A stretch of 64,000 nt of DNA from Paludibacteraceae bacterium (GTDB taxonomy: Bacteria > Bacteroidota > Bacteroidia > Bacteroidales > Paludibacteraceae): the NCBI GenBank assembly GCA_017454915.1, contig JAFTCC010000056.1:62001-126000 (forward strand), given 5' to 3'. The position numbers and the translations under genes are program-made. Below, in pieces: positions 1 through 64,000 of this stretch. Positions within the stretch are counted from its first letter, which is position 1; each line of letters begins with the position of its first letter. A model generated the notes under the pieces. The model ran no database searches and was not told where the DNA came from. It was given only the letters and a program-made list of their open reading frames with translations.

Positions 1-1685
1 ACCCAGATGTCCCCGTTCATGTCTTCCACGGGGTTGGAGATGTAGTCGAGTTCCAGCGTGTTCCCGTCTTGGTCCACGGGACGGCTGATGACGTTGACTT
101 TGTCGTCGCTGCCGTCAAATGGTGTGCCGTTGTCGTACCAGAATATCACAGCTGTGGACAGGTACGCAGACACGAAAATTTTCAAGTTAGTGTCGCGGCT
201 GTATGCTATGATGCCTGACGCAATGGTGTTAATGTCGAAGCTCGGGTAGCGCAGTGTTGCCCATGTGCCGTCTGTCTTAAGGATTTGGATTACGTTAGGG
301 GTATGTGGGTTGACAATCCAGAAGTTGCCGTCATTGTCTGTCATGCCTCCGTCAAGGCGAAGGTACCTGTCGGGATATTCGTTGGGGCAGACAAGTGGCG
401 AGTTGTCAACTCCATAGTGCTTATAATACTTGTTGTCGCGAAATTCATACACGCCTGTTCCATAACTGGTAACGAGGAAGTGTGAGTTGTCGTTGTTGTC
501 CACAGCCACGTCCATGAAGTCAGTTACCTGTTTTTGTGTTATGTCGCTTATTTGGCGTTGCGTGATGTTGGTCCATTGCTCGTTTTCAAACATCATAACG
601 TGTCCCGGGCGCATAAACTGCACACCCTCGCGTCCGCCAGGCAGGCTAAATAATTTTCCGTTGGCGAATTTGAGGCGGTATGACGTGTTGTGAGCAGGCC
701 CGTCAGGCTTATAGAACAAGCATTCCGAACCGTCGAAACACGACATTCCGTATTCGCCGCTGGCGAACCATAGTTTGCCACCATGTTCGGTAATGGCATT
801 GATGTTGGCATTAGGATGGACTTGTGTGTCCACGAAGTTCACTCCGTCTGTTGTGCTGACGTAAAACGTGTTGCCGACCGCGAGCAGTAGCCTCTCGTTT
901 GTGGCTGTGAAACCGTAAACGCCGTAATCCTTGATGTGCGCGCGCCATAGGTTGTCGCTGCCGCGGCTGTAGATGTGGTCATCCACGAGTGCGAACAGCG
1001 TACCCTTGAAACCGATGACGTGCTTGAAAGTACCGGTAAGCAGAGTGCCGTCGTTCATTCGGTTGTCCACGTTGTGCCAGGTTTCATAGTCCATCAGGTT
1101 ATATGAGTTCAGCGGTGCCACGCGTAGCCCGTCGCGGGTGGCAGCATAGAGGCTGTCGCCGACGATGGCGGTGCTGTAAACGGCTGTCTCAAGGCCTTTG
1201 GGTGATATGTAATATGTTTCGGCAATCTCGTTGCGCTGCAGGTTGAGAACCACGATGCCAAAATCGGTTGAGATATAGGCATTGCGCCCACTGATTTTAA
1301 TGTCATGCGCCGATTTTGAGAATGGTATGGGTTTGTTGCGCAGGTCAGGGATGTTGATGATATCACCGTCTTTTTGCAATATGTCTATGTTGCCGTTTAT
1401 GTAAACGATTATCAAATTCCCGCTTTCTTCGTCACTTGCTATCCGGCTGATTGACGCATCGTTGAGCCCTGTCAGCACGCTGTAGTATTCCACGAGTCCC
1501 TCGTCGGGTGTTACGCTGAATAGCGCACCGTCGCTGGTGCCGTAGATTTTGTCGTGAGTGCTCTGCACCTCATACACGTTGCTGTATGCAAAATGTGTGC
1601 GCCAGCCGCCCATGGGCAGTTGGGCAAATAGGTGCAACAACGGGATTTGTAGCAATAGTATGCAGATGATAGTCTTGAGGCGCAT
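1..1685 (-). CDS. porZ: PorZ-like type IX secretion protein (5' part, runs off the left edge)
   Basis: An uninterrupted minus-strand frame runs from an ATG at 1683-1685 to the window edge, about 561 codons. It starts with a signal peptide (MRLKTIICILLLQIPLLHLFA) followed by QLPMGGWRTHFAYSNVYEV, the start typical of PorZ, and then repeated short beta-propeller blades (GxLYxATxxGLRV, GKLWFASGEYGMSCF, DGNFWIVN). Family knowledge: PorZ is a cell-surface component of the type IX system that delivers anionic lipopolysaccharide for cargo attachment, normally about 780 residues, so the C-terminal third is missing here. It follows the 130-residue gene by 50 bases, probably in the fumarase transcript. 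The C-terminal domain cannot be seen, so another two-component-type propeller protein is possible but less likely. Confidence 0.78.
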   Translation of the reverse strand, partial: MRLKTIICILLLQIPLLHLFAQLPMGGWRTHFAYSNVYEVQSTHDKIYGTSDGALFSVTPDEGLVEYYSVLTGLNDASISRIASDEESGNLIIVYINGNIDILQKDGDIINIPDLRNKPIPFSKSAHDIKISGRNAYISTDFGIVVLNLQRNEIAETYYISPKGLETAVYSTAIVGDSLYAATRDGLRVAPLNSYNLMDYETWHNVDNRMNDGTLLTGTFKHVIGFKGTLFALVDDHIYSRGSDNLWRAHIKDYGVYGFTATNERLLLAVGNTFYVSTTDGVNFVDTQVHPNANINAITEHGGKLWFASGEYGMSCFDGSECLFYKPDGPAHNTSYRLKFANGKLFSLPGGREGVQFMRPGHVMMFENEQWTNITQRQISDITQKQVTDFMDVAVDNNDNSHFLVTSYGTGVYEFRDNKYYKHYGVDNSPLVCPNEYPDRYLRLDGGMTDNDGNFWIVNPHTPNVIQILKTDGTWATLRYPSFDINTIASGIIAYSRDTNLKIFVSAYLSTAVIFWYDNGTPFDGSDDKVNVISRPVDQDGNTLELDYISNPVEDMNGDIW

Positions 1686-1735
1686 GGCTCGTTGGTTAAG
1701 GGGTTACTTGTTAGCACTGGCAGGTTGCGTTTCCG

Positions 1736-2128
1736 CTACCATTTGCTGTTGTCTTCTTTTACGGCAATGATTTTGTCCACAACGTGGTCGCACATTCCTC
1801 GCCACGGCAGCGTGCCCTTGTATTGTTTATAGTGAAGTTCCACATTTTTGCCGCTGCAGCGCATCAGAGAGTCTGCCACAGCCTTGTCGGTAACGGAGAA
1901 ACGGAACTCATTGGATTGTACCGTGCCTGCCACTTGCCCGCTTTTGATACCTGCTTGGATGAGTGTGCCCTCATAGGTCTTGAAAATGTAGCCTTTGTAC
2001 TCCACTTTGTTAAGGTTGCCGGCTTTTACACCTTCGGCAAACACAAACCAGTAACGGTACCACAGATAGCCGCCGAGAACCAGCAATACCAGCAGTAACG
2101 GCGTGAAGATTAAAAAGAATTTTTTCAT
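1736..2128 (-). CDS. Small membrane-anchored conserved protein, function unknown
   Basis: This 130-residue protein has one N-terminal membrane segment (FFLIFTPLLLVLLVLGGYLWYRYW) and a compact outer domain with GNLNKVEYKGYIFKTYEGTL and a paired Cys set (MRCSGKNVEL, RGMCDHVV). I recognise it as a Bacteroidales family often labelled 6-phosphogluconate dehydrogenase in databases; that label has no support here, since there is no nucleotide-binding fold or catalytic motif. It starts 2 bases after the fumarase stop and precedes porZ, so it is probably co-transcribed with both. The role is unknown; the anchor places the domain on the periplasmic side. Confidence 0.8.
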   Translation of the reverse strand: MKKFFLIFTPLLLVLLVLGGYLWYRYWFVFAEGVKAGNLNKVEYKGYIFKTYEGTLIQAGIKSGQVAGTVQSNEFRFSVTDKAVADSLMRCSGKNVELHYKQYKGTLPWRGMCDHVVDKIIAVKEDNSKW

Positions 2129-2130
2129 TT

Positions 2131-3741
2131 TTACAATTTTTTGAAGAAATCGTTGCCTTTGTTATCTACGAGAATGAATGCAGGGAAGTCTTCGACTTCG
2201 ATTTTCCAGATAGCCTCCATGCCCAGTTCGGGATACTCGACGCATTCGATGCTCTTTATGTTGTTTTGCGCCAGTATAGCCGCCGGTCCGCCAATGCTGC
2301 CGAGGTAGAATCCTCCGTGCTTCTTGCAGGCGTCGGTAACTTGCTGTGTTCTGTTGCCTTTTGCAAGCATAATCATCGAGCCTCCGTGGCTTTGGAATAG
2401 GTCAACATATGGGTCCATGCGGTTGGCAGTCGTCGGCCCCATTGAGCCGCATGCCATTCCGGCAGGCGTCTTGGCAGGACCTGCGTAGTAGATGGGGTGC
2501 TTTTTGATATAGTCCGGCAGGTCTTCTCCCTTGTCAAGGCGCTCTTTGAGTTTCGCGTGTGCAATGTCGCGTCCCACGATGATGGTTCCGTTGAGGCTCA
2601 GCCTTGTCGCCACAGGATATTTGTCAAGTATTTTGAGCACGTCTTCCATGGGCTGGTTGAGGTCGATGCGCACCGCGTCTCCTTCTCCTGCTTGGCGAAG
2701 TTCTTCGGGTATGAGTTCGTAGGGTTTGTCGTCGAGTTTCTCAATCCAGATGCCGTCGCGGTTGATTTTGCATTTGATGTTGCGGTCAGCCGAGCAGCTC
2801 ACACCCATTCCGACAGGGCAGCTTGCCCCGTGTCTTGGCAGGCGTACTATGCGCACGTCGTGAGCCATATATTTGCCTCCAAATTGTGCCCCAAGCCCGA
2901 CTTTGTATGACTCCTCGAGCACGCGCTTTTCAAGCTCAACGTCGCGGAACGCGCGTCCGTATTCGTTGCCTGTGGTGGGTAGGCTGTCGTAGTAGTGCGT
3001 TGAAGCGAGTTTAACGGTGAGCAGGTTTTTCTCAGCCGATGTGCCGCCTATGCAGAATGCGATGTGATAGGGTGGGCATGCCGCTGTGCCGAGGGTTTTG
3101 ATTTTTTCCACGAGGAACGGGACGAGCGTGTCGGGGTTAAGCAATGCCTTGGTTTCTTGGTAGAGATATGTTTTGTTGGCAGAGCCGCCGCCTTTGGTCA
3201 CGCACAAGAACTTATATTCCATGCCTTCTGTCGCCTCAAGGTCGATTTGCGCCGGCAGGTTGCAGCGCGTGTTGACTTCCTTATACATGTCAAGAGGCGC
3301 GTTCTGGCTGTAGCGGAGGTTTTCCTCTGTGTAGGTCTTGAACACTCCGAGCGAAAGGGCTTCCTCATCGCCGCCCCCAGTCCATACCTGTTGTCCTTTC
3401 TCGCCATGTATGATGGCAGTGCCTGTGTCTTGGCATAGTGGCAGTTTGCCTTTGCACGCTACCTCGGCATTGCGCAGGAATGTCAGGGCGACATACTTGT
3501 CGTTCTCGCTTGCCTCAGGGTCGCTTAAGATTTTTGCCACCTGTTCGTTGTGGCTTCTGCGGAGTAGGAACGATACGTCGCGGAATGCGGCGTTCGCCAT
3601 CAGCGTCAGCGCTTCAGGTTCTACCTTGAGGATTGGGTGACCCTCAAATTCGCTAACTGAAACGTGCTCCTTGCTGAGCAAATAGTATTCTGTGGTGTCC
3701 TCGCCGAGAGGAAACATCGGTTGGTAATGGAAATCTGCCAT
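2131..3741 (-). CDS. fum: Class I fumarate hydratase (iron-sulfur fumarase)
   Basis: This 536-residue enzyme interconverts fumarate and malate in the cytoplasm. Both domains of the class I family are present: the alpha part with the cluster cysteine in PLCQDTGTA (about residue 103) and the [10 protein letters not shown] loop, and the beta part with [17 protein letters not shown] and [11 protein letters not shown]. The length fits the fused single-chain form rather than a two-subunit enzyme. It lies directly downstream of frdCAB, so it can supply fumarate to the reductase in the reductive branch that makes succinate. It has its own promoter at 3941-3971 and a leader of about 190 bases with no evident structure. 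The [4Fe-4S] cluster implies oxygen sensitivity, in keeping with an anaerobe. Confidence 0.96.
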
Positions 3742-3940
3742 TTTGTATGTTTTTTGTTGTTTATTCTGATATTATGTGAGATGCCTGTGATTCAAGTTGA
3801 TACTTGTTGAATTGAACGTTTAGGATAAGCCGAACGCAATGCCGCTTGCGAACATTGATAATGGAGAAAACGACCAAGAAATCGATTTTCTTGTTTTTTT
3901 TGCAACGTTATGCTTCCGGCGGATATTTAGGATTGGTGTG

Positions 3941-3971
3941 CAAAGTTAATGATTTTTCGTGTAATGGCAAA
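3941..3971 (-). promoter_or_regulatory. Bacteroidetes-type promoter for fumarase
   Basis: Read on the minus strand, TTTG (3968-3971), 19 bases and TAACTTTG (3941-3948) match the -33/-7 consensus. The predicted start is near 3935. The -33 box touches the frdB terminator hairpin. Confidence 0.7.
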
Positions 3972-4007
3972 ACAAAAGCCATCAGCATTGATTGCGATGG
4001 CTTTTGT
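3972..4007 (-). terminator. Intrinsic terminator of frdCAB
   Basis: ACAAAAGCCATC and GATGGCTTTTGT form a perfect 12-base-pair stem with a 12-base loop, 31 bases after the frdB stop. Confidence 0.75.
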
Positions 4008-4037
4008 TCAATTTATCCAGAATTTGGTTTATGCCGT

Positions 4038-4793
4038 TTAGTCTTTGAATTTGGCACTGATGAACTCGCGGTTGAGCCTTGCGATGTTGGCAAGCGAGAC
4101 AGACTTGGGGCATTCGGCTGCGCACGCTCCTGTGTTGGTGCAGTTGCCGAATCCGAGTTCGTCCATTTTTGCCACCATTGCTTTTGCACGTCTTGCCGCC
4201 TCAACTCTGCCTTGCGGCAGCAGTGCGAGTTGGCTGACTTTGGCAGCCACGAACAGCATAGCAGAGCCGTTTTTGCATGCTGCAGCGCATGCTCCGCATC
4301 CTATGCAGCTGGCTGCGTCCATTGCTTCGTCGGCTTTCTCCTTTGGAATAGGAATTGAGTTGGCATCGGGCACACCGCCGGTGTTGACGCTTATAAATCC
4401 GCCCGCCTGCATGATTTTGTCGTATGCTCCGCGGTCAACCATGAGGTCTTTGATTACGGGGAATGCGTGGCTGCGCCATGGTTCGATGGTGATTGTCTCG
4501 CCGTCGTGGAACTTACGCATGTGGAGTTGGCATGTGGTGATAGCGCTGTCGGGTCCGTGTGGGTGGCCGTTGACGTATAGTGAGCACATTCCGCAGATAC
4601 CCTCGCGGCAGTCATGGTCAAATGCTATGGGGTCTTTATGCTCGGAAATGAGTTTCTCGTTGAGGATATCCATCATTTCAAGGAACGACGCGCCTTGGAA
4701 TATGTCGTGGAGTTCGTATTCCTCAAAGTGACCTTTCTCTTTTGGTCCCGCCTGCCTCCAGACGCGAACCTTGATGTTAATATTTTTGTCCAT
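4038..4793 (-). CDS. frdB: Fumarate reductase/succinate dehydrogenase iron-sulfur subunit
   Basis: This 251-residue electron-transfer subunit carries the [2Fe-2S] cysteines C62, C67, C70 ([10 protein letters not shown]) and C88, and the [4Fe-4S]/[3Fe-4S] sets [11 protein letters not shown] (163-173) and [13 protein letters not shown] (218-228). It passes electrons between the haem/quinone subunit FrdC and the flavin of FrdA on the cytoplasmic face of the membrane. It is the last gene of frdCAB, 21 bases after frdA. In Bacteroidales this complex mostly works as a quinol:fumarate reductase; direction cannot be decided from sequence alone. Nothing is unusual here, in contrast to its two partners. 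Confidence 0.96.
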
Positions 4794-4814
4794 AAATATA
4801 TCCGTTTTAGCTAT

Positions 4815-6965
4815 TTACGATTTGTAGTTGCGTGTTTTGCGCTCTGTGAACTCATATTCGAGCGGCTCTTTGATGAGTTCAGGTTCTGAGTCCTCACCGG
4901 TGTATTTCCAGCATGAAACGTAAGCGAACTTGTCGTCTTGACGGAGTGCTTCGCCTTCTTCAGTCTGGTATTCCTCGCGGAAGTGTCCGCCGCAAGATTC
5001 TTCGCGGTTGAGAGCGTCTAACGCCATCAGTCTGCCTATCTCAATGAAGTCGGCGAGGCGCAGAGCCTTTTCGAGTTCGTTGTTAAGGGCGTCGGCTTTG
5101 CCAGGGATATAGACGTTGGTCCAGAATTCTTTCTTGATTTCGTCAATTCTCTGTAATGCTTTTTTGAGGCTTTCAGCTGTGCGGCCCATGCCCACGAAGT
5201 CCCACATGACGATGCCGAGTTCTTTGTGTATGCTGTCAACAGAGCGTTTGCCCTGTATCTTCAGTATGCGTTCAATCTTGTCGTTGACGGCTTTTTCTGC
5301 TGCTGCGAATTCGGGCAGGTCGGTTGACATGCGCGGCACGCCGATTTGGTCAGAGAGGTAGTTCTGAATTGTGTAGGGCAGTACAAAGTAGCCGTCGGCA
5401 AGTCCCTGCATGAGGGCAGAAGCGCCGAGGCGGTTGGCTCCGTGGTCAGAGAAGTTGGCCTCACCGATGCAGAACAGGCCAGGAACGCTGGTCTGAAGTT
5501 CATAGTCAACCCAGATGCCACCCATGGTGTAGTGTATGGCGGGGTATATCATCATGGGGTTCTCGTATGGGTTCTCGTCAACGATTTTTTCGTACATCTG
5601 GAAGAGGTTGCCGTATTTTTGCTCAACGACATCCTTGCCAAGACGCTGTATGGCGTCTGAAAAGTCGAGGAAAACAGCCAGTCCGGTGTTGTTAACTCCG
5701 AATCCTGCGTCACAGCGCTCTTTTGCGGCGCGTGATGCCACGTCGCGAGGTACGAGGTTGCCGAATGCCGGGTAGCGGCGCTCGAGGTAGTAGTCGCGGT
5801 CTTCTTCGGGTATGTCGCGTCCTTTGATTTCGCCGCGCTGCAGGCGTTTTGCGTCCTCCAGTTTCTTGGGCACCCAAATGCGTCCGTCGTTACGGAGCGA
5901 CTCTGACATCAGGGTGAGTTTCGACTGGAAGTCACCGTGTTTAGGAATGCAGGTGGGGTGAATTTGTGCATAGCAGGGGTTCGCGAAGTACGCACCATGG
6001 CGGTACATCTGCATGGCTGCAGAGCCGTTTGAAGCCATAGCGTTGGTGGAGAGGAAGAAGGTGTTGCCGTAGCCTCCCGAGCCGATGACAACAGCGTGTC
6101 CGAAGAAGCGCTCGATTTGTCCGGTTACGAGGTTGCGGGCTATGATGCCACGTGCGCGTCCGTCAATGATTACGATGTCGAGCATCTCGTGGCGTGTGTA
6201 CATCTTCACTTTGCCTTTACCAATTTGGCGGCTCAGTGCGCTATATGCTCCGAGCAGCAGTTGCTGTCCCGTCTGACCTTTGGCGTAGAATGTGCGGCTT
6301 ACCTGTGCGCCGCCGAAGCTGCGGTTGTCAAGCAGTCCGCCATATTCGCGGGCGAAAGGCACGCCTTGCGCAACGCATTGGTCGATGATGTTGTTCGACA
6401 CTTCCGCAAGACGATAAACGTTGGCTTCGCGTGCGCGATAGTCACCGCCCTTGATGGTGTCATAGTAGAGGCGGTAAACAGAGTCGCCGTCGTTCTGATA
6501 GTTTTTAGCGGCATTGATACCACCTTGCGCTGCTATAGAGTGAGCTCGGCGCGGTGAGTCCTGAATGCAGAAGTTGAGAACGTTAAAGCCCATTTCGGCA
6601 AGCGATGCGGCAGCTGACGCTCCAGCAAGACCGGTGCCGACAACGATGATGTCAAGCCTGCGCTTGTTGGCGGGGTTGACGAGCTTCTGATGGTCTTTGT
6701 AATTCGTCCACTTGAGTTCGAGCGGTCCAGCAGGGATTTTCGCCATTTTAGGCGTTATGATTTTCGCTTCCCTTGCGGCTTCTTCAGCGGCATTGTCCAA
6801 GGCTATGTTGACCTCTTTTGCGGCTTGCTGAACAGCATCAACAGCCTGTTGAACGACTTCGGACGCTTTTTCGGCTACAGTTTCAGCCACGTCTTTCGCT
6901 GCCTTAACTGCTGCCTCTGCGGCATTTTGTGCCGCAGACAATATGTCTTCTTTCTTATTTGCCAT
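4815..6965 (-). CDS. frdA: Fumarate reductase flavoprotein subunit with an unusual alanine-rich N-terminal extension
   Basis: From residue 74 ([20 protein letters not shown]) this is a typical Bacteroidales FrdA: FAD-binding [13 protein letters not shown] near residue 109, flavin-attachment [19 protein letters not shown], and the C-terminal [19 protein letters not shown]. Residues 1-73 are additional: rich in Ala, Glu, Lys and Val with a helix-forming heptad-like pattern and no Cys, Trp or Pro until residue 72. Family members known to me begin at about MAKIP. That internal ATG (6744-6746) is also preceded by an AT-rich stretch, so it may serve as a second start. The first ATG at 6965 is preceded by AT-rich bases and lies 33 bases after frdC, and the extension keeps frame and coding character, so it is probably translated. 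It catalyses fumarate reduction to succinate. Confidence 0.95.
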
Positions 6966-6998
6966 AATATAATAGTTTTTCAGTTGATGGGGTGCTAT

Positions 6999-7928
6999 TT
7001 ATTTTTCTGCCTTGCAGCACTCTGCGTCGGGTTTGCAGCATTCCGCTCCTTCTTTGCAGCATTCGGGTTTCTGCGCCTTGCAGCACTCTGCGCAATTGCC
7101 TTTGCAGCATTCCTCGCAGTTTCCTTTGCAGCATTGTTCGCAGGCCTGCTTGCATGCCTCGTCATGTGCTTTGCAGCATTCTGCCTTTTCGGCCTTGCAG
7201 CAGTCTTGTTTGTCCTTCATGCAGCACTCGGTTTGCTGTGGGCAGCTGTCTTTCAGTTTGGGCTCCAGTCCGCAGGCATAGCAGATAACAACGCTCAGGA
7301 ACATGAGCACTATCAAAGTAGCGAAGATATTTGAGATGACTTTAATGCGTGGCAGCCACGTGTTACCGCTTGCTCCCAGTGTGTGCATTCCCGACCAGAT
7401 GCCGTGTGTGAGGTGGAACCAGATGGCTCCGAGCCATACCACGTAGATGGCCACATAGTACCACTTGCTGAACGTGTAGCGTACGTAAGCGGCGCCGTCG
7501 GTGGGGTCAAATGAGCCGGTGGCGTGTCCGATGATTTCGGCAAACTGCATCCTGAACCAGAAGTTGAAGAGGTGTACGCATAGTCCGCCGAGAATTATGA
7601 TACCCAGCGCAAGCATGTTCTTTGAGTTCCAGTCAACACCCTCCTGACGAGCCTCTTGCGCGTAGCGGTCGTTGCCGCGGGCGCGGTAGTTCTGGATAGT
7701 CAGCATGAAGGCATAGACGATGTGAACAACGGCCAGAAAAGCCAGTCCGAGCGTGCCGACCAGTGCATACCAGTTGGCGCCAAGGAATTCGCAAATCATG
7801 TTGTACGCCTCCTGACTGAACAGAAGGGTAATGTTCATCGACGCGTGGAAGAGTAGGAAAAGCACAAGGCTCAAACCTGTAACGCTCATCACAACCTTAC
7901 GGCCGATGGAAGAATTAAAAAGCCACAT
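6999..7928 (-). CDS. frdC: Fumarate reductase cytochrome b subunit with a cysteine-rich C-terminal tail
   Basis: Residues 1-222 form a normal five-helix dihaem cytochrome b subunit, with histidines in helices at about H28, H69, H119 and H172/H175. It anchors FrdAB and exchanges electrons with menaquinone. Residues 225-309 are an added tail with 23 cysteines, nine of them CC pairs, at a spacing of 7-8 residues (consensus ECCK); the gap between pairs 3 and 4 is twice that spacing and holds single cysteines. The rest of the tail is Lys, Glu, Ala and Gly, so it is hydrophilic. An odd helix number with a basic N-terminus (GRKVV) suggests a periplasmic tail; this is inference. It resembles metallothionein in composition only. 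First gene of frdCAB, with a promoter at 7979-8010. Confidence 0.95.
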   Translation of the reverse strand: MWLFNSSIGRKVVMSVTGLSLVLFLLFHASMNITLLFSQEAYNMICEFLGANWYALVGTLGLAFLAVVHIVYAFMLTIQNYRARGNDRYAQEARQEGVDWNSKNMLALGIIILGGLCVHLFNFWFRMQFAEIIGHATGSFDPTDGAAYVRYTFSKWYYVAIYVVWLGAIWFHLTHGIWSGMHTLGASGNTWLPRIKVISNIFATLIVLMFLSVVICYACGLEPKLKDSCPQQTECCMKDKQDCCKAEKAECCKAHDEACKQACEQCCKGNCEECCKGNCAECCKAQKPECCKEGAECCKPDAECCKAEK

Positions 7929-7978
7929 AGTTTTCGATTATTAAAATAATGATTAGAATAGTTAGTTTTTTATTTTTG

Positions 7979-8010
7979 CAAATTTACGATTTTTTCCTCA
8001 ATACGGCAAA
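7979..8010 (-). promoter_or_regulatory. Promoter of frdCAB
   Basis: On the minus strand TTTG (8007-8010), exactly 20 bases, then TAAATTTG (7979-7986). The predicted start is near 7973, giving a leader of about 45 bases. Confidence 0.8.
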
Positions 8011-8069
8011 ACAATTACTGAAATTTTTATTTAATACCCACGTAATAGCGAACGCAGAGTGTTTCGCCA

Positions 8070-8107
8070 TTTACTATTTGACTATTTACTATTTGGCAAT
8101 TTACAAG
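8070..8107. repeat. AT-rich short direct repeats
   Basis: The words ATTTACTATTTG and close variants follow each other between the frdC promoter and tatC. Similar AT-rich words (AAATACGTAAATAC types) occur at 9733-9780, again next to a palindromic repeat. Confidence 0.5.
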
Positions 8108-8130
8108 TTGGTGTTCTATCGTTTGTAGAT

Positions 8131-8156
8131 TGTAGGGACATGACATGTCGTGTCCA
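8131..8156 (+). repeat. Palindromic intergenic repeat, copy 1
   Basis: TGTAGG followed by GGACATGACATGTCGTGTCC (8136-8155). The stem is complete if one T-G wobble is allowed. It lies 18 bases beyond the tatC stop. Confidence 0.75.
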
Positions 8157-8173
8157 GCGTTGTGCCGAAGACC

Positions 8174-8959
8174 TTATCTTTTTTCAACGCGCCGTGCCAC
8201 CACTATGCTGATTTCATAGAGCACGTAGAGCGGAATGGTAACAAGCACGAGTGTCATCAGGTCGGGCGGAGTGATGATGGCTGCCACAATCATGATTATC
8301 AAAAGAGCGTGACGGCGGTATTTCGCCAACATCGCGCTTTCTATAATTCCGAGTTTAGCCAACAGGAACGCCACTACAGGCAGCTGGAATATGACACCCA
8401 TGACAAGTGTCAGTGTCACAAACGTTGACACATAGCTGTCGAGTGTGATTGTGCTGTGGACTTTTGCGGCGACGGAATACGTTCCGAGAAAACGGAACGA
8501 GATAGGGAAAAGGATGTAATAGCTCATCAGAACGCCGATGACGAACAAAGCGTATATCGTCAGCAGAAATGGTATGGAGTATCTGCGCTCGTTGTCGTAC
8601 AGGGCAGGTGATATGAAACGAAAAAGTTCAAACAGAATATAGGGCGACGCACTGAGCAAACCCAGATAGAGAGATGTGCTGATGTGAGTCATGAACTGGC
8701 TGCTCAGGTCTGTGGCTATGAGGTCAACCTCAAAGTTGGTGAAGCGGAAGTCATAACCCACTAAAGCAAAGAAACTTTCTATCCAGCGGTAAAGGCAAAA
8801 ATCGCTTTCACTGGGTGCAAGCAGCATGCTGAACGTCCAGTCCTTAAAGCAAAAAATCATGACGGCAAGTATCGCCGCCACTATCAGTATGCGAAACAAC
8901 ATCCTGCGCAGCACCTCAAGGTGCCCGCCAAATGTCATCATCTGATTGTCGTCGCTCAT
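8174..8959 (-). CDS. tatC: Sec-independent protein translocase TatC
   Basis: This 261-residue membrane protein has six predicted helices and the N-terminal signature [15 protein letters not shown], which in TatC forms the binding site for the twin-arginine motif. It is the receptor of the Tat pathway that moves folded proteins across the inner membrane. Its ATG overlaps the tatA stop by 4 bases, so the two are translationally coupled. It is the last gene of the cluster that starts with a Tat-leader peptide at 12976, which gives it an obvious local substrate. No tatB was seen; a TatA/TatC-only system is common outside proteobacteria. Confidence 0.95.
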
Positions 8960-9204
8960 TTTTCAAGCGGTTTGTCTTCTGGTGCGTTGTCCGCAGCTTG
9001 TGACGTTTGGTCTGCATCAGGCGTAGCGTCCTTAGGTTCGCCATTTGTTTCATCCTGACGAGGTTCATTCATGCCCTCCTTAAACTCTTTCACGCCACGA
9101 CCGAGTCCGCGCATCAGTTCTGGCAATTTTTTGCCGCCAAATATAAGCAGTGCCACACCGCCAATTACCAGCAGTTCGGTGGTTCCTATAAAAAGTAATG
9201 TCAT
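8956..9204 (-). CDS. tatA: Sec-independent translocase TatA/E
   Basis: This 82-residue protein has one N-terminal helix ([34 protein letters not shown]) with the FGGKKLPEL hinge of TatA, an amphipathic helix and a charged, disordered tail rich in Asp, Glu and Pro. TatA oligomers form the passage for folded substrates selected by TatC. It overlaps tatC by 4 bases and lies 67 bases downstream of the CXXX modification-system gene, so it may be read from the same transcript. Confidence 0.95.
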
Positions 9205-9271
9205 AATTGTTTTGTTTTTTTGTTGTTAATCATTCATTGTTCCGTAGTACATTCGGTTGATAGTCAATCTA

Positions 9272-9547
9272 CTATGGCATCACGAGAAAAATCTCGCAAG
9301 TGTCGAAGTTGATTTCCCAGTTGCCGTTTTCTGCCGACTCCCATTGGTACTTTTGTGCCATAACGTCCCACCAATGCTGAAATTTTGTGCCTGTTTCGCC
9401 CAAGTCCTTCACGAGTTTTTCATAAAGTTCGGCATTTTCGGCAGTAAGGATTTTCGCCAATTCGTTCAGTCCATTGCGGCGTTCAAAGAGACGCTGTATC
9501 TCGTTTTTTTCGTCAGATGTTACCTGTCCTACAAGTTTCTTTTGCAT
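9272..9547 (-). CDS. CXXX-repeat peptide modification-system protein
   Basis: This 91-residue protein (MQKKLVGQVTSDEKNEIQRLFERRNGL at the start, NGNWEINFDTCEIFLV at the end) matches my memory of the small helper family found with CXXX-repeat peptides and their radical SAM enzymes in Bacteroidales. The ATG at 9545-9547 is preferred to an upstream frame start at 9643, because the family begins there and the extra residues look non-coding. The first two thirds look helical. Its biochemical role is unknown; substrate binding or enzyme scaffolding is a guess. The gap upstream (9548-9782) contains a palindromic repeat and AT-rich words. Confidence 0.75.
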   Translation of the reverse strand: MQKKLVGQVTSDEKNEIQRLFERRNGLNELAKILTAENAELYEKLVKDLGETGTKFQHWWDVMAQKYQWESAENGNWEINFDTCEIFLVMP

Positions 9548-9689
9548 ATTGAATGATTTATAGTGTTGATTTATAATTGCATTTTGAGGTGTTCTTTCGA
9601 CAGATTTTCTGACAATAAATCTATTGTCATGCGACACCTCCATTACTCCACATCTCAGTAGAGATAAACTTGCTTTACTCGTGCGAAAC

Positions 9690-9714
9690 TGACATGACGT
9701 GTCATGTCCCTACA
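9690..9714 (-). repeat. Palindromic intergenic repeat, copy 2 (inverted)
   Basis: GACATGACGTGTCATGTC followed by CCTACA, so this copy is in the opposite orientation to the others. It lies in the gap between the modification-system gene and the second maturase gene. Confidence 0.75.
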
Positions 9715-9782
9715 GAGGTCAAAAGCAATATGAAAATACGTAAATACATAAATACGTAAATGTGAAAATACGTAAATAGTCT

Positions 9783-10769
9783 TTACCATTCTTTCTTTAC
9801 GTCGAACGGGTCGAGGTAGTCAATCTGTTTGATTTCTTCTCCTGCGCTCACCTCCGCTGCGGTGAGTAGTTGCTGCAAATCCCGTGATGCGTTGCGTTCG
9901 ATGTGAGCCAGCATACACTGCTGGTGCGAGGGTGTGTTGTTGTCCCACGTCAGCTTTTGGTTGAGCCAGATGCAGCGGTTGCAGTGATATGCGTCGCAGT
10001 TTCGGCAGAGTGGTGCATGGTCGAGTTTGAGCAGCTGCTGGTTTGGAATGTCCAGACCGCTGTCAAGGTTGCCCACATTGCGTTCCGACGATGGCTTGCT
10101 GTGGTTCATGCGGTTGCTTACACCTGTCCGCTCGTCGTAGTAGAACGCCGGACAGAGGTAGAACTTGCCGTTGGGTGCTACAGTGATGTTGCTTACGCCG
10201 GCTCCGCAGTTGTGCATCTCGGTCAGTTGCAGGCGGTCGGTGAGGATGTTCAGCTGAGGCTGTTTGCCAGACTTGAACAGATTGAGCAGCACGGCATTGA
10301 GAGTGCCCAGTGCCTTGCTATAGTCCTTAATTTGTCCATCATTGAAGTTCTCGATGTCCGTAAGGCAAATGTTCAGGCGTTTAACATGAGGCAGCAGGGC
10401 GGCTATATCATATTGCTTGGCGATGAACTCCTTAATCGGCAACCGCAACACGGCGTTCTTGGTGGCTATGGCGTCGGGCACGGAGTTATAGATTATGACA
10501 TCCATGTTTTCTAACGCCGCATGCTGTGTCGCGGCACTGCTTTCGCCCCATATCTTCACATTGTCGATGCTCTCTAACACCGCTTCGTACTGCTCGGGCA
10601 GGTCGTAGTCGGGATAGACATACTGGATCATCAGATTCTCTTTCATGCCGAAGAGTATCGCCTTCTTGAGAGTGTCAAGCGGCATGAGGTTACGCTCTGT
10701 GAGCGGATTGCAGGCATGGCAATACGCCACGCTCGTATCATCAAGTAAGATTACTAAATATTGTAACAC
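9783..10769 (-). CDS. CXXX-repeat peptide maturase (SPASM-like, no N-terminal radical SAM motif)
   Basis: This 328-residue protein starts MLQYLVILLDDTSVAYCHACNP and has a C-terminal SPASM-like region: HNCGAGVSNITVAPNGKFYLCPAF, then LCRNCDAYHCNRCIWLN and QQCMLAHIE. It corresponds to the second maturase type that accompanies CXXX peptides in Bacteroidales. The CxxxCxxC motif of true radical SAM enzymes is absent; only CHAC occurs near the start. It may therefore act as a partner or substrate-binding subunit of the 406-residue enzyme, with auxiliary clusters held by the C-terminal cysteines. It is 133 bases downstream of the radical SAM gene; that gap holds two palindromic repeats. Confidence 0.78.
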   Translation of the reverse strand: MLQYLVILLDDTSVAYCHACNPLTERNLMPLDTLKKAILFGMKENLMIQYVYPDYDLPEQYEAVLESIDNVKIWGESSAATQHAALENMDVIIYNSVPDAIATKNAVLRLPIKEFIAKQYDIAALLPHVKRLNICLTDIENFNDGQIKDYSKALGTLNAVLLNLFKSGKQPQLNILTDRLQLTEMHNCGAGVSNITVAPNGKFYLCPAFYYDERTGVSNRMNHSKPSSERNVGNLDSGLDIPNQQLLKLDHAPLCRNCDAYHCNRCIWLNQKLTWDNNTPSHQQCMLAHIERNASRDLQQLLTAAEVSAGEEIKQIDYLDPFDVKKEW

Positions 10770-10816
10770 GGTGTTATTTAATTATTTGACTATTTTGTTA
10801 TTTTCGTATTGCATTT

Positions 10817-10842
10817 TGTAGGGACATGACATGTCATGTCCG
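10817..10842 (+). repeat. Palindromic intergenic repeat, copy 3
   Basis: TGTAG followed by the perfect 20-base palindrome GGACATGACATGTCATGTCC (10822-10841). Confidence 0.8.
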
Positions 10843-10874
10843 CATTGCCCTCGTGGGTTGGCCTAATTTTGTAT

Positions 10875-10895
10875 GTACATGACGTGTCATGTCCG
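10875..10895 (+). repeat. Palindromic intergenic repeat, copy 4
   Basis: TACATGACGTGTCATGTCC, 34 bases after copy 3 and in the same orientation, with the GT centre also seen in copy 2. It ends 8 bases before the radical SAM stop. Confidence 0.75.
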
Positions 10896-10902
10896 CAGAC
10901 TA

Positions 10903-12123
10903 TCAGCAGACATCGGGTGTCATGGATTTGTGCTTGGCTTCGTACTCTTCGCGTTTGCCTTCTAACTCCAGTTTGCGGAATAGTTTGTTCCAATAATAAT
11001 TATTTGCTCGCACTCTGGCTTTGTGCATGAGGCAAATCGCTGTTGCTCGCTGATAGACGGTGTGCGTCTTTGCCGCGTCGAAGTTTTCGCCTTGGCACCA
11101 TGCGCAGCCTTCCGCCACCTCGCAGTCCACGCACTCCGGTGTGCTTTGCGTGCAGCGGTCGAGGGTCAGGAACGGACGCAGTTTGTTGTTGTCAATGCCG
11201 TCGTGTATGTTGCCTATTATCCATGCCTCTTTGTCGCGCAGACTGTACTGTGCGAAACGTGTGCATGGATAGAAGTTACCGGCGGCATCCACCGACAGCA
11301 TCTTACCCGCTCCGCACCAGTTCTGGTTCTGCAGCGTGCAGTCAAGCGGCTTACCCATGTGTTCCGAGAAAAACGAGCAGGCGTTGTCACGGTAGAGGCC
11401 GTTGTCGATGATGGCGTTAGCCAGTTGCATCAGCTGTTCCTCGAAGCGTTTGTCGTCGCCCTCATGCCACACGTCCTCAAACACGCAGTTGATGTTGACC
11501 TGATGAATGCCGAGGTCGTAGAGGTGCAGCACCGACTCGCAGATGTATGGTATATCGGCAGAGGAGATGGTAACCTTGGTGCCGTCGCCGGGGAACTGTT
11601 GCTGCCATAGCGCAATGTTGCGCACCACGTCGTCGTAAGACCCCTTGCCTGTAATCTTATACACCCGGTTGAGGTCGTGCTTGCGGCGTGTGCCGTCTAT
11701 CGTGATGCCGATGGAGAGGTGGCTTCTGTTTTTCTGTATGAACCGCTGCACCTTGTCGCTGTCGTAGTTGATGCCGTTAGTCGAGAACGAGAAGCGGTAG
11801 GAGTTGAACCAGTGGTGGTTACGGCGGTAGAGTTCTTGTTTTATATAGTCGCAGATGCGGTCTATGAGGTCTATTTCGAGGAACGGCTCGCCGCCGATGA
11901 AGTCCCATACCACGCTCTCGTATGCGAAGTTAGGGTCATTCTCACGGTCGAGGACATAGTCGATGGCAGCTTTTGCCACTTCGAAAGGCATGCGCTCCTT
12001 CTCGTTTTTGCCCACGAGATAGCAGTATTTACATGCCAACTGACAGTCCTTGGTGACAATGAACGTGATGTTCTTCGCCATACCCGACTGCCACGCTTCT
12101 TGTTGGGATTTGATAGTATTCAT
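10903..12123 (-). CDS. Radical SAM/SPASM peptide maturase, CXXX-repeat target family
   Basis: This 406-residue enzyme has the radical SAM cluster motif CQLACKYC (C27, C31, C34), a DFIGGEPFLE segment, and a SPASM domain (NWCGAGKMLSVDAAGNFYPC, then CVDCEVAEGCAWC and ICLMHKA) for auxiliary iron-sulfur clusters. Family knowledge: SPASM enzymes modify ribosomally made peptides, often forming thioether or carbon-carbon crosslinks. The inferred substrate is the peptide encoded at 12686-12976, four cysteine-containing steps upstream in the same direction. Its ATG overlaps the stop of the 83-residue gene by 4 bases. The chemistry performed on the CXXX core cannot be read from sequence. Confidence 0.88.
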   Translation of the reverse strand: MNTIKSQQEAWQSGMAKNITFIVTKDCQLACKYCYLVGKNEKERMPFEVAKAAIDYVLDRENDPNFAYESVVWDFIGGEPFLEIDLIDRICDYIKQELYRRNHHWFNSYRFSFSTNGINYDSDKVQRFIQKNRSHLSIGITIDGTRRKHDLNRVYKITGKGSYDDVVRNIALWQQQFPGDGTKVTISSADIPYICESVLHLYDLGIHQVNINCVFEDVWHEGDDKRFEEQLMQLANAIIDNGLYRDNACSFFSEHMGKPLDCTLQNQNWCGAGKMLSVDAAGNFYPCTRFAQYSLRDKEAWIIGNIHDGIDNNKLRPFLTLDRCTQSTPECVDCEVAEGCAWCQGENFDAAKTHTVYQRATAICLMHKARVRANNYYWNKLFRKLELEGKREEYEAKHKSMTPDVC

Positions 12124-12371
12124 AGGTATTCGCTCATTTCTTCTTTTGCCTTATTTATAACATCGTCTGCAAATCTTCCAGATTTAGACATAGGGTACAC
12201 CTCGTTAAACACCACAAAAATTTCCTCATCGGATAATTGAGTCAAATCTTTTTCAAGCACAGGCGTAGGCTGGAAATTTGCTAAAGAACTTTTAATACTA
12301 TTTCCATCCTTATCTTTACAATCTTCTGTGTTGATATTATACTTGTTTTTCAAAAAATCTTTAAGTTTCAT
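12120..12371 (-). CDS. Small acidic protein of the CXXX cluster, unrecognised
   Basis: The ATG at 12369-12371 gives 83 residues beginning MKLKDFLKNKYNINTEDCKDKDG and ending in an acidic helix. An upstream in-frame start at 12422 would add 17 residues of hydrophobic sequence (GTFFTIIIVKT) that looks like non-coding AT-rich DNA. The stop overlaps the radical SAM ATG, so translation is coupled and a partner role is likely. The short length, leader-like N-terminal helix and one cysteine leave two options: a second precursor or a substrate-recognition protein. I do not recognise the family. Confidence 0.65.
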   Translation of the reverse strand: MKLKDFLKNKYNINTEDCKDKDGNSIKSSLANFQPTPVLEKDLTQLSDEEIFVVFNEVYPMSKSGRFADDVINKAKEEMSEYL

Positions 12372-12430
12372 GGTTTTAACTATAATAATCGTAAAAAAAG
12401 TCCCACCCACCTCCCATTGCAATTTTTTGA

Positions 12431-12670
12431 TTAAATTCTTGTCAAATACTCTTTCAACTTATCTACAATTTCATTCTCATCGGTGTCTTCGTGGAGATAA
12501 ACAATAGCACGAATTTTCCCATAATTATCGTCACTGACGTTAGCCTTTTTAATATAACCCAGAGAATTTAGTTGAGTTTTGATGTACTCTTTGTCAACGA
12601 CATCCTCAAAATCAATGGATATGTAATGAATATCCCCAGCGTGAACCTTACTAATATGAAATTTATCCAT
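12431..12670 (-). CDS. Small unrecognised protein of the CXXX cluster, possible recognition element
   Basis: This 79-residue protein (MDKFHISKVHAGDIHYISIDFEDV at the start) shows alternating strand-like and helix-like segments ending DTDENEIVDKLKEYLTRI, compatible with a ferredoxin-like or winged fold. It sits 15 bases after the precursor gene and 59 bases before the 83-residue gene. It has no cysteine and no signal peptide, so it probably stays in the cytoplasm. Position suggests handling of the precursor leader. That role is inference; I do not recognise the family. Confidence 0.65.
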   Translation of the reverse strand: MDKFHISKVHAGDIHYISIDFEDVVDKEYIKTQLNSLGYIKKANVSDDNYGKIRAIVYLHEDTDENEIVDKLKEYLTRI

Positions 12671-12685
12671 AGAGAAGCGAATTAA

Positions 12686-12976
12686 TTACCAGTTAGCATT
12701 GTTAGAACCAGTGCACATACCACGACAAGTGCCTCTACAAGTTGTATAGCAGTCGTTTTGACATGAACCCATACATGCATTAGAACCGCACATACCATCA
12801 CAGCCGCCGTAACAATTACCTGTGCAACCCCAGTCGCATCCCATTTCTGATGCTTGCGCCTTAATTGGCAGTGCGCTTAATACCACCGCACCGATGACTG
12901 GCAATGCGGCTTTTGCTGCTGATTTGAAGAACTCACGACGTGACTGGAGTTCCTCTTGCTTGTTTTCTTTTTTCAT
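12686..12976 (-). CDS. Tat-leader CXXX-repeat precursor peptide
   Basis: This 96-residue peptide has a twin-arginine leader: SRREFFK at residues 12-18 fits the S/T-RR-x-F-x-K consensus, followed by a hydrophobic stretch (AALPVIGAVVLSALP) and a likely cleavage after AQA near residue 42. The core has 11 cysteines at 47, 51, 55, 59, 63, 68, 72, 76, 80, 84 and 88: a strict CXXX period of four except one five-residue step. The spacer residues are mostly Gly, Asp, Asn, Arg and Thr. It is the first gene of the cluster encoding two maturases and TatAC. The likely fate is enzymatic modification of the cysteines followed by export of the folded product. The product and its role are unknown. Confidence 0.9.
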   Translation of the reverse strand: MKKENKQEELQSRREFFKSAAKAALPVIGAVVLSALPIKAQASEMGCDWGCTGNCYGGCDGMCGSNACMGSCQNDCYTTCRGTCRGMCTGSNNANW

Positions 12977-13337
12977 AGTCTATTATAAAGTTTTGTGAGA
13001 GTTGGATTCCGCAACAACTCGTTTGTAAATAAAAAGAAAGCGTGGAACCTTATCTCTGCTTATTCTCCATCATGAGGTTCCGGAAAGACCCTAAGCCAAG
13101 AATAAACAATAACGTCCACGCCGATATGCTCTATGCGCTGACACGCATGATGATACATATCCATGGACGCTTATTGCACTATCTTGTTCTGGGGCTTGAA
13201 ATTTTCCGGATTTCATGATGCCAAAACAAGCGTCAATAAACGCCTTATGTCCGTAACGTCTCACCCGTGAGGCATCGGCAGTTTTACTCCCATGTGGGGA
13301 ATAATCCCACCCACACACCCATGGCGTGATACATTAC
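12977..13337 (-). other. Long leader of the CXXX cluster; possible small ORF
   Basis: A promoter at 13343-13374 predicts transcription from about 13337, leaving roughly 360 bases before the precursor ATG. The region has a GTGGG/CCCAC hairpin near 13294-13311 and a 75-codon frame at 13091-13318 starting with GTG (MCGWDYSPHGSKTADASRVRRYGHKAF). That frame has no recognised domain and a weak start. The region could be a regulatory leader, a decayed gene or a small gene. I see no known riboswitch in it. Confidence 0.4.
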
Positions 13338-13342
13338 ATCTG

Positions 13343-13374
13343 CAAATTTACGTTTTCTTTTTCAATTGTGCAAA
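13343..13374 (-). promoter_or_regulatory. Promoter of the CXXX cluster
   Basis: On the minus strand TTTG (13371-13374), 20 bases, TAAATTTG (13343-13350). The surrounding 38 bases (13341-13378) are identical to 15627-15664 before the toxin-antitoxin pair. Confidence 0.8.
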
Positions 13375-13410
13375 CCGCGTAATAATTTCCTGTGAAATAT
13401 TTATAACTTA

Positions 13411-13518
13411 TTTGGTCATTTGGCCGTGTTTCGTTTGGTCATTTGGCCGTGTTTCGTTTGGTCATTTGGCCGTGTTTCGTTTGGTCATTTGGCTGATTTT
13501 CATTTGGTCATTTGGTAA
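13411..13518. repeat. Tandem 23-base repeat array 1
   Basis: Four full 23-base units starting TTTGGTCATTTGGC (13411, 13434, 13457, 13480) plus a 16-base partial unit. Units 1-3 are identical; unit 4 has drifted. No spacers are present, so this is not a CRISPR array. It lies between the ATPase terminator and the CXXX promoter. Confidence 0.9.
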
Positions 13519-13520
13519 AA

Positions 13521-13547
13521 AACGCCGCCAGTGAATTTGGCGGCGTT
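13521..13547 (-). terminator. Terminator of the DUF4143 ATPase gene
   Basis: AACGCCGCC and GGCGGCGTT form a 9-base-pair stem; on the minus strand it is followed by a T run (13517-13522). An almost identical hairpin is found at 15042-15067. Confidence 0.75.
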
Positions 13548-13570
13548 GAGAACAGTAAATATAAGGATAA

Positions 13571-14860
13571 TTAATCTTTTAGGCAGCCGATTGGTACAAC
13601 CATTACTCCGTCGGTGCGCATATATGCATACTGTCCTACGGCTGTAAGCACCATTTTGAATGATGGCTTCTTCATTTTGGTTGTGTCAAGTTTATTTTCT
13701 AGATTAATCAAATTGGCGACTCCCTCATCAATTAACTTCTCGCCTCCTAACTTAATTTCAATGAGTCCGTAGTTGCCATTTCTCAAATGTACAACAGCGT
13801 CGCACTCTAATCCGTTTTTATCTCTATAATGGAATACATTTCCATAATTTGCTTCCGCATAAACACGAAGGTCGCGCACGCACAGAGTTTCAAACAGCAG
13901 TCCCATGGTGTTCAGGTCGTTTATTAGGTCATTGGGGCCAAGGCCTAACGCGGCAACAGCTAATGACGGGTCTACGAAATAACGCGTGTCACTGGTTCGT
14001 ATTGCGGTTTTGGAACGCAAATTAGGATTCCATGCTGGCATGTCCTCGATAACGAAAATCTTTTTTAATGCCTTTATATACGATGCAATAGTCTCGTCAC
14101 TTATATTAGACACTTCATTGGTTCTCATGTCTTCTACAATCGTCTGAATGCTCGTCATGGCACCTTGTAGTCGCGCATAGGAGCGCATCAGTCTTTTTGC
14201 GCGAAATTCGTTTCTTTCCACACCGTCCACTCGCGATATGTCAGAACGGGTTATCGCCTCGAAATATTCATAAACTTGCTTAAGCGCTGTTGCTTTGTTT
14301 TTTTTGTACACAGATTTCGGCCACCCGCCCCTGCAAATGACATAGGCTATGTCTTCAAGCTGCAAAGAACTTTCTCCGTTTATCTTTTCCGGATGTGTGA
14401 ATAACGATTTAAGGCTGACCTCACCAGACGACTCATCGGACTCCCATAGTGTCATAGGTCGCATAGTAAGCCATGCAAAACGGCCCGCACCAGTATGCTG
14501 AATTTTAGAGTTGTCGGCTGGTACCGCAGAGCCGGTGAGTATAAAAAGTCCGTCAGCCTTACGGTGATCTGCCTCAAAACGCACCGCATCCCATATTTGC
14601 GGCGCAATTTGCCACTCGTCAATGAGTCTTGGATTATTACCTTGAAGCAAGCGTTTTACATCGGTCTCCGCCAAATGTAAGTTCTGTTGTATGCTTGTTG
14701 GATCATCCATGTAAATGATGCTTTGGGCCTGCTGTTCTGCTGTAGTTGTCTTTCCACAAGCCTTGGGACCTTCGATGAGAACGGCTCCCATTGTTTCAAG
14801 TTTTTCTGCTAATAAAATATCGGCAATTCTCTTGCTATATTTAAATGCGTTATCTGACAT
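13571..14860 (-). CDS. AAA-type ATPase with DUF4143 domain
   Basis: This 429-residue protein has a Walker A motif (EGPKACGKTTT, near residue 30), a Walker B-like segment (PRLIDEWQ), LTGSAVP as a sensor-like segment, and a C-terminal DUF4143 part with GLECDAVVHLRNGNYGLIEIK, which fits the D-ExK pattern of PD-(D/E)XK nuclease-like folds. This family is common in Bacteroidales, often in multiple copies; its function is not established. It has a promoter at 14886-14917 and a terminator at 13521-13547, so it is a single-gene unit. It is flanked by matching repeat arrays and neighbours a toxin-antitoxin pair, so it is probably part of an accessory segment. Confidence 0.9.
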   Translation of the reverse strand: MSDNAFKYSKRIADILLAEKLETMGAVLIEGPKACGKTTTAEQQAQSIIYMDDPTSIQQNLHLAETDVKRLLQGNNPRLIDEWQIAPQIWDAVRFEADHRKADGLFILTGSAVPADNSKIQHTGAGRFAWLTMRPMTLWESDESSGEVSLKSLFTHPEKINGESSLQLEDIAYVICRGGWPKSVYKKNKATALKQVYEYFEAITRSDISRVDGVERNEFRAKRLMRSYARLQGAMTSIQTIVEDMRTNEVSNISDETIASYIKALKKIFVIEDMPAWNPNLRSKTAIRTSDTRYFVDPSLAVAALGLGPNDLINDLNTMGLLFETLCVRDLRVYAEANYGNVFHYRDKNGLECDAVVHLRNGNYGLIEIKLGGEKLIDEGVANLINLENKLDTTKMKKPSFKMVLTAVGQYAYMRTDGVMVVPIGCLKD

Positions 14861-14885
14861 AAATAATGTTTTTGTTTCTTTTCTG

Positions 14886-14917
14886 CAAAGGTAGTGATTT
14901 TCTGTTGATAGAACAAA
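14886..14917 (-). promoter_or_regulatory. Promoter of the DUF4143 ATPase gene
   Basis: On the minus strand TTTG (14914-14917), 20 bases, TACCTTTG (14886-14893). The predicted start is near 14880, a leader of about 20 bases. Confidence 0.75.
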
Positions 14918-14931
14918 TATTTTTAAGTTTA

Positions 14932-15039
14932 TTTGGTCATTTGGCCGTATTTCGTTTGGTCATTTGGCCGTGTTTTATTTGGTCATTTGGCCGTGTTTCG
15001 TTTGGTCATTTGGCCGTATTTCGTTTGGTCATTTGGTAA
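14932..15039. repeat. Tandem 23-base repeat array 2
   Basis: Units at 14932, 14955, 14978 and 15001 plus a 16-base partial unit: the same unit and the same count as array 1, with A/G changes at one position. The array ends 15 bases before the -33 box of the ATPase promoter. Confidence 0.9.
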
Positions 15040-15041
15040 AA

Positions 15042-15067
15042 AACGCCGCCAGTGAATTTGGCGGCGT
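15042..15067 (-). terminator. Terminator of the toxin-antitoxin operon
   Basis: ACGCCGCC/GGCGGCGT stem with an AGTGAATTT loop, followed on the minus strand by a T run. It begins 6 bases after the toxin stop. Confidence 0.75.
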
Positions 15068-15073
15068 GGAGTG

Positions 15074-15346
15074 TTATTTGTCGTCGTAGTGCCCGTAGGC
15101 AGCAATAATTAGCACGACTACTTCTGTTTCGTATATTCGGTAAATAAGCCTGTGTTTTTTTGTTATCTGCCTTGACCACCTGCCTTCTGGTTTGCCTTTT
15201 AGAAGTTCCGGATGGCCTGTGCCTGTTTTCGGATGCTCCTTAAGTTCGTTGATAAAAGTTTCTACTTTTCTAAATGCGGCTGGCTCTGAACGCAGCAAAC
15301 GCCTAATGTCATCGTACGCTTCCGGTGTGTATCTGATGGTGTACAT
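15074..15346 (-). CDS. yoeB: YoeB-type mRNA interferase toxin
   Basis: This 90-residue protein matches the Txe/YoeB group of the RelE/ParE superfamily: KPEGRWSRQITKKHRLIYRI in the centre and a C-terminal AAYGHYDD with the His-Tyr pair used in catalysis. Family knowledge: the toxin cuts mRNA at the ribosome and is held inactive by its antitoxin. The ATG overlaps the antitoxin stop by one base (TAATG), so expression is coupled. All key residues appear present, so the toxin should be active. It could have a stress, plasmid-stability or phage-defence role; the sequence does not tell which. Confidence 0.92.
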   Translation of the reverse strand: MYTIRYTPEAYDDIRRLLRSEPAAFRKVETFINELKEHPKTGTGHPELLKGKPEGRWSRQITKKHRLIYRIYETEVVVLIIAAYGHYDDK

Positions 15347-15591
15347 TACGCAGTCCTATTTATAAACTCTTCTAATGTTTCATCGGGGCGCATCTCGTAA
15401 AAATGACCGAGTGCATAATTATTTTCTGCCTCGTCAAGACGGCGGAAATACTCTTCTTTGGTAAATAGTGTCTCGTCTTTTTTTTCAGCAAGCAGACGAT
15501 GCATATAACGCGAGAGCCTTGCCATCAAGTTCTCGTCCTCTGCCACTGCGCTTAAATTGCGCAAGAACTCAGAATCAATTGCTACTGCCAT
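15346..15591 (-). CDS. Antitoxin partner of YoeB
   Basis: This 81-residue protein precedes the toxin with a one-base overlap, the usual order. Residues 1-40 are helical (FLRNLSAVAEDENLMARLSRYMHRLL) and the C-terminal part is acidic and flexible (EAENNYALGHFYEMRPDETLEEF), as expected for a segment that wraps the toxin. It is not a clear YefM; the N-terminal DNA-binding type is not recognised. Promoter at 15629-15660, leader of about 32 bases. Confidence 0.82.
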   Translation of the reverse strand: MAVAIDSEFLRNLSAVAEDENLMARLSRYMHRLLAEKKDETLFTKEEYFRRLDEAENNYALGHFYEMRPDETLEEFINRTA

Positions 15592-15628
15592 TTTTCGCTT
15601 AATTTTTAATGTTCTTTCATTATCAGTG

Positions 15629-15660
15629 CAAATTTACGTTTTCTTTTTCAATTGTGCAAA
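15629..15660 (-). promoter_or_regulatory. Promoter of the toxin-antitoxin operon
   Basis: On the minus strand TTTG (15657-15660), 20 bases, TAAATTTG (15629-15636). It lies inside the 38-base sequence shared exactly with 13341-13378. Confidence 0.8.
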
Positions 15661-15714
15661 CCGCCCGCAAAAAAAAGACGCTATTGCGTGCCTACCTTGC
15701 GCGCGTCCATCACG

Positions 15715-16135
15715 TTTATTTCTACGGAGGTATGGAGTTATGGAGTTTTTATCTCTACGGAGGTATGGAGTTATGGAGTTTTTATCTCTACGGAGGTATG
15801 GAGTTATGGAGGTTTTATCTCTATGGAGTTGTGGAGTTATGGAGTGGTGTTTATCTCTGCGGAGTTGTGGAGTTGTGGAGTGGTGTTTATCTCTGCGGAG
15901 TTGTGGAGCTATGGAGTGGTGTTTATCTCTGCGGAGTTGTGGAGTTGTGGAGTTGTGTTTATCTCTGCGGAGTTGTGGAGTTATGGAGTGGTGTTTATCT
16001 CTATGGAGTTGTGGAGTTTTGGAGGTTTTATCTCTATGGAGTTGTGGAGTTGTGGAGTGGTGTTTATTTCTACGGAGGTATGGAGTTGTGGAGTGGTGTT
16101 TATTTCTACGGATGGGTGTCGTTATGGAGGTGAGG
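15715..16135. repeat. 33/36-base tandem repeat (minisatellite)
   Basis: Eleven units, each starting TTTAT(C/T)TCT, of 33 bases (units 1-3 and 9) or 36 bases (units 4-8, 10 and 11), then a degenerate twelfth. Inside each unit the word GGAGTTNTGGAG recurs. All length differences are three bases, so all three plus-strand frames stay open through the array, but none has a credible start or domain. It fills the gap between the recA hairpin and the toxin-antitoxin promoter. Confidence 0.9.
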
Positions 16136-16140
16136 TTGTA

Positions 16141-16179
16141 ATACCCCCCAGCCGGTCTAATGAGGCGACTGGGGGGTAT
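16141..16179 (-). terminator. Strong hairpin downstream of recA
   Basis: ATACCCCCCAG and CTGGGGGGTAT form a perfect 11-base-pair stem. There is no long T run on the minus strand. A second stem, ATTTGGGC/GCCCAAAT (16199-16243), lies closer to the recA stop. Together they probably end recA transcription. Confidence 0.6.
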
Positions 16180-16258
16180 GGTTTGTTATAAGGATATCAT
16201 TTGGGCGTGAAGACACAATAAGTAAATTGGCTGTTGCCCAAATGCGTTAAAGAGTGTT

Positions 16259-17278
16259 TTACTCTTCGCTGTTGCGCATGGCTTCGGTGATTTTTTGCTC
16301 CAGTTCGGCTTTGAGTTCGGGATTCTCACGCAGAAGTTCTTTGACGGCCTCGCGCCCTTGTGCGAGTTTTGTGTCACCATAGCTAAACCATGAGCCGCTC
16401 TTCTTGATGACCCCGTATTGCACGCCAAGATCCACGATTTCGCCTACGAGGCTTATTCCCTCGCCGAACATGATGTCGAACTCGCATTTGCGGAACGGAG
16501 GTGCGACTTTGTTCTTGACGATTTTGACTTTAGTGAGTTTTCCGAGCACCTCTTCGCCGTCTTTGATGGGTGTGCTTGCGCGAATGTCGATGCGCACGCT
16601 CGCATAGAACTTGAGCGCGTTACCGCCGGTGGTTGTTTCGGGGTTGCCGAACATCACTCCAATTTTTTCGCGCAATTGGTTGATGAAAATGCAGGTAGTG
16701 TTGGTTCGGCTGATTGCAGCAGTGAGTTTCCGAAGCGCTTGGCTCATGAGGCGGGCCTGCAGTCCGACTTTGTTTTCTCCCATGTCGCCTTCGAGTTCGG
16801 CTTTAGGCGTGAGTGCCGCCACAGAGTCGATGACCACGAGGTCCACGGCACTTGAGCGTATGAGTTGTTCTGCGACTTCGAGGGCCTGCTCGCCGCTGTC
16901 GGGCTGCGAAATCAGGAGGTTATCGATGTCAACGCCGAGGTTGCGAGCGTAAAAACGGTCAAAAGCGTGCTCAGCGTCAATGATAGCGGCAATTCCTCCC
17001 AGTTTTTGCACTTCGGCAATGGCATGAATAGCAAGAGTGGTTTTACCTGACGATTCAGGTCCGAAAATCTCGATTATCCTGCCCCTCGGGTATCCTCCCA
17101 CGCCGAGGGCCATGTTGAGCCCCAGAGAGCCGGACGGAATAACGTCTATCGTACCCTCGTTGTGGTCGCCCATGCGCATGATGGTGCCTTTGCCATGGTC
17201 TTTTTCGATTTTGTCCATCGCCAGCTGCAGAGCTTTAAGCTTCTCGGCTGACGGTGTGCGTTTTTGATTCTCTTCCAT
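16259..17278 (-). CDS. recA: Recombinase RecA
   Basis: This 339-residue protein is RecA: Walker [16 protein letters not shown], the VVIDSVAAL Walker B strand, the L1/L2 region with [22 protein letters not shown] and ALKFYASVR. It forms filaments on single-stranded DNA for recombination and the SOS response. Length and start ([21 protein letters not shown]) are normal for Bacteroidales. A TACTTTTG -7 box lies at 17328-17335, about 50 bases upstream, with no clear -33 box and no obvious LexA operator. It appears to be transcribed alone. Confidence 0.98.
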
Positions 17279-17327
17279 AATTATTGTTGTTTTAATTTAT
17301 ACTTTTGTTAGCTTTGTCTTTCCGTTG

Positions 17328-17335
17328 CAAAAGTA
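17328..17335 (-). promoter_or_regulatory. Possible -7 box of the recA promoter
   Basis: TACTTTTG on the minus strand fits TAnnTTTG; no TTTG is present at the expected distance upstream, so this is tentative. Confidence 0.4.
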
Positions 17336-17426
17336 CGGAAAAAGTTCTGAACGGCATCCCTTTTGCCGGCAAAATAATGACGCTTTGACAAAAGATGTCA
17401 AAAAATACTCATGTCGTTTTCACATT

Positions 17427-18791
17427 CTAAATTTTGTCGAACTCGCTGTGGAACTCCACGATAGTGCGTATGCCTTTCTCCCACATGTCAAGCGGGAAGT
17501 TCTCGTTTGGCGAATGTATGGCATCGCTTTCAAGTCCGAATCCCATGAGGATTGATTTGACTCCCGTAACGCGTTCAAACATTGGCACGACACCGATGCT
17601 GCCTCCTCTTCTGACGGGTAACGGCCTCTTTCCGAACACTGTGGTGTAGGCTTTTTCGGCGGCTTTGTATGCCGGTAGTTGGATGGGGCACACATAGCTT
17701 TCTGCTCCGTGTAGCGATGTGCATTTGACCTCGACGCAGTCAGGGGCTATTGAGTTGAGGTAGTCTTCGATGAGTTGGGCGATTTTCTCATGGTTCTGGT
17801 GCGGCACGAGGCGTGTTGAAATTTTGGCGTGCGCCTCAGCCGGCAGCACTGTTTTTGCTCCCTCGCCGGTGTATCCTCCCCAGATGCCGCACACGTCAAA
17901 GGTTGGTCTTACGCCTGTGCGTTCGACAGTGGTGAATCCCGCTTCACCATGAAGTTTGCGCGCTCCTATGCCGTTGAGATATTCAGTTTCGTCAAATGGT
18001 ATCTGGGCTATCAGTGCTTTTTCGTCAGCCGACAATTCGTCCACGTCGTCGTAGAAGTGCGGTATCAGTATCCTGCCAGTTTCGGTGTCCTGAATGCGGC
18101 TGATAAGGCTGCATAGGATATTGACAGGATTGGCTACCGCACCGCCGAAAATGCCGGAGTGTAGGTCTCGCGCCGCAGCGTGTACATCAACTTGCAGGTA
18201 AGCCAGCCCGCGAAGTCCGGTGGTGATGCTGGGGTTGTCGGCATTGAGCATGCTGGTGTCCGAAACAAGTATGATATCGGCGGCAAGCAGTTCTTTGTTG
18301 GCAGTCATAAATTCCTCAAGGCTCGGCGAACTGATTTCTTCTTCGCCTTCAAGCAGGAACTTTATGTTATGCTTCAGCAAGTTGTTTTCAACCAGATAGC
18401 AGAAAGCAGCATAGTGCATGAAAGACTGTCCCTTGTCGTCATCCGCGCCCCTTGCGCGTATATGTCCGTCTTTGATTTGTGGTTGGAACGGCGGCAGTGT
18501 CCACTCGGCGAGTGGCTCAACGGGCATCACATCGTAGTGACCGTAAATCAGCACTGTAGGCGCGTTTGGATTGACATTCTTGCTCGCGAACACGACGGGG
18601 TTGCCCTTGGTGGGCATCACATCTACGGTGTCTGCGCCAGCTTCGCGGAGCAGTTCAGCCCAGCGCTCAGCACAACGGAGCATGTCAGGCTTGTGTTCAG
18701 ACTGTGAACTGATGCTTGGTATGGCAAGCAACGAAAAAAGCCGCTGCAACAATTGGTCGCGGCGGCTTGATATGTACTGTTCGATAAGCAC
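17427..18791 (-). CDS. M20 family dipeptidase
   Basis: This 454-residue cytoplasmic metallopeptidase has the metal-binding motifs of the M20 family: VLIYGHYDVMPVEP, RGADDDKGQ, the catalytic EGEEEISSPSL, DTSML, and the dimerisation domain around DLHSGIFGGAVANP. The last metal histidine lies in DAIHSPNENFPLD. The family hydrolyses dipeptides or acylated amino acids; the exact substrate cannot be told. The full length matches the PepV/CNDP-like group. Its 5' end is 68 bases from the thioredoxin stop and in the same direction. Confidence 0.92.
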   Translation of the reverse strand: MLIEQYISSRRDQLLQRLFSLLAIPSISSQSEHKPDMLRCAERWAELLREAGADTVDVMPTKGNPVVFASKNVNPNAPTVLIYGHYDVMPVEPLAEWTLPPFQPQIKDGHIRARGADDDKGQSFMHYAAFCYLVENNLLKHNIKFLLEGEEEISSPSLEEFMTANKELLAADIILVSDTSMLNADNPSITTGLRGLAYLQVDVHAAARDLHSGIFGGAVANPVNILCSLISRIQDTETGRILIPHFYDDVDELSADEKALIAQIPFDETEYLNGIGARKLHGEAGFTTVERTGVRPTFDVCGIWGGYTGEGAKTVLPAEAHAKISTRLVPHQNHEKIAQLIEDYLNSIAPDCVEVKCTSLHGAESYVCPIQLPAYKAAEKAYTTVFGKRPLPVRRGGSIGVVPMFERVTGVKSILMGFGLESDAIHSPNENFPLDMWEKGIRTIVEFHSEFDKI

Positions 18792-18859
18792 GATGAAAAG
18801 TTTTTAATTTTTTTACTCTAATGACGTGTTTGTTTGTCTTTGCGGCTAATGAGGTGTAC

Positions 18860-19285
18860 TTATTTGCCAAGCAGGTGCTTGTCAATCACGCTTTTCAGTT
18901 CCTCTTTAGACCTCAGCCCCTGCAGCAATCCTGGAGTACCGCTTGCCGGTATGAAGAGCAGGGTGGGAATGCTGTGGATTTGGAATTTAGCTGCAATTTC
19001 GGGTTCTCTCTCAATGTCAAGTTTGTAGAACTGTACCCTGCCGCAGTAGTCTGCCGCAAGTTCTTCCATGATGGGCGCCAGTCTTTTACATGGTCCGCAC
19101 CATGTTGTGTAACAGTCAATTACAATCGCGGAAGAACCACGGTAGTTCCATTGTGTGCCCTTCATGTCCCATACTTTGTTTTTGAAGTCGGCTGTCGGCA
19201 TATAGTTGACAGCGCATTTCTGGGCGATGGCAGAAAGGGCGCAAAGGCAGGCAATGGCAACAATGAGAATAGTCTTTTTGTTCAT
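18860..19285 (-). CDS. Exported thioredoxin-fold protein
   Basis: The ATG at 19283-19285 gives 141 residues beginning with a signal peptide (MNKKTILIVAIACLCALSAIAQ). The upstream frame start at 19330 would mask that signal. The thioredoxin domain has the active site TWCGPCKRLAPIMEEL and the cis-proline segment SIPTLLFIP. It is a periplasmic thiol-disulfide protein, probably reducing or isomerising disulfides. A short insert (CAVNYMPTADFKNKVWDMKGTQWNYRG) sits before the first strand. It is separate from the CXXX locus by more than 6 kb. Confidence 0.92.
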   Translation of the reverse strand: MNKKTILIVAIACLCALSAIAQKCAVNYMPTADFKNKVWDMKGTQWNYRGSSAIVIDCYTTWCGPCKRLAPIMEELAADYCGRVQFYKLDIEREPEIAAKFQIHSIPTLLFIPASGTPGLLQGLRSKEELKSVIDKHLLGK

Positions 19286-19341
19286 ATCAGATAAGCTTTT
19301 ACATTCAGTCAATGGAAAGGCAAATACCATGCCGAAGTCAA

Positions 19342-20307
19342 TTAGACTTCACGTTTAAGATATTCTTTGATTTTCTTTCTTTTTTCGCTGAAGAGAGCCA
19401 GTGCCACACCAATTAGCCATCCGACAACAATTCCCAAGGCAATCATTTTGAGTCTTCCGTTGACGGCTTTATGCTGTAGCGCAAAGTCGTTGACCGGCAC
19501 CACAGGGTTGGTGCACAAAGCCAACTGTTCGCTCTCATATTTCGCTTTTTTGATATATTCGCGGAATTCTTCTGCGAAAGTCTGTCGGCGTTGTTCTCCC
19601 ACAAGCAGCGAGTTGTTGCGAAGGTCTATGCCCATTAGCGTAGGCTCTTCGAGGTAGAGCCTTGAGGTCAGGCTGTCAAGCTTCTCTATCTGAGCGGCGT
19701 AAATCAGATAATTGCGTTCATGCTCGGCTTTGAATTTTTCGAAATTGGCACGAAGCACGCTGTTGTTGTTCAGTTTGTTGAGCAAAGCCGCCTGCACCGT
19801 TGGCAGCAGGTCAGGGCGCGTTGTTACGACGCGCAGGGCAAGGTAGTCGGGCAAAACATATTTAATCGTGTCGGTGAGCGTCGATTTGTTTTGCCAGTCA
19901 ACATAGTCAATTGTGCTGTCGCGCAGGCAGTCAATTACATAATGCGCTTTCACACGCTTGATGCCCTCTATGATGTCCTCGCCGCCCAGAAAATTTGCGG
20001 TGGACAAGTCTTCGGAAACTTTTTTGTTTACGGGTTCGAGTACAGGTTGCAGGATTTGCTTCAGCACAGCATGGTTGCTGCCGTTAATGTGGAGCACAAT
20101 GTCAGCACTATAGCGCCTGTTGCTCGAGCGGCTATAGTAGATGCCCAAAGACACGCACAACACGATGCTCACGCAAATGATGAGCCAATGTTGGTAACTG
20201 AGCCGCATGGCTGCACCTAATGCTTTGAAGCAATGCAATATGATATTGCCGCACCAGTGGAGAAATTTTACTAATAAATCAAACAGGTTTGTCTCTTTAT
20301 TATCCAT
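19342..20307 (-). CDS. Wzz-like chain-length determinant family protein
   Basis: This 321-residue inner-membrane protein has one membrane segment near residues 38-57 (WLIICVSIVLCVSLGIYY) and another near 290-310 (MIALGIVVGWLIGVALALF), with a long periplasmic region that contains a coiled-coil-like stretch. This is the Wzz topology, in which the protein controls length of O-antigen or capsule chains. The second membrane segment has Gly-rich helix packing but the Pro-rich motif of classical Wzz is missing, so it may be a divergent polysaccharide co-polymerase. No glycan genes are adjacent. Confidence 0.7.
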   Translation of the reverse strand: MDNKETNLFDLLVKFLHWCGNIILHCFKALGAAMRLSYQHWLIICVSIVLCVSLGIYYSRSSNRRYSADIVLHINGSNHAVLKQILQPVLEPVNKKVSEDLSTANFLGGEDIIEGIKRVKAHYVIDCLRDSTIDYVDWQNKSTLTDTIKYVLPDYLALRVVTTRPDLLPTVQAALLNKLNNNSVLRANFEKFKAEHERNYLIYAAQIEKLDSLTSRLYLEEPTLMGIDLRNNSLLVGEQRRQTFAEEFREYIKKAKYESEQLALCTNPVVPVNDFALQHKAVNGRLKMIALGIVVGWLIGVALALFSEKRKKIKEYLKREV

Positions 20308-20438
20308 AATTATGTAGTTGAATGTCGCAAGACCGCCTCGCTCAATGTCGAATGCCTATTACACCGACAATCTTTAGCCGAAAGTCTGAATCCAAGGCTA
20401 TTTGACAAATTACGATTGGCGATTTGGCAATTGACGAA

Positions 20439-20464
20439 TGTAGGGACGCGACATGTCGCGTCCG
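20439..20464 (+). repeat. Palindromic intergenic repeat, copy 5 (GC variant)
   Basis: TGTAG followed by the perfect palindrome GGACGCGACATGTCGCGTCC (20444-20463). Compared with copy 3, both stem arms changed together (CATG to CGCG), which keeps the pairing. Confidence 0.8.
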
Positions 20465-20496
20465 CATACAACGTCAAAAACAATGTTAGTCGCCAA

Positions 20497-21801
20497 TTAT
20501 AAGAATATGAGTTGCACGAGTATGTAAACCGGCAGGAGAATGATGAGAGAGAATTTAATCATATAACCGAAAAATGACGGCATTTTGATTTCGTTCTCTT
20601 CAGCGATTGACTTAACCATGAAGTTAGGTCCGTTGCCAATATATGTCATAGCCCCAAAGAACACAGCACCGATGCTTATTGCGCGCAGCAGCGTTTCAGG
20701 AACTCCGGCCACCATGTTTCCTCCGATAGCCTGCATAGCTTCTGGCGACAGGCCTGTGGCAAGACTGTGGAACGCTACGGCGGTCGGGGTGTTGTCAAGG
20801 AACGAACTCAGGGCGCCTGTTGCATAGTAGAACTGCCATGTTTGGTCAAAGCCCATGTCGGCAGCATGGTGGTTCATGAAAATAAGCGCAGGTGTCATGG
20901 TGATGAATATGCCGAAGAACAAAGCGGCAACTTCAATTATCGGACCCCAAGTGAATTTGTTGAGCTCGTAGCGGACTTTCTTGTTGGTGGTGAAAATCGA
21001 CAGGGCGATTATGATGAGCAATACGATTTCGCGCAGATATTTGAAGAATAGGTTATCGCCTTTCATCTGCGGGATGTAGCCCTCATTGATGAAAGCCACG
21101 GTAAGCACTATGCCTATGAGGTAGATGAAATTGATTTTGCCTCCGAGTCGCAGAGGTTCTATTTCACGCGCGTCGGCAGACAATGCAGTCCAGTCTTCTT
21201 TGCGATAGTAGTATGTGTCGGCAAGGAAGTACAGCAGCAGCAGTATGGCTCCGGCGAAAGCCCACTCAACGAACATTGTCATAAACCATGTGAAGCTTGC
21301 TCCACGCAGGAAGAGCATGAACAACGGGGGATCGCCGAGAGGTGAGAGCAGACCGCCGCAGTTGGCTACCAAAGCTATGAAAAACAAGATGGTATGCACT
21401 TTGTGCTTGCGTTGCTGGTTGGTTGCGATGAGCGGACGTATGAGCAGCATAGCGGCTCCCGTGGTACCCATGATGGATGCCAACAAGAAACCAAGCGCAA
21501 GGAAACCTGTGTTTACAATTGGCTTAGCCTTGATGTCACCTGATAGGTGAATGCCGCCAGTTACGACGAATAGCGCAAGCAGCAGAATTATGAATGGCAC
21601 ATAGTCGAAAAATACTTGATGAACAAGGTTGTGCGTTAATCCCACGCAGACGAGGTATATTGCCGTCGGGATTCCTAAAATTAGAGAGACAATAAATTTG
21701 TTGAGATTGTTCTCCCACCAGTGTTCTGCCACGATGGGACCGATAGCGATAGCGAGAAGCATAATCGCAAACGGAATCATGGTCCATGCTTGAAGTTCCA
21801 T
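20497..21801 (-). CDS. Sodium:proton antiporter-like ion transporter (NhaD/ArsB type)
   Basis: This 434-residue protein has about eleven membrane helices and belongs to the ion-transporter superfamily. Motifs are GTTGAAMLLIRPLI, NCGGLLSPLGDPPLFMLFLRG and FLDNTPTAVAFHSLA, which fit sodium:proton antiporters of the NhaD-like group in Bacteroidetes; arsenite and dicarboxylate carriers of the same superfamily are alternatives. No arsenic or dicarboxylate gene lies nearby. It is probably transcribed alone. Confidence 0.82.
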   Translation of the reverse strand: MELQAWTMIPFAIMLLAIAIGPIVAEHWWENNLNKFIVSLILGIPTAIYLVCVGLTHNLVHQVFFDYVPFIILLLALFVVTGGIHLSGDIKAKPIVNTGFLALGFLLASIMGTTGAAMLLIRPLIATNQQRKHKVHTILFFIALVANCGGLLSPLGDPPLFMLFLRGASFTWFMTMFVEWAFAGAILLLLYFLADTYYYRKEDWTALSADAREIEPLRLGGKINFIYLIGIVLTVAFINEGYIPQMKGDNLFFKYLREIVLLIIIALSIFTTNKKVRYELNKFTWGPIIEVAALFFGIFITMTPALIFMNHHAADMGFDQTWQFYYATGALSSFLDNTPTAVAFHSLATGLSPEAMQAIGGNMVAGVPETLLRAISIGAVFFGAMTYIGNGPNFMVKSIAEENEIKMPSFFGYMIKFSLIILLPVYILVQLIFL

Positions 21802-21944
21802 AAGTATTAAATTATTAGTGTTTTATGAAATTTTTCGCGATAATGGAATGCACTTTAATGCAATTAACAAGCAAATTTCGCAAAAAATATCGGGATATGC
21901 AAATTTGGCGTGCAATTTTTAATGGAAATTACAATGTAAGGTCC

Positions 21945-22535
21945 TCAAAGTTGTTTTTTCCATCGGAGGTAGCCTATTACTGCAATCATTGTGTATATGA
22001 CAAATAGTGCGGCAGACGGGTAGAGTCCGCGGTAGGCGTAGAGGCACGCTGAGAATGCGTCAACGCACACGAACACAAGCCAGTACTCTATTCTTTTTTG
22101 CGTGAGCATCCATGTGGCGGTGATGCTCAAGGCAGTAGTAATTGAGTCGCACACGGGTAGCGGCGAGTCAGTAAAGTTTTTCAGCACAAAATAGTAAGCT
22201 GCAAATATGAGCGCGTCTGCTATGTGAATGTAAATCCATTCTTTTACAGGTGTCCTGCTCACGGGCAGTTCTTGTTTCTGTTGTTCGTTGTTGTGTTTTT
22301 TTTCCCCGTAGTTGAGCCAGTGCCATAGTCCGTAAGCTGACACTCCGAGGTAATAAAACTGCAGTGTCATGTCGGCGTAGAACTTGCCTTGGTAGAACAC
22401 TACGATGTAAAGTGCGGCGCTTATTATCCCCCATACCCACAACATGGGTCTGCCTGGTATGGCATAGAGCAGATAGATAAGGCTGCAGAGCGTGCCAAGC
22501 AGTTCTATGTAATGTGAGGAGAGATAGTCAGCCAT
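21945..22535 (-). CDS. pnuC: Nicotinamide riboside transporter PnuC
   Basis: This 196-residue membrane protein has the seven-helix PnuC layout with QFYYLGVSAYGLWHW and ATWMLTQKRIEYWLVFVCVDAFSACLYAYRG. PnuC lets nicotinamide riboside enter for NAD synthesis. Its ATG begins one base after the EamA stop, so the two are probably one operon. The upstream region shows no riboswitch that I recognise. In some Bacteroidetes pnuC-like genes carry thiamine; the substrate is inferred from the family only. Confidence 0.9.
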   Translation of the reverse strand: MADYLSSHYIELLGTLCSLIYLLYAIPGRPMLWVWGIISAALYIVVFYQGKFYADMTLQFYYLGVSAYGLWHWLNYGEKKHNNEQQKQELPVSRTPVKEWIYIHIADALIFAAYYFVLKNFTDSPLPVCDSITTALSITATWMLTQKRIEYWLVFVCVDAFSACLYAYRGLYPSAALFVIYTMIAVIGYLRWKKQL

Positions 22536-22536
22536 G

Positions 22537-23466
22537 TTACATTGTTCCGATTAGTAGCAGTACCATGCTGATGACGACAGCCAGCGTGCCGATGAGTTTG
22601 TACTTGCTGACGGGCTCGCGCAGCAGCATCAGCCCGTAGAAAAACGGCACCACAAAGCCCATCCTGCGGGTAGTGCTTAACACAGAAATTAAAGCGTCGG
22701 GATAAGTGAGCGCGTAAAAATAAACGTAGTCTGACATCACGAGGAACAGCGAGATGAGCGCGATAGACCATTTCCACTTGAATGGCTGTCGTATTTTCCC
22801 CCTCCATCGCATGACGAGCACTATTGCCGCCATTAGCGCGCACTGGTAGATAGTGTACCACACCTGCACGGCGTTGTGGTCGAAGCGGCGCATTAAGTAT
22901 TTGTCATATAAGCCCGAGATTGCTCCTGTGATGATGGCTCCGATAAGACACAAGACCCATGCGTTGTGGCGGACGGAGATGCGGTTGCTGCTGACTTTGA
23001 CGAAACCATATTGCATATACGCTATAGCGGCAAAAGCTGCCGCAACTCCGGCCCATTGCCAGATGTTGAGTCGTTCGCCAAACAGCGTGAGTGCGCCTAT
23101 CAGTGTCCAAACGGGGCGTGTGGCGTTCATGGGGCTGACAAACGAAATCGGCAGATGCTGCATCGCCTGATAACCTAAAAGCCATGAAGTTAGCACTATC
23201 ACCGCTTTGATAAAAATGAAGCGGTGCGCATCGGCACTGACTTGCGGCACATAAAATAGCTGGCTGCCGGCAGTGAGCACTCCGATTCGTGACAAAGCAA
23301 GCGGCACGCACAACAGCAAAGTGCTGCATACGACGGAAGACAGCAGCACCAGCGTGGCGGGGTTACCGTCGAGCGCATGCTTGCGGCTGATGTCGTAACA
23401 GCCTAAACACAAGGCTGATAATATGCCAAGAAACAACCACATAAAAACGGCTGCAAAGTTACTCAA
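22537..23466 (-). CDS. EamA-family (drug/metabolite) transporter
   Basis: This 309-residue protein has ten predicted membrane helices in two repeated halves, as in the DMT superfamily (GILSALCLGCYDISRK; later SVLSTTRRMGFVVPFFYGLMLLREPVSKYKLIGT). The ATG at 23466 is followed by a typical membrane start. Substrates of such carriers vary and cannot be assigned here. It lies upstream of pnuC with one base between them. Its 5' region abuts the divergent truA promoter. Confidence 0.88.
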   Translation of the reverse strand: MSNFAAVFMWLFLGILSALCLGCYDISRKHALDGNPATLVLLSSVVCSTLLLCVPLALSRIGVLTAGSQLFYVPQVSADAHRFIFIKAVIVLTSWLLGYQAMQHLPISFVSPMNATRPVWTLIGALTLFGERLNIWQWAGVAAAFAAIAYMQYGFVKVSSNRISVRHNAWVLCLIGAIITGAISGLYDKYLMRRFDHNAVQVWYTIYQCALMAAIVLVMRWRGKIRQPFKWKWSIALISLFLVMSDYVYFYALTYPDALISVLSTTRRMGFVVPFFYGLMLLREPVSKYKLIGTLAVVISMVLLLIGTM

Positions 23467-23492
23467 AATCCGCCTAACGGCAAAGCCGATGA

Positions 23493-23524
23493 TTTGCCTA
23501 TGTCGTATTTTTAGCGTAATTTTG
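23493..23524 (+). promoter_or_regulatory. Promoter of truA
   Basis: TTTG (23493-23496), 20 bases, TAATTTTG (23517-23524), giving a predicted start near 23530 and a leader of about 70 bases. Confidence 0.75.
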
Positions 23525-23600
23525 CAAAAACAATGCGGTGTGTTTAATATTTAATTTGCCCATTGTTTAGCAAAGTTAGGAATAACCCTGAAAAGTTGGG

Positions 23601-24353
23601 ATGCGTTATTTTATCACCATACGTTATCTTGGCACCCGCTATTGCGGTTGGCAACGCCAGCCTAATGGCTTAAGCGTGCAACAATGTCTTGAGGAAGCTT
23701 TATCGACAGTGCTTCGCGTAAGCGTGAGTGTGGTCGGGGCTGGCCGCACAGATGCCGGCGTGCATGCCGACAAGATGATAGCTCACTTTGATGTTGAGAG
23801 TCCGTTGAGTGACAGCACCAGTGTTGTAAGGGCATTAAACAGCCTGCTTCCGCCCGATATCGCAGTATATGAAATTCGCCGCGTACAAGCCGAGGCGCAT
23901 GCTCGGTTTGATGCCATAGCAAGACGCTACCGCTACACTATAGTGCAGCGCAAAGACCCGATGCGGATGCATACTGCCGCAAGGTGTGGTTATGGGCTTA
24001 ATGTTGAGCGGATGAATGAGGCCGCGGCTTTGTTGCTTGAATATCAGGATATGACGTCGTTTTCAAAACTTCATACTGATGTGAAAACAAACAACTGCAT
24101 AGTCACGGAGGCGAGATGGGAATGCGCTGACGATTGTCAACTGATATTCCACATATCCGCAAACCGCTTTTTGCGCAACATGGTCAGGGCTGTGGTTGGC
24201 ACACTGTTGGACGTTGGGCGCGGCAGGCTCTCGGTAGATGATTTCAGAAAAATAATAGAGGCTCGCGACCGTTCACAAGCAAGCACGTCAGCGCCAGCCG
24301 AAGGGCTCTCGCTGGTTGAGATAGAGTATCCGGCATCGGTGTGGCTTGATTAG
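23601..24353 (+). CDS. truA: tRNA pseudouridine synthase A
   Basis: This 250-residue enzyme converts uridines 38-40 of tRNA anticodon arms to pseudouridine. The catalytic aspartate lies in GAGRTDAGVHA and is preceded by YCGWQRQPNGLSVQQ; the RYRYTI and FLRNMVRAVVGTLLDVGRG motifs also fit. Length and start are standard. It is followed after 85 bases by dgt in the same direction, so the two may be co-transcribed. Confidence 0.97.
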   Translation: MRYFITIRYLGTRYCGWQRQPNGLSVQQCLEEALSTVLRVSVSVVGAGRTDAGVHADKMIAHFDVESPLSDSTSVVRALNSLLPPDIAVYEIRRVQAEAHARFDAIARRYRYTIVQRKDPMRMHTAARCGYGLNVERMNEAAALLLEYQDMTSFSKLHTDVKTNNCIVTEARWECADDCQLIFHISANRFLRNMVRAVVGTLLDVGRGRLSVDDFRKIIEARDRSQASTSAPAEGLSLVEIEYPASVWLD

Positions 24354-24438
24354 GAGGCGGAAAAGCCAAATCTGGCAAGGGGACTGACGAGTTAAAATTG
24401 AATAGAAAATAAAATAACCGGTATTTTAAGATAAAGTT

Positions 24439-25785
24439 ATGGAACGATTGAATTGGAATCAGTTGATAACCGCCAAGCGTTTGGGGCTTGAGGAGTATCA
24501 CAGCACCAACTCCACCGAACATCGTGGTGTGTTTGAACGTGATTACGACAGGCTGATATTTTCGTCTCCTTTCAGGCGCTTGCAGAATAAGACGCAGGTG
24601 TTTCCGCTTCCGGGCAGTGTGTTTGTCCACAACCGTTTGACCCACAGCCTTGAGGTGGCGTGCGTTGGCAGGTCAATAGCCAACAATGTGTTGCGTCAGC
24701 TCAAAGTGAAATATCCTGACGAGTGTTCTGCTGCTCAGCTGATAGACGAGATAGGCTCAATAGTTTCAGCCGCATGTCTGGCTCACGACATGGGCAATCC
24801 TCCATTTGGACATAGCGGTGAGCGTGCGATAGGTTCTTTTTTTATTGAAGGTCCAGGCAAAGATTTGGAGCGTCAACTGTCTGCTGAGCAGTGGTGTGAT
24901 TTGATATATTTTGAGGGCAATGCCAATGCTTTTCGTTTGCTGACTCATCAGTTCAATGGCAGGCGTAGAGGCGGTTTCGCGCAGACATATCCTATGTTGG
25001 CTTCCATAGTCAAGTATCCCTACGACTCATCGCACGCTTCGCGCAAAAAGCAGAAGTTCGGTTATTTCCGTGCTGATGAGGCTACATACCGGCTCATAGC
25101 CGACGAGTTGGGCATAAGCCGTGTTTCTGCCTCGGCAGGCAGGGCGGTGCGTCACCCGCTGGTGTATCTGGTGGAAGCGGCAGACGATATATGCTATCAG
25201 CTCATGGACTTGGAGGATGCGCATAAACTGCGCATACTGTCCACTGCCGAAACACTGTCGCTGCTGATGTCTTTTTTGCCTGAAGAAAAGTGTGGACACG
25301 TGTCGCAAATACTGGAGATGGTTGATGACGCAAACGAGCAGGTGGCATATCTGCGGAGTACGGCTGTGGGCATTCTCGTGGATGCCTGCACGAAGGCTTT
25401 TATGGATAATTATGAGGCGATTATGACGGGTGGTGATGTTCCGGCTCTTATTAAACTTGTTGATGCCGGTACGCGCGAGGCTTATAAGCGGTGTTCGTCG
25501 CTTGCTGTGGAAAAAATATATCACGCTCCTTCGGTGCTTGACATAGAGTTAAGCGGCTACCGCATTATCTCTACTTTGATGGAAGTGTATGTGGGCGCAG
25601 TGTTAGAGCCTGACGCTAACTATTCGGCGCAGTTATTGGCGAGGGTTCCCTCACAATATGAGGTTCACGCTGATGACCTATACACTCGTTTGCTTGCCGT
25701 TACCGACTACATATCAGGCATGACAGACGTTTACGCCCTCGAACTGTATAGGAAAATAATGGGAATATCTGTTGCCAATTCATAG
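24439..25785 (+). CDS. dgt: Deoxyguanosinetriphosphate triphosphohydrolase family protein
   Basis: This 448-residue HD-domain enzyme has RLTHSLEVA and CLAHDMGNPPFGHSGE, the HD metal-binding motifs, after SPFRRLQNKTQVFPLPG. It removes triphosphate from dGTP or other dNTPs in the cytoplasm and can affect nucleotide pools or phage replication. It follows truA. Specificity within the dNTPase family cannot be told. The 3' end overlaps a possible short frame by 14 bases. Confidence 0.94.
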   Translation: MERLNWNQLITAKRLGLEEYHSTNSTEHRGVFERDYDRLIFSSPFRRLQNKTQVFPLPGSVFVHNRLTHSLEVACVGRSIANNVLRQLKVKYPDECSAAQLIDEIGSIVSAACLAHDMGNPPFGHSGERAIGSFFIEGPGKDLERQLSAEQWCDLIYFEGNANAFRLLTHQFNGRRRGGFAQTYPMLASIVKYPYDSSHASRKKQKFGYFRADEATYRLIADELGISRVSASAGRAVRHPLVYLVEAADDICYQLMDLEDAHKLRILSTAETLSLLMSFLPEEKCGHVSQILEMVDDANEQVAYLRSTAVGILVDACTKAFMDNYEAIMTGGDVPALIKLVDAGTREAYKRCSSLAVEKIYHAPSVLDIELSGYRIISTLMEVYVGAVLEPDANYSAQLLARVPSQYEVHADDLYTRLLAVTDYISGMTDVYALELYRKIMGISVANS

Positions 25786-26002
25786 AATTGTGGGTGTTGA
25801 CGCTGTTGACCTTCCGTTCAACGGTGACGAATTTCTCGTTACAGTCAACGGGTGTTCGGCTGTTTTTGACGGAGACGGCCATAGGCTGACCGATTACGTT
25901 AGTGGTGCGTGGAAATGGAAATGGAATGAGGACGATATACGTCACTTTCGCTTTAGACGTGTGATTTTTAATGAGACAGCTGGCATCAATTTCGTGGTCT
26001 AA
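25772..26002 (+). CDS. Possible small protein downstream of dgt
   Basis: A 76-codon frame with a TTG start overlaps the dgt end and stops across the TraB-family stop on the other strand. The translation (DAVDLPFNGDEFLVTVNGCSAVF, then YVSGAWKWKWNEDD) has natural-looking composition and Bacteroidales-like codon use, but it has no known domain and a poor start. Without it, 213 bases between dgt and the convergent gene would be empty. Confidence 0.35.
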   Translation: MPIHRIVGVDAVDLPFNGDEFLVTVNGCSAVFDGDGHRLTDYVSGAWKWKWNEDDIRHFRFRRVIFNETAGINFVV

Positions 26003-26892
26003 ATTCGGGCAGCCGGTTTAATGACTTTGACTGCTTTGACCTTGTAGCCTGCTGCGCGAAGTGCTTGCAAAAAACCTTTGTCGGAGCCGAGGTATCTTGC
26101 GTCAAGCACGACGAAGGTGCTGCGTTGCCCCAAAATTTCTCCCAATGTTTTCACCCAGCGCGTCCAGCGGCTGCTCCAAGCCTGATAGTCGGAAAAGCTC
26201 ATGCTGCTTTTGTTTTCCGGACCACGGATGATATATGACATGTAAGCCAATTCGCCCTTACGGTATGCGCTTATCAAACTTTTTACAGTTTCAACTTCAC
26301 GTTCATTGTAAACCACCATGTTATAGAGTTCTTTGACTTGGTAGTACAAAGGCTCCCGGTGAAAAAGTTGTTGAATGGTTTGCTGTGTGTCGTCCAGACT
26401 TATGATGTCGTGTCCTTGCTCAATGGCGATGAAAGTGAAGAAGTTCTCCATGCTCCTCTGCTCGTCATAGCCCAATTCTTCTTTGTACAACGCGCTCAGA
26501 AACAGGTCGCTTATTGCGGCAGGGTTCATTCTACCCAATTGCTCAAGTCCAAGGTGCAGCCTGTTGAGGAGGGCTTGGTTTACAATCTGATACTCGTCGT
26601 GCGATAACATGTCTTCGTATTTTGCGCTGTCGGGCAGCAGTGCGGCACGCCGCAAGTCGTCAGCTACGTCAACATTGTTCATAAAGCATTCTACGGCAAT
26701 TTGTTCGCAATGTCCGTATGCCTTGATCAGTTCGGGCACGCTGTCCAGAAAGCTGGTCGGCACCCATTTGCATTCGCCAAAGATGTATGATTTGTTTTTG
26801 AGCCCGTTACCGGAAATTTCATATAACACCTGCCCCCATGCTACGGTAAGCATGGTGAATGAGAATAATATGGTCAGGCATGTTTTTTTCAT
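25999..26892 (-). CDS. TraB/GumN family protein lacking the conserved histidines
   Basis: This 297-residue exported protein (signal MKKTCLTILFSFTMLTVAWG) has the TraB/GumN layout: SYIFGECKWVP at the first motif, AVECFMNN with the conserved Glu, and TFVVLDARYLGSDKGFLQALRAAGYKVKAV at the end. In active relatives the first and last motifs read GTxH and GAGH; both histidines are replaced here (GECK, DARY). It may therefore be an inactive relative with a binding role. The ATG overlaps the TPR stop by 4 bases, so the two are coupled. Confidence 0.8.
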   Translation of the reverse strand: MKKTCLTILFSFTMLTVAWGQVLYEISGNGLKNKSYIFGECKWVPTSFLDSVPELIKAYGHCEQIAVECFMNNVDVADDLRRAALLPDSAKYEDMLSHDEYQIVNQALLNRLHLGLEQLGRMNPAAISDLFLSALYKEELGYDEQRSMENFFTFIAIEQGHDIISLDDTQQTIQQLFHREPLYYQVKELYNMVVYNEREVETVKSLISAYRKGELAYMSYIIRGPENKSSMSFSDYQAWSSRWTRWVKTLGEILGQRSTFVVLDARYLGSDKGFLQALRAAGYKVKAVKVIKPAARI

Positions 26893-28820
26893 TTAAATCG
26901 GCTGATTAAGTTGTATGCTTGGTAAATTCCGAGTTCTCCGGCCCGGCTCAGGCTGGCCGCTCCATCTTTGTTTTTCTGAATGAAGATTTCTGTCAATCCT
27001 CTGTTAAAATAGGCTTCTGCCATCTCGTTGTCGATGGCAATCGCCTCGTTGTAGCATCTTATGGCAGCCTCATAGTCTTTTTGCAGACAAAGCATATTAG
27101 CCTTGTTGTAGTATGCGAACGAAAAGTCGGGACAGATGCGGATTACGTAGTCCAAATCTCTCATAATCAGTTCGTATTCGAGCCTGAACGTGTTGGCGTC
27201 GCGTTCCACTTCCAGCCTTCTGTATCGCCATACTGCGCGGCAGAAGTATGGCAGAAAGCTTTTGACACCAGCTGCCACAGCATTGTTTACGTCCTCTATA
27301 GCGCTGCTGTAGTCTTGCACCGTGGCAAATTCTATCGCTCGCTCAAAATGCCATTCGGCGAGGCTTGGGTCATTGGGTTTGTTGTTGATGTCTCGTGTCA
27401 AGGCCTCTATGCGCCCGAAGTGGAGGCTAATCATTTCGGCGTTGAGCGGCATCTCCTCGCAAGTGATTTTTAGTGCGCTGTTGTGTGCATGGCTGCGGTT
27501 ATACTGTTCGAGGGCAGGGTGGTAAGTGCTGGTGCGGCGCAGGTTGTCGGGCTTTTTGTAGTAACTGATGGTGAACATGGGCTGGTTGACCACGCTTGCA
27601 CGTCTGTTTTGAACAGAGCCACGCAATGAATTATCGTGTTTGCCGTTTTCGTCGGTTAAGTTTTCTGCTGCCTGCGATGAGAATTCCTTCCTCCAGTCTT
27701 TGTCATCGTCCTGAGCTTCTGCTATTTTAGCGTCTGTCTGCAGTTGTGACTGCTCTCGGCGTATGTTGTTTTCGTTTTTCTCAATTTCGTATGCTTTTTT
27801 CTGATATGCGCGACTTTGCGTTTTCAATCCTGTTTTTTCGCAGGCCTGTGCTGCGAGGTAGTATGCCGGTACAAAATAGGGATGCCCGGCAATGATTGTG
27901 TCAAAGTCCGCCCTTGCGTCTTCCCATTGCCTGAGCTGCAGGTTTACCATTCCGCGCTGGTAGTACGCTTCTGGTGTGGGGTGCAGGGCTATTGATTTGG
28001 TGTAGTCTTCCACGGCTCTGTTGTAGTCACCGACTTCATGTCTAAGCAATCCTCTGTTGTAGTAGCAGGCATAGTTGTCTTGCCCGTATTCAACAGCTTT
28101 GTCATAGTCGGCGAGCGCGCCACGGTAGTTATGGTTTTTGTAATGCAGCAATCCGCGGTTAATGTAGTCGCCCGGCCACTTGCTGCCCAATTCTATAGCC
28201 TTGCTGAGATCGTTAATGGCAAGTTCTGTTTCGTTGGCATGGGCATATACCATGCCTCGTGCGCTCCAACCCATGGCATTGTGAGGGTCTTCGTCAATGG
28301 CGTTGCCAAATGCCTGCACCGCTTTTGCAGTGTCATTCTGTTCCCAAAAAATTCTGCCCTGCTCAAGGTGCAGCCGCGCGTCATGGCTGTCGCGTTTCAG
28401 CATTTGGCTTATGTCGTCAAGAGCTCCGTCATAGTCTTTTAACGCAATGCGGATGTCAGCGCGTATGAGCGTATATGTCTTGTTTTCAGGCGAGAACTCA
28501 AGAGCCTGCGTAATGTCTTTTTCAGCTTCTTTATATCGTTCAAGCCGTCCTCTTATGTATCCGCGTGTATAGTAAGCGCCAGGGGTGAAGGGATTGAGTT
28601 CGATGGCTTTGTCGCAGTCCATCTCTGCGCTGCGATAGTCACCAAGCTGCGTTTTCGCTATCGCACGGAGCAGATATGGTTCAGACAAGTATGGCTTGAT
28701 TTTGATTACCTGGTTGAAATACTGTATGCTGAGCACATAGTCATCGAAATACAAAGCACTGCGACCGATAGATGTGATTCTGTCGGTGTTGAGTTGCGCC
28801 AAAGCCGATACGGCACACAA
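26889..28820 (-). CDS. Exported tetratricopeptide-repeat protein
   Basis: At least ten TPR units with the usual W/L/G/Y/A/F/A/P pattern (NPFTPGAYYTRGYIRGRLERYKEA-type helices) run from residue 10, followed by a charged linker and further TPR near the C-terminus. The frame continues upstream of the given TTG start and encodes a signal-peptide-like stretch (SLCCAFVLCAVSALAQ), but between the in-frame TAG (near 28870) and this point no ATG, GTG or TTG exists; the true start is probably a rare codon upstream. TPR proteins bind partners; here the partner may be the coupled TraB-like protein. Confidence 0.85.
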   Translation of the reverse strand: MCAVSALAQLNTDRITSIGRSALYFDDYVLSIQYFNQVIKIKPYLSEPYLLRAIAKTQLGDYRSAEMDCDKAIELNPFTPGAYYTRGYIRGRLERYKEAEKDITQALEFSPENKTYTLIRADIRIALKDYDGALDDISQMLKRDSHDARLHLEQGRIFWEQNDTAKAVQAFGNAIDEDPHNAMGWSARGMVYAHANETELAINDLSKAIELGSKWPGDYINRGLLHYKNHNYRGALADYDKAVEYGQDNYACYYNRGLLRHEVGDYNRAVEDYTKSIALHPTPEAYYQRGMVNLQLRQWEDARADFDTIIAGHPYFVPAYYLAAQACEKTGLKTQSRAYQKKAYEIEKNENNIRREQSQLQTDAKIAEAQDDDKDWRKEFSSQAAENLTDENGKHDNSLRGSVQNRRASVVNQPMFTISYYKKPDNLRRTSTYHPALEQYNRSHAHNSALKITCEEMPLNAEMISLHFGRIEALTRDINNKPNDPSLAEWHFERAIEFATVQDYSSAIEDVNNAVAAGVKSFLPYFCRAVWRYRRLEVERDANTFRLEYELIMRDLDYVIRICPDFSFAYYNKANMLCLQKDYEAAIRCYNEAIAIDNEMAEAYFNRGLTEIFIQKNKDGAASLSRAGELGIYQAYNLISRFK

Positions 28821-28875
28821 AACGAAAGCGCAACATAATGATATTGAACGTCTTCCGCTGATTTTATTCTATTTT

Positions 28876-29256
28876 TCAGTCTTCTTCTGTGTCGTATTCC
28901 TCGTCATCATCGTTGTCATAGATGCCGATGCTGACGCCGTAATTGTATTCGCCATCAATGATTTGGCTGAGCAGGTCGTCGTCAATATGCTTGAGATTGT
29001 CGTCTGCCGCAATTTTGTCTTTGATGAAGTTGAACATTTCTTCCTCGTCAATCTCTGCCTCGCTCACCACTTCGGTGTCTTCGTCGTTATCGTCGTCTTC
29101 GATGTAGCCTTTTGAGTCATAATAATCAACGATGTAGTCAAGAACGTCCTGAATGTTTTGTCTGCTAACGCGTTTGCGGTCCGACTTGTCAAGAAAGTTT
29201 ACGATATAGTCCACTACTTCTTTGTCTTCCCACTCTTCGTCTAAAATGTCTGCCAT
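28876..29256 (-). CDS. Acidic conserved protein, function unknown
   Basis: This 126-residue protein is extremely acidic (EDDDNDEDTEV, DNDDDEEYDTEED at the end) with helical parts such as VVDYIVNFLDKSDRKRVSRQNIQDVLDYI. It has no signal peptide or Cys, so it is probably cytoplasmic. It is 137 bases downstream of the rsmE stop and 55 bases upstream of the TPR gene. Three AATTTAAGA repeats lie just before its start. I recognise it only as a Bacteroidales hypothetical. Confidence 0.8.
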   Translation of the reverse strand: MADILDEEWEDKEVVDYIVNFLDKSDRKRVSRQNIQDVLDYIVDYYDSKGYIEDDDNDEDTEVVSEAEIDEEEMFNFIKDKIAADDNLKHIDDDLLSQIIDGEYNYGVSIGIYDNDDDEEYDTEED

Positions 29257-29394
29257 AATATTTAAGAATTTAAGAATTTAAGAATTATGATATTAACTTG
29301 AGAATATAAGTTTTATCAATCAACAACACTTTATCACAGGTAATGCCCTTAGGCATGACTTAGCCAGCGAATGCAGCCAACGTTTTGCCGTCTG

Positions 29395-30108
29395 TCAGCG
29401 CAGTGTTCTGTCCATTAGGTTAACGAGCGATATGGTATGGCATGCGGCGACAGCGGCAGTTTCGGTTCGTAGCCTTTCGTTGCCGAGTGCCACGGGTTGG
29501 AAGCCTTTTGATAAGGCGAGTTGAACTTCTGGTTCAGAAAAATCGCCTTCAGGTCCTATCATCACAATAGTATCTTTCAAGGGTTGTGCCAAATTGACGA
29601 GTTGCTGTTTGTCGCTCTCGTAGCAATGCGCAATAAATTTTTGTTGCTCATGGCTTTGCGCAATTATGTCCTCGATGGGTGTCATAGGCTTCAAAACAGG
29701 GAAAGCGGCTTTGAGCGATTGCTTGCAAGCCGCCACGATGATGTTCTGTAGTCTTTCGGTCTTCAGCTCTTTTCTTTCGCTATAGCGGCATAGCGCAAGT
29801 GTGATTGTGTCAACTCCTATTTCGGTGCATTTTTCTATCGCCCATTCGGTGCGGTCGCTGTTTTTTGTTGGCGCAATAACGAGGTGTACTTTATACGGTC
29901 TTTGTTGTTGCTCTATTTTTTTTATAACCTCGAACTGGCAAGCCTTTGGGTGGGGCAGCGTTATTCGGCCTTGGAATGTGTTCCCTTTCCCGTCGGTGAG
30001 CATAATATCGTCTCCCGCGTTGAGACGTAGTACACGGACAGCGTGCGCTGACTCTGTTGCGCTCAAAGTCTGGTCAATAGCTATGTCAGGGGTGTAAAAC
30101 AGATACAT
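29395..30108 (-). CDS. rsmE: 16S rRNA (uracil-1498-N3)-methyltransferase RsmE
   Basis: This 237-residue SPOUT enzyme has the knotted SAM-binding C-terminus: VMIGPEGDFSEPEV, VALGNERLRTETAAVAAC. The N-terminal PUA-like domain contains AVRVLRLNAGDDIMLTDGKG. It methylates U1498 in the small ribosomal RNA. It starts 2 bases after the prfA stop and is in the same transcript. Confidence 0.96.
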   Translation of the reverse strand: MYLFYTPDIAIDQTLSATESAHAVRVLRLNAGDDIMLTDGKGNTFQGRITLPHPKACQFEVIKKIEQQQRPYKVHLVIAPTKNSDRTEWAIEKCTEIGVDTITLALCRYSERKELKTERLQNIIVAACKQSLKAAFPVLKPMTPIEDIIAQSHEQQKFIAHCYESDKQQLVNLAQPLKDTIVMIGPEGDFSEPEVQLALSKGFQPVALGNERLRTETAAVAACHTISLVNLMDRTLR

Positions 30109-30110
30109 GG

Positions 30111-31208
30111 TTACATCTCCTGTGCCTTAAGTCGTTCTGCGTTTTCAGCCACAATCAGGTGATCAATGACGTCCTGTATGTTTCCGTCCATGAAGCTTTG
30201 CAGGTTGTAGACTGTGTATCCGATTCGATGGTCTGTTATGCGTCCTTGCGGGTAGTTGTAGGTGCGTATTTTAGCAGAGCGGTCGCCTGTCGATACCATA
30301 GTTTTACGCCTTTGCGCAATATCATCGATATACTTCTGGTGTTCACGGTCGTAAATCATAGTTCTCAAGCGGCTTAATGCCCGCTCTTTGTTTTTCGGCT
30401 GGTCGCGTGTTTCAGTACATTCGATAAGAATTTCCTCGGTGTTACCGTTTATGGGGTTTTTCCACATATAGCGCAACCTCACTCCCGACTCCACTTTGTT
30501 GACGTTTTGTCCTCCAGCTCCGCCACTCCTGAAAGTTTCCCACTTGATTTCACCTTCGTTTATGTTGACGTCAAATTCGTCTGCTTCAGGCAGTACCGCC
30601 ACAGTCGCAGCCGAGGTGTGGACACGCCCTTGTGTTTCTGTAACCGGCACCCGCTGAACACGGTGGACGCCTGACTCGTACTTCAGCGTGCCGTAAACTT
30701 GTTCGCCGCTGACGGTGAAAATTATTTCTTTGTATCCGCCTGCAGTGCCCTCGCTGCAGCTTGACACTGCGATTTGCCAGCCTTTGATTTCGCAGTATTT
30801 GCTGTACATCCGGAACAGGTCGCCGGCAAACAGTGCCGCCTCGTCGCCTCCTGTACCGCCACGGATTTCCATAACCACGTTTTTGCTGTCCTCGGGGTCG
30901 GCTGGAATTAGCAACAGGCGTATTCCGTCTTCCATTGGCTGGAGCTGTGGCTCCAAAGAAGCGAGTTCTTCTTTTGCCATTTCCCTCATTTCTTCGTCGT
31001 CGGTGTTGAGCAATTCTCGTGCGCCAGCTATGTCGTCAAGCAGGTGCTTGTATCGTCGGCTGGCGTTGACGATGCGCTCCAGCTCACGGTATTCGCGGTT
31101 AAGGCGAACGTAGCGTTGCATATCTGAAATTACGGCTGGGTCGCTGATTTGGGTCTGAAGTTCCTCGTACTTATGCTCGATGCCGTTTAATTGGTCAAGT
31201 ATTGACAT
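30111..31208 (-). CDS. prfA: Peptide chain release factor 1
   Basis: This 365-residue protein contains the catalytic GGQ loop (RSGGAGGQNVNKVESGVRL) and the domain that reads stop codons UAA/UAG (VPVTETQGRVHTSAATVAVLPEAD, with the recognition area). It releases finished proteins from ribosomes. Length and start are standard. It is followed by rsmE with a 2-base gap. Confidence 0.97.
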   Translation of the reverse strand: MSILDQLNGIEHKYEELQTQISDPAVISDMQRYVRLNREYRELERIVNASRRYKHLLDDIAGARELLNTDDEEMREMAKEELASLEPQLQPMEDGIRLLLIPADPEDSKNVVMEIRGGTGGDEAALFAGDLFRMYSKYCEIKGWQIAVSSCSEGTAGGYKEIIFTVSGEQVYGTLKYESGVHRVQRVPVTETQGRVHTSAATVAVLPEADEFDVNINEGEIKWETFRSGGAGGQNVNKVESGVRLRYMWKNPINGNTEEILIECTETRDQPKNKERALSRLRTMIYDREHQKYIDDIAQRRKTMVSTGDRSAKIRTYNYPQGRITDHRIGYTVYNLQSFMDGNIQDVIDHLIVAENAERLKAQEM

Positions 31209-31303
31209 TGTTTTGGTCGTTTATTGTCTTTATTGCAGTATTTTATGCTTGATGTTTAGTGCTTGATAGAACCGCTAAATGTGTTTTATTGTATGGCAAA
31301 TGG

Positions 31304-31990
31304 TTAGCGTCGCATCTGAAGTTGATCGTGGCTAACATAAAACTCAGGCCGTGCGGAGTAGAACCGAAGGTTATCAACGAATTTGCCCAACCTAAATTCG
31401 GCAAGAGCCTTGTACTTCTTTTGAGTAATGAAAAGATTGAAAAACCATCCGAATTTAATGTCAACATCCATTGTTATAAGGCTTTGTGCGGTGTTTATCT
31501 CTTTTATGGTCAGCACTCCGTGCGCATGCTTTAGCACGAGACTCGTGTGCATGTCCACGATTATAGTTCTGCTGTATTTGTCTGTCTTTTCGTTAGTAAC
31601 CACCGATTCTATGACAACGTCTTTTATGGTGCGAAAACCAGGCACTACGACGTCAAATGTCAGTATGCTGCGATGGGCTTTAGGGTTATAGTTATTGTTT
31701 TTCAGTACCAATATGATGTCGTCTTTTTCACTCCCGTCATGCTGTTGCCCTGTTCCCTTGAGCGCCCAGTCGTAAAGCAGTTCAGGGTCACGCAAAAACT
31801 GCTCGACGAGGCTGTCTGCCATTTGTGCAGTACGCCACGACGATGTGGCAGTCACCATGCGTGTAACGTGGGTGTGAAATACTCCCTTGTGATATGTTGA
31901 GCTGATGCTATCTTCAGGGTGAGTGGGGGAGGCTTTGCTCATCAGCCATGGTATTGCTGCCAGCATGATTAGAAGTAAAGTCTTGCGCAT
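31304..31990 (-). CDS. Secreted hypothetical protein
   Basis: This 228-residue protein begins with a signal peptide (MRKTLLLIMLAAIPWLMSKA) and has a soluble domain (SLVEQFLRDPELLYDWALKGTG, then DDIILVLKNNNYNPKAHRSILTFDVVVPGF). A beta-rich middle with VTNEKTDKYSRTIIVDMHTS suggests a lipid-binding or immunoglobulin-like fold, but I do not recognise it. It is probably periplasmic or outer-membrane associated. The codon use looks normal. The role is unknown. Confidence 0.8.
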   Translation of the reverse strand: MRKTLLLIMLAAIPWLMSKASPTHPEDSISSTYHKGVFHTHVTRMVTATSSWRTAQMADSLVEQFLRDPELLYDWALKGTGQQHDGSEKDDIILVLKNNNYNPKAHRSILTFDVVVPGFRTIKDVVIESVVTNEKTDKYSRTIIVDMHTSLVLKHAHGVLTIKEINTAQSLITMDVDIKFGWFFNLFITQKKYKALAEFRLGKFVDNLRFYSARPEFYVSHDQLQMRR

Positions 31991-32150
31991 TGTAATTGAG
32001 TTTGTATTAATTTATTATCTGCATTTTTACTTGGTTTATAAGCGTTGCTGCCGAAGCGGGGTGTTATGATTTGCGCTTTAGCGCATGCGTCAGTTTCGCC
32101 TCTATACGCTTTTGTTTTCCGGCTTCCGAATAATGACTTTCGGTTTTCGG

Positions 32151-32933
32151 CTATTCTTGCTTTTTAGCGTCTTGCCAGTATTTTTCCATTTCATCAAGAG
32201 TCATGTCCTTGAGTTTTTTTCCGTCTGCCTTCGACTGTTCCTCAAGATATGTGAATCTGTTGATGAATTTTCGGTTCGTTCTTTCGAGTGCGTTATCTGG
32301 ATTGACGTCGTAAAGCCTTGCCGCATTGATAACGGCAAATAGCAGGTCTCCGAACTCAGCCTCAATGCGGTCTTGGTCGCCATTGCGTATTTCAGTTTCA
32401 ACTTCCCTCATTTCTTCTCTGACTTTGTCCCACACTTGCTCTTTCACTTCCCAGTCGAACCCTGCGTGTGCGGCTTTATCCTGAATGCGCTGCGCCTTGA
32501 TGAGTGCTGGTAATGCTTCTGGTACGCCCGCAAGCACACTTTTGTTGCCGCCTTTTTCTTTAAGCTTTACTTGCTCCCAGAGTTTGCTGACATCTTCAGC
32601 CGTTGCCGCCTCTACGTTACCGAATATATGCGGATGTCTGAATATTAGTTTGTCGCTCAGCCTGTCGCATACGTCTTTTAGGTCAAACACTTCCTGCTCA
32701 CTGCCCATTCGCGCGTAAAGCAAGATGTGCAACAGCACGTCGCCTAACTCTTTGCATGTCTCAGCCATGTCGTGTTTGCTTATTGCGCTTGCCAGCTCAT
32801 AAACTTCTTCGATGGTCAGTGTCCTGACGCTGTCAAAGGTCTGTTTGCTGTCCCAGGGGCATTCGCGGCGCAGTCGCCATACAATGTCCAAAAGGCTGGA
32901 AAATGCCTCTATCTGTTCTTCCTTGCTATGCAT
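32151..32933 (-). CDS. mazG: Nucleoside triphosphate pyrophosphohydrolase MazG
   Basis: This 260-residue all-helical enzyme has the MazG metal motifs: ECPWDSKQTFDSVRTLTIEEVYELA in the first half and EFGDLLFAVINAARLYDVNP in the second. It hydrolyses non-canonical or excess NTPs to NMP and pyrophosphate, and influences stress signalling. It stands alone between the secreted protein and the DUF4296 lipoprotein. Confidence 0.96.
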   Translation of the reverse strand: MHSKEEQIEAFSSLLDIVWRLRRECPWDSKQTFDSVRTLTIEEVYELASAISKHDMAETCKELGDVLLHILLYARMGSEQEVFDLKDVCDRLSDKLIFRHPHIFGNVEAATAEDVSKLWEQVKLKEKGGNKSVLAGVPEALPALIKAQRIQDKAAHAGFDWEVKEQVWDKVREEMREVETEIRNGDQDRIEAEFGDLLFAVINAARLYDVNPDNALERTNRKFINRFTYLEEQSKADGKKLKDMTLDEMEKYWQDAKKQE

Positions 32934-33011
32934 TTTTGTTGTAAGTAATACGTTGTTTTTGTGATAAAACCGCTTTGCAGATGGTGTGCAGTTAGTTGCC
33001 TCGCAAAGCAG

Positions 33012-33512
33012 CTATATTTGTTTTCTTCTTTTGCGTTGTCCCACGGGACCTGGCACTTTAGCCGTGTCGCGTTCCAGCCTCTCAATCAAGTGAATAACCT
33101 CGTATGGTGTTTCATATGGTGTGTATCCGTATTTTGTTAAAGGATTGCTCCATTCCATGCTCACGTATGGATATTTCTCGGCAGGCTCTTTTAGCCTGTC
33201 CTTTTCCTTATCAAGCCTTTCTGTCACATGCCCGTAAATTCTTATGAAAGTTTCGGGATGAGCTGTGTACCAAATCAGTGCCGAGTCGAAATCTTGTGGT
33301 GTGATGCCGTGTTTAGCGAGTGTGTTGGCATAGTATGCCTTGCCGGCAGTGGTGTTCGTTAAGCCGCCTCGCGCTTGAATGATACCCTCTGTGCGGTGCA
33401 TGTCAACAAGGATGTCCTCCATCTGCTCTTGTCCTATGCGGTAGCTGTTAGAGCTTTCGCAGCAGCACAACAGCAAAGCCGTCAGCACTATGATTGTGGT
33501 TCTTTTCACCAT
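33012..33512 (-). CDS. DUF4296 lipoprotein
   Basis: The ATG at 33510-33512 yields a lipoprotein signal (MVKRTTIIVLTALLLCCCESSN) with a Cys in the lipobox region; an upstream in-frame start at 33626 would destroy it. The rest is the DUF4296 helical domain (QMEDILVDMHRTEGIIQARGG, ALIWYTAHPETFIRIYGHV). In Bacteroidales this gene is typically next to lspA, as here (28-base gap). LspA may process its signal. Function is unknown; it is probably an outer- or inner-membrane lipoprotein. Confidence 0.9.
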   Translation of the reverse strand: MVKRTTIIVLTALLLCCCESSNSYRIGQEQMEDILVDMHRTEGIIQARGGLTNTTAGKAYYANTLAKHGITPQDFDSALIWYTAHPETFIRIYGHVTERLDKEKDRLKEPAEKYPYVSMEWSNPLTKYGYTPYETPYEVIHLIERLERDTAKVPGPVGQRKRRKQI

Positions 33513-33540
33513 GAATAGGGGGATAGTGGGGTAGGGGCTG

Positions 33541-34194
33541 TTATTCTGATTTTTCCGCAGACTCGGAATTAGTTGCGCTGTCAGGTTCGGCAGTAGTATC
33601 GGGATAGTCCGCCTCATCCGCCTCACCGGCAGTTTTGTTCTTTAACAACTTTATCTTTTCAAAACTTTCGTTGAAGTCTTTCCTGAAAAACAGCAGTACT
33701 GCAAATATGGCAGAAGTTATGGCAGTGTCCGCAATGTTGAACACTGGTTGAAAAAACAGCACTTCACCTTCTGCCGACCGGATGATTGGGAAGTAGAGCA
33801 TATCAATGACTTTGCCGTACATGAATGGCGCGTAATCCCAGATAATGCCGTAAAACATGCAGTCAATGATGTTTCCGACCGCTCCCGCCGCGATAAGTGC
33901 CAACATTAAAAGGTAACTTGTCCTCCATTCAAGTAGCAGTAGTTTTGCGATATACCATATTATGGCAATCACCGCCACGATGCGGAACAGCGTCAGCGCC
34001 AATTTGCTGAACCATTCAACGCCAAAGGCCATTCCGTTGTTCTCCACATAGCACAACTGAAACCAGGGCGTTATTTCAATGCTCTGGTACAACTGGAAAT
34101 GATTATGTACGTAAATCTTAAGTCCTTGGTCCAAGATGACGACAAGCAATGCGATGATGGTCATCATCAGGATTTTCCCCTTTTTAGATGTCAT
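33541..34194 (-). CDS. lspA: Signal peptidase II (lipoprotein signal peptidase)
   Basis: This 217-residue membrane protease has four helices with both catalytic aspartates: NIIDCMFYG and FNIADTAITSAI. It cleaves lipoprotein signal peptides after lipidation. The C-terminal 40 residues are acidic and extend beyond the usual length (ADEADYPDTTAEPDSAT), as seen in other Bacteroidales. The ATG follows the dksA-homologue stop directly. The gene pair dksA-lspA and then DUF4296 is the familiar order. Confidence 0.96.
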   Translation of the reverse strand: MTSKKGKILMMTIIALLVVILDQGLKIYVHNHFQLYQSIEITPWFQLCYVENNGMAFGVEWFSKLALTLFRIVAVIAIIWYIAKLLLLEWRTSYLLMLALIAAGAVGNIIDCMFYGIIWDYAPFMYGKVIDMLYFPIIRSAEGEVLFFQPVFNIADTAITSAIFAVLLFFRKDFNESFEKIKLLKNKTAGEADEADYPDTTAEPDSATNSESAEKSE

Positions 34195-34569
34195 TTATTT
34201 CTCATTTTTCTTTGCGTCAACGGTAGTCGTGGCGTGAGGAACAGCCATTAGCCTTGCTTTAGGAATAAGTTTGCCTGTAATTCTGCAAATGCCATAGGTT
34301 TTATTCTCAATTCTGACCAGTGCAGCCTTAAGGTGCTGTATGAATTTTAGCTGGTGTGCGGCTAATGTGGCTTTTTCTTCTTTTTGCAGCGTCATAGCAC
34401 CCTCTTCCAGCACCTTGAATGTTGGCGCGGTGTCAGAACCGTCGCTTTGGTTGTTCATCATTGACTCGCGAAGACGGTCATAATCTTTTTGAGCCCTTTC
34501 CAATTTCTCCAAAATGAGAGCCTTGAACTCCGCAAGCTCCTCATCGGTGTAACGTGTCTTTTCTGCCAT
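34195..34569 (-). CDS. DksA/TraR-type RNA-polymerase-binding protein
   Basis: This 124-residue protein has the coiled-coil hairpin (LILEKLERAQKDYDRLRESMMN through ALVRIENKTYG) and the degenerate zinc-finger end (GICRITGKLIPKARLMAVPHAT) of the Bacteroidetes DksA homologue. Only one cysteine remains, so zinc binding is unlikely. It may bind the secondary channel of RNA polymerase and modify transcription. In many relatives ileS precedes it; here the SRP RNA lies upstream instead. It is followed without gap by lspA. Confidence 0.88.
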   Translation of the reverse strand: MAEKTRYTDEELAEFKALILEKLERAQKDYDRLRESMMNNQSDGSDTAPTFKVLEEGAMTLQKEEKATLAAHQLKFIQHLKAALVRIENKTYGICRITGKLIPKARLMAVPHATTTVDAKKNEK

Positions 34570-34683
34570 GGTAAATTAGCTATTGGTTAAATTCATTGTT
34601 CTGCTCCACAAATCTGTAGAGTTTTGGTTATTGTCAAGCACTTGTGTGCTAAAAGCGTCTCAAGTGCGTTTAATTCAAAAAAA

Positions 34684-34780
34684 GGGTAAGCTGACTACAT
34701 CGCACCGCTACGACCTCCTACCCTTGCTGCGGTCAAGCTCTGGGGGAGTTCAGAGGGAGCTGGTCGTGTAGGACTTACCC
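34684..34780 (-). ncRNA. ffs: Small bacterial signal recognition particle RNA (4.5S type)
   Basis: The minus strand folds as one long hairpin: its ends GGGTAAG(TCC) and (GCA)CTTACCC pair, and the tip reads CCCCCAGAGCTTGACCGCAGCAAGGG, which corresponds to the SRP core with the GCAGCA internal loop and a UUGA-type tip in place of GGAA. The RNA binds Ffh and guides membrane proteins to SecYEG. The start fits a promoter 6 bases upstream, and an 8-base T run follows the 3' end. No other gene lies between dksA and the pectate lyase (34570-35006). Confidence 0.82.
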
Positions 34781-34785
34781 GACCA

Positions 34786-34815
34786 CAAAGGTACGATTTT
34801 TTTCTTAAATACAAA
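34786..34815 (-). promoter_or_regulatory. Promoter of the SRP RNA gene
   Basis: TTTG (34812-34815), 18 bases, TACCTTTG (34786-34793) on the minus strand. The spacing to the RNA 5' end (6 bases) calibrates the other start estimates in this annotation. Confidence 0.75.
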
Positions 34816-35006
34816 AGAAATCACATGCTTTTTATCAATAAATAACAAAAAATACACATCTGTGTCAATTGTTTTTGATAATTTTGCATCGTGATAATTT
34901 GGCTTGTGCCATCGGCCTTGTCAAATCTTGTTTCAGAAATAGTACGAAAGCAGGTTTTGATTTGGCTAAAGTTAATTAAAAAAAAGTATAGTTAAAGATA
35001 AGTATC

Positions 35007-36800
35007 ATGCGTAAAATTACTCTTTTTTTGTTGCTAATGTTATCCGTCTGTGTATATGCGGTGAGCAATTCAGCTGTTGGTTTTGGTGCGTCTGTTACTG
35101 GTGGTAAAGGCGGATTGGTTGTGGCTGTCAAAACGGCTTCAGAGCTCAAGAATGCCCTCAAGTCTTCAGGCAGCAAGATTATAGTGATAACGCAGGATAT
35201 TACCATAGACACGTATATTTCAGTTACTGTTAGCAACAAGACTTTGCTTGCTTTGCCTGGCAAGAAGTTGGTTTCCGATAGTCAGGAAAAGTCTGCAGCT
35301 GGAATTTTATACTTGAAAGGCAGCAATTTTATAATGCGCAACATAACGCTTGTGGGCCCAGGTGCATACGATTGCGACGCTACGTGTGGCGATTTGCTCA
35401 CCCTTGATGGCATGTATGGAGTTTGGGTTGACCACTGCGATTTTCAGGATGGGTGTGACGGCAATTTTGACATCAAGAACAACACAGATAACATGACTGT
35501 CAGTTACTGCCGTTTCCGTTACCTCAAGGCTCCTCGTTCCGGAGGCTCAGGCGGCAGCGACGACCATAGGTTCTCTAACCTTGTGGGGTCAGGGTCTTCT
35601 AATGCGCCTAATGACGGCCGTTTTTCAATCACCTATGACCACTGTTGGTGGGACAATGGATGCGTTGAACGCATGACGAGGTGCAGGAATGCTGACATCC
35701 ACTATCTTAACTGCTATTGGAATTCTTCGGTGGCAAAGTATTACATAGGTCCCGAAAATGCGAGCTCATATTGTGAGGGTTGCACGTTCAAGCGCCTCAA
35801 GGCATCAAAAATAGTGTCTGAGCAGTCGGGCTCCACAAATCAGATAAAGATGCTCAACTGTGTGTCTGACAATGGCTTGCCATCAGATAAGGGTTCCGCC
35901 AATGTTCCATCTTATTCATATAGCATCCAGTCGCCTGCAGATGCCGTGGCGGCCATCACTGATGCCACATGCGGCGCAGGCGCTACACTTAATGTGACTG
36001 CCGCCGGTGCGGTGTCGAGCCCTTGTGACACCTCCACAGATCCTTCAGACGATCCGTCTGATGACCCGTCAACAGATCCATCTGACGACCCATCCACCGA
36101 CCCCTCTGAAGAACCAAATCCTGAAATCCCTGATTTCGTGCCGAACGAATTGGTTAATATCTCCACTTTCTGGAACATTTCCGACTCTGATTTTCCGCTT
36201 GGCGAAATCAACGGCAAAACAACGGTTCGCAAACTGTTGATGGTGGGTTCGTCATCGAAGACTATGAATATAGCGACTACTTCACAAAATGTTGACGGCA
36301 TGGCATTCACCAAGACTCTAAAGCTTGGCGGAGCGGGCAATAAGAGTGCCAGGTATGTCGCTTTCCGTGTAGCAAGCTCATGCGTGATTGAGGTTTATGC
36401 AAAGTCGAGCGGTTCTGACGACCGAACGTTGAATTTGGCTGTTGACGGCTTCAATGTTATAAAGTCCACTCTTCCGGCGAATGCTAATGGCTCGCATTCA
36501 ACGTACACGTATAGTGGAGAGGCTGCCAACATCTATATATACAGTGCGGGCAGCGGTATCAATGTCTTTGCAATCAGAGTCACGTATAATAATGAAGGCA
36601 CAGCGTTAAATAATGCTGAAGAAGATTTAATATATGATGGCTCTGTAATCCGCAATGACTCAGGTAAGTCTGTACAAGTTTTCAATGCTTTAGGACAACA
36701 GATTATGCGAACCAGCGCAAGTGTGATACCGTTGCATAATCTGAGCAGTGGACTTTATATAATCCGCTCATCGGGCAAGTCGCTTAAAATCTTGAGGTAA
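35007..36800 (+). CDS. Secreted pectate lyase (PL1) with type IX sorting domain
   Basis: This 597-residue protein has a signal peptide (MRKITLFLLLMLSVCVYA), a right-handed beta-helix with PL1 landmarks (GVWVDHCDFQDGCDGNFDIKNNTDNMTVSYCRFRY) and a substrate-binding area near DHRFSNLVGS and FSITYDHCWWDN, then a low-complexity Asp-Pro-Ser linker (about residues 345-375), a beta-sandwich module and a C-terminal sorting domain (VQVFNALGQQIMRTSASVIPLHNLSSGLYIIRSS). It cleaves polygalacturonate by elimination and is exported by the type IX system to the surface. No susCD pair or other pectin genes are adjacent. Confidence 0.92.
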   Translation: MRKITLFLLLMLSVCVYAVSNSAVGFGASVTGGKGGLVVAVKTASELKNALKSSGSKIIVITQDITIDTYISVTVSNKTLLALPGKKLVSDSQEKSAAGILYLKGSNFIMRNITLVGPGAYDCDATCGDLLTLDGMYGVWVDHCDFQDGCDGNFDIKNNTDNMTVSYCRFRYLKAPRSGGSGGSDDHRFSNLVGSGSSNAPNDGRFSITYDHCWWDNGCVERMTRCRNADIHYLNCYWNSSVAKYYIGPENASSYCEGCTFKRLKASKIVSEQSGSTNQIKMLNCVSDNGLPSDKGSANVPSYSYSIQSPADAVAAITDATCGAGATLNVTAAGAVSSPCDTSTDPSDDPSDDPSTDPSDDPSTDPSEEPNPEIPDFVPNELVNISTFWNISDSDFPLGEINGKTTVRKLLMVGSSSKTMNIATTSQNVDGMAFTKTLKLGGAGNKSARYVAFRVASSCVIEVYAKSSGSDDRTLNLAVDGFNVIKSTLPANANGSHSTYTYSGEAANIYIYSAGSGINVFAIRVTYNNEGTALNNAEEDLIYDGSVIRNDSGKSVQVFNALGQQIMRTSASVIPLHNLSSGLYIIRSSGKSLKILR

Positions 36801-36874
36801 GCTATTCTTTTAGCAATATCTCATTAGTTACACAAGTTGGCGAGCTATTTTCCCGCAACAGCAGTCAGTATTGA

Positions 36875-36914
36875 AATAATAAACGCCGTGATTTATTTCA
36901 CGGCGTTTATTATT
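36875..36914. terminator. Bidirectional terminator between pectate lyase and FemAB-like gene
   Basis: AATAATAAACGCCGTG pairs perfectly over 16 bases with CACGGCGTTTATTATT around an 8-base loop. The stop codon of the FemAB-like gene lies inside the hairpin. Confidence 0.75.
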
Positions 36915-37885
36915 AGCGAACCAATTTTGTATCGGACAGGTTTATTTACGTGTATATATCTGCCCAGTTCGAGCAGCTCTCCTCCAAATTTCATTTTGAA
37001 GTCCCTTACTCCATATTTTACACCGGGCTCTCCTGCTCCCATAAAGTCAAAGTTTTGGTGTCCGAGTCTTTGTGAGAGCAGCAATGCCTCGATGGTAGCC
37101 ACTGTGGACGGATACAAGTGAGATTTTTTTTCATTGCCGCAGATATACCATTCAAACAAGTTTCTCATTCCTACGCACAGCATTCCGCCAATAACTTCTC
37201 CCTCTTTAGTCTTAACACATAGCAGAATGCCATGTTTTTGCAATACAACCTTACGGAAGAAGTCGAATCCCATCAGCGGACGTCGTACACGTCGGCGATA
37301 ATGCCGGCGCAGCAGTTGATAAAAGTCGTGTAAATCTTGTTCGTTGTCGCTTTGTCGGCATGTGACGCCAAGGCTCAATGCTTTTCGATATTGCCTCCGC
37401 TTGCTTTCACTCAATGCCGACATTATGTCTTTGTCGGCGGCAGTGTTGACGTGTATGTCATAGTGTGGCATGTAGTTGAAGCCTGATGCCTCAAACGCAG
37501 AGCGGTATGAGCTGTAGTCGTTGAAGTTGCGCAACTCTATGTAGATTGTGTCGGACAATGCTGTCGTCACATGCTTTAGAAGCGCTTGCACCGCCCCGGT
37601 AGGGCAATCGTTGGCTATCAGCATTCCTCCTTGTATGATTGCGCGGCGAGAAAAGTGCCGCAAGAGTCCTGTTGACGGAGTGGCGTATCCGACAATCACG
37701 GCGATGAGTTGGTCTTCTTCAGTTATGCCAAATGCAAAAGCGTCAAGCTGTGGCGTGGCATCATACAAATCGAAACATTCTGGCGACTGAAACCACGTGC
37801 TTAACCGCGCGGATTGCGACAGTTGGGTCCATTCCGCGCGGTTAATTTGTTCAGAACTTAGTATTTTCAGCCGTTTGCTGTCCAT
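36893..37885 (-). CDS. FemAB/GNAT-like acyltransferase
   Basis: This 330-residue protein fits the two-domain GNAT/FemAB type: SALSESKRRQYRKALSLGV, then LLRRHYRRRVRRPLMGFDFF and the Gly-rich GGMLCVGMRNLFEWYICGN and LGHQNFDFMGAGEPGVKYGVRDFKMKFGG. Relatives transfer aminoacyl or acetyl groups in cell-envelope synthesis. The substrate cannot be told. It is co-oriented with and 25 bases downstream of a peptide transporter gene, and its last codons lie within a terminator hairpin. Confidence 0.78.
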   Translation of the reverse strand: MDSKRLKILSSEQINRAEWTQLSQSARLSTWFQSPECFDLYDATPQLDAFAFGITEEDQLIAVIVGYATPSTGLLRHFSRRAIIQGGMLIANDCPTGAVQALLKHVTTALSDTIYIELRNFNDYSSYRSAFEASGFNYMPHYDIHVNTAADKDIMSALSESKRRQYRKALSLGVTCRQSDNEQDLHDFYQLLRRHYRRRVRRPLMGFDFFRKVVLQKHGILLCVKTKEGEVIGGMLCVGMRNLFEWYICGNEKKSHLYPSTVATIEALLLSQRLGHQNFDFMGAGEPGVKYGVRDFKMKFGGELLELGRYIHVNKPVRYKIGSLIINAVK

Positions 37886-37910
37886 TTTCGGTTTTGTACT
37901 CGTTTAGGCG

Positions 37911-39434
37911 TTATTTTGCGACTTTTTCAAGTCGTCCCATCATAGTGAACATGAATGCGGCAGCCAAGATGCAGACGCCGAAGAACACGCTCCATACTAT
38001 AGTGAGTGGCAGGCTTCCCCACAAGTATCCGCCTACGCTGACGAGTTTGTTGCCTATAGCCGTTGCAACAAACCATCCGCCCATCATAAGCCCTTTGTAT
38101 TTGGGTGGCGCCACCTTGCTCACAAAGCTTATTCCCATCGGGCTAAGCAGTAATTCTCCGAATGTTAGAATCAGGTATGTTCCTATTAGCCAATTAGGTG
38201 ACACGAAAACAGCGTCAGCCCCAGCTACCTTTTGTGCTTCAGGAGTGAGCAGTCCTGCAGAGGCGCATATCATCACGAGGTATGCGGCTCCGGCAACCAC
38301 CATGCCGTATGCGATTTTGCGCGGAGCGGATGGCTCTTTTCCGCGGCTTGCCAAATAACCGAACAAAGCCATTGACACAGGGGTGAGTGCTACAACATAA
38401 AAGGGGTTAAACTGTTGGAAAATAGGGGCGCTGATGTCTGTTGATGCGGGCAGGTTATCGAATTTCCACCACAGGAAGGCAGCCACAAGTATTAGCAGCC
38501 CGATGCTGATGGCTTTACTTTTCGTTTCTTTGCTTTGGGCAAGTGCGAAACCTGCATATACAGCTACGACAATAGCCACAAGATTCCAGATGTCGAATGC
38601 CATGCTTTGCACGCCGCTGCTGGTTTTGGCGGTGAACTGGTCGGCAAAATACGTCAGGGTAAGTCCGTTTTGGTGGAATGCCATCCAGAAGAAGATAACG
38701 ACAGCAAACACAAGCCCTAAGGCAATCATGCGCTGTTTGGTTTCTGCAGGTGTTAGTTCAACCGCTTTATCGTCCGAACTGGTTTTGTCAGCCTTTTTCT
38801 TGCCGCCTTCTGTGTGCCGGAACGTGCTGCGGAAAGCGTAGTAAATGGCGATTGACAGGATGAGCGACGCGCATGCCACGGCAAATGCGAAGTGGTAGCT
38901 GTCGTTAACGCTATAGCCGAGGCTTTTTTGCGCATATTCCATTATTTTGATTGCGGCAGTAGGCGCAAACATGGCGCCGATATTGATAGCCATATAGAAA
39001 ATTGAGAATCCGGCGTCGCGTTTGTCGGCATATTTGGGGTCGTCATACAGATTGCCTACCATGACCTGCAGGTTGCCTTTGAAAAGTCCTGTGCCAAGGC
39101 TTATGAGCACGAGCGCTATGAGCATAACGACGAGTGCAAGCGTTTCTCCGCCAAGCGGAACGGAGAGAAGCAGATAGCCGGCAAACATGATTAGGATGCC
39201 GATTGTCACCATACGACCAAATCCAAATTTGTCCGCTAACCATCCTCCCACAACGGGAAGGAAATAGACGAGCATTAGAAAATCTCCGTAGATTTCGCCT
39301 GACACTGTTTCGGTAAGTCCAAAATTAGCTCCTAAGAAAAGAGCAAATACGGCTAACATGGTGTAGTAGCCGAAGCGTTCGCCGGTATTAGCGAGTGCAA
39401 GGGCATAAAGCCCGCGCGGTTGTCCTTCAAACAT
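37911..39434 (-). CDS. POT/PTR family proton-coupled peptide transporter
   Basis: This 507-residue membrane protein has the family start TGERFGYYTMLAVFALFL, the GLFKGNLQVMVGNLY helix and GFSIFYMAINIGAMFAP, with about 12-14 membrane helices and a long charged central loop (KKKADKTSSDDKAVEL). It imports di- or tripeptides with protons. It may feed the amino-acid needs of an asaccharolytic or mixed lifestyle. The downstream FemAB-like gene is 25 bases away. Confidence 0.94.
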   Translation of the reverse strand: MFEGQPRGLYALALANTGERFGYYTMLAVFALFLGANFGLTETVSGEIYGDFLMLVYFLPVVGGWLADKFGFGRMVTIGILIMFAGYLLLSVPLGGETLALVVMLIALVLISLGTGLFKGNLQVMVGNLYDDPKYADKRDAGFSIFYMAINIGAMFAPTAAIKIMEYAQKSLGYSVNDSYHFAFAVACASLILSIAIYYAFRSTFRHTEGGKKKADKTSSDDKAVELTPAETKQRMIALGLVFAVVIFFWMAFHQNGLTLTYFADQFTAKTSSGVQSMAFDIWNLVAIVVAVYAGFALAQSKETKSKAISIGLLILVAAFLWWKFDNLPASTDISAPIFQQFNPFYVVALTPVSMALFGYLASRGKEPSAPRKIAYGMVVAGAAYLVMICASAGLLTPEAQKVAGADAVFVSPNWLIGTYLILTFGELLLSPMGISFVSKVAPPKYKGLMMGGWFVATAIGNKLVSVGGYLWGSLPLTIVWSVFFGVCILAAAFMFTMMGRLEKVAK

Positions 39435-39454
39435 AGTTAAATTTATTATTTAAT

Positions 39455-42400
39455 TTATAATACAATTTTAGTTGTAACTCCATTGATGCGCACCATATAT
39501 ACCCCTTGGGGCAACGTGGCGGACTGCCATGCGCCGTTCACTATCCTTTGAGCCAAAAGTTTACCAGTAGAGTCGTATATCCTGACATCAGCATTTCCAC
39601 GTATGCCCTCAATAACGATTTGTCCGTTTCGCTGGCTAACCGAGCCAATGCCCTCGCTGCTTGTGTCAAGCGAGGTGTTGACATTGTCTTTCTTAAAGAG
39701 AACGGTGATTTTTAACCGTTGGTTGTACGTTCCTGCCGCAGTGGTGAATTTTGCGTCTTGCTTTAGCAAGTCAGTAGTTGCGCCGGTTTCGCTGTCGGTG
39801 AGCAGTACAGCCTCTAATCCGCTGGTATAGCCGTTGAGTTCTGTGAAACGCAGATTATATTCTCCTGCTATGGCGGCATGGTAGCCAAGTTGTGTGCCAC
39901 GGCTGGCATCATTGGCGTTCATGGCATCGAAAGCTAAACGCTGGTCTTGCTCTATAGTGTAGAGCTGGATGTAGTTGCCCGAGCCGAATTTGGTCTGGTC
40001 TTCCATCGTGAACTCGTCGGCTTTGAAGTCTTCGTTCACGATTATAGTCGCATGGTCGCTGTCGTTGTCTGGTGCGGTAAGCACAAGCCGCAGCATATAT
40101 GTGTCGTTGTCTTCTGTTTGTGTCCTGCGTTTAGGCGCACTTGGTCGTGCTGCATTGCCTGGTAGTGATAGTGTCCCGTTTTCACTCCCGCGGACTTGCA
40201 CGAAGAACACGTCAAATGGCTCTATGTTGTTGATTTCTGCCGCAAGGTATTGTTGGAAACGTTGGTCAGTGCCCTTGTAAGGCAATACCAAATACAGGAG
40301 TTTGTTGCTGGGCAGTGTAGCACCTTTGGTGCTGATAGTGTGTAGATATGGGTTGGCAAGCATGTTCCATCCTTCGTCAAGTTGTGTGCGAGGCGCACTG
40401 ACAGGATGGGCAACCACCTCCAGCGTTTTTCCGCTGTTCTCTTGGTCGGTGTGCGGGTCGAATGGGAATACGTAACTACGCTGCGCATTTGCTTTGCCGA
40501 CAATGTCAATCCCTATCGCATGGCCTTCGGCTGCTCCGAGTGCCAGCACTGGCTCTCCGTTATCATGTATGCCGGTCCAGTTGTTCTCGTCGCTTCCGAC
40601 TGACGCTCTGCGGGCGCCATTGTAGTATTGCAAAATCCACCAGTTAGCGCTTGCGTCGGAAGTGTCATAGTTTGGATCGTCGCCGTTGAGGTAGCCTGAT
40701 TGCTTGAGGTCAAATGTGTGTGGCAGTCCGAAGAAGTAGTATCGTGTGGGGTCTATGGTGAGTACCAGATGTGCTGCTCCTGTCAGCGATAGAGAACCGC
40801 CGTTCATGTCCAGTTGACCACTATGGTCGTTTTGACGATAAATGTACAGGTTGCGGGCAGCTTTGTGTTTGCTTCCGTCAAGAGTGAGTTTTGCCCCGGG
40901 CAAAATCACTATGTCCTCAGAACCCCATGTCTCTTCGGTGTCGTCTGCGATGCCGCTGACGATGGCAGGCACCTTGGCAGTGAACGTGTTGCCGTCGGCG
41001 GTGAAGCGCAGTGTGTTGCGGAATGTAAGCGGTGTGTTAAAGCTTAATATGTCTTTGTCGTCATTTCTCTCTCCATCAATGTGCACGGTAGAGTTTCCAT
41101 TGTGGAGGAGAGTGCCTGATGATGCTCCTTCGATGACGAAACCGTCAACTTTCCACAGGACATTGGAACTCATATCGCTCTGAATGGGCAAGAACCATAA
41201 TTCTGTGATTCCACTTGGGTATGTGCCCCATTTGCCTCCGCTTGAGTAGCAGAGGTAGCGCTCGTTGTCGCCACACTTTTTGTGGAGTTCGTATTTGAAT
41301 GTGCCGTCAACTTCGGTGGTTTCGATGGTCCATTCGTAGTTAGCTTCTGCTGCTGTTGACTCCGCACTGCTAATAACGGCAAAGTTTTGTATGGTATTTA
41401 CACTGTTGCTGTTGTTACCCCACAAGCCTTTGTTGCCATTGTTGATAGCGGAGAAACGCACCGCAGCGCCATTGGCAAGAAAGCGCTCAGCATTATGTCC
41501 CCGCACAGGCCAAATGGTGTATGCGTGGATTTTGTCGGCTGTTACCTCACCGTTCTCTACCGTTGCTTCGGGAGCGTCAGGATTGCCCGGAGTATTTATG
41601 TCACCAGGCATGATGTGGTATTCTGTGCCTGATTTTGCTGCAATGGCAAATCGTTCTGGCATATTGCGGACGCGTAGCAACGAGCCGTCGCTGTTGAATG
41701 TCTCGCTATATCCGTCGCAAGAGATTGTAAATTCTGGACTTATCACTCTGCCGTCGCCTGCTTCGGATGGGGAGTATGCCACATAGACGCGTTGCGCGAA
41801 GTCGCCTTCGCTGTCAATCCGCAGCGGATTGCTGGCATTGATAGGGTGATAGCCTGAACCGTCACGGGTGTAGAAAAGCAGGTCGGGGCCGCTAATATCA
41901 ACCTTGTGGTAGGCAATACCGTGTTCAACAATAACGTATATGTAATTTTTCGCGAGAATGGCATTGCCGGCCTTTGTGGTAATAAGGGCTTTGCCGTTAG
42001 GTGCGCTGACGAGGTAGTCAACGCAGGTGAAGATGTAGTCTTTGTAGGTGACAGCCTCCCATTGAGCATACAGGGTATAGTTCTGGTTGATGGAAGCCGA
42101 AATCTGCGCACCAGGCTCAATGGCAGTGCCAGAACCGTCTTGGGCAGTATTCCACCCGGTAAACTCAAAGCCATTGCGGATGAACGTGTTAGGTAAGGCG
42201 GTAACAGCATTTCCTGCGGAATAGGGTGAACTGGTGTCAGTGAGTGTGCCGTCACCTCCATTGCCGTCATATACAATGGTATAGATAGGACTCCACTGCG
42301 CATAGAGCTCAATGTTGCCGCTGATGTTAGTGGTGATGGAGTTTCCGGGCGCGATGAGTGTGCCGTCATTTTCTATTTTCCATCCAGTGAACTCATAGCC

Positions 42401-43672
42401 GCTGCGGACGAATGTGTTAGGCAATGCCATGACAACCTCACCAGCCGAATATGGCGAGTTTGCGTCAGTGAGTGTGCCGTCACCTCCGTTGGCGTTATAA
42501 GTTACAGCATAGACTGGGCTCCACTGGGCAAAGAGTTCTATGTCGCTGTTGATGCTTTCGGTCACTATGCCTTCTGGGGCAATTAGAGTTCCGGAGTTGT
42601 CAATCTTCCATCCCACGAATTCGTATCCCTCGCGCTCGAAATTGTTATTGATGGCAGCTACGCTGCTGCCCTCGGGGTATGGCGAGTTGATGTCAGTGGT
42701 AGTGCCCGTGCCTCCGTTGGCGTTATATGTGACATTGTAGAAAGTGGGCGGATTTGTGACGTTGATAGTAACGTTAACATATACTGTGGATGCGTAGTCT
42801 GTGGTGTAAAACATCAGTTGCGCATGATATTCGGGTTTTGAAGCGGACAAGACATAATAGAGTTTGAATGTCGCCTTGACAGAAGCGCAACCGTTGGAGT
42901 TGTCGTGTGTGTATGAGAAGTCTGATGTGTTGTCGCCTGAACTGAATGCGCTGCCATTGCCTTTACGCCATTGAAGTGTCAGGTCTGCGTCAGAATTGAT
43001 AATATTGCCGTTCCACGTTTTCCCGCAAGAGTTGAAAGTAAGGTTGAGGCTATACTCGTCAGATGTTGCGGAAATTGTGTTTCCTGCGAACTCTCCTGCG
43101 TCAATGGTTATGTCGTTCATTTGGGCATAGACAGGCGCGTCTTCGCTTGGCGTGTCAACCTTGTAAACAAAAACAGCATTGCCGGTATTTGTGCTGTAAA
43201 ACCTGATTAATGTTCCGTTGCTTCGCAACAAGCGTCCGTTGGTGCTGTTTTTCAGCCAGCCGCCACTGTTGGAGCCGTCTGCTTGAATGGTATAGTCGGA
43301 GCCTGTCGCGTCATACTTAAATTCGTTTTTATCGGCGTTTGAAATATATGCCCCCTGTGCCGCATCGTAGAGTTTGAATGTGGTTCCGCTGGCAGGTTTG
43401 ACAACGACAAATTCTTTTGCGTATTTTTTCCAGTCGCTTTCGTGGTCTGCGTATGCGATGTAGGTTGCGCTGCTATTGCCGTCAAATCCGGTAATGGCAT
43501 ATCCGCCTTCCCTGCCAAAAATTATTACGTGGTCATTGTCGTTGAGTTGATTGACGTTTGCCACGTCAGTATATCCCGTGCCTGGTGCGTAAGCCACTCC
43601 GTATGCCGGAACTGATATGACAGCCATCACGAACGTCAAAATTACAGCCAGTATGTTGCCCTTTATTTTCAT
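39455..43672 (-). CDS. Giant modular surface protein with InlB B-repeats and type IX sorting domain
   Basis: This 1405-residue protein starts with a signal peptide (MKIKGNILAVILTFVMAVISVPAYG). Three Listeria-Bacteroides (InlB B-type) repeats run from about residue 320 to 560 (YNVTYNANGGTGTTTD, YAVTYNANGGDGTLTD, YTIVYDGNGGDGTLTD, each ending ELYAQWSP-like). Further on is a large part shared with the plus-strand protein at 59023, with RNLYIYRQNDHSGQLDMNGG and PYKGTDQRFQQYLAAEINN. The C-terminal sorting domain ends GKLLAQRIVNGAWQSATLPQ. It is probably surface-bound adhesin or glycan-interacting protein. It lies 34 bases after the 43707 gene. Confidence 0.85.
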   Translation of the reverse strand: MKIKGNILAVILTFVMAVISVPAYGVAYAPGTGYTDVANVNQLNDNDHVIIFGREGGYAITGFDGNSSATYIAYADHESDWKKYAKEFVVVKPASGTTFKLYDAAQGAYISNADKNEFKYDATGSDYTIQADGSNSGGWLKNSTNGRLLRSNGTLIRFYSTNTGNAVFVYKVDTPSEDAPVYAQMNDITIDAGEFAGNTISATSDEYSLNLTFNSCGKTWNGNIINSDADLTLQWRKGNGSAFSSGDNTSDFSYTHDNSNGCASVKATFKLYYVLSASKPEYHAQLMFYTTDYASTVYVNVTINVTNPPTFYNVTYNANGGTGTTTDINSPYPEGSSVAAINNNFEREGYEFVGWKIDNSGTLIAPEGIVTESINSDIELFAQWSPVYAVTYNANGGDGTLTDANSPYSAGEVVMALPNTFVRSGYEFTGWKIENDGTLIAPGNSITTNISGNIELYAQWSPIYTIVYDGNGGDGTLTDTSSPYSAGNAVTALPNTFIRNGFEFTGWNTAQDGSGTAIEPGAQISASINQNYTLYAQWEAVTYKDYIFTCVDYLVSAPNGKALITTKAGNAILAKNYIYVIVEHGIAYHKVDISGPDLLFYTRDGSGYHPINASNPLRIDSEGDFAQRVYVAYSPSEAGDGRVISPEFTISCDGYSETFNSDGSLLRVRNMPERFAIAAKSGTEYHIMPGDINTPGNPDAPEATVENGEVTADKIHAYTIWPVRGHNAERFLANGAAVRFSAINNGNKGLWGNNSNSVNTIQNFAVISSAESTAAEANYEWTIETTEVDGTFKYELHKKCGDNERYLCYSSGGKWGTYPSGITELWFLPIQSDMSSNVLWKVDGFVIEGASSGTLLHNGNSTVHIDGERNDDKDILSFNTPLTFRNTLRFTADGNTFTAKVPAIVSGIADDTEETWGSEDIVILPGAKLTLDGSKHKAARNLYIYRQNDHSGQLDMNGGSLSLTGAAHLVLTIDPTRYYFFGLPHTFDLKQSGYLNGDDPNYDTSDASANWWILQYYNGARRASVGSDENNWTGIHDNGEPVLALGAAEGHAIGIDIVGKANAQRSYVFPFDPHTDQENSGKTLEVVAHPVSAPRTQLDEGWNMLANPYLHTISTKGATLPSNKLLYLVLPYKGTDQRFQQYLAAEINNIEPFDVFFVQVRGSENGTLSLPGNAARPSAPKRRTQTEDNDTYMLRLVLTAPDNDSDHATIIVNEDFKADEFTMEDQTKFGSGNYIQLYTIEQDQRLAFDAMNANDASRGTQLGYHAAIAGEYNLRFTELNGYTSGLEAVLLTDSETGATTDLLKQDAKFTTAAGTYNQRLKITVLFKKDNVNTSLDTSSEGIGSVSQRNGQIVIEGIRGNADVRIYDSTGKLLAQRIVNGAWQSATLPQGVYMVRINGVTTKIVL

Positions 43673-43706
43673 GCCTTATAGTGTGTTACGGTGTTGAAAA
43701 TGATAG

Positions 43707-46700
43707 TTATTCCTTAACTCCCCAGATTGCGTAGTACGTTTTGCCCGAAGGACTTATTTTTTGTCCGGGTTGTATGATGTTCGCATTATTAGGGTCTAAA
43801 AATCCAGTGTTGTTGGCAACAGCGTTGTTTCCTGACGCCACTTGCAGTTTGCTTTCCTCAATCCATCCGATGAGGTATCGTTTAGTTGCGTGGCAAGCGT
43901 TGTCGGCTCCGCTGCCAGCGTTGAGTTCCCATTGCGCAGGTGCGGAATATTGGCTTCCGAACACTCCGCCGTCACCTTTGTAGTATGTCTCATACCCATT
44001 GACGAGGTCAACAAATTGGTCAAGGCTTTCTACAGTTACGGTGCATTGTAATTCTTTAGGGCAGAGCGGGCCATTTGCCGCCTGAATGAGCGTAACAGTA
44101 TAGACGCCCGAAGCCGAAACAACAAATGTGTTTTTGGTGAGGTCAATGCTGAATGTAGCATCTGCCACAGCAGAGCCGTTGCGTGTTACGTGTTTTTTTG
44201 TGATGTTTCCTTCGCTGTTGTTATTCTCTATGGCAAATGGGATTTCGACAGAAGCCGTGGTGCGCGTGCCGGAATATGTTGCGTTGGCAAATTGTGTGGT
44301 AGGCATGTTGCATTTCACGTCGCACGACACTGGCATTGTTTTGATGTCAGTTGCGGATGTGAACGTCAGAACCTCATTGCGGCTTCCCGACTCGGCAGTC
44401 GAACTCAATCGCACGTAGAGGCGGCGGGTAGCCACCCTGCCGTCGGTTGCGGCGAGTGTGAGTGTGGGACTGTATGGCCCTTCTTCGTTTTCGCTGAACT
44501 CATATCCGGCAGGACCGCTGACATTGATGTCTGCACTCAAGTAACGTCCTTTGACGAAAAAGCACTGGGCTGCCGAAACTGTGCCATAGTCCGATTTAAA
44601 TATGCTGAACCCTGCGCCACTGTGTGAACCGGCGTAAGTGCGGCAATATATTTTGTCGTCGGTGCGCTTAACATAAAAAGCGAAGTTCTGGTTTTTTGAT
44701 GTGTTGTGGGTTGAAGGGTTTGGGTAGAATCCCCAGTCGGTGTTGTCGGTGTAGATGCCGAGTCCCTTGTTGATGGTTGTCCCGTTAACGTTGGTGCTGC
44801 AGTACATGTAGTTGTTGAGGAAATAGAGTTGTGCCCATGAACTGTTGTTCATTTGGCAAGCCGAATTTCCAGAATACGCTTGCAGTGCCTTTGTTTGATT
44901 ATTGTAGTCCTTGAAGAAGAAGCGGGTGGCGTCTTCGCGGTAGTCATAAAGCGGGGTGAAATAGATGTCAGAAGCACTGGTGACGATGCGGTTTCCGAAA
45001 ATCTCGTCAGTGATGTCATAAGTCTTTAGGTAAACGTTGCTGCCGGCACTTTTGGTGGTGGTCATCAGCGCATAGTGGGTGATGTTGTCTTTTGTGCCTA
45101 CATAAATGACTTTGTCGCCTTCAAATATATCTGTGTAGTTGGCGAGTGTTACTTTCTCAAACGTTTCACCTGTCTTGAGTGTGAACGTTCTTGTTTCCAC
45201 GTCCGACTCGGCGCATCCTGACTTGAATGCGATTGCTTTGACTGTGGTGTTTGCCGTGATGGTGAAAGGCGCTGAATATAAAGTGCTTGCCTCGTTAGGC
45301 GTGGTGCCGTCAGTGGTGTAGCGCAATGTGGCTCCGCCTTCGCAATAGAGTGTTATTTCCTGGCTGTCGATGAATGCGCTTGCTTCAGGTTCTATTTGCG
45401 GAGTGGCCACTTTCCGCACATATTCGGACGTGGCTACATCAGAATTGTCAGTTCCGGCTTTAACAGCAATTGCTTTGATGGTCATGTTGCGGCTGACGCT
45501 AATTGGAGCACTGTATTCCGCATCTGCCGCTGTAGGTTCGGCGCCATCGGTGGTGTAATGTATTTCAGCTCCGTTGGTAGCGCAAGTGATGGTAACCATC
45601 TGGTCGCTGGTGTATGTGCCGGCTGCGGGGGTGAACACTGGGGTGGCGCACTGTGAGGGGAGGGTGCAGTCGGGGGTGGAAGAGTAGAGATATGGCTGGA
45701 TACTAACTTTTTTGTAAAGATATACAGGCTGTTGGCCGCAATTTTTGTAGTAGCGGAAATAGCCATTGGTGTTATATCTGAACGCAGCTCCAGTGGCGTT
45801 GCCGCCAAGTTTGAGTTTTATGTCGTCCTCACTCGTGAATTCCACTGTTATCGGATATGCTGCAGCGGTGCCCTTGATAGTGCTGATAGCGATGCCATTG
45901 TTGTTGCTGGTGTGGTAGTTGTAGTTCCCGTCTTGTGTCTTTAGCACGTAGGTGTTGCTTCCGGAGCTCACTTCTTCAAGTGTTATCTTGTAGTTGTCGC
46001 CCCAATCAGCGTTGATGCTTTTTTCGTCGTCCGACAAATTGTCGCTTGGGTCAACGTTGTTGTTGAGCGCACCTATTCCGCCGGTACTTGAGCCGCCTAC
46101 TTTGCCGTTGGCTATTATCGAACTTGAATATGCAATCAGATACTCGCCGGCCCAGTCAGCGTTGAGGTCTGTTTCCACGCGCCTATAGACACTGATTTCT
46201 TCGCCGTTGTTCTTTTTGAACACAGCGTGTAGGGCTGTAATGTTGTTGTTGTCGCAAGGTTTGTAGGTGCTGCCGGCGGTGAACAGCTTGGGCGCATCAT
46301 TGGTTTGAGAAGTGATGGCTGACGTTGCCCAACCTGAGAAAGTCCAGTTGCTACAGTCGATGTTTAAGTCTGGGAGCACCACGCCAGCCTGATATGCAGT
46401 TTCGGTGACAGGCGCAGGGTTTGCCGTGATACCGTGCGCGTTAAAAGTTACGGTTACTGGCTTTTCTATTGTAAATGTTGCTGATGCAACGTCAGAGTTG
46501 TCGTAGTCGGAATGCGTGGCAATTGCTTTAAGTGTGCAGCTGGCAGTGATGCTCAATGTGGTGGAGTAGGTTGGGCTTGAGGCGTCAGGAGTGCTGCCGT
46601 CTATAGTGTAGTGAATGGTGGCACCTGCCGTGCCGCAGTGTATGTTAACGTTTTGGTCGGAGGAGTATGTTCCGCCATTCGGCGTAAATGTTGGAACTGC

Positions 46701-47468
46701 AGCCTTTGCACGTGTGAAAGTTGCTGTGGAAACGGAACTGCTGTTTCCGTCTTTTATGGCGATAGCCGATACTGTGGTGGTGGCTGAGATGCTGAAAGGA
46801 GCATTGTATAGGACGCTTGATGCACTTGGGGTGCTGCCGTCAGTGGTGTAATATATGGCGGCACCTGTAGTCTCGCAGCTTATGCTTATGTCTTGCGAAC
46901 CTGTGAATGGGTTTGTGCCACTAATGGTTGGTGATGCAAGGTCTGAAGAAATTTCCTCGTATGTGATTGTGATTTTGTCACAGTAAAGTGAGTTGGCCGT
47001 GGCGGCTATCGTTAGGGCAAATGTCGCTTTGTCAACCTCTATATTAACGTTTTTTGTTACGTCAACGTATGTCGTTGACCAAGAGCCGTGCCAGTTGACA
47101 TTGTTGAAATTTATTCCTGTGCTGTTTGAACCTATGATGTACTGGTTGTTGCCATTGCCAATTTTGTAGAATAACCTGCCAGCGCCTCCGCTTTTGTTTG
47201 ACCTCATGTGCAGGACAATTTTTGAAATCCCATATTTGACGGCACCTGTGCCGGCGGAGACGGTAAATGTCATGGAATTGTTGCTTGTCAGCTGGAAATT
47301 AGTGTTGTATGTGCTACTGTATGCGGCAGAGTATCCTGTTGGCAAGTCTCCGTCGGTAGTGCATGTTGAACTGCTTGTCGGTGTGATAGAGAAGGTCTTT
47401 GTTTGTGCTACTGCGTCAGTGTTAAACGCCAGCATCAAAAAAAATACCAGCCAACGAAACGCTTTCAT
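43707..47468 (-). CDS. Large exported protein with chitobiase-type C-terminal repeats
   Basis: The ATG at 47466-47468 gives 1253 residues starting with a signal peptide (MKAFRWLVFFLMLAFNTDAVAQ); the longer frame from 47606 adds unlikely sequence. At least four CHB_HEX_C_1 type modules occur (AAIYYTTDGSTPSASS, ATIHYTIDGSTPDASS, AEIHYTTDGAEPTAAD, ATLRYTTDGTTPNEAS). It shares the module FNAHGITANPAPVTETAYQAG with the plus-strand protein at 59023. Unlike its neighbours it lacks a recognisable type IX sorting domain and ends GKTYYAIWGVKE. Its promoter is at 47665-47695; the gene downstream is close. Confidence 0.82.
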   Translation of the reverse strand: MKAFRWLVFFLMLAFNTDAVAQTKTFSITPTSSSTCTTDGDLPTGYSAAYSSTYNTNFQLTSNNSMTFTVSAGTGAVKYGISKIVLHMRSNKSGGAGRLFYKIGNGNNQYIIGSNSTGINFNNVNWHGSWSTTYVDVTKNVNIEVDKATFALTIAATANSLYCDKITITYEEISSDLASPTISGTNPFTGSQDISISCETTGAAIYYTTDGSTPSASSVLYNAPFSISATTTVSAIAIKDGNSSSVSTATFTRAKAAVPTFTPNGGTYSSDQNVNIHCGTAGATIHYTIDGSTPDASSPTYSTTLSITASCTLKAIATHSDYDNSDVASATFTIEKPVTVTFNAHGITANPAPVTETAYQAGVVLPDLNIDCSNWTFSGWATSAITSQTNDAPKLFTAGSTYKPCDNNNITALHAVFKKNNGEEISVYRRVETDLNADWAGEYLIAYSSSIIANGKVGGSSTGGIGALNNNVDPSDNLSDDEKSINADWGDNYKITLEEVSSGSNTYVLKTQDGNYNYHTSNNNGIAISTIKGTAAAYPITVEFTSEDDIKLKLGGNATGAAFRYNTNGYFRYYKNCGQQPVYLYKKVSIQPYLYSSTPDCTLPSQCATPVFTPAAGTYTSDQMVTITCATNGAEIHYTTDGAEPTAADAEYSAPISVSRNMTIKAIAVKAGTDNSDVATSEYVRKVATPQIEPEASAFIDSQEITLYCEGGATLRYTTDGTTPNEASTLYSAPFTITANTTVKAIAFKSGCAESDVETRTFTLKTGETFEKVTLANYTDIFEGDKVIYVGTKDNITHYALMTTTKSAGSNVYLKTYDITDEIFGNRIVTSASDIYFTPLYDYREDATRFFFKDYNNQTKALQAYSGNSACQMNNSSWAQLYFLNNYMYCSTNVNGTTINKGLGIYTDNTDWGFYPNPSTHNTSKNQNFAFYVKRTDDKIYCRTYAGSHSGAGFSIFKSDYGTVSAAQCFFVKGRYLSADINVSGPAGYEFSENEEGPYSPTLTLAATDGRVATRRLYVRLSSTAESGSRNEVLTFTSATDIKTMPVSCDVKCNMPTTQFANATYSGTRTTASVEIPFAIENNNSEGNITKKHVTRNGSAVADATFSIDLTKNTFVVSASGVYTVTLIQAANGPLCPKELQCTVTVESLDQFVDLVNGYETYYKGDGGVFGSQYSAPAQWELNAGSGADNACHATKRYLIGWIEESKLQVASGNNAVANNTGFLDPNNANIIQPGQKISPSGKTYYAIWGVKE

Positions 47469-47664
47469 TGGCTGACAGGGTAATACATCACACACGGCAC
47501 CAATGGCGGTATCCGCAAACAAGCCGGCAATGCGGCGGGTATATTGTCCAATCATGGTTGCTTGTAGTATTTCTGATACGAGGTTTTGCCTATGGGGAGA
47601 AAGCATCTTAGCTGTTATTTAACGCATTGTTAATCAAACGAGCATGCCTACACTCCTTATTATG

Positions 47665-47695
47665 CAAATTTACGATTTTTTTTCTTAATACCAAA
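47665..47695 (-). promoter_or_regulatory. Promoter of the two giant surface-protein genes
   Basis: TTTG (47692-47695), 19 bases, TAAATTTG (47665-47672) on the minus strand. The start is near 47659, giving a leader of about 190 bases. Confidence 0.75.
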
Positions 47696-47786
47696 ATCTT
47701 GGCAAGACAAAATTGAATTCATTATGTTCAATAAAATCCCAAGTTGGCGTAAATAAAATTATCAAAGAAAATGCTAAAAAAGGACA

Positions 47787-47817
47787 GAGGCTGCCTTACT
47801 TTGCGTTTGGCAGCCTC
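47787..47817 (-). terminator. Terminator of the WG-repeat gene
   Basis: GAGGCTGCC and GGCAGCCTC form a 9-base-pair stem; on the minus strand a TTTTTT run follows within 6 bases. Confidence 0.7.
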
Positions 47818-47876
47818 GTTTCGTGTAGGTCGTTGGTGTTGTATGGTGGGGCAAAAGTGCCCTATGTTGATATTGG

Positions 47877-48854
47877 CTATTTTTTTGTCGCAGTGTTTGT
47901 CTTTTGGGCTTTCCCTTTTTGGCTGAGGACATTTCCGTTGATGTCAATCAGTACGTTGTTCTGTCCCCACCATCCGCTGCTTGGCAGGCTCGCCTTGAAC
48001 ACTGTAGGTGTGATGCCTTCGATAGTGGCATAAATGGGGCTGGTGATGAATGTGCCGTTTGTGTCCATGAGTCCGTAGAGGTTGTTGACCTCATATTTTT
48101 TTATTTTTTCATTTATTACTTCTGAGTCCTCGTATGCGCCTGTTTGAGTGTTGATGTAACTTTTTTTGTAGTAGAGGTTATATATGTCATCTACGATGTT
48201 TTCTTGCAGAACATTTCCGTGGTAGTCCACCATTTTTTTGAATTCTTTCCATTTATACACTATCGCATAGTCTTTTGCGAGGTCAATGTCGTCGTATTCA
48301 GGTTTGATTACCCAATGTCCGAGCGTGTCAATTACGCCCAGTTTCTGCTTTTCTTCGTTTTTCTTTTGGTATGAAACGAGGCAGTGCCCGTTGTGGAACA
48401 CGAATTCGGTGAGTTTATTGCCTTTGAAGGGAAACTTGAAGCCGATGACCACTTTACCTTCGGTGTTGATGAATCCTATTTTCCCGTATAGCTCGACTCC
48501 GGCAAGTCCGTTGCTGTATGACCATGCTCTCCTGTATGTTGGCGGAACGATGATTTTGCCGTTTTTGATGTTGACGATGCCTCTTTTGTTGCCTTTGGCG
48601 TAAATAGCGAGTGAGTCATCGTTCTTGTGGAGCCAGTCTGCCTCCAGTCCGTCGAGTATCGTCTTTCCTGTTTCGGTATCAACGAGTTTGATTTTCCCTT
48701 CTTTGCGGATTTGCGTCACGCTGCCGCTGAGTTCTTCTTCGTTTTTCGCCTCCAAGTTTTCCTCTTCAGTTTGCGCATCGCGCCAGATGGTGTAGCCATA
48801 GCCCAAGAGTCCGCAGACAATCAGGGCTGCAATGATGATTAAGATTTTTTTCAT
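47877..48854 (-). CDS. WG-repeat membrane-anchored protein
   Basis: This 325-residue protein has an N-terminal membrane anchor (MKKILIIIAALIVCGLLGYGYTIW), then several WG-type repeats (KGNKRGIVNIKNGKIIVPPTY, YGKIGFINTEGKVVIGFKFPF, KQKLGVIDTLGHWVIKPEYDDID, NNLYGLMDTNGTFITSPIYATIE) that probably form a propeller. Such repeats bind ligands or proteins, but no function is established. A possible -7 box (TAATTTTG) is at 48895-48902. It is transcribed alone. Confidence 0.85.
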   Translation of the reverse strand: MKKILIIIAALIVCGLLGYGYTIWRDAQTEEENLEAKNEEELSGSVTQIRKEGKIKLVDTETGKTILDGLEADWLHKNDDSLAIYAKGNKRGIVNIKNGKIIVPPTYRRAWSYSNGLAGVELYGKIGFINTEGKVVIGFKFPFKGNKLTEFVFHNGHCLVSYQKKNEEKQKLGVIDTLGHWVIKPEYDDIDLAKDYAIVYKWKEFKKMVDYHGNVLQENIVDDIYNLYYKKSYINTQTGAYEDSEVINEKIKKYEVNNLYGLMDTNGTFITSPIYATIEGITPTVFKASLPSSGWWGQNNVLIDINGNVLSQKGKAQKTNTATKK

Positions 48855-49017
48855 GATGGTAATAATTTTGAATGTTTGACTTATATTTCACATGCAAAAT
48901 TACTACTTGGGACTCAATATTTGCCTGATTTTCCGTTTGCTCTAACCAAATGGCGATCCTGCCCAACGAAATGCTTTCTTGCTTTAGATTTCGTGGAAAT
49001 GTGTTTCGGCAGCTTGC

Positions 49018-49953
49018 CTACTGCCAGCGTATGAAGTTTATGTTTTTGAATTTTTGTGAGCTCTTAGCCCCGTTGTCGCGCTGCTTGAAGTTTGTGTCGC
49101 GCCATGCCACCCGGCTTTCTCCTCCGATGAGGTAAATGGCTTCTTCTACACCGATGCCAACGAGTATTTCGCTGAAGTCGTGCATGCTTGACTCGGTGGT
49201 GGTTTCAGCCACGAAAACGTGTCCGAACGCGCTGCACAGTCCTCGTCTTATTGAGCGTGTCTTGAGGGCTTGTTCAACAATTTTGTTGTTGTGAACGAGC
49301 GCATATTGCCTGAAAAAATAGCCTCCGGTTTCTGTCGCCTTCTCAAACAGCGGGCTGTTGTCTGCCATGCCCACGGTAATAGTGTCGTTGATGATTGCGC
49401 AGTATCCTTTTTTGCTTAATCCCCATGCGAGCGGTTTCCCTTTAACGACGAACGCCCCGACTATTTTTTTGTTGTCGGCTCTGATGTCAGCGGCTTGTAG
49501 CATGAGTACGCTGTTGTTGTTTCTGACGTGTTGCGTGCCCACGCAGAGTTCGGCTTTGCTGTTCATCGGCAGGTATAGTTTGATGCCGATGCCGTAGATA
49601 GTCGTATCCATTACAGCGCATGAGCGTGTGATGTTGGTGTCGCAGTCTTGGAACCACGTGTGCAGCAGGTTTGCGTATTCAGATGTGTTTTTCTCTTGTT
49701 CCCATATCCCGCGCGTACTGTCATTTTCTTGATATAGGGTATTGCTGTCGTTGCTCTGATTGGGTGTCGCGGCATTATGCATGGCGGCATACCATATGGC
49801 AAGGGCGGCGATGACAAGGACTATGATGAACGCAACAGCGTATGCGGCAAATCTCCATTTAGGTCTGCCGGACTGGTGTGCGGAAGGCTTTCCTAAAACT
49901 TGTATTTGCCCTTCCTGAAAGTCGTCAAAGTTGTTATGTTGCGGCTCGTCCAT
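49018..49953 (-). CDS. Membrane-anchored phosphodiester-glycosidase-like protein
   Basis: This 311-residue protein has a cytoplasmic start (MDEPQHNNFDDFQEGQIQVLG), one membrane segment (FAAYAVAFIIVLVIAALAIWYAAM) and an outer domain resembling the NAGPA/DUF2233 fold: YGIGIKLYLP, VKGKPLAWGLSKKGYCAIINDT, then HDFSEILVGIGVEEAIYLIGGES in the position of the usual LDGGGS segment. The match is by pattern only, and key glycine or aspartate residues are altered. It begins directly after the LytTR stop, so it is probably controlled with it. Confidence 0.6.
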   Translation of the reverse strand: MDEPQHNNFDDFQEGQIQVLGKPSAHQSGRPKWRFAAYAVAFIIVLVIAALAIWYAAMHNAATPNQSNDSNTLYQENDSTRGIWEQEKNTSEYANLLHTWFQDCDTNITRSCAVMDTTIYGIGIKLYLPMNSKAELCVGTQHVRNNNSVLMLQAADIRADNKKIVGAFVVKGKPLAWGLSKKGYCAIINDTITVGMADNSPLFEKATETGGYFFRQYALVHNNKIVEQALKTRSIRRGLCSAFGHVFVAETTTESSMHDFSEILVGIGVEEAIYLIGGESRVAWRDTNFKQRDNGAKSSQKFKNINFIRWQ

Positions 49954-50325
49954 TTATAGTTTTGTTTTGTCTTCGATGTATTTTTTGAGTGCCAGCAGCC
50001 CTTCGCGGCTGTCCTGCACGCTGTACAGATTCCAGTTGTGGTCAGCCAGCACAAGTAGCTGCTGGCTGATTTGTATCCTGTAAACTCGGCTGAGGTTGAC
50101 AATCAGGCTTTTGCTCGGTCTAACGAGTTGTTGCTCCTCGCTGAGCTGATTGTTGATGAGTTCCATTATTCTCCCGAGGTTAAGTGCCACTTGCCTTACT
50201 TCTCCTCCTGTCATGTGTATGTTGGAGCAATACCCGTCGCCTTTGATGTAAAGGATGTGCTTGACGGGTATGCGCAGCAATTCAGTCTGGTTGGTAATGA
50301 CAAGATGTTGGTTAAGTTGTGGCAT
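49954..50325 (-). CDS. Stand-alone LytTR DNA-binding protein
   Basis: This 123-residue protein is a LytTR domain without receiver domain: TELLRIPVKHILYIKGDGYCSNIHMTGGEV followed by FVRPSKSLIVNL-like (LVRPSKSLIVNLSRVYRI) and VLADHNWNLYSV. It should bind DNA directly as a small regulator. The gene lies 31 bases after the CobW stop and stop-to-start with the membrane protein at 49953. No histidine kinase is adjacent, so input may come from the membrane partner. Confidence 0.85.
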   Translation of the reverse strand: MPQLNQHLVITNQTELLRIPVKHILYIKGDGYCSNIHMTGGEVRQVALNLGRIMELINNQLSEEQQLVRPSKSLIVNLSRVYRIQISQQLLVLADHNWNLYSVQDSREGLLALKKYIEDKTKL

Positions 50326-50356
50326 TGTTATCGGTGAACCTTGTGTGGGAGTTATG

Positions 50357-51616
50357 CTATGCTATGCAGTCGTCAAGAGCCTGTTTTATTGCTTTTTTGT
50401 TGAGGTTTTGCCCTATGAAGACGAGTTTTTGCATTCTGTCTCCATATGTGTCGTCCCATTCTGCTCTTATTTTGGGTTCTCTATTGAGCAGCTCTTGAAG
50501 CTCTTCTTGAGGCATGGTAGCAAACCACTGACCGGCCTGACGGAGCGAAACCTGTTTGCCGGCTTGCTCGAATACGTAGCACATATTGCGTTCGTCGTCA
50601 AAATAGACCATTCCTTTGGCGCGTATGATTCCAGACGGCCATCTACGTGCAACGAAGTCATCAAACAACTCGAGGCTGAATGGTTTTCTGTTTTGGTAAA
50701 CGTATGTCCCGATGCCGTATTCTTCAGCTTCGCCCTCATCGTGATGATGGTGATGGTGGTGCTCATGCTCGTGCTCATGTTCATGCTCATGCTCGTGTTC
50801 ATGTTCATGCTCGTGTTCGTGCTCATGCTCATGTTCATGTTCATGCTCATCGTCATCATTGTCATCGTCATCATCGTCATCGTGATGATTTTCAACTTCT
50901 TGAATCCATGCTGCGGATCCAGCAACATCATCAAAGTTGAAGAGTCCGGTGTTGAGCAGCTTCTCGAGTTCCACATCGCAGTAGTCGCATTCGATGATTT
51001 GAGCTTTAGGCTGTATTGCCTTGATGATTTCTTTGATTCGTCCGAGTTCAGATGCCTTGATGTCGTGCGCTTTGTTGAGCAGTATGATATTGCAGAACTC
51101 GATTTGCTGAATGACGAGGTTTTCGATGTCGTCTTCGTCGAGGTTTGGATTGGTGAGCGACAGTCCCGACTGGAATTCATCTTTGAGTCGCAGTGCGTCG
51201 ACGACAGATACGATGCAGTCGAGACGTGGCATGCCTGTCTGCTGGTATTGTGGTATCATTTCAGGCATTGAGCAAATGGTTTGCGCAATGGGGGCAGGTT
51301 CGCAAATTCCGCTGGCTTCGATGACGATGTAGTCGAACTGCTTTTGCTCGATGAGCCCTTGCAGTTGTTTGACGAGGTCCATCTTGAGTGTGCAGCAGAT
51401 GCACCCGTTTTGAAGCGCGACGAGATTTTCATCGCTTTCTTTAACGATGCCTCCTTTGGCAATGAGGTCCGCGTCGATGTTGACTTCTCCGATGTCGTTG
51501 ACGATTACTGCGAATCGTATTCCACGTCTATTGGTGAGTATGCGGTTGAGAAGTGTTGTTTTGCCGCTGCCGAGGTATCCGGTTAGCAAAAGAACCGGAA
51601 TGTCATTATTATTCAT
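50357..51616 (-). CDS. CobW/COG0523 GTPase with a long Glu-His tract (metallochaperone)
   Basis: This 419-residue GTPase has Walker A LLTGYLGSGKTTLLNRIL, the metal site GCICCTL and the NDIGEVNIDADLI and ASGICEPAPIAQTI segments of the COG0523 family. Between the GTPase and C-terminal domain (YGIGTYVYQNRKPFSLELFDDF) there is a run of Asp, then about 15 Glu-His repeats, then seven His; DNA position about 50740-50890. Family knowledge: members load or deliver zinc, cobalt or nickel. The tract should hold several metal ions. Its 5' end overlaps the TPR stop by 8 bases. Confidence 0.93.
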   Translation of the reverse strand: MNNNDIPVLLLTGYLGSGKTTLLNRILTNRRGIRFAVIVNDIGEVNIDADLIAKGGIVKESDENLVALQNGCICCTLKMDLVKQLQGLIEQKQFDYIVIEASGICEPAPIAQTICSMPEMIPQYQQTGMPRLDCIVSVVDALRLKDEFQSGLSLTNPNLDEDDIENLVIQQIEFCNIILLNKAHDIKASELGRIKEIIKAIQPKAQIIECDYCDVELEKLLNTGLFNFDDVAGSAAWIQEVENHHDDDDDDDNDDDEHEHEHEHEHEHEHEHEHEHEHEHEHEHEHHHHHHHDEGEAEEYGIGTYVYQNRKPFSLELFDDFVARRWPSGIIRAKGMVYFDDERNMCYVFEQAGKQVSLRQAGQWFATMPQEELQELLNREPKIRAEWDDTYGDRMQKLVFIGQNLNKKAIKQALDDCIA

Positions 51617-53261
51617 TTTGCAGTTGGTTAATGTATTCTGATATAAGTTGTTGATATTGCGTTGTTTCTCTGAGTCCTTTCAAGTCCATGTCCACGTTCA
51701 TATACTCGAAATTTTTATATCCGCCATCTATAGCTTTGCGCAAGTATTCTATTGCGCTGTCGTAGTTTTGCTGTAGCGCCATGAGGCATGCCGCATTGTA
51801 GTATCTGATGTGGTTCTCTCCGTTGTTGAGCATACTGTTCATGACGGCTATGGCTTCTGCGTCGCGGTGGAGGAAATGGAGGGCGAACATTTTGTATGAC
51901 ATGTCTTCGTCTATCGTGTCTTGTGCTATGACGTCCAGCAGTTCATAGACGGCGCGGTTCGGCTCAAGCCCGAGTTCGATGAGGGTGCGTGCGTAGAAGT
52001 ACTTTTTGGCTATGCTTTGAGGGTCTAATATCAGTGCTATTTCGTAGTCGTTCAGCGCACTTTCCATGTTGCCTTGCATGTGACTGACCTTGCCGCGTCC
52101 AAAACATGCGGCGCTAATATATTCTTTGTCGGTCTGCATTGCGAGGTTGAAATCTTGTTTTGCGAGTTGCAGTTTTCCTTCCTGTATGGCACATTCTCCC
52201 ATTGTTGCAAGGCAAAACGCTTTCCCGGCGGAAGTATTGTTGACGTCGTGCAGTATTTCGAGTTGTTCTCTTGCTTGCTGATAATCTCCTGTCGCACTGT
52301 AGCACAGGAACCTGTGGTATGCGATAGCAGGGTCTGGAGTGTTTTGTGCGAGAGTAGAAAGCATGTCCAAATCCTTTAAGGTGTTATCGTATTGCAGGCT
52401 GTCTTCGTACATGAGGCTCCTGATGCTAAGCCAGAAATACTTTTCTTCTGGTCTTTTGCTGGTATTGATGACTGCCGACACGCTCTTGAGACCGTATTCA
52501 TAGTCTTTTTCCATAGCTTGTCTGACGCCGTCTTCATCTACGTCGCCATAGTCGGCGTGTTGGGCAAAACTGATGTAGTGGTCGATGTATTTTCTTATGT
52601 TGGGTTTGCTTTGGTTGAGGTATGTTATAGCCCTGAATAAGTGCGCTTCGGGGTTGAGGGGCGCTGCAACCAAAATTTCGTCAAGCAAAGTCGCTGCTGC
52701 GTCATAGTTCCCTTGGCTGATTCGGCATCGGGCAATTCCTAACTGCCAACTGATGCGATTTTCGAGGTCATTTTCGGCGGCGAGTTGGAAGTATTTTTCT
52801 GCTTCTTGATATTTTTGTGTTTCGTAGAGATATTGTGCCAAATACCCATATTCGGCACCTTTGTCGTCACTGTGTTTTATTGCGGCATTGAAGTATTTCA
52901 GTGCGTTTTTGTCATCATCTTCTAAAGCGTAGATTTGAGCGCAGAATTTGTAGATGTCTGTTAATGAGTACGTGTTGTGTTTTTTCCAGAATTTGCTTGC
53001 CAGTTTAGCGTTTTCGAGTGCGCTTGCCATGAGGTGGTGGTGGTAGAGGCAAATGGCCTTGATGGCGTAAGCGTCAGAATGTTTTTGGTTGTGAGCCAAA
53101 TGTTGGTTGATGAAGTCAAGCGCTTCGTCGTAGTCTTCGTTGAATAGCGCTTGCTCTGCCTTGTTGAAAGCTTCATCTTCATTTTCAGCGTTTTTGGCAG
53201 CGCGGCAGTTATAGGGTAGCATGGCGCAGACAAGCAGTGCGATTAGTGCGATTTTTTTCAT
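51609..53261 (-). CDS. Exported TPR protein
   Basis: The ATG at 53259-53261 gives 550 residues with a signal peptide (MKKIALIALLVCAMLPYNCRA); the longer frame from 53396 crosses the pgk terminator. Ten or more TPR units follow (ALFNEDYDEALDFINQHLAHN, AIKHSDDKGAEYGYLAQYLYE, YDAAATLLDEILVAAPLNPEAH). It is probably periplasmic and binds partner proteins. Its stop overlaps the cobW start, so the two are coupled, a combination I cannot explain functionally. Confidence 0.87.
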   Translation of the reverse strand: MKKIALIALLVCAMLPYNCRAAKNAENEDEAFNKAEQALFNEDYDEALDFINQHLAHNQKHSDAYAIKAICLYHHHLMASALENAKLASKFWKKHNTYSLTDIYKFCAQIYALEDDDKNALKYFNAAIKHSDDKGAEYGYLAQYLYETQKYQEAEKYFQLAAENDLENRISWQLGIARCRISQGNYDAAATLLDEILVAAPLNPEAHLFRAITYLNQSKPNIRKYIDHYISFAQHADYGDVDEDGVRQAMEKDYEYGLKSVSAVINTSKRPEEKYFWLSIRSLMYEDSLQYDNTLKDLDMLSTLAQNTPDPAIAYHRFLCYSATGDYQQAREQLEILHDVNNTSAGKAFCLATMGECAIQEGKLQLAKQDFNLAMQTDKEYISAACFGRGKVSHMQGNMESALNDYEIALILDPQSIAKKYFYARTLIELGLEPNRAVYELLDVIAQDTIDEDMSYKMFALHFLHRDAEAIAVMNSMLNNGENHIRYYNAACLMALQQNYDSAIEYLRKAIDGGYKNFEYMNVDMDLKGLRETTQYQQLISEYINQLQNE

Positions 53262-53360
53262 CTCTGTTGTTTTTTGTGGTGGTGATAGTTGACGTACTTT
53301 GTTTTTTGTTGAATTACTGCAATATATGTGCCACATTTGGCATTGAGAATGTGAAAAAAG

Positions 53361-53389
53361 ACACGCGGACAGTAGTGCTGCCCGCGTGT
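53361..53389 (-). terminator. Terminator of pgk
   Basis: ACACGCGG/CCGCGTGT stem (8 pairs) with a CTTTTTT run on the minus strand; 19 bases after the pgk stop. Confidence 0.75.
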
Positions 53390-53407
53390 GTGCCATGTGT
53401 TTGTTTT

Positions 53408-54655
53408 TTAGCCTTTGATAGCGGCAACGCCGGGTAGTATTTTCCCTTCGATGGCTTCGAGCAATGCTCCGCCACCTGTCGAGATGTATGACACTTTGTC
53501 AGCCATGCCGAATTTGTTGATGCAGGCCACAGAGTCTCCACCTCCAATGAGTGAGAACGCTCCTTTGGCTGTCGCTTTAGCTATAGCTTCTGCGATGGCG
53601 CGTGAGCCTCCGGTGAAGTTGTCGAACTCAAATACGCCGGCAGGTCCGTTCCAGAGTATTGTTTTGGCGTCTTCGATAGCGGCAGCGAAGAGCTTGCGTG
53701 TCTCAGGACCTGCGTCAAGGCCTTCCCATCCGTCAGGTATGGCGTTCGCAGGAACGACTTGTGTGTTGGCTTCGTTGTCGAATTTGTCGGCAGCAACGCA
53801 ATCGGTTCCGAGCACAAGGTTAACTCCTTTTTCTTTGGCTTTCTTGATGATGTCAAGCGCAAGGTCGAGTTTGTCGTCTTCGCAAATTGAGTTTCCGATG
53901 TGACCTCCCTGTGCCTTTGCGAATGTGTATGTCATTCCTCCGCAGAGAATCAGGTTGTCAACTTTGTCCATGAGGTTTTCGATGATGCCGATTTTGGTTG
54001 ACACTTTCGAGCCACCCATGATAGCGGTGAAGGGTCGGCGTATGTTGCTCAGCACGTTGTCCACAGCATTGACTTCTTTCTCCATGAGGAGGCCGAGCAT
54101 TTTGTGGTCGGCATCAAAGAAGTCGGCGATGACAGCTGTTGATGCGTGTTTGCGGTGCGCTGTTCCGAATGCGTCCATGACGTAGCAGTCAGCGTATGAA
54201 GCGAGAGTCTTGGCGAACTCTTTCTGACTGGCTTTCATTGCTTTTTTAGCTTCGTCGTATGCGGGGTCGTCTTTTTCGATTCCAACGGGTTTTCCTTCTT
54301 CTTCGGGATAGAAGCGGAGGTTTTCGAGCAGCAGGGCTTCTCCAGCCTTAAGTTGTGCTGCGGCCTCGTGAGCCTTGGCGCAGTCAGGGGCGAACTTAAC
54401 GTCCACTCCGAGGGCTTTGCTGACTGCCGGGACGATTTGCCCGAGCGACATTTTTTGGTTAACTTTCCCTTTGGGTTTACCCATGTGGCTCATGATGATG
54501 AGCGCGCCTCCGTCGTTGAGGATTTTTTTGAGGGTGGGCAGGGCTCCGCGTATGCGGGTGTCGTCGGTGATGATGCCGTTTTCGTCAAGCGGAACGTTGA
54601 AGTCAACGCGTACGATGGCTTTCTTGCCCGCAAAATTGAAGTCGTTGATTGTCAT
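53408..54655 (-). CDS. pgk: Phosphoglycerate kinase
   Basis: This 415-residue glycolytic enzyme makes ATP from 1,3-bisphosphoglycerate. Motifs are [60 protein letters not shown] and the nucleotide-binding [30 protein letters not shown]. The length is typical of bacteria. A -7 box TAATTTTG lies at 54693-54700 on the minus strand, about 40 bases upstream, without a clear -33. It is transcribed alone. Confidence 0.98.
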
Positions 54656-55277
54656 AATTATATGAATTTTAGATTATAATTTTTTTCTTTTGCAAAATTA
54701 CAGATTTTTTTCCATATAATTGCGATGTTTTGTGTATTTCGTTTAGGAGAATTTGCATTTCGTCATATTTTTTATGCTTTTTAATATGTGTTCATGTGTG
54801 TAGTGACGCGTCCGCTACGAACCACTCGTTTAATTCGCGAAAGATATCTATGGACTTAAATGAGTTTAAGGAAAAAATATTCGTTCAATTCGTAAACCAG
54901 AACCATGCGTACCAATCAACCTATTTCTGGTTTAGTCAAACCTAAAATAGACCATTAGCAGCATGCTCCAGTATCACTTGCAAATAACTATCAAAGCACT
55001 CCTTACACACACACAGATTAGCCTCAACATGACAAAACTGGACACGCACCGCAATAGTTCTGTTGCATTTTCAATACGCAAAAAAAACTCTCGACAGTTC
55101 CTTTTGAAGCGGGATGTCGTGCCCTCTCAATTCAGACACGCATTGATATTTGATGATGCCATTTTTCTGCCAATGCGCCACTTCTTTATATGCTCCTGCA
55201 CTCCGTAGAGTTTCGCGGCTGCTGTGAGATTGGCAGATGGTTAACACGGATATTTTTTTGTTGTTTGTGTCAAAAAA
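54656..55277. other. Intergenic region between pgk and the PKD lipoprotein
   Basis: About 620 bases without a convincing gene. It holds the probable -7 box of pgk (54693-54700). On the minus strand two open stretches can be read (a 107-codon frame at 55071-55394 with HWQKNGIIKYQCVSELRGHD and, after the stop, another stretch with NLCVCKECFDSYLQVILEHA), separated near an 8-A run at 55080-55087. This may be a decayed gene; no family is recognised. Confidence 0.4.
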
Positions 55278-55309
55278 TTTGAGTATTTGCGGAAAAAGCC
55301 GTAAATTTG
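55278..55309 (+). promoter_or_regulatory. Promoter of the PKD lipoprotein gene
   Basis: TTTG (55278-55281), 20 bases, TAAATTTG (55302-55309). By the SRP spacing transcription begins near 55315, only about 3 bases before the ATG. Confidence 0.75.
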
Positions 55310-55317
55310 CAAGTAAT

Positions 55318-56565
55318 ATGCGTAGATTGTTTTTGATATTGTTGACGTCGCTTGTTCTTCTTGGCTGCAAGAAGAGCGTTGATGTGGCATTCACTTATAC
55401 TCCCGAGAATCCGAAGGCGGGGCAGACGGTTACTTTCGTTAATGTGTCGTCTGGCGGCGAGAAATGGCTGTGGTTGTTTGGTGACAAGAGCACTTCCACT
55501 TATCGCAATCCATCACACGTGTTCACTCGTCCCGGTGAGTATCTTGTTACACTTCAGGCAGACGGTGAAGCTCGTTTTGCAATTGCACGCACGGTTGTGG
55601 TTGGCGATACGTTACCTTCTATTGTGGTGCCTGATACTATTAATTATTATAGTCGCCACACTTTTGAGGCTTCGGTATATAACCCAAATGGCTTGAATGT
55701 TGAGTATGAGTGGGAGTTTTCGGAGAATGCGGCAGGTGAAGACTTGACTGATGGCAAATCGTCTAAGGCAACTCCGGAGGTTTATTTTACCGTGGCAGGT
55801 GTGACCGAAACGATACGGCTCACGGTGAGGGTGGGCGAGTCCAGTCCAATGAGCGTGGAAGCTACTGTTCCGATAACAGGAGTGGACAGCAAGGTTCTGT
55901 ATTTTGTTGATGAGGAGCGTAGGCTTTATCGTCAGCCTCAGTTCAGCGGCATAGAGGTAGAGCCGAGTTATACAGGTCTCACCTTCTCGGCTGATGTGAG
56001 CGCTTTGCTTTGTTCCGACAGGCTGTTTGCCCTGCTTGGCGATGGCACTCTTGTGTCGGCAGAATATGGCAGCCCGATTACCGCTCCATTGGCGTCCGAT
56101 GTGTCTTACATAGCCTTGTCGGGTGACGGCGGTTTATTGTGGGCGTCTGGAAGCGACATTAAAAACGCTGGCGGCATCGTCTATTCCGCAACAAGCACGA
56201 TAATCGGCCTCTCGGCATACTACAACGGCTATCTGTTATCCACGTCAGAAGGTCTGTTTGACAGCAACGGCACCCAACTGTCAACAATAGCGGCTGCCAA
56301 TGTCAGCGTTGACGCTATGCGCCAGATTATGGTTTATTCTGACGGCGGCAAAACGCAGGTGTCAACACTCGGTGGTTCGCCCCTGCTATCATTTGATGCC
56401 GTGTCGCCGTATTTGGACACAACTGACGGATTGATGTACTACGCAGAGGGCAACAATGTCGTCACGCGCACCCTTGGCATCAATTCAAGGCCGTCGGTAG
56501 GCGAACCAGTGGTGATTTGCCAACATACGGCTGACATAACCGCAGTGGCGGCAACTACTAAATAG
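55318..56565 (+). CDS. PKD-domain lipoprotein
   Basis: The ATG at 55318 gives 415 residues with a lipoprotein signal (MRRLFLILLTSLVLLGCKKS). The ATG at 55237 in the longer frame lies upstream of the promoter. A PKD domain (FTYTPENPKAGQTVTFVNVSSGG, WLFGDKSTSTYRNPSHVFTRPGEYLVTL) comes first, then a second Ig-like module (YEWEFSENAAGEDL), then a propeller-like end. It is probably exposed at the outer membrane. Function unknown; PKD domains often bind glycans or proteins. It is followed by a structured terminator-like element. Confidence 0.88.
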   Translation: MRRLFLILLTSLVLLGCKKSVDVAFTYTPENPKAGQTVTFVNVSSGGEKWLWLFGDKSTSTYRNPSHVFTRPGEYLVTLQADGEARFAIARTVVVGDTLPSIVVPDTINYYSRHTFEASVYNPNGLNVEYEWEFSENAAGEDLTDGKSSKATPEVYFTVAGVTETIRLTVRVGESSPMSVEATVPITGVDSKVLYFVDEERRLYRQPQFSGIEVEPSYTGLTFSADVSALLCSDRLFALLGDGTLVSAEYGSPITAPLASDVSYIALSGDGGLLWASGSDIKNAGGIVYSATSTIIGLSAYYNGYLLSTSEGLFDSNGTQLSTIAAANVSVDAMRQIMVYSDGGKTQVSTLGGSPLLSFDAVSPYLDTTDGLMYYAEGNNVVTRTLGINSRPSVGEPVVICQHTADITAVAATTK

Positions 56566-56590
56566 TTGGCACATAATTACAAAACCCAAT

Positions 56591-56677
56591 AAAAGGGGGG
56601 CGGCATAGATAGTTCCTATTATGAGCAAAGAGACCGCAAGGTTTCTTATTTGTTTACTATCCGCCTCCCCCTTTTTT
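56591..56677 (+). terminator. Large structured element, terminator-like
   Basis: AAAAGGGGG pairs with CCCCCTTTT, GCGG with CCGC after a two-base bulge, ATAGT with ACTAT, and inside lies AGAGACC-GCAA-GGTTTCT. A T-rich run follows. It may end the lipoprotein transcript. Its size and inner stem exceed a plain terminator, so a small structured RNA is also possible. Confidence 0.6.
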
Positions 56678-56699
56678 CTTTTACAACGATTTTACAACG

Positions 56700-58574
56700 A
56701 TGAACATCCTTTTGATTTCCATGTTTGGCCGCGCCTTGCGCGAAACACCACTGCTTGATTGTTCAAGCCTTAATGCCGAGGCGATGAAGCGCGGTTATTT
56801 TGTACACCCTGAGGCTTGTACTGACAGTGTGCGCCAATTTATTGAGGACCAGCCGCTTAATATAAACAGCACGTTTTATAAGCGCTGGCAGGACGTTGTG
56901 GAAAAGTCGCGCCTTGACCTTCTGTTGGACCAGTTGACACATTACGCCACTACTTACGGCACGGATTTCAGTATGGGCAACGGTTATGTCCCTAACGACG
57001 GCGCTGAGGTGGTGCCTTACAAGGAATACAAGATTATTTTCCCAATAACAGAGCAGGAACTGGTAGAGAAATGCCTTTCAGTGCTCACCGCAGGTATTGC
57101 CCTCAAACGCGACACCATGCTGGCGTGTGTGGATTATGTGGCGCAATATATGCCCGCCGGCATTAACGTTGACGACATATCAAACCGTGAGGCGCAGGTG
57201 GCGTTATGCGACAAATTAAATCTGCTGCCTAACAACAAGTTTTCATTGCTGCGGTACATTATATTCAAGACGACAGGGTCAACATTGCTGATAAAAAACA
57301 AGGCTCTGATACAAGAAATTCTCCGTTCCAAGACGCAGTTCGACTTCAGACGCCTGAATGACGGACAGTTGTCGGGCCTGGCGAGCATTTTCCTGCGTTT
57401 TAAGCCCTTGTTTCTCGCTTTTAAGCACCAGTTGACGGAGAGCAGCCTGGTGGATGCCCCAGTATTAAAAAACAAGCGTGGTAACGCTAAGATAATAAAC
57501 CGCTTGCGCAGGCTTGCTAAAAAGTTGCACAAGCCTATGCCAAAGCAATTGTGGGCTGAAGTGGTCAGCAATATCCAGGACCTCGGCGCGGTGCGTGACA
57601 GGCTTTCTGAAATAACGTTGTTCAAAGTAGTGGCACTCATGCAACTGTGCAAAGAGAGGCTCGAAGAGATGCAAAGCGAATGTTATGACAGGCTCTATGT
57701 CATACGAAATCAAAAAATTTATTTGAGGCAGTTTGAAGATGCTAATAATATGCGCGTTCCTGACGGATATGCGGATTATCTGCGGAATCTTTATGCCTTG
57801 CTCGAGGACTGGCTTGTAAGCCGCTTGCGCCAGAAGGCTTGCCCCGTCAAGTTTCCGGTGGATTATCAACTGGCATTGCCTTCGACCGAAAAATCATTTG
57901 TGGGCAACATGCCTTTTGGAACAAAGTATAAGTTGCAGAAAAATAATTACATAGGCATATATTGGCGTAACGAGTGGGGCACACATGACTTCGATTTGTC
58001 GGTGGTTGACGAGCGCAACCAGAAATTTGGCTGGGACGCACAATACTATAATTTGGAAACTGTTGATGAGGGCGTGCCGGTAGTGGTGTTCTCGGGTGAC
58101 ATGACCAACGCCGACCCCGAGGCAACAGAGATATTCTATTTGCGTCAGGGAGTGATAGACGGCATGGTATATGTAAACCGCTATAGCGGCGAAGAGGGCA
58201 GCAAGTTCAAACTGTTTTTTGGTCAGCAGGAGATAGCGCGCCTAACTGAAAATTATATGGTTGACCCCCATGGCATAAAGTTGTCGGTGGATATGGAGTC
58301 AAATAGCGGCCGTGAGCAGGTGGTGGGACTGATAGCCGACAACACCGTGACGCTGATGGAGTTCACGATAGGAAATGCACGTTCAACAGACGGCACTCTG
58401 CGCGTGATTGACGCCATGCGCCGCAAAGCTAAATGCTTCATACCTGTTGAGACGATATTGCGCAAGGCAGGTTTTGTCGGCATAAACGATGAGCCTTTGG
58501 TGGACTCGCCTGTGACGCCTGAACTGGACTTGACGCAGCTTGACAAATCAACTTTGATTAAGCTGATGTCTTAG
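56700..58574 (+). CDS. TerD-like multidomain protein (MXAN_6230/SCO0854-like)
   Basis: This 624-residue cytoplasmic protein has a helical N-terminal two thirds (with IFLRFKPLFLAFKHQ and INRLRRLAKKLHKPMPKQLW) and a C-terminal part resembling TerD: IGIYWRNEWGTHDFDLSVVDERNQKFGW, VVVFSGDMTNADPEATEIFYL. These features match, from memory, the MXAN_6230/SCO0854 family linked to tellurium-resistance type stress systems. The RING finger of that family is not visible: the N-terminal part has no Cys/His cluster. It stands alone, with no other ter gene nearby. The role may be stress or defence; that is inference. Confidence 0.62.
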   Translation: MNILLISMFGRALRETPLLDCSSLNAEAMKRGYFVHPEACTDSVRQFIEDQPLNINSTFYKRWQDVVEKSRLDLLLDQLTHYATTYGTDFSMGNGYVPNDGAEVVPYKEYKIIFPITEQELVEKCLSVLTAGIALKRDTMLACVDYVAQYMPAGINVDDISNREAQVALCDKLNLLPNNKFSLLRYIIFKTTGSTLLIKNKALIQEILRSKTQFDFRRLNDGQLSGLASIFLRFKPLFLAFKHQLTESSLVDAPVLKNKRGNAKIINRLRRLAKKLHKPMPKQLWAEVVSNIQDLGAVRDRLSEITLFKVVALMQLCKERLEEMQSECYDRLYVIRNQKIYLRQFEDANNMRVPDGYADYLRNLYALLEDWLVSRLRQKACPVKFPVDYQLALPSTEKSFVGNMPFGTKYKLQKNNYIGIYWRNEWGTHDFDLSVVDERNQKFGWDAQYYNLETVDEGVPVVVFSGDMTNADPEATEIFYLRQGVIDGMVYVNRYSGEEGSKFKLFFGQQEIARLTENYMVDPHGIKLSVDMESNSGREQVVGLIADNTVTLMEFTIGNARSTDGTLRVIDAMRRKAKCFIPVETILRKAGFVGINDEPLVDSPVTPELDLTQLDKSTLIKLMS

Positions 58575-58786
58575 ATTTCAGAGTTTGTGGGCTGAAACCA
58601 GTAATTCGTTTCTTATTATGAAGGGGCGCTTGGACAGCGTTCCTTTTTTTGTGTTCCAATGTGAGGGCAAGAGTGATTTTGGAGCAAAAACTATCGTTAA
58701 AGTTGCTTTTTCGTACCGTTGGGTGTGATAAAATTGCAATTTGGTATAAAAATCGTCAAAAAATCTGCTAAATAACATGATTTTTG

Positions 58787-58817
58787 TTTGATGAATTATA
58801 AATTATTCGTACCTTTG
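58787..58817 (+). promoter_or_regulatory. Promoter of the surface protein gene at 59023
   Basis: TTTG (58787-58790), 19 bases, TACCTTTG (58810-58817). Transcription should begin near 58823. Confidence 0.78.
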
Positions 58818-58822
58818 TATTC

Positions 58823-59022
58823 GTAAAAGTAGTACCCGCTCATCAGCTACTTTTGATTCTTAATAAATAGGCAATAAAAAAGTTGTAAAGTTGTTTTCAA
58901 CGTTCAGTATGGATTTTTAAGGTTTTGCCCATACTTGTGAAAACAAAATGAACGAACCCTAAGCAGATAGTTATTATTAAAAAACGTAGAAGATTCTAAC
59001 TCCATTTTAACAGGCAGGAATT
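58823..59022 (+). promoter_or_regulatory. 200-base structured leader
   Basis: The leader has two clear stems: AAAAGTAG/CTACTTTT close to the predicted start (58827-58856) and GTATGG/CCATAC (about 58907-58934). It may have a regulatory role or stabilise the message; no riboswitch class is recognised. Confidence 0.45.
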
Positions 59023-61953
59023 ATGAAGATGAAAGTAGTAAGATTATTATTAGGTGTATTATTTTTGTTTGCCGCCAGCGCCAGTGTGTTAGCGGACGAC
59101 ACCTATGTGTATACGTTTACGAGTAACTATTGGTATGCAAATGCCACTAAGAATGGGACTGCTACTACACCTACTGATTGGAAATACAGCATAAAGGGGT
59201 ATAGTTTTTCCTCTGGGTATGGAGTGCGCTTGAACAAAAATAACCCCTCTTCTGTTATAATATGTTCTCCGATAAGTTATGAGAATATAAGTGAAATTTC
59301 AGTTGCTTACGGAACAGGAGGCTCTGGTGCGACAATAAAAATAGAGACCTCTGCAACTCAAAGCACAACAGGCACCGTAACAGCCTTAAATTCCCCAACA
59401 ACGTTTAGTAGCGATGGAACGGCCAAGGTGACATTTACTTCCGCTAATTACAAAACAGGTTATGTGCGAGTTTATGCGAGCCGTTCTACTGGTTATATGT
59501 ATGTAAAATCTGTCACAATTAAGACAAAATCTTCAGCAGCTCCGTCCACCGTAAGTTTTAATGCTCATGGCAAGGCTGCAAATCCTGCTTCGCTTACAGA
59601 ATCGGTAGCTGGCGCCGGTGTTATTTTGCCAGATCTTGATGTGAGCCCTCTTTGCGGTCGCTGGCAGTTTGCCGGATGGGCTACTGCCTCCATTTCTACA
59701 GCCACCACAACCACACCGACTTTATTGGCGCCTGGCATTAACTATAAACCAAGTGAAAACATAACTCTCCATGCGGTTTATAAGAAAGACGGAGGTCTGG
59801 TCACAACCACTAAGACTTACCGCTTCAGCACCACGAGCGCAACACTCGTAACTGACAACGGCACGTGGACAGGCACCACTCCAACGGCTTACGCTGCGTC
59901 GTCAGCTTATAGCTCGACGTATGGCGTCGGATGGGATGCGTCTGGATCGTCCATAACGTCGCCAGAATCGCTCACCAACATCTCGAAGATAGAAATGCAG
60001 ATATTCTCGAGCTATTGGACAGAATTTTATGGCACCTACGCGGTAAGCATAGGCGGCACGTCCGTCGGTTCCGCGAGTGAAGGCAATGCCATTCGCACCA
60101 TTAATGTGTCTCCTGCTAAAAATGGACAGGTGACAATCACGATGACCAAAAATTCTGTTTTGGGTACAGACCATACACTCTACATTGGTTATGTAACTGT
60201 TTATTATACAGACTATGTAGGTTTCACATATCATTCAAACCCGTCGTGCCCAACCGATATTTCGGACAAGGTCTTATGGGCGTCAGATGGTTTCTCAATT
60301 GAAGGCAAGGCGTCAGGTGAGGTTACATTGCCTCGCGCAAAATTGACGTCAGGCGTTCTTAATTCAACGACCGATGTTCTCAATTTTGCTACTCCGCTGT
60401 CGCGCGGTGAAGTGTTGGAATTAACGGTGGATGGCACGCCAAGTTGCGTTAAGGTGCCGGCCATAGTTTCGGGAACTTCAACGTCTGTCGTTTCTGACGC
60501 AGAGTCTGATATAGTGATTTTGCCGAATGCTAAACTGACTCTTAACAGCGGCGCGTCGCTGAATGCCCGCAATCTTTACATTTACCGCACTAATGACCAC
60601 AGTGGTCAGCTTGATATGAAAGGCGGAACGCTCAACTTGAGCGGTAAGGCAAACCTTGTTCTCACCATTGACCCCAAACGTTACTATTTCTTTGGTACTC
60701 CTGCGGCGTTGACCTTAAGTAGTGCTCGCTATCTGAACGGCAATGCGTCGAACTACAACACGAGTAGTGCGACCACCGACTGGTGGATAGTTCAAAACTA
60801 TGATGGCGCACGCCGGGCATCGGTAGGCATGGATGAAAAAAACTGGCAGGGCATCCAGTCTGCGTCTACGCAGTTGAAGGCTGCAGAAGGTCATGCCATA
60901 GGCATTGACATCGTCGGTAAGGCAGACGCGCAGCGCAGTTATGTATTCCCGTTCACGGCTAATTTGTCGACCGAGAATGCGGCTAAAACAATATCTCTCA
61001 AAGCTCACCCTACATCGCTGACACAACTTGACGAAGGCTGGAATCTTGTGTGCAACCCGTATCTTCATACGATGTCGGGGCGTGGGGCAAGTCTGCCGAC
61101 TAACCGCATACTCTACTTTGTGCGTCCATATAAAGGCACTGACCAGCGTTTCCAGCAGTATCTTGCATCGGAAATCAACGACATAGAGCCCTTTGAGGTG
61201 TTCTTTGTTCAAGTCCGCGGCAGCAGCAATAGCACGTTGACGCTCGGCGGCAACGGCGCACGGCCGTCAGCACCTCGTCGCGCTGGTGATCTGAATGAAG
61301 AAGAAGTGTTCTTCCTGCGCCTTAACCTGTTCACGCCTGACTCTGACAACGATAATGCGACAATGGTTGTCGGCTCCGAATTTTCGGCTTCAGAACTCGT
61401 GGCAGGCGAAGATATGGAGAAATTCGGTGGTGGCAATTTTGTGTCGCTTTACTTGATTGAGCAAGGCAGCAAATTGGCTTTCGACGCTATTAATTTTAAT
61501 GACGCGGCCTCTGGCACACGGCTTGGATTCAAAACTGTGGCGGCAGGTGAGCACCGCATATCGTTCTCGGAAATCAATGGCAATGAGCAAGGCATAGAGC
61601 ATGTGTGGCTTAAAGACGAAGTTGAAAATAAGAATGTTGATTTGCTTTCTGATGATTATGTGTTTACTACTGGTAAGGGCACCTTTGAAGACCGATTTGT
61701 TGTTCGTGCCGAGTTTAAGAATCATCAGGGTGAGATTACCGCTATTGACGCAACTTCGCCAGATGTGACAATTTACGTCGTTGATGGTGTGATACACGCT
61801 GATGGCATTGCAAACCAAGATATTATGCTCTTCGGCGCTGATGGTAAAATGCTGTATAGCGGTTCCACACGCGGCTCATGGAGTTCGGCTTCACTACAGC
61901 AAGGCATGTACGTGCTCAAAGTCGGAGCAAAAACTTATAAGGTGGTGCTTTAA
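59023..61953 (+). CDS. Large surface protein with type IX sorting domain
   Basis: This 976-residue protein has a signal peptide (MKMKVVRLLLGVLFLFAASASVLA), a beta-rich region, the module FNAHGKAANPASLTESVAGAG shared with the 43707 protein, and a region shared with the 1405-residue protein (RNLYIYRTNDHSGQLDMKGG, YNTSSATTDWWIVQNYDGARR, PYKGTDQRFQQYLASEINDIEPF). It ends in a sorting domain (MLFGADGKMLYSGSTRGSWS, then SLQQGMYVLKVGAKTYKVVL). It should be exported by the type IX system. It has its own promoter and long leader, and is followed by a small membrane protein. Confidence 0.87.
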   Translation: MKMKVVRLLLGVLFLFAASASVLADDTYVYTFTSNYWYANATKNGTATTPTDWKYSIKGYSFSSGYGVRLNKNNPSSVIICSPISYENISEISVAYGTGGSGATIKIETSATQSTTGTVTALNSPTTFSSDGTAKVTFTSANYKTGYVRVYASRSTGYMYVKSVTIKTKSSAAPSTVSFNAHGKAANPASLTESVAGAGVILPDLDVSPLCGRWQFAGWATASISTATTTTPTLLAPGINYKPSENITLHAVYKKDGGLVTTTKTYRFSTTSATLVTDNGTWTGTTPTAYAASSAYSSTYGVGWDASGSSITSPESLTNISKIEMQIFSSYWTEFYGTYAVSIGGTSVGSASEGNAIRTINVSPAKNGQVTITMTKNSVLGTDHTLYIGYVTVYYTDYVGFTYHSNPSCPTDISDKVLWASDGFSIEGKASGEVTLPRAKLTSGVLNSTTDVLNFATPLSRGEVLELTVDGTPSCVKVPAIVSGTSTSVVSDAESDIVILPNAKLTLNSGASLNARNLYIYRTNDHSGQLDMKGGTLNLSGKANLVLTIDPKRYYFFGTPAALTLSSARYLNGNASNYNTSSATTDWWIVQNYDGARRASVGMDEKNWQGIQSASTQLKAAEGHAIGIDIVGKADAQRSYVFPFTANLSTENAAKTISLKAHPTSLTQLDEGWNLVCNPYLHTMSGRGASLPTNRILYFVRPYKGTDQRFQQYLASEINDIEPFEVFFVQVRGSSNSTLTLGGNGARPSAPRRAGDLNEEEVFFLRLNLFTPDSDNDNATMVVGSEFSASELVAGEDMEKFGGGNFVSLYLIEQGSKLAFDAINFNDAASGTRLGFKTVAAGEHRISFSEINGNEQGIEHVWLKDEVENKNVDLLSDDYVFTTGKGTFEDRFVVRAEFKNHQGEITAIDATSPDVTIYVVDGVIHADGIANQDIMLFGADGKMLYSGSTRGSWSSASLQQGMYVLKVGAKTYKVVL

Positions 61954-62050
61954 CTGCACTGCAACATCATAAAATGTATGCGCGTTTTTTATTAGTTCTT
62001 TATGCGCATATTCAGATATTAGTTCTTGTTAGGTATAAAAAGGTAAAATT

Positions 62051-62515
62051 TTGAGAAGAATCTTTATCACATTGTCGCTTTTATTGGTCATCATGTGTGC
62101 GTTTGCAGCCACAGAAACTCATATCCGCCATAATGATGATGTTTACAGCCGAGGCTTGTTCAGCAATCGCAAGAGTGTCTCGTACGGCTCGGGTTTCAAG
62201 CCCCTGTCGATGAATTCGGTTGCTCCTATGCAATCGGCTCCAGTCGTGGCATTAGCATCTGTTCCGCACGGGACATTTCACGTGAGTGAGATTAGCGCAG
62301 TGGGTCAACGCACTTTGCCGGTTATTGGTTCAAACGGCGGCGACGGTCTGGCAAGCGCGCCATTTGCGCGCGTTCCAAGACCAGATGACGGTAATGGTGG
62401 TCACCCTGACGTTGACCAACCGCTTGGAGGCTCGCTCTGGGTACTGCTAATCATGGCTGCGGCATACGTACTTACTAACGCCGCGGGCAAAATCCAGAAA
62501 ACGAAAGACGCATAA
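62051..62515 (+). CDS. Small exported protein with C-terminal membrane segment
   Basis: A TTG start (62051-62053) gives 154 residues with a signal peptide (MRRIFITLSLLLVIMCAFAAT), a Ser/Pro/Gly-rich middle and a C-terminal segment PLGGSLWVLLIMAAAYVLTNAAG followed by a short basic tail. Small proteins ending in this PxG-x-LLL pattern accompany type IX cargo genes in Bacteroidales. The gene is 98 bases downstream of the 976-residue protein and ends at a terminator. Function unknown. Confidence 0.75.
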   Translation: MRRIFITLSLLLVIMCAFAATETHIRHNDDVYSRGLFSNRKSVSYGSGFKPLSMNSVAPMQSAPVVALASVPHGTFHVSEISAVGQRTLPVIGSNGGDGLASAPFARVPRPDDGNGGHPDVDQPLGGSLWVLLIMAAAYVLTNAAGKIQKTKDA

Positions 62516-62524
62516 TAAGGCAGG

Positions 62525-62554
62525 AAAAAAGGCACGCATTACCGTGCCTTTTTT
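62525..62554 (+). terminator. Intrinsic terminator
   Basis: AAAAAAGGCACG and CGTGCCTTTTTT form a perfect 12-base-pair stem with a 6-base loop and T run, 10 bases after the small protein stop. Confidence 0.85.
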
Positions 62555-62589
62555 ATTTGGCATAGCTATGACGTATCGGAAAAAAATGT

Positions 62590-62597
62590 TATATTTG
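62590..62597 (+). promoter_or_regulatory. Possible -7 box of the DUF975 gene
   Basis: TATATTTG fits TAnnTTTG and lies 34 bases before the start codon. A TTTG -33 box at the right distance is absent, so this is tentative. Confidence 0.4.
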
Positions 62598-62631
62598 CAT
62601 TGTTAAATACTTTATATAAAATTTGTGAATT

Positions 62632-63411
62632 ATGCTTACATCATTTTCAGAAATGCGTTCTCGCGCGCGTAAGTCGCTTAGCGGACATTGGAGTGAGGCA
62701 GTGGTAATTACACTTGTCTATGTTGTTGTAACTTGTGCGATTTCGGGCATAACATCATTTTTGCCTTTTTTGAGTTTTTTAAGTCTGGCAACCGTCATTT
62801 TCCAGGGTTCTTATAATGTTGCTCTTTATCGTGTGCACCGCGGCTCTGATGCCCATGACAAATTATTGGACCTGCTGTTTGACCTTCGTGATGGCAAGTG
62901 GTGGAAATATCTATGCTACCAGCTATTATGGCTGATGCCCTGCATCGTAATAATAGTGCTGGTTATCGCAATATATGTTGTGGCATTAATTTCTGCTGAT
63001 GCACTCAATGACTTTTCGGCAATCGCAAATGCAGACTTTAGGGGACTGTTATGGCTGCTGCCACTGCTTCTTGTGATGTGTGTGGCGCTTTACTATGTCA
63101 CGTTAGGTATGTTTCTGGTTCCTTATTTGGTGTTCGACCATCCTGAATTGGGTGCGATGGATACTCTGCGGCGCAGCTGGTTCATGATGAAGGGACATAA
63201 GTGGGATTTGTTCTTGCTTAACTTGTCGTTCATCGGATGGGATTTACTATCGGTATTAACATTATTCATCCTTCAGTTATGGATAACTCCTTATAAAATC
63301 ACGGCAAACGCAGAGTTTTATCTTCAGGTTAAGGCGGAGCACGGCGAACTGGGTGACAAGGTGGTTTATGAGGAAGATATTGTGGCCGTTGAGGCAGAAG
63401 AGATAGGGTGA
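62632..63411 (+). CDS. DUF975 integral membrane protein
   Basis: This 259-residue protein has the DUF975 start (MLTSFSEMRSRARKSLSGHW) and about five to six membrane helices, with LVFDHPELGAMDTLRRSWFMMKGHKWDLFLL as the conserved cytoplasmic loop. The C-terminus is acidic. Its role is unknown. The stop overlaps the TrmH-family start by 4 bases, so the two are coupled. Confidence 0.88.
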   Translation: MLTSFSEMRSRARKSLSGHWSEAVVITLVYVVVTCAISGITSFLPFLSFLSLATVIFQGSYNVALYRVHRGSDAHDKLLDLLFDLRDGKWWKYLCYQLLWLMPCIVIIVLVIAIYVVALISADALNDFSAIANADFRGLLWLLPLLLVMCVALYYVTLGMFLVPYLVFDHPELGAMDTLRRSWFMMKGHKWDLFLLNLSFIGWDLLSVLTLFILQLWITPYKITANAEFYLQVKAEHGELGDKVVYEEDIVAVEAEEIG

Positions 63412-63956
63412 TGGGTTACGGCAAGCTGACGATAGCAGAAATGCATCGCATGAGCGTAGATGAATTCCGCAATGCGTCTAAATTACCTTTTGATGTGGTG
63501 TTGGACAACGTGCGCTCGCGCCATAATATAGGAGCAGTGTTTCGTACGAGTGATGCGTTCCGTCTTTCGCGTGTGCATTTGTGTGGTATTTGCGGCACTC
63601 CGCCAGATGCCGAGATACACAAGACGGCATTGGGTGCCGAGGACAGTATGCGGTGGCTGTATCACAAGGACACGCTGGATTGCATTGGGCAATTAAAATC
63701 AGAAGGTTTTAAGGTCTATGCCGTTGAGCAGGCTCATGGAAGCATACCGCTGTCGGACTTTAAGGTCCCTGTTGACGTTCCTTTCGCGGTTGTACTTGGG
63801 CATGAGGTGTATGGCGTGCAGCAGCAAGTGGTTGACATCTGCGATGGATGTATAGAAATACCACAGTATGGGACCAAGCATTCGCTCAATGTGTCCGTAA
63901 CCGCAGGTATTGTGCTTTATGAACTTTCTAACCAGATATTAAGCCGAATGGGCTGA
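63408..63956 (+). CDS. TrmH-family RNA 2'-O-methyltransferase
   Basis: This 182-residue SPOUT enzyme has the family motifs VLDNVRSRHNIGAVFRTSDAF, VVLGHEVYGVQQQVVDICDGCIEIPQYGTKHSLNVSVTAGIVLYE. It methylates a ribose in tRNA or rRNA using SAM; the site is not identifiable. Length is near the minimum of the family because the N-terminal substrate-binding domain is absent, as in TrmL-like members. It starts within the DUF975 stop. Confidence 0.93.
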   Translation: MMGYGKLTIAEMHRMSVDEFRNASKLPFDVVLDNVRSRHNIGAVFRTSDAFRLSRVHLCGICGTPPDAEIHKTALGAEDSMRWLYHKDTLDCIGQLKSEGFKVYAVEQAHGSIPLSDFKVPVDVPFAVVLGHEVYGVQQQVVDICDGCIEIPQYGTKHSLNVSVTAGIVLYELSNQILSRMG

Positions 63957-63977
63957 ACTTCAACGGAATTTTTGAAA

Positions 63978-64000
63978 ATGACGATAAAAGAGCGCCGCAG
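63978..64000 (+). CDS. Possible start of a gene running off the right edge
   Basis: An ATG at 63978-63980, after AT-rich bases and 21 bases beyond the TrmH-family stop, opens MTIKERR. Only seven codons are visible. Confidence 0.3.

Follow-up and report, generated by a model that had tools for sequence, protein, structure and literature searches.

The question raised by this locus is why the cytochrome b subunit of a fumarate reductase should continue, beyond its last membrane helix, into a long segment rich in paired cysteines. The window, by which we mean the whole 64,000-nucleotide stretch of DNA that was analyzed, comes from a gut-type bacterium, and its frdC/sdhC gene (6999..7928, minus strand) encodes a b558-family cytochrome b subunit of 309 amino acids whose C-terminal residues 225-309 (7002..7256, minus strand) contain 23 cysteines. 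An answer depends on whether the enzyme part of the protein is normal, on where else such a tail is found, and on what its hosts have in common.

The cytochrome b subunit and its tail

FrdC is a normal b558-type cytochrome b with an intact core. In a profile search, residues 6-220 align with positions 1-210 of the 212-position TIGR02046 model for the sdhC b558 family (E=2e-61; 207 bits against a cut-off of 96), which makes the protein a full-length member of this family and, because the match stops at residue 220, indicates that the enzyme part ends near that point. Five hydropathy peaks define five helices, and His28, His69, His119 and His172 are all present at the four heme-ligand positions; the same four histidines are predicted heme ligands in the FrdC of Prevotella bryantii (PMC10739449). 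The gene also lies in the expected operon, being preceded by tatC and tatA and followed by genes for the flavoprotein subunit, frdA (4815..6965, minus strand; PRK07573, score 1162), and the iron-sulfur subunit, frdB (4038..4793, minus strand; PRK07570, E=2.4e-127). FrdA has a lineage-variable end of its own, a long helical N-terminal extension of approximately 70 residues rich in Ala, Lys and Glu, the counterpart of which in relatives can be as short as a few residues or longer than 100.

The 85-residue, 23-cysteine extension past the last helix that was reported in the first-pass annotation is real and lies entirely outside the TIGR02046 match; it amounts to about 81-85 residues, with cysteines at residues 229-305. 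There are nine CC pairs, mostly in the form ECCK, with Glu before the pair in seven cases and Lys after it in eight. The annotation had the pairs 7-8 residues apart, and both the count and most of the spacings stand (8, 8, 15, 8, 8, 8, 7 and 7 along the tail), the exception being a 15-residue gap that contains two single cysteines (C-x3-C). The longer pattern C-x2-CC-x3-C-x2-CC occurs twice. Cysteine makes up 28% of the tail, Phe, Trp, Tyr, Ile, Leu and Val are absent from residue 227 onward, and there is almost no His, so in its very high cysteine content and want of aromatic residues the tail has a metallothionein-class composition. Homology to a described metallothionein family was not found, however, as the tail has no match in Pfam or NCBIfam.

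At the DNA level, Tandem Repeats Finder (TRF) detects a 24-bp tandem repeat of 2.8 copies inside the tail (7078..7143, minus strand; 83% match between units) that encodes an 8-residue unit such as CCKGNCEE, indicating that part of the tail arose by repeat duplication. All 23 cysteine codons are TGC, a uniformity that says little since the window itself uses 61 TGC to 6 TGT. The lysine codons that follow CC are split between AAA (5) and AAG (3) and the glutamate codons between GAA and GAG, so there is drift at synonymous sites with the residues unchanged. These features agree with the earlier proposal of growth by repeats in which frame and cysteines were kept. An assembly frameshift as the origin of the tail, the artifact the annotation had allowed for, is unlikely, because the tail forms a single open frame to a TAA located 33 nt ahead of the frdA ATG and because in-frame CCK repeats occur in unrelated proteins of related species.

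The loops rich in Lys and Arg sit on the even (cytoplasmic) side of the five hydrophobic helices, an arrangement that would put the C terminus on the periplasmic face; from topology and homology together we infer a periplasmic location for the tail, in agreement with the first reading of the sequence. The tail is probably disordered, being hydrophilic, repetitive and variable in length.

Distribution of the module among proteins and genomes

FrdC was present in 273 of the 300 genomes of this Bacteroidales family that were searched, and a tail-only query of the full set of 358 family genomes returned no second FrdC bearing a long CCK tail, so the tail is as unusual for this enzyme as had been supposed. 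The sole congener genome, which is 65% complete, has no frdC match in its assembly. Nearly all of the FrdC ends examined extend 0-20 residues, most of them within about 10; ends of about 35-40 residues come in two kinds, neither of them built from CCK repeats. At three loci (L049, L050 and L042) FrdC has a longer C-terminal tail rich in Val, Ala and Glu (e.g. CCTAECCAAHAHTCAEAVAPVVDTVQTVVEAVVDTVAVVAE), which represents another lineage-specific extension. Among 42 distinct short FrdC ends of relatives, 29 contain at least one cysteine and 10 contain at least three (e.g. GCCGSSCCAA), for an overall cysteine content of 16%, and it is plausible that ends of this kind were the seed from which the tail expanded.

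The tail search and a DNA pattern for CCK-CCK-CCK also turned up the module outside FrdC. The pattern matched 19 of the 358 family genomes, about 12 of which have real CCK open reading frames; in 387 genomes from outside the family such frames were seen only in G391 and, weakly, in G707. The module is thus confined almost entirely to this family. Most order-level pattern matches are not CCK proteins, and among individual candidates L081, L084, L089, L093 and L098 were discarded for having no CCK reading frame, and L091 and L083 for being short or out of frame. No such module was found in viral contigs, and the genome of the window has no second cysteine-rich protein of this kind by tail search (E<=10), DNA pattern or lipoprotein query.

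The hosts are diverse. In addition to FrdC they include the C termini of NqrC, which is the periplasmic Na+-NQR subunit, small lipoproteins (L082 has CCKHEGE repeats), longer lipoproteins (L096, L097 and, from another family, L119), and a lipobox-containing M13-type peptidase with an internal CCK insert (L085/L168), the peptidase family being assigned by eye and not by a profile. One further fragment (L086) is truncated by a contig end. Leaving this fragment aside, all genuine carriers for which the N terminus could be read have a signal, a lipobox or a known topology that places them outside the cytoplasm, and an extracytoplasmic, membrane-tethered location is all that these unrelated hosts have in common. 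Given this variety of hosts, the FrdC tail is a portable extracytoplasmic module of the form ([E/D/Q]CCK-x3-5)n, and a reading that ties it solely to fumarate reductase chemistry beside the quinone site is not supported.

Among the NqrC loci read, those of 11 species in one genus (g21) carry tails with 7-24 cysteines, as compared with a cysteine content of 0.25% in NqrC bodies and 0.4% in non-carrier NqrC tails. On the NqrC tree the trait requires about six changes, at least three of them forced by well-supported branches, and carriers cluster more than shuffled labels do (0 of 500 as low), which suggests that there were several gains or losses with inheritance afterwards. When three homologous NqrC tails are compared, invariant columns number 18 of 21 for cysteine and 11 of 46 for everything else (Fisher p=2.6e-6), so the conservation of cysteines amid drift that was to be looked for in the tail is found, although in NqrC and not in FrdC. 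The C-x2-CC-x3-C-x2-CC spacing is common to FrdC and three NqrC tails, and shuffles of each tail yield it with a probability of 0.012-0.019. Two NqrC tails have HHH clusters beside their cysteines (8 Cys and 10 His in L200; 10 Cys and 16 His in L206). This exchange of cysteine motifs for Cys/His clusters between orthologous tails of related species favors metal binding, one of the roles first put forward for the FrdC tail, over pure thiol chemistry. A different 60-residue NqrC end (..YGEAAKDGAIVITTKK), seen at loci L138, L139 and L195, resembles the plug motif of TonB-dependent receptors.

The small lipoprotein adjoins a PASTA-domain gene and rluD in most g21 genomes read and is usually cysteine-rich. 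Members of this syntenic family (L214-L272) have 0-22 cysteines beyond the lipobox and match no Pfam or NCBIfam family above cut-off; as the same is true of the FrdC tail, horizontal capture of a known domain was rejected as an origin. In one member (L251, from G117) a transmembrane anchor appears to stand in for the lipobox. No metal-resistance genes were seen beside the lipoproteins in neighborhoods read by eye.

The cysteine content of this lipoprotein appears to be inversely related to that of the NqrC tail. A Cys-rich lipoprotein occurs in none of the six species with a long NqrC tail versus 22 of 29 without one (Fisher p=0.001, uncorrected); when phylogeny is considered, the six count as about three independent events, for which the chance is about 0.014. 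In four of the six (G234, G172, G282 and G279) the lipoprotein is present with only its signal-peptide and lipobox cysteines, and no copy was found in the other two (G251 and G220). This pattern suggests that the NqrC tail may functionally replace the Cys-rich lipoprotein. Four other species (G237, G188, G231 and G232) have moderate amounts of both. The genome of the window has the FrdC tail, a Cys-free NqrC tail (L160) and no lipoprotein of this kind at its PASTA locus (L249), nor was a Cys-rich one found elsewhere in that genome.

Candidate functions of the tail

The reading we favor, with a probability of roughly 0.55, is that the tail is a portable, membrane-tethered, metallothionein-like buffer of periplasmic metal. 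FrdC would tether the module to the periplasmic side of the inner membrane, where its vicinal cysteine pairs could bind soft or borderline metal ions, with Cu(I), Zn, Cd, Ag and As(III) as candidates, in metal-thiolate clusters. The module would in this manner buffer or sequester metal at the membrane surface, and its host enzymes would serve as abundant membrane anchors. Composition, cysteine conservation, Cys/His interchange and movement between hosts count for this proposal; the low His content of the FrdC tail, the small number of independent reciprocity events, the four species bearing both forms, the restriction of the FrdC tail to one genome and the lack of visible metal-resistance neighbors count against it.

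A broader proposal concerns the choice of hosts. In P. bryantii, NQR and fumarate reductase (QFR) form one supercomplex that even SDS does not readily dissociate (PMC8516057), and NqrC is flavinylated in the periplasm (PMC4767422). If, by analogy, an NQR-QFR supercomplex also exists in this family, the module would face the same side of the assembly, toward the periplasm, whether NqrC or FrdC carried it. We tentatively propose that the module has been swapped over evolutionary time between a dedicated lipoprotein and one or other of the supercomplex partners, that each new host makes the old one redundant, and that the respiratory chain doubles as a periplasmic metal buffer.

A role for the FrdC tail as redox sensor or redox buffer, also raised in the first-pass annotation, is a less likely reading that found no specific support. 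In the version we weighed, a periplasmic thiol buffer or scavenger, the cysteine pairs would alternate between dithiol and disulfide states, or would capture oxidants, quinones, electrophiles or sulfane sulfur, close to the fumarate reductase menaquinol site or the NqrC FMN. Vicinal cysteines rarely form a disulfide with each other, which fits poorly with such cycling, and neither the Cys/His-cluster tails of NqrC orthologues nor the presence of the module on small lipoproteins that have no redox site would be expected of it. What keeps this explanation in view, as an unlikely one, is that the tails of FrdC and most NqrC carriers use Cys only, that thiols would presumably stay available in an anaerobic periplasm, and that both hosts belong to redox enzymes joined in a single supercomplex in P. 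bryantii (PMC8516057).

It is less likely still that the tail is neutral, a short CC end of FrdC that grew by replication slippage and was tolerated because it dangles in the periplasm. The 24-bp repeat, the cysteines in 29 of 42 short ends of relatives and the limitation of the FrdC tail to one genome are what such a history would leave. However, mutation alone would not be expected to keep cysteine columns against drift in NqrC tails, to spare CCK while synonymous sites change in FrdC, to select extracytoplasmic carriers throughout, or to produce the reciprocal pattern of NqrC tail and lipoprotein.

Delivery of a metal or cofactor to the host's own complex is a third idea, and an improbable one. 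NqrM is a maturation factor for NQR, and the tail might in a similar way give iron to its complex at assembly, for heme in FrdC or the [2Fe-2S] center of NqrD/E. The FrdC and NqrC hosts do belong to iron-sulfur and heme complexes (PMC10739449), but the module is also found on lipoproteins and a peptidase, and in most relatives the same enzymes lack it.

Across tatC and tatA from frdC, the window encodes a CXXX-repeat peptide modification (RiPP) cluster (9272-12976, minus strand) comprising a precursor (TIGR04117) whose leader has a Tat-like RR and whose core is CXXX, a radical SAM protein (TIGR04115), a maturase (TIGR04119), a TIGR04116 protein and a 100-aa open reading frame of no family. That the tail is a substrate of this neighboring system, both targets being Cys-rich, is hardly credible, as the precursor spacing is regular CXXX and not CC pairs, TIGR04115 exceeds its cut-off in 3 of 13 in-family carriers checked (G000, G172 and G017) versus 5 of 20 controls and so shows no association, and neither whole FrdC nor the tail alone matches TIGR04117 or TIGR04114, a match found only for the separate precursor at 12686-12976.

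Other repeats in the window include two nearly identical 23-bp arrays of 4.6 copies (13411-13515 and 14932-15036) on either side of an ATPase-like gene (13571-14860), followed by a 36-bp array of 11.4 copies (15714-16112). In a CobW/G3E GTPase of the metal-chaperone type (50357-51616, minus strand), the two domains are joined by a very long (EH)n-HHHHHHH linker, which an 18/24-bp repeat (50760-50850) encodes.

The distribution of the module offers a natural experiment: among related anaerobes the same cysteine-rich segment is carried by FrdC, by NqrC or by a lipoprotein, and cysteines are gained in one place where they are lost in another. This pattern points to an as yet unnamed periplasmic demand for metal (or thiol) in these bacteria, which would bear on the handling of copper, zinc or arsenic by abundant gut and rumen anaerobes. 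The analysis also defines a previously undescribed family of small lipoproteins.

Relationship to known systems

In the literature searched, with subscription journals largely outside it, no paper was found on extracytoplasmic metallothionein-like modules of respiratory complexes, on NqrC cysteine tails, on periplasmic metallothionein or on a Cys-rich Bacteroidales lipoprotein. That the module sits on respiratory complexes, that it changes hosts and that it has a counterpart in a lipoprotein all appear to be new, whereas a putative metal-binding, Cys-rich peptide as such is already a known kind.

With other b558-type fumarate reductase cytochromes b (TIGR02046; P. bryantii FrdC, PDB 9lay chain C) the present protein shares five helices, the heme histidines 28, 69, 119 and 172 and the operon frdCAB, but the homologues examined stop 0-40 residues past the last helix, and a long CCK tail is absent from all of them. 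NqrC (TIGR01938), which joins QFR in the SNFR supercomplex, is tailed like the present FrdC in 11 related species, although most NqrC proteins of the family, including that of this genome, have acidic, Cys-free ends. Bacterial metallothioneins such as SmtA and MymT resemble the FrdC tail in their very high cysteine content and, by prediction, in metal-thiolate binding; however, proteins of this type are small and are treated as cytosolic copper binders (PMC7558416), whereas the CCK-repeat module is an extracytoplasmic tail on respiratory membrane proteins or lipoproteins that matches no Pfam or NCBIfam family. The copper storage proteins Csp1 and Csp3 likewise pack many cysteine thiols for metal storage, but they are rigid four-helix bundles before copper binds (PMC7558416), whereas the FrdC tail, hydrophilic, repetitive and variable in length, would probably be disordered.
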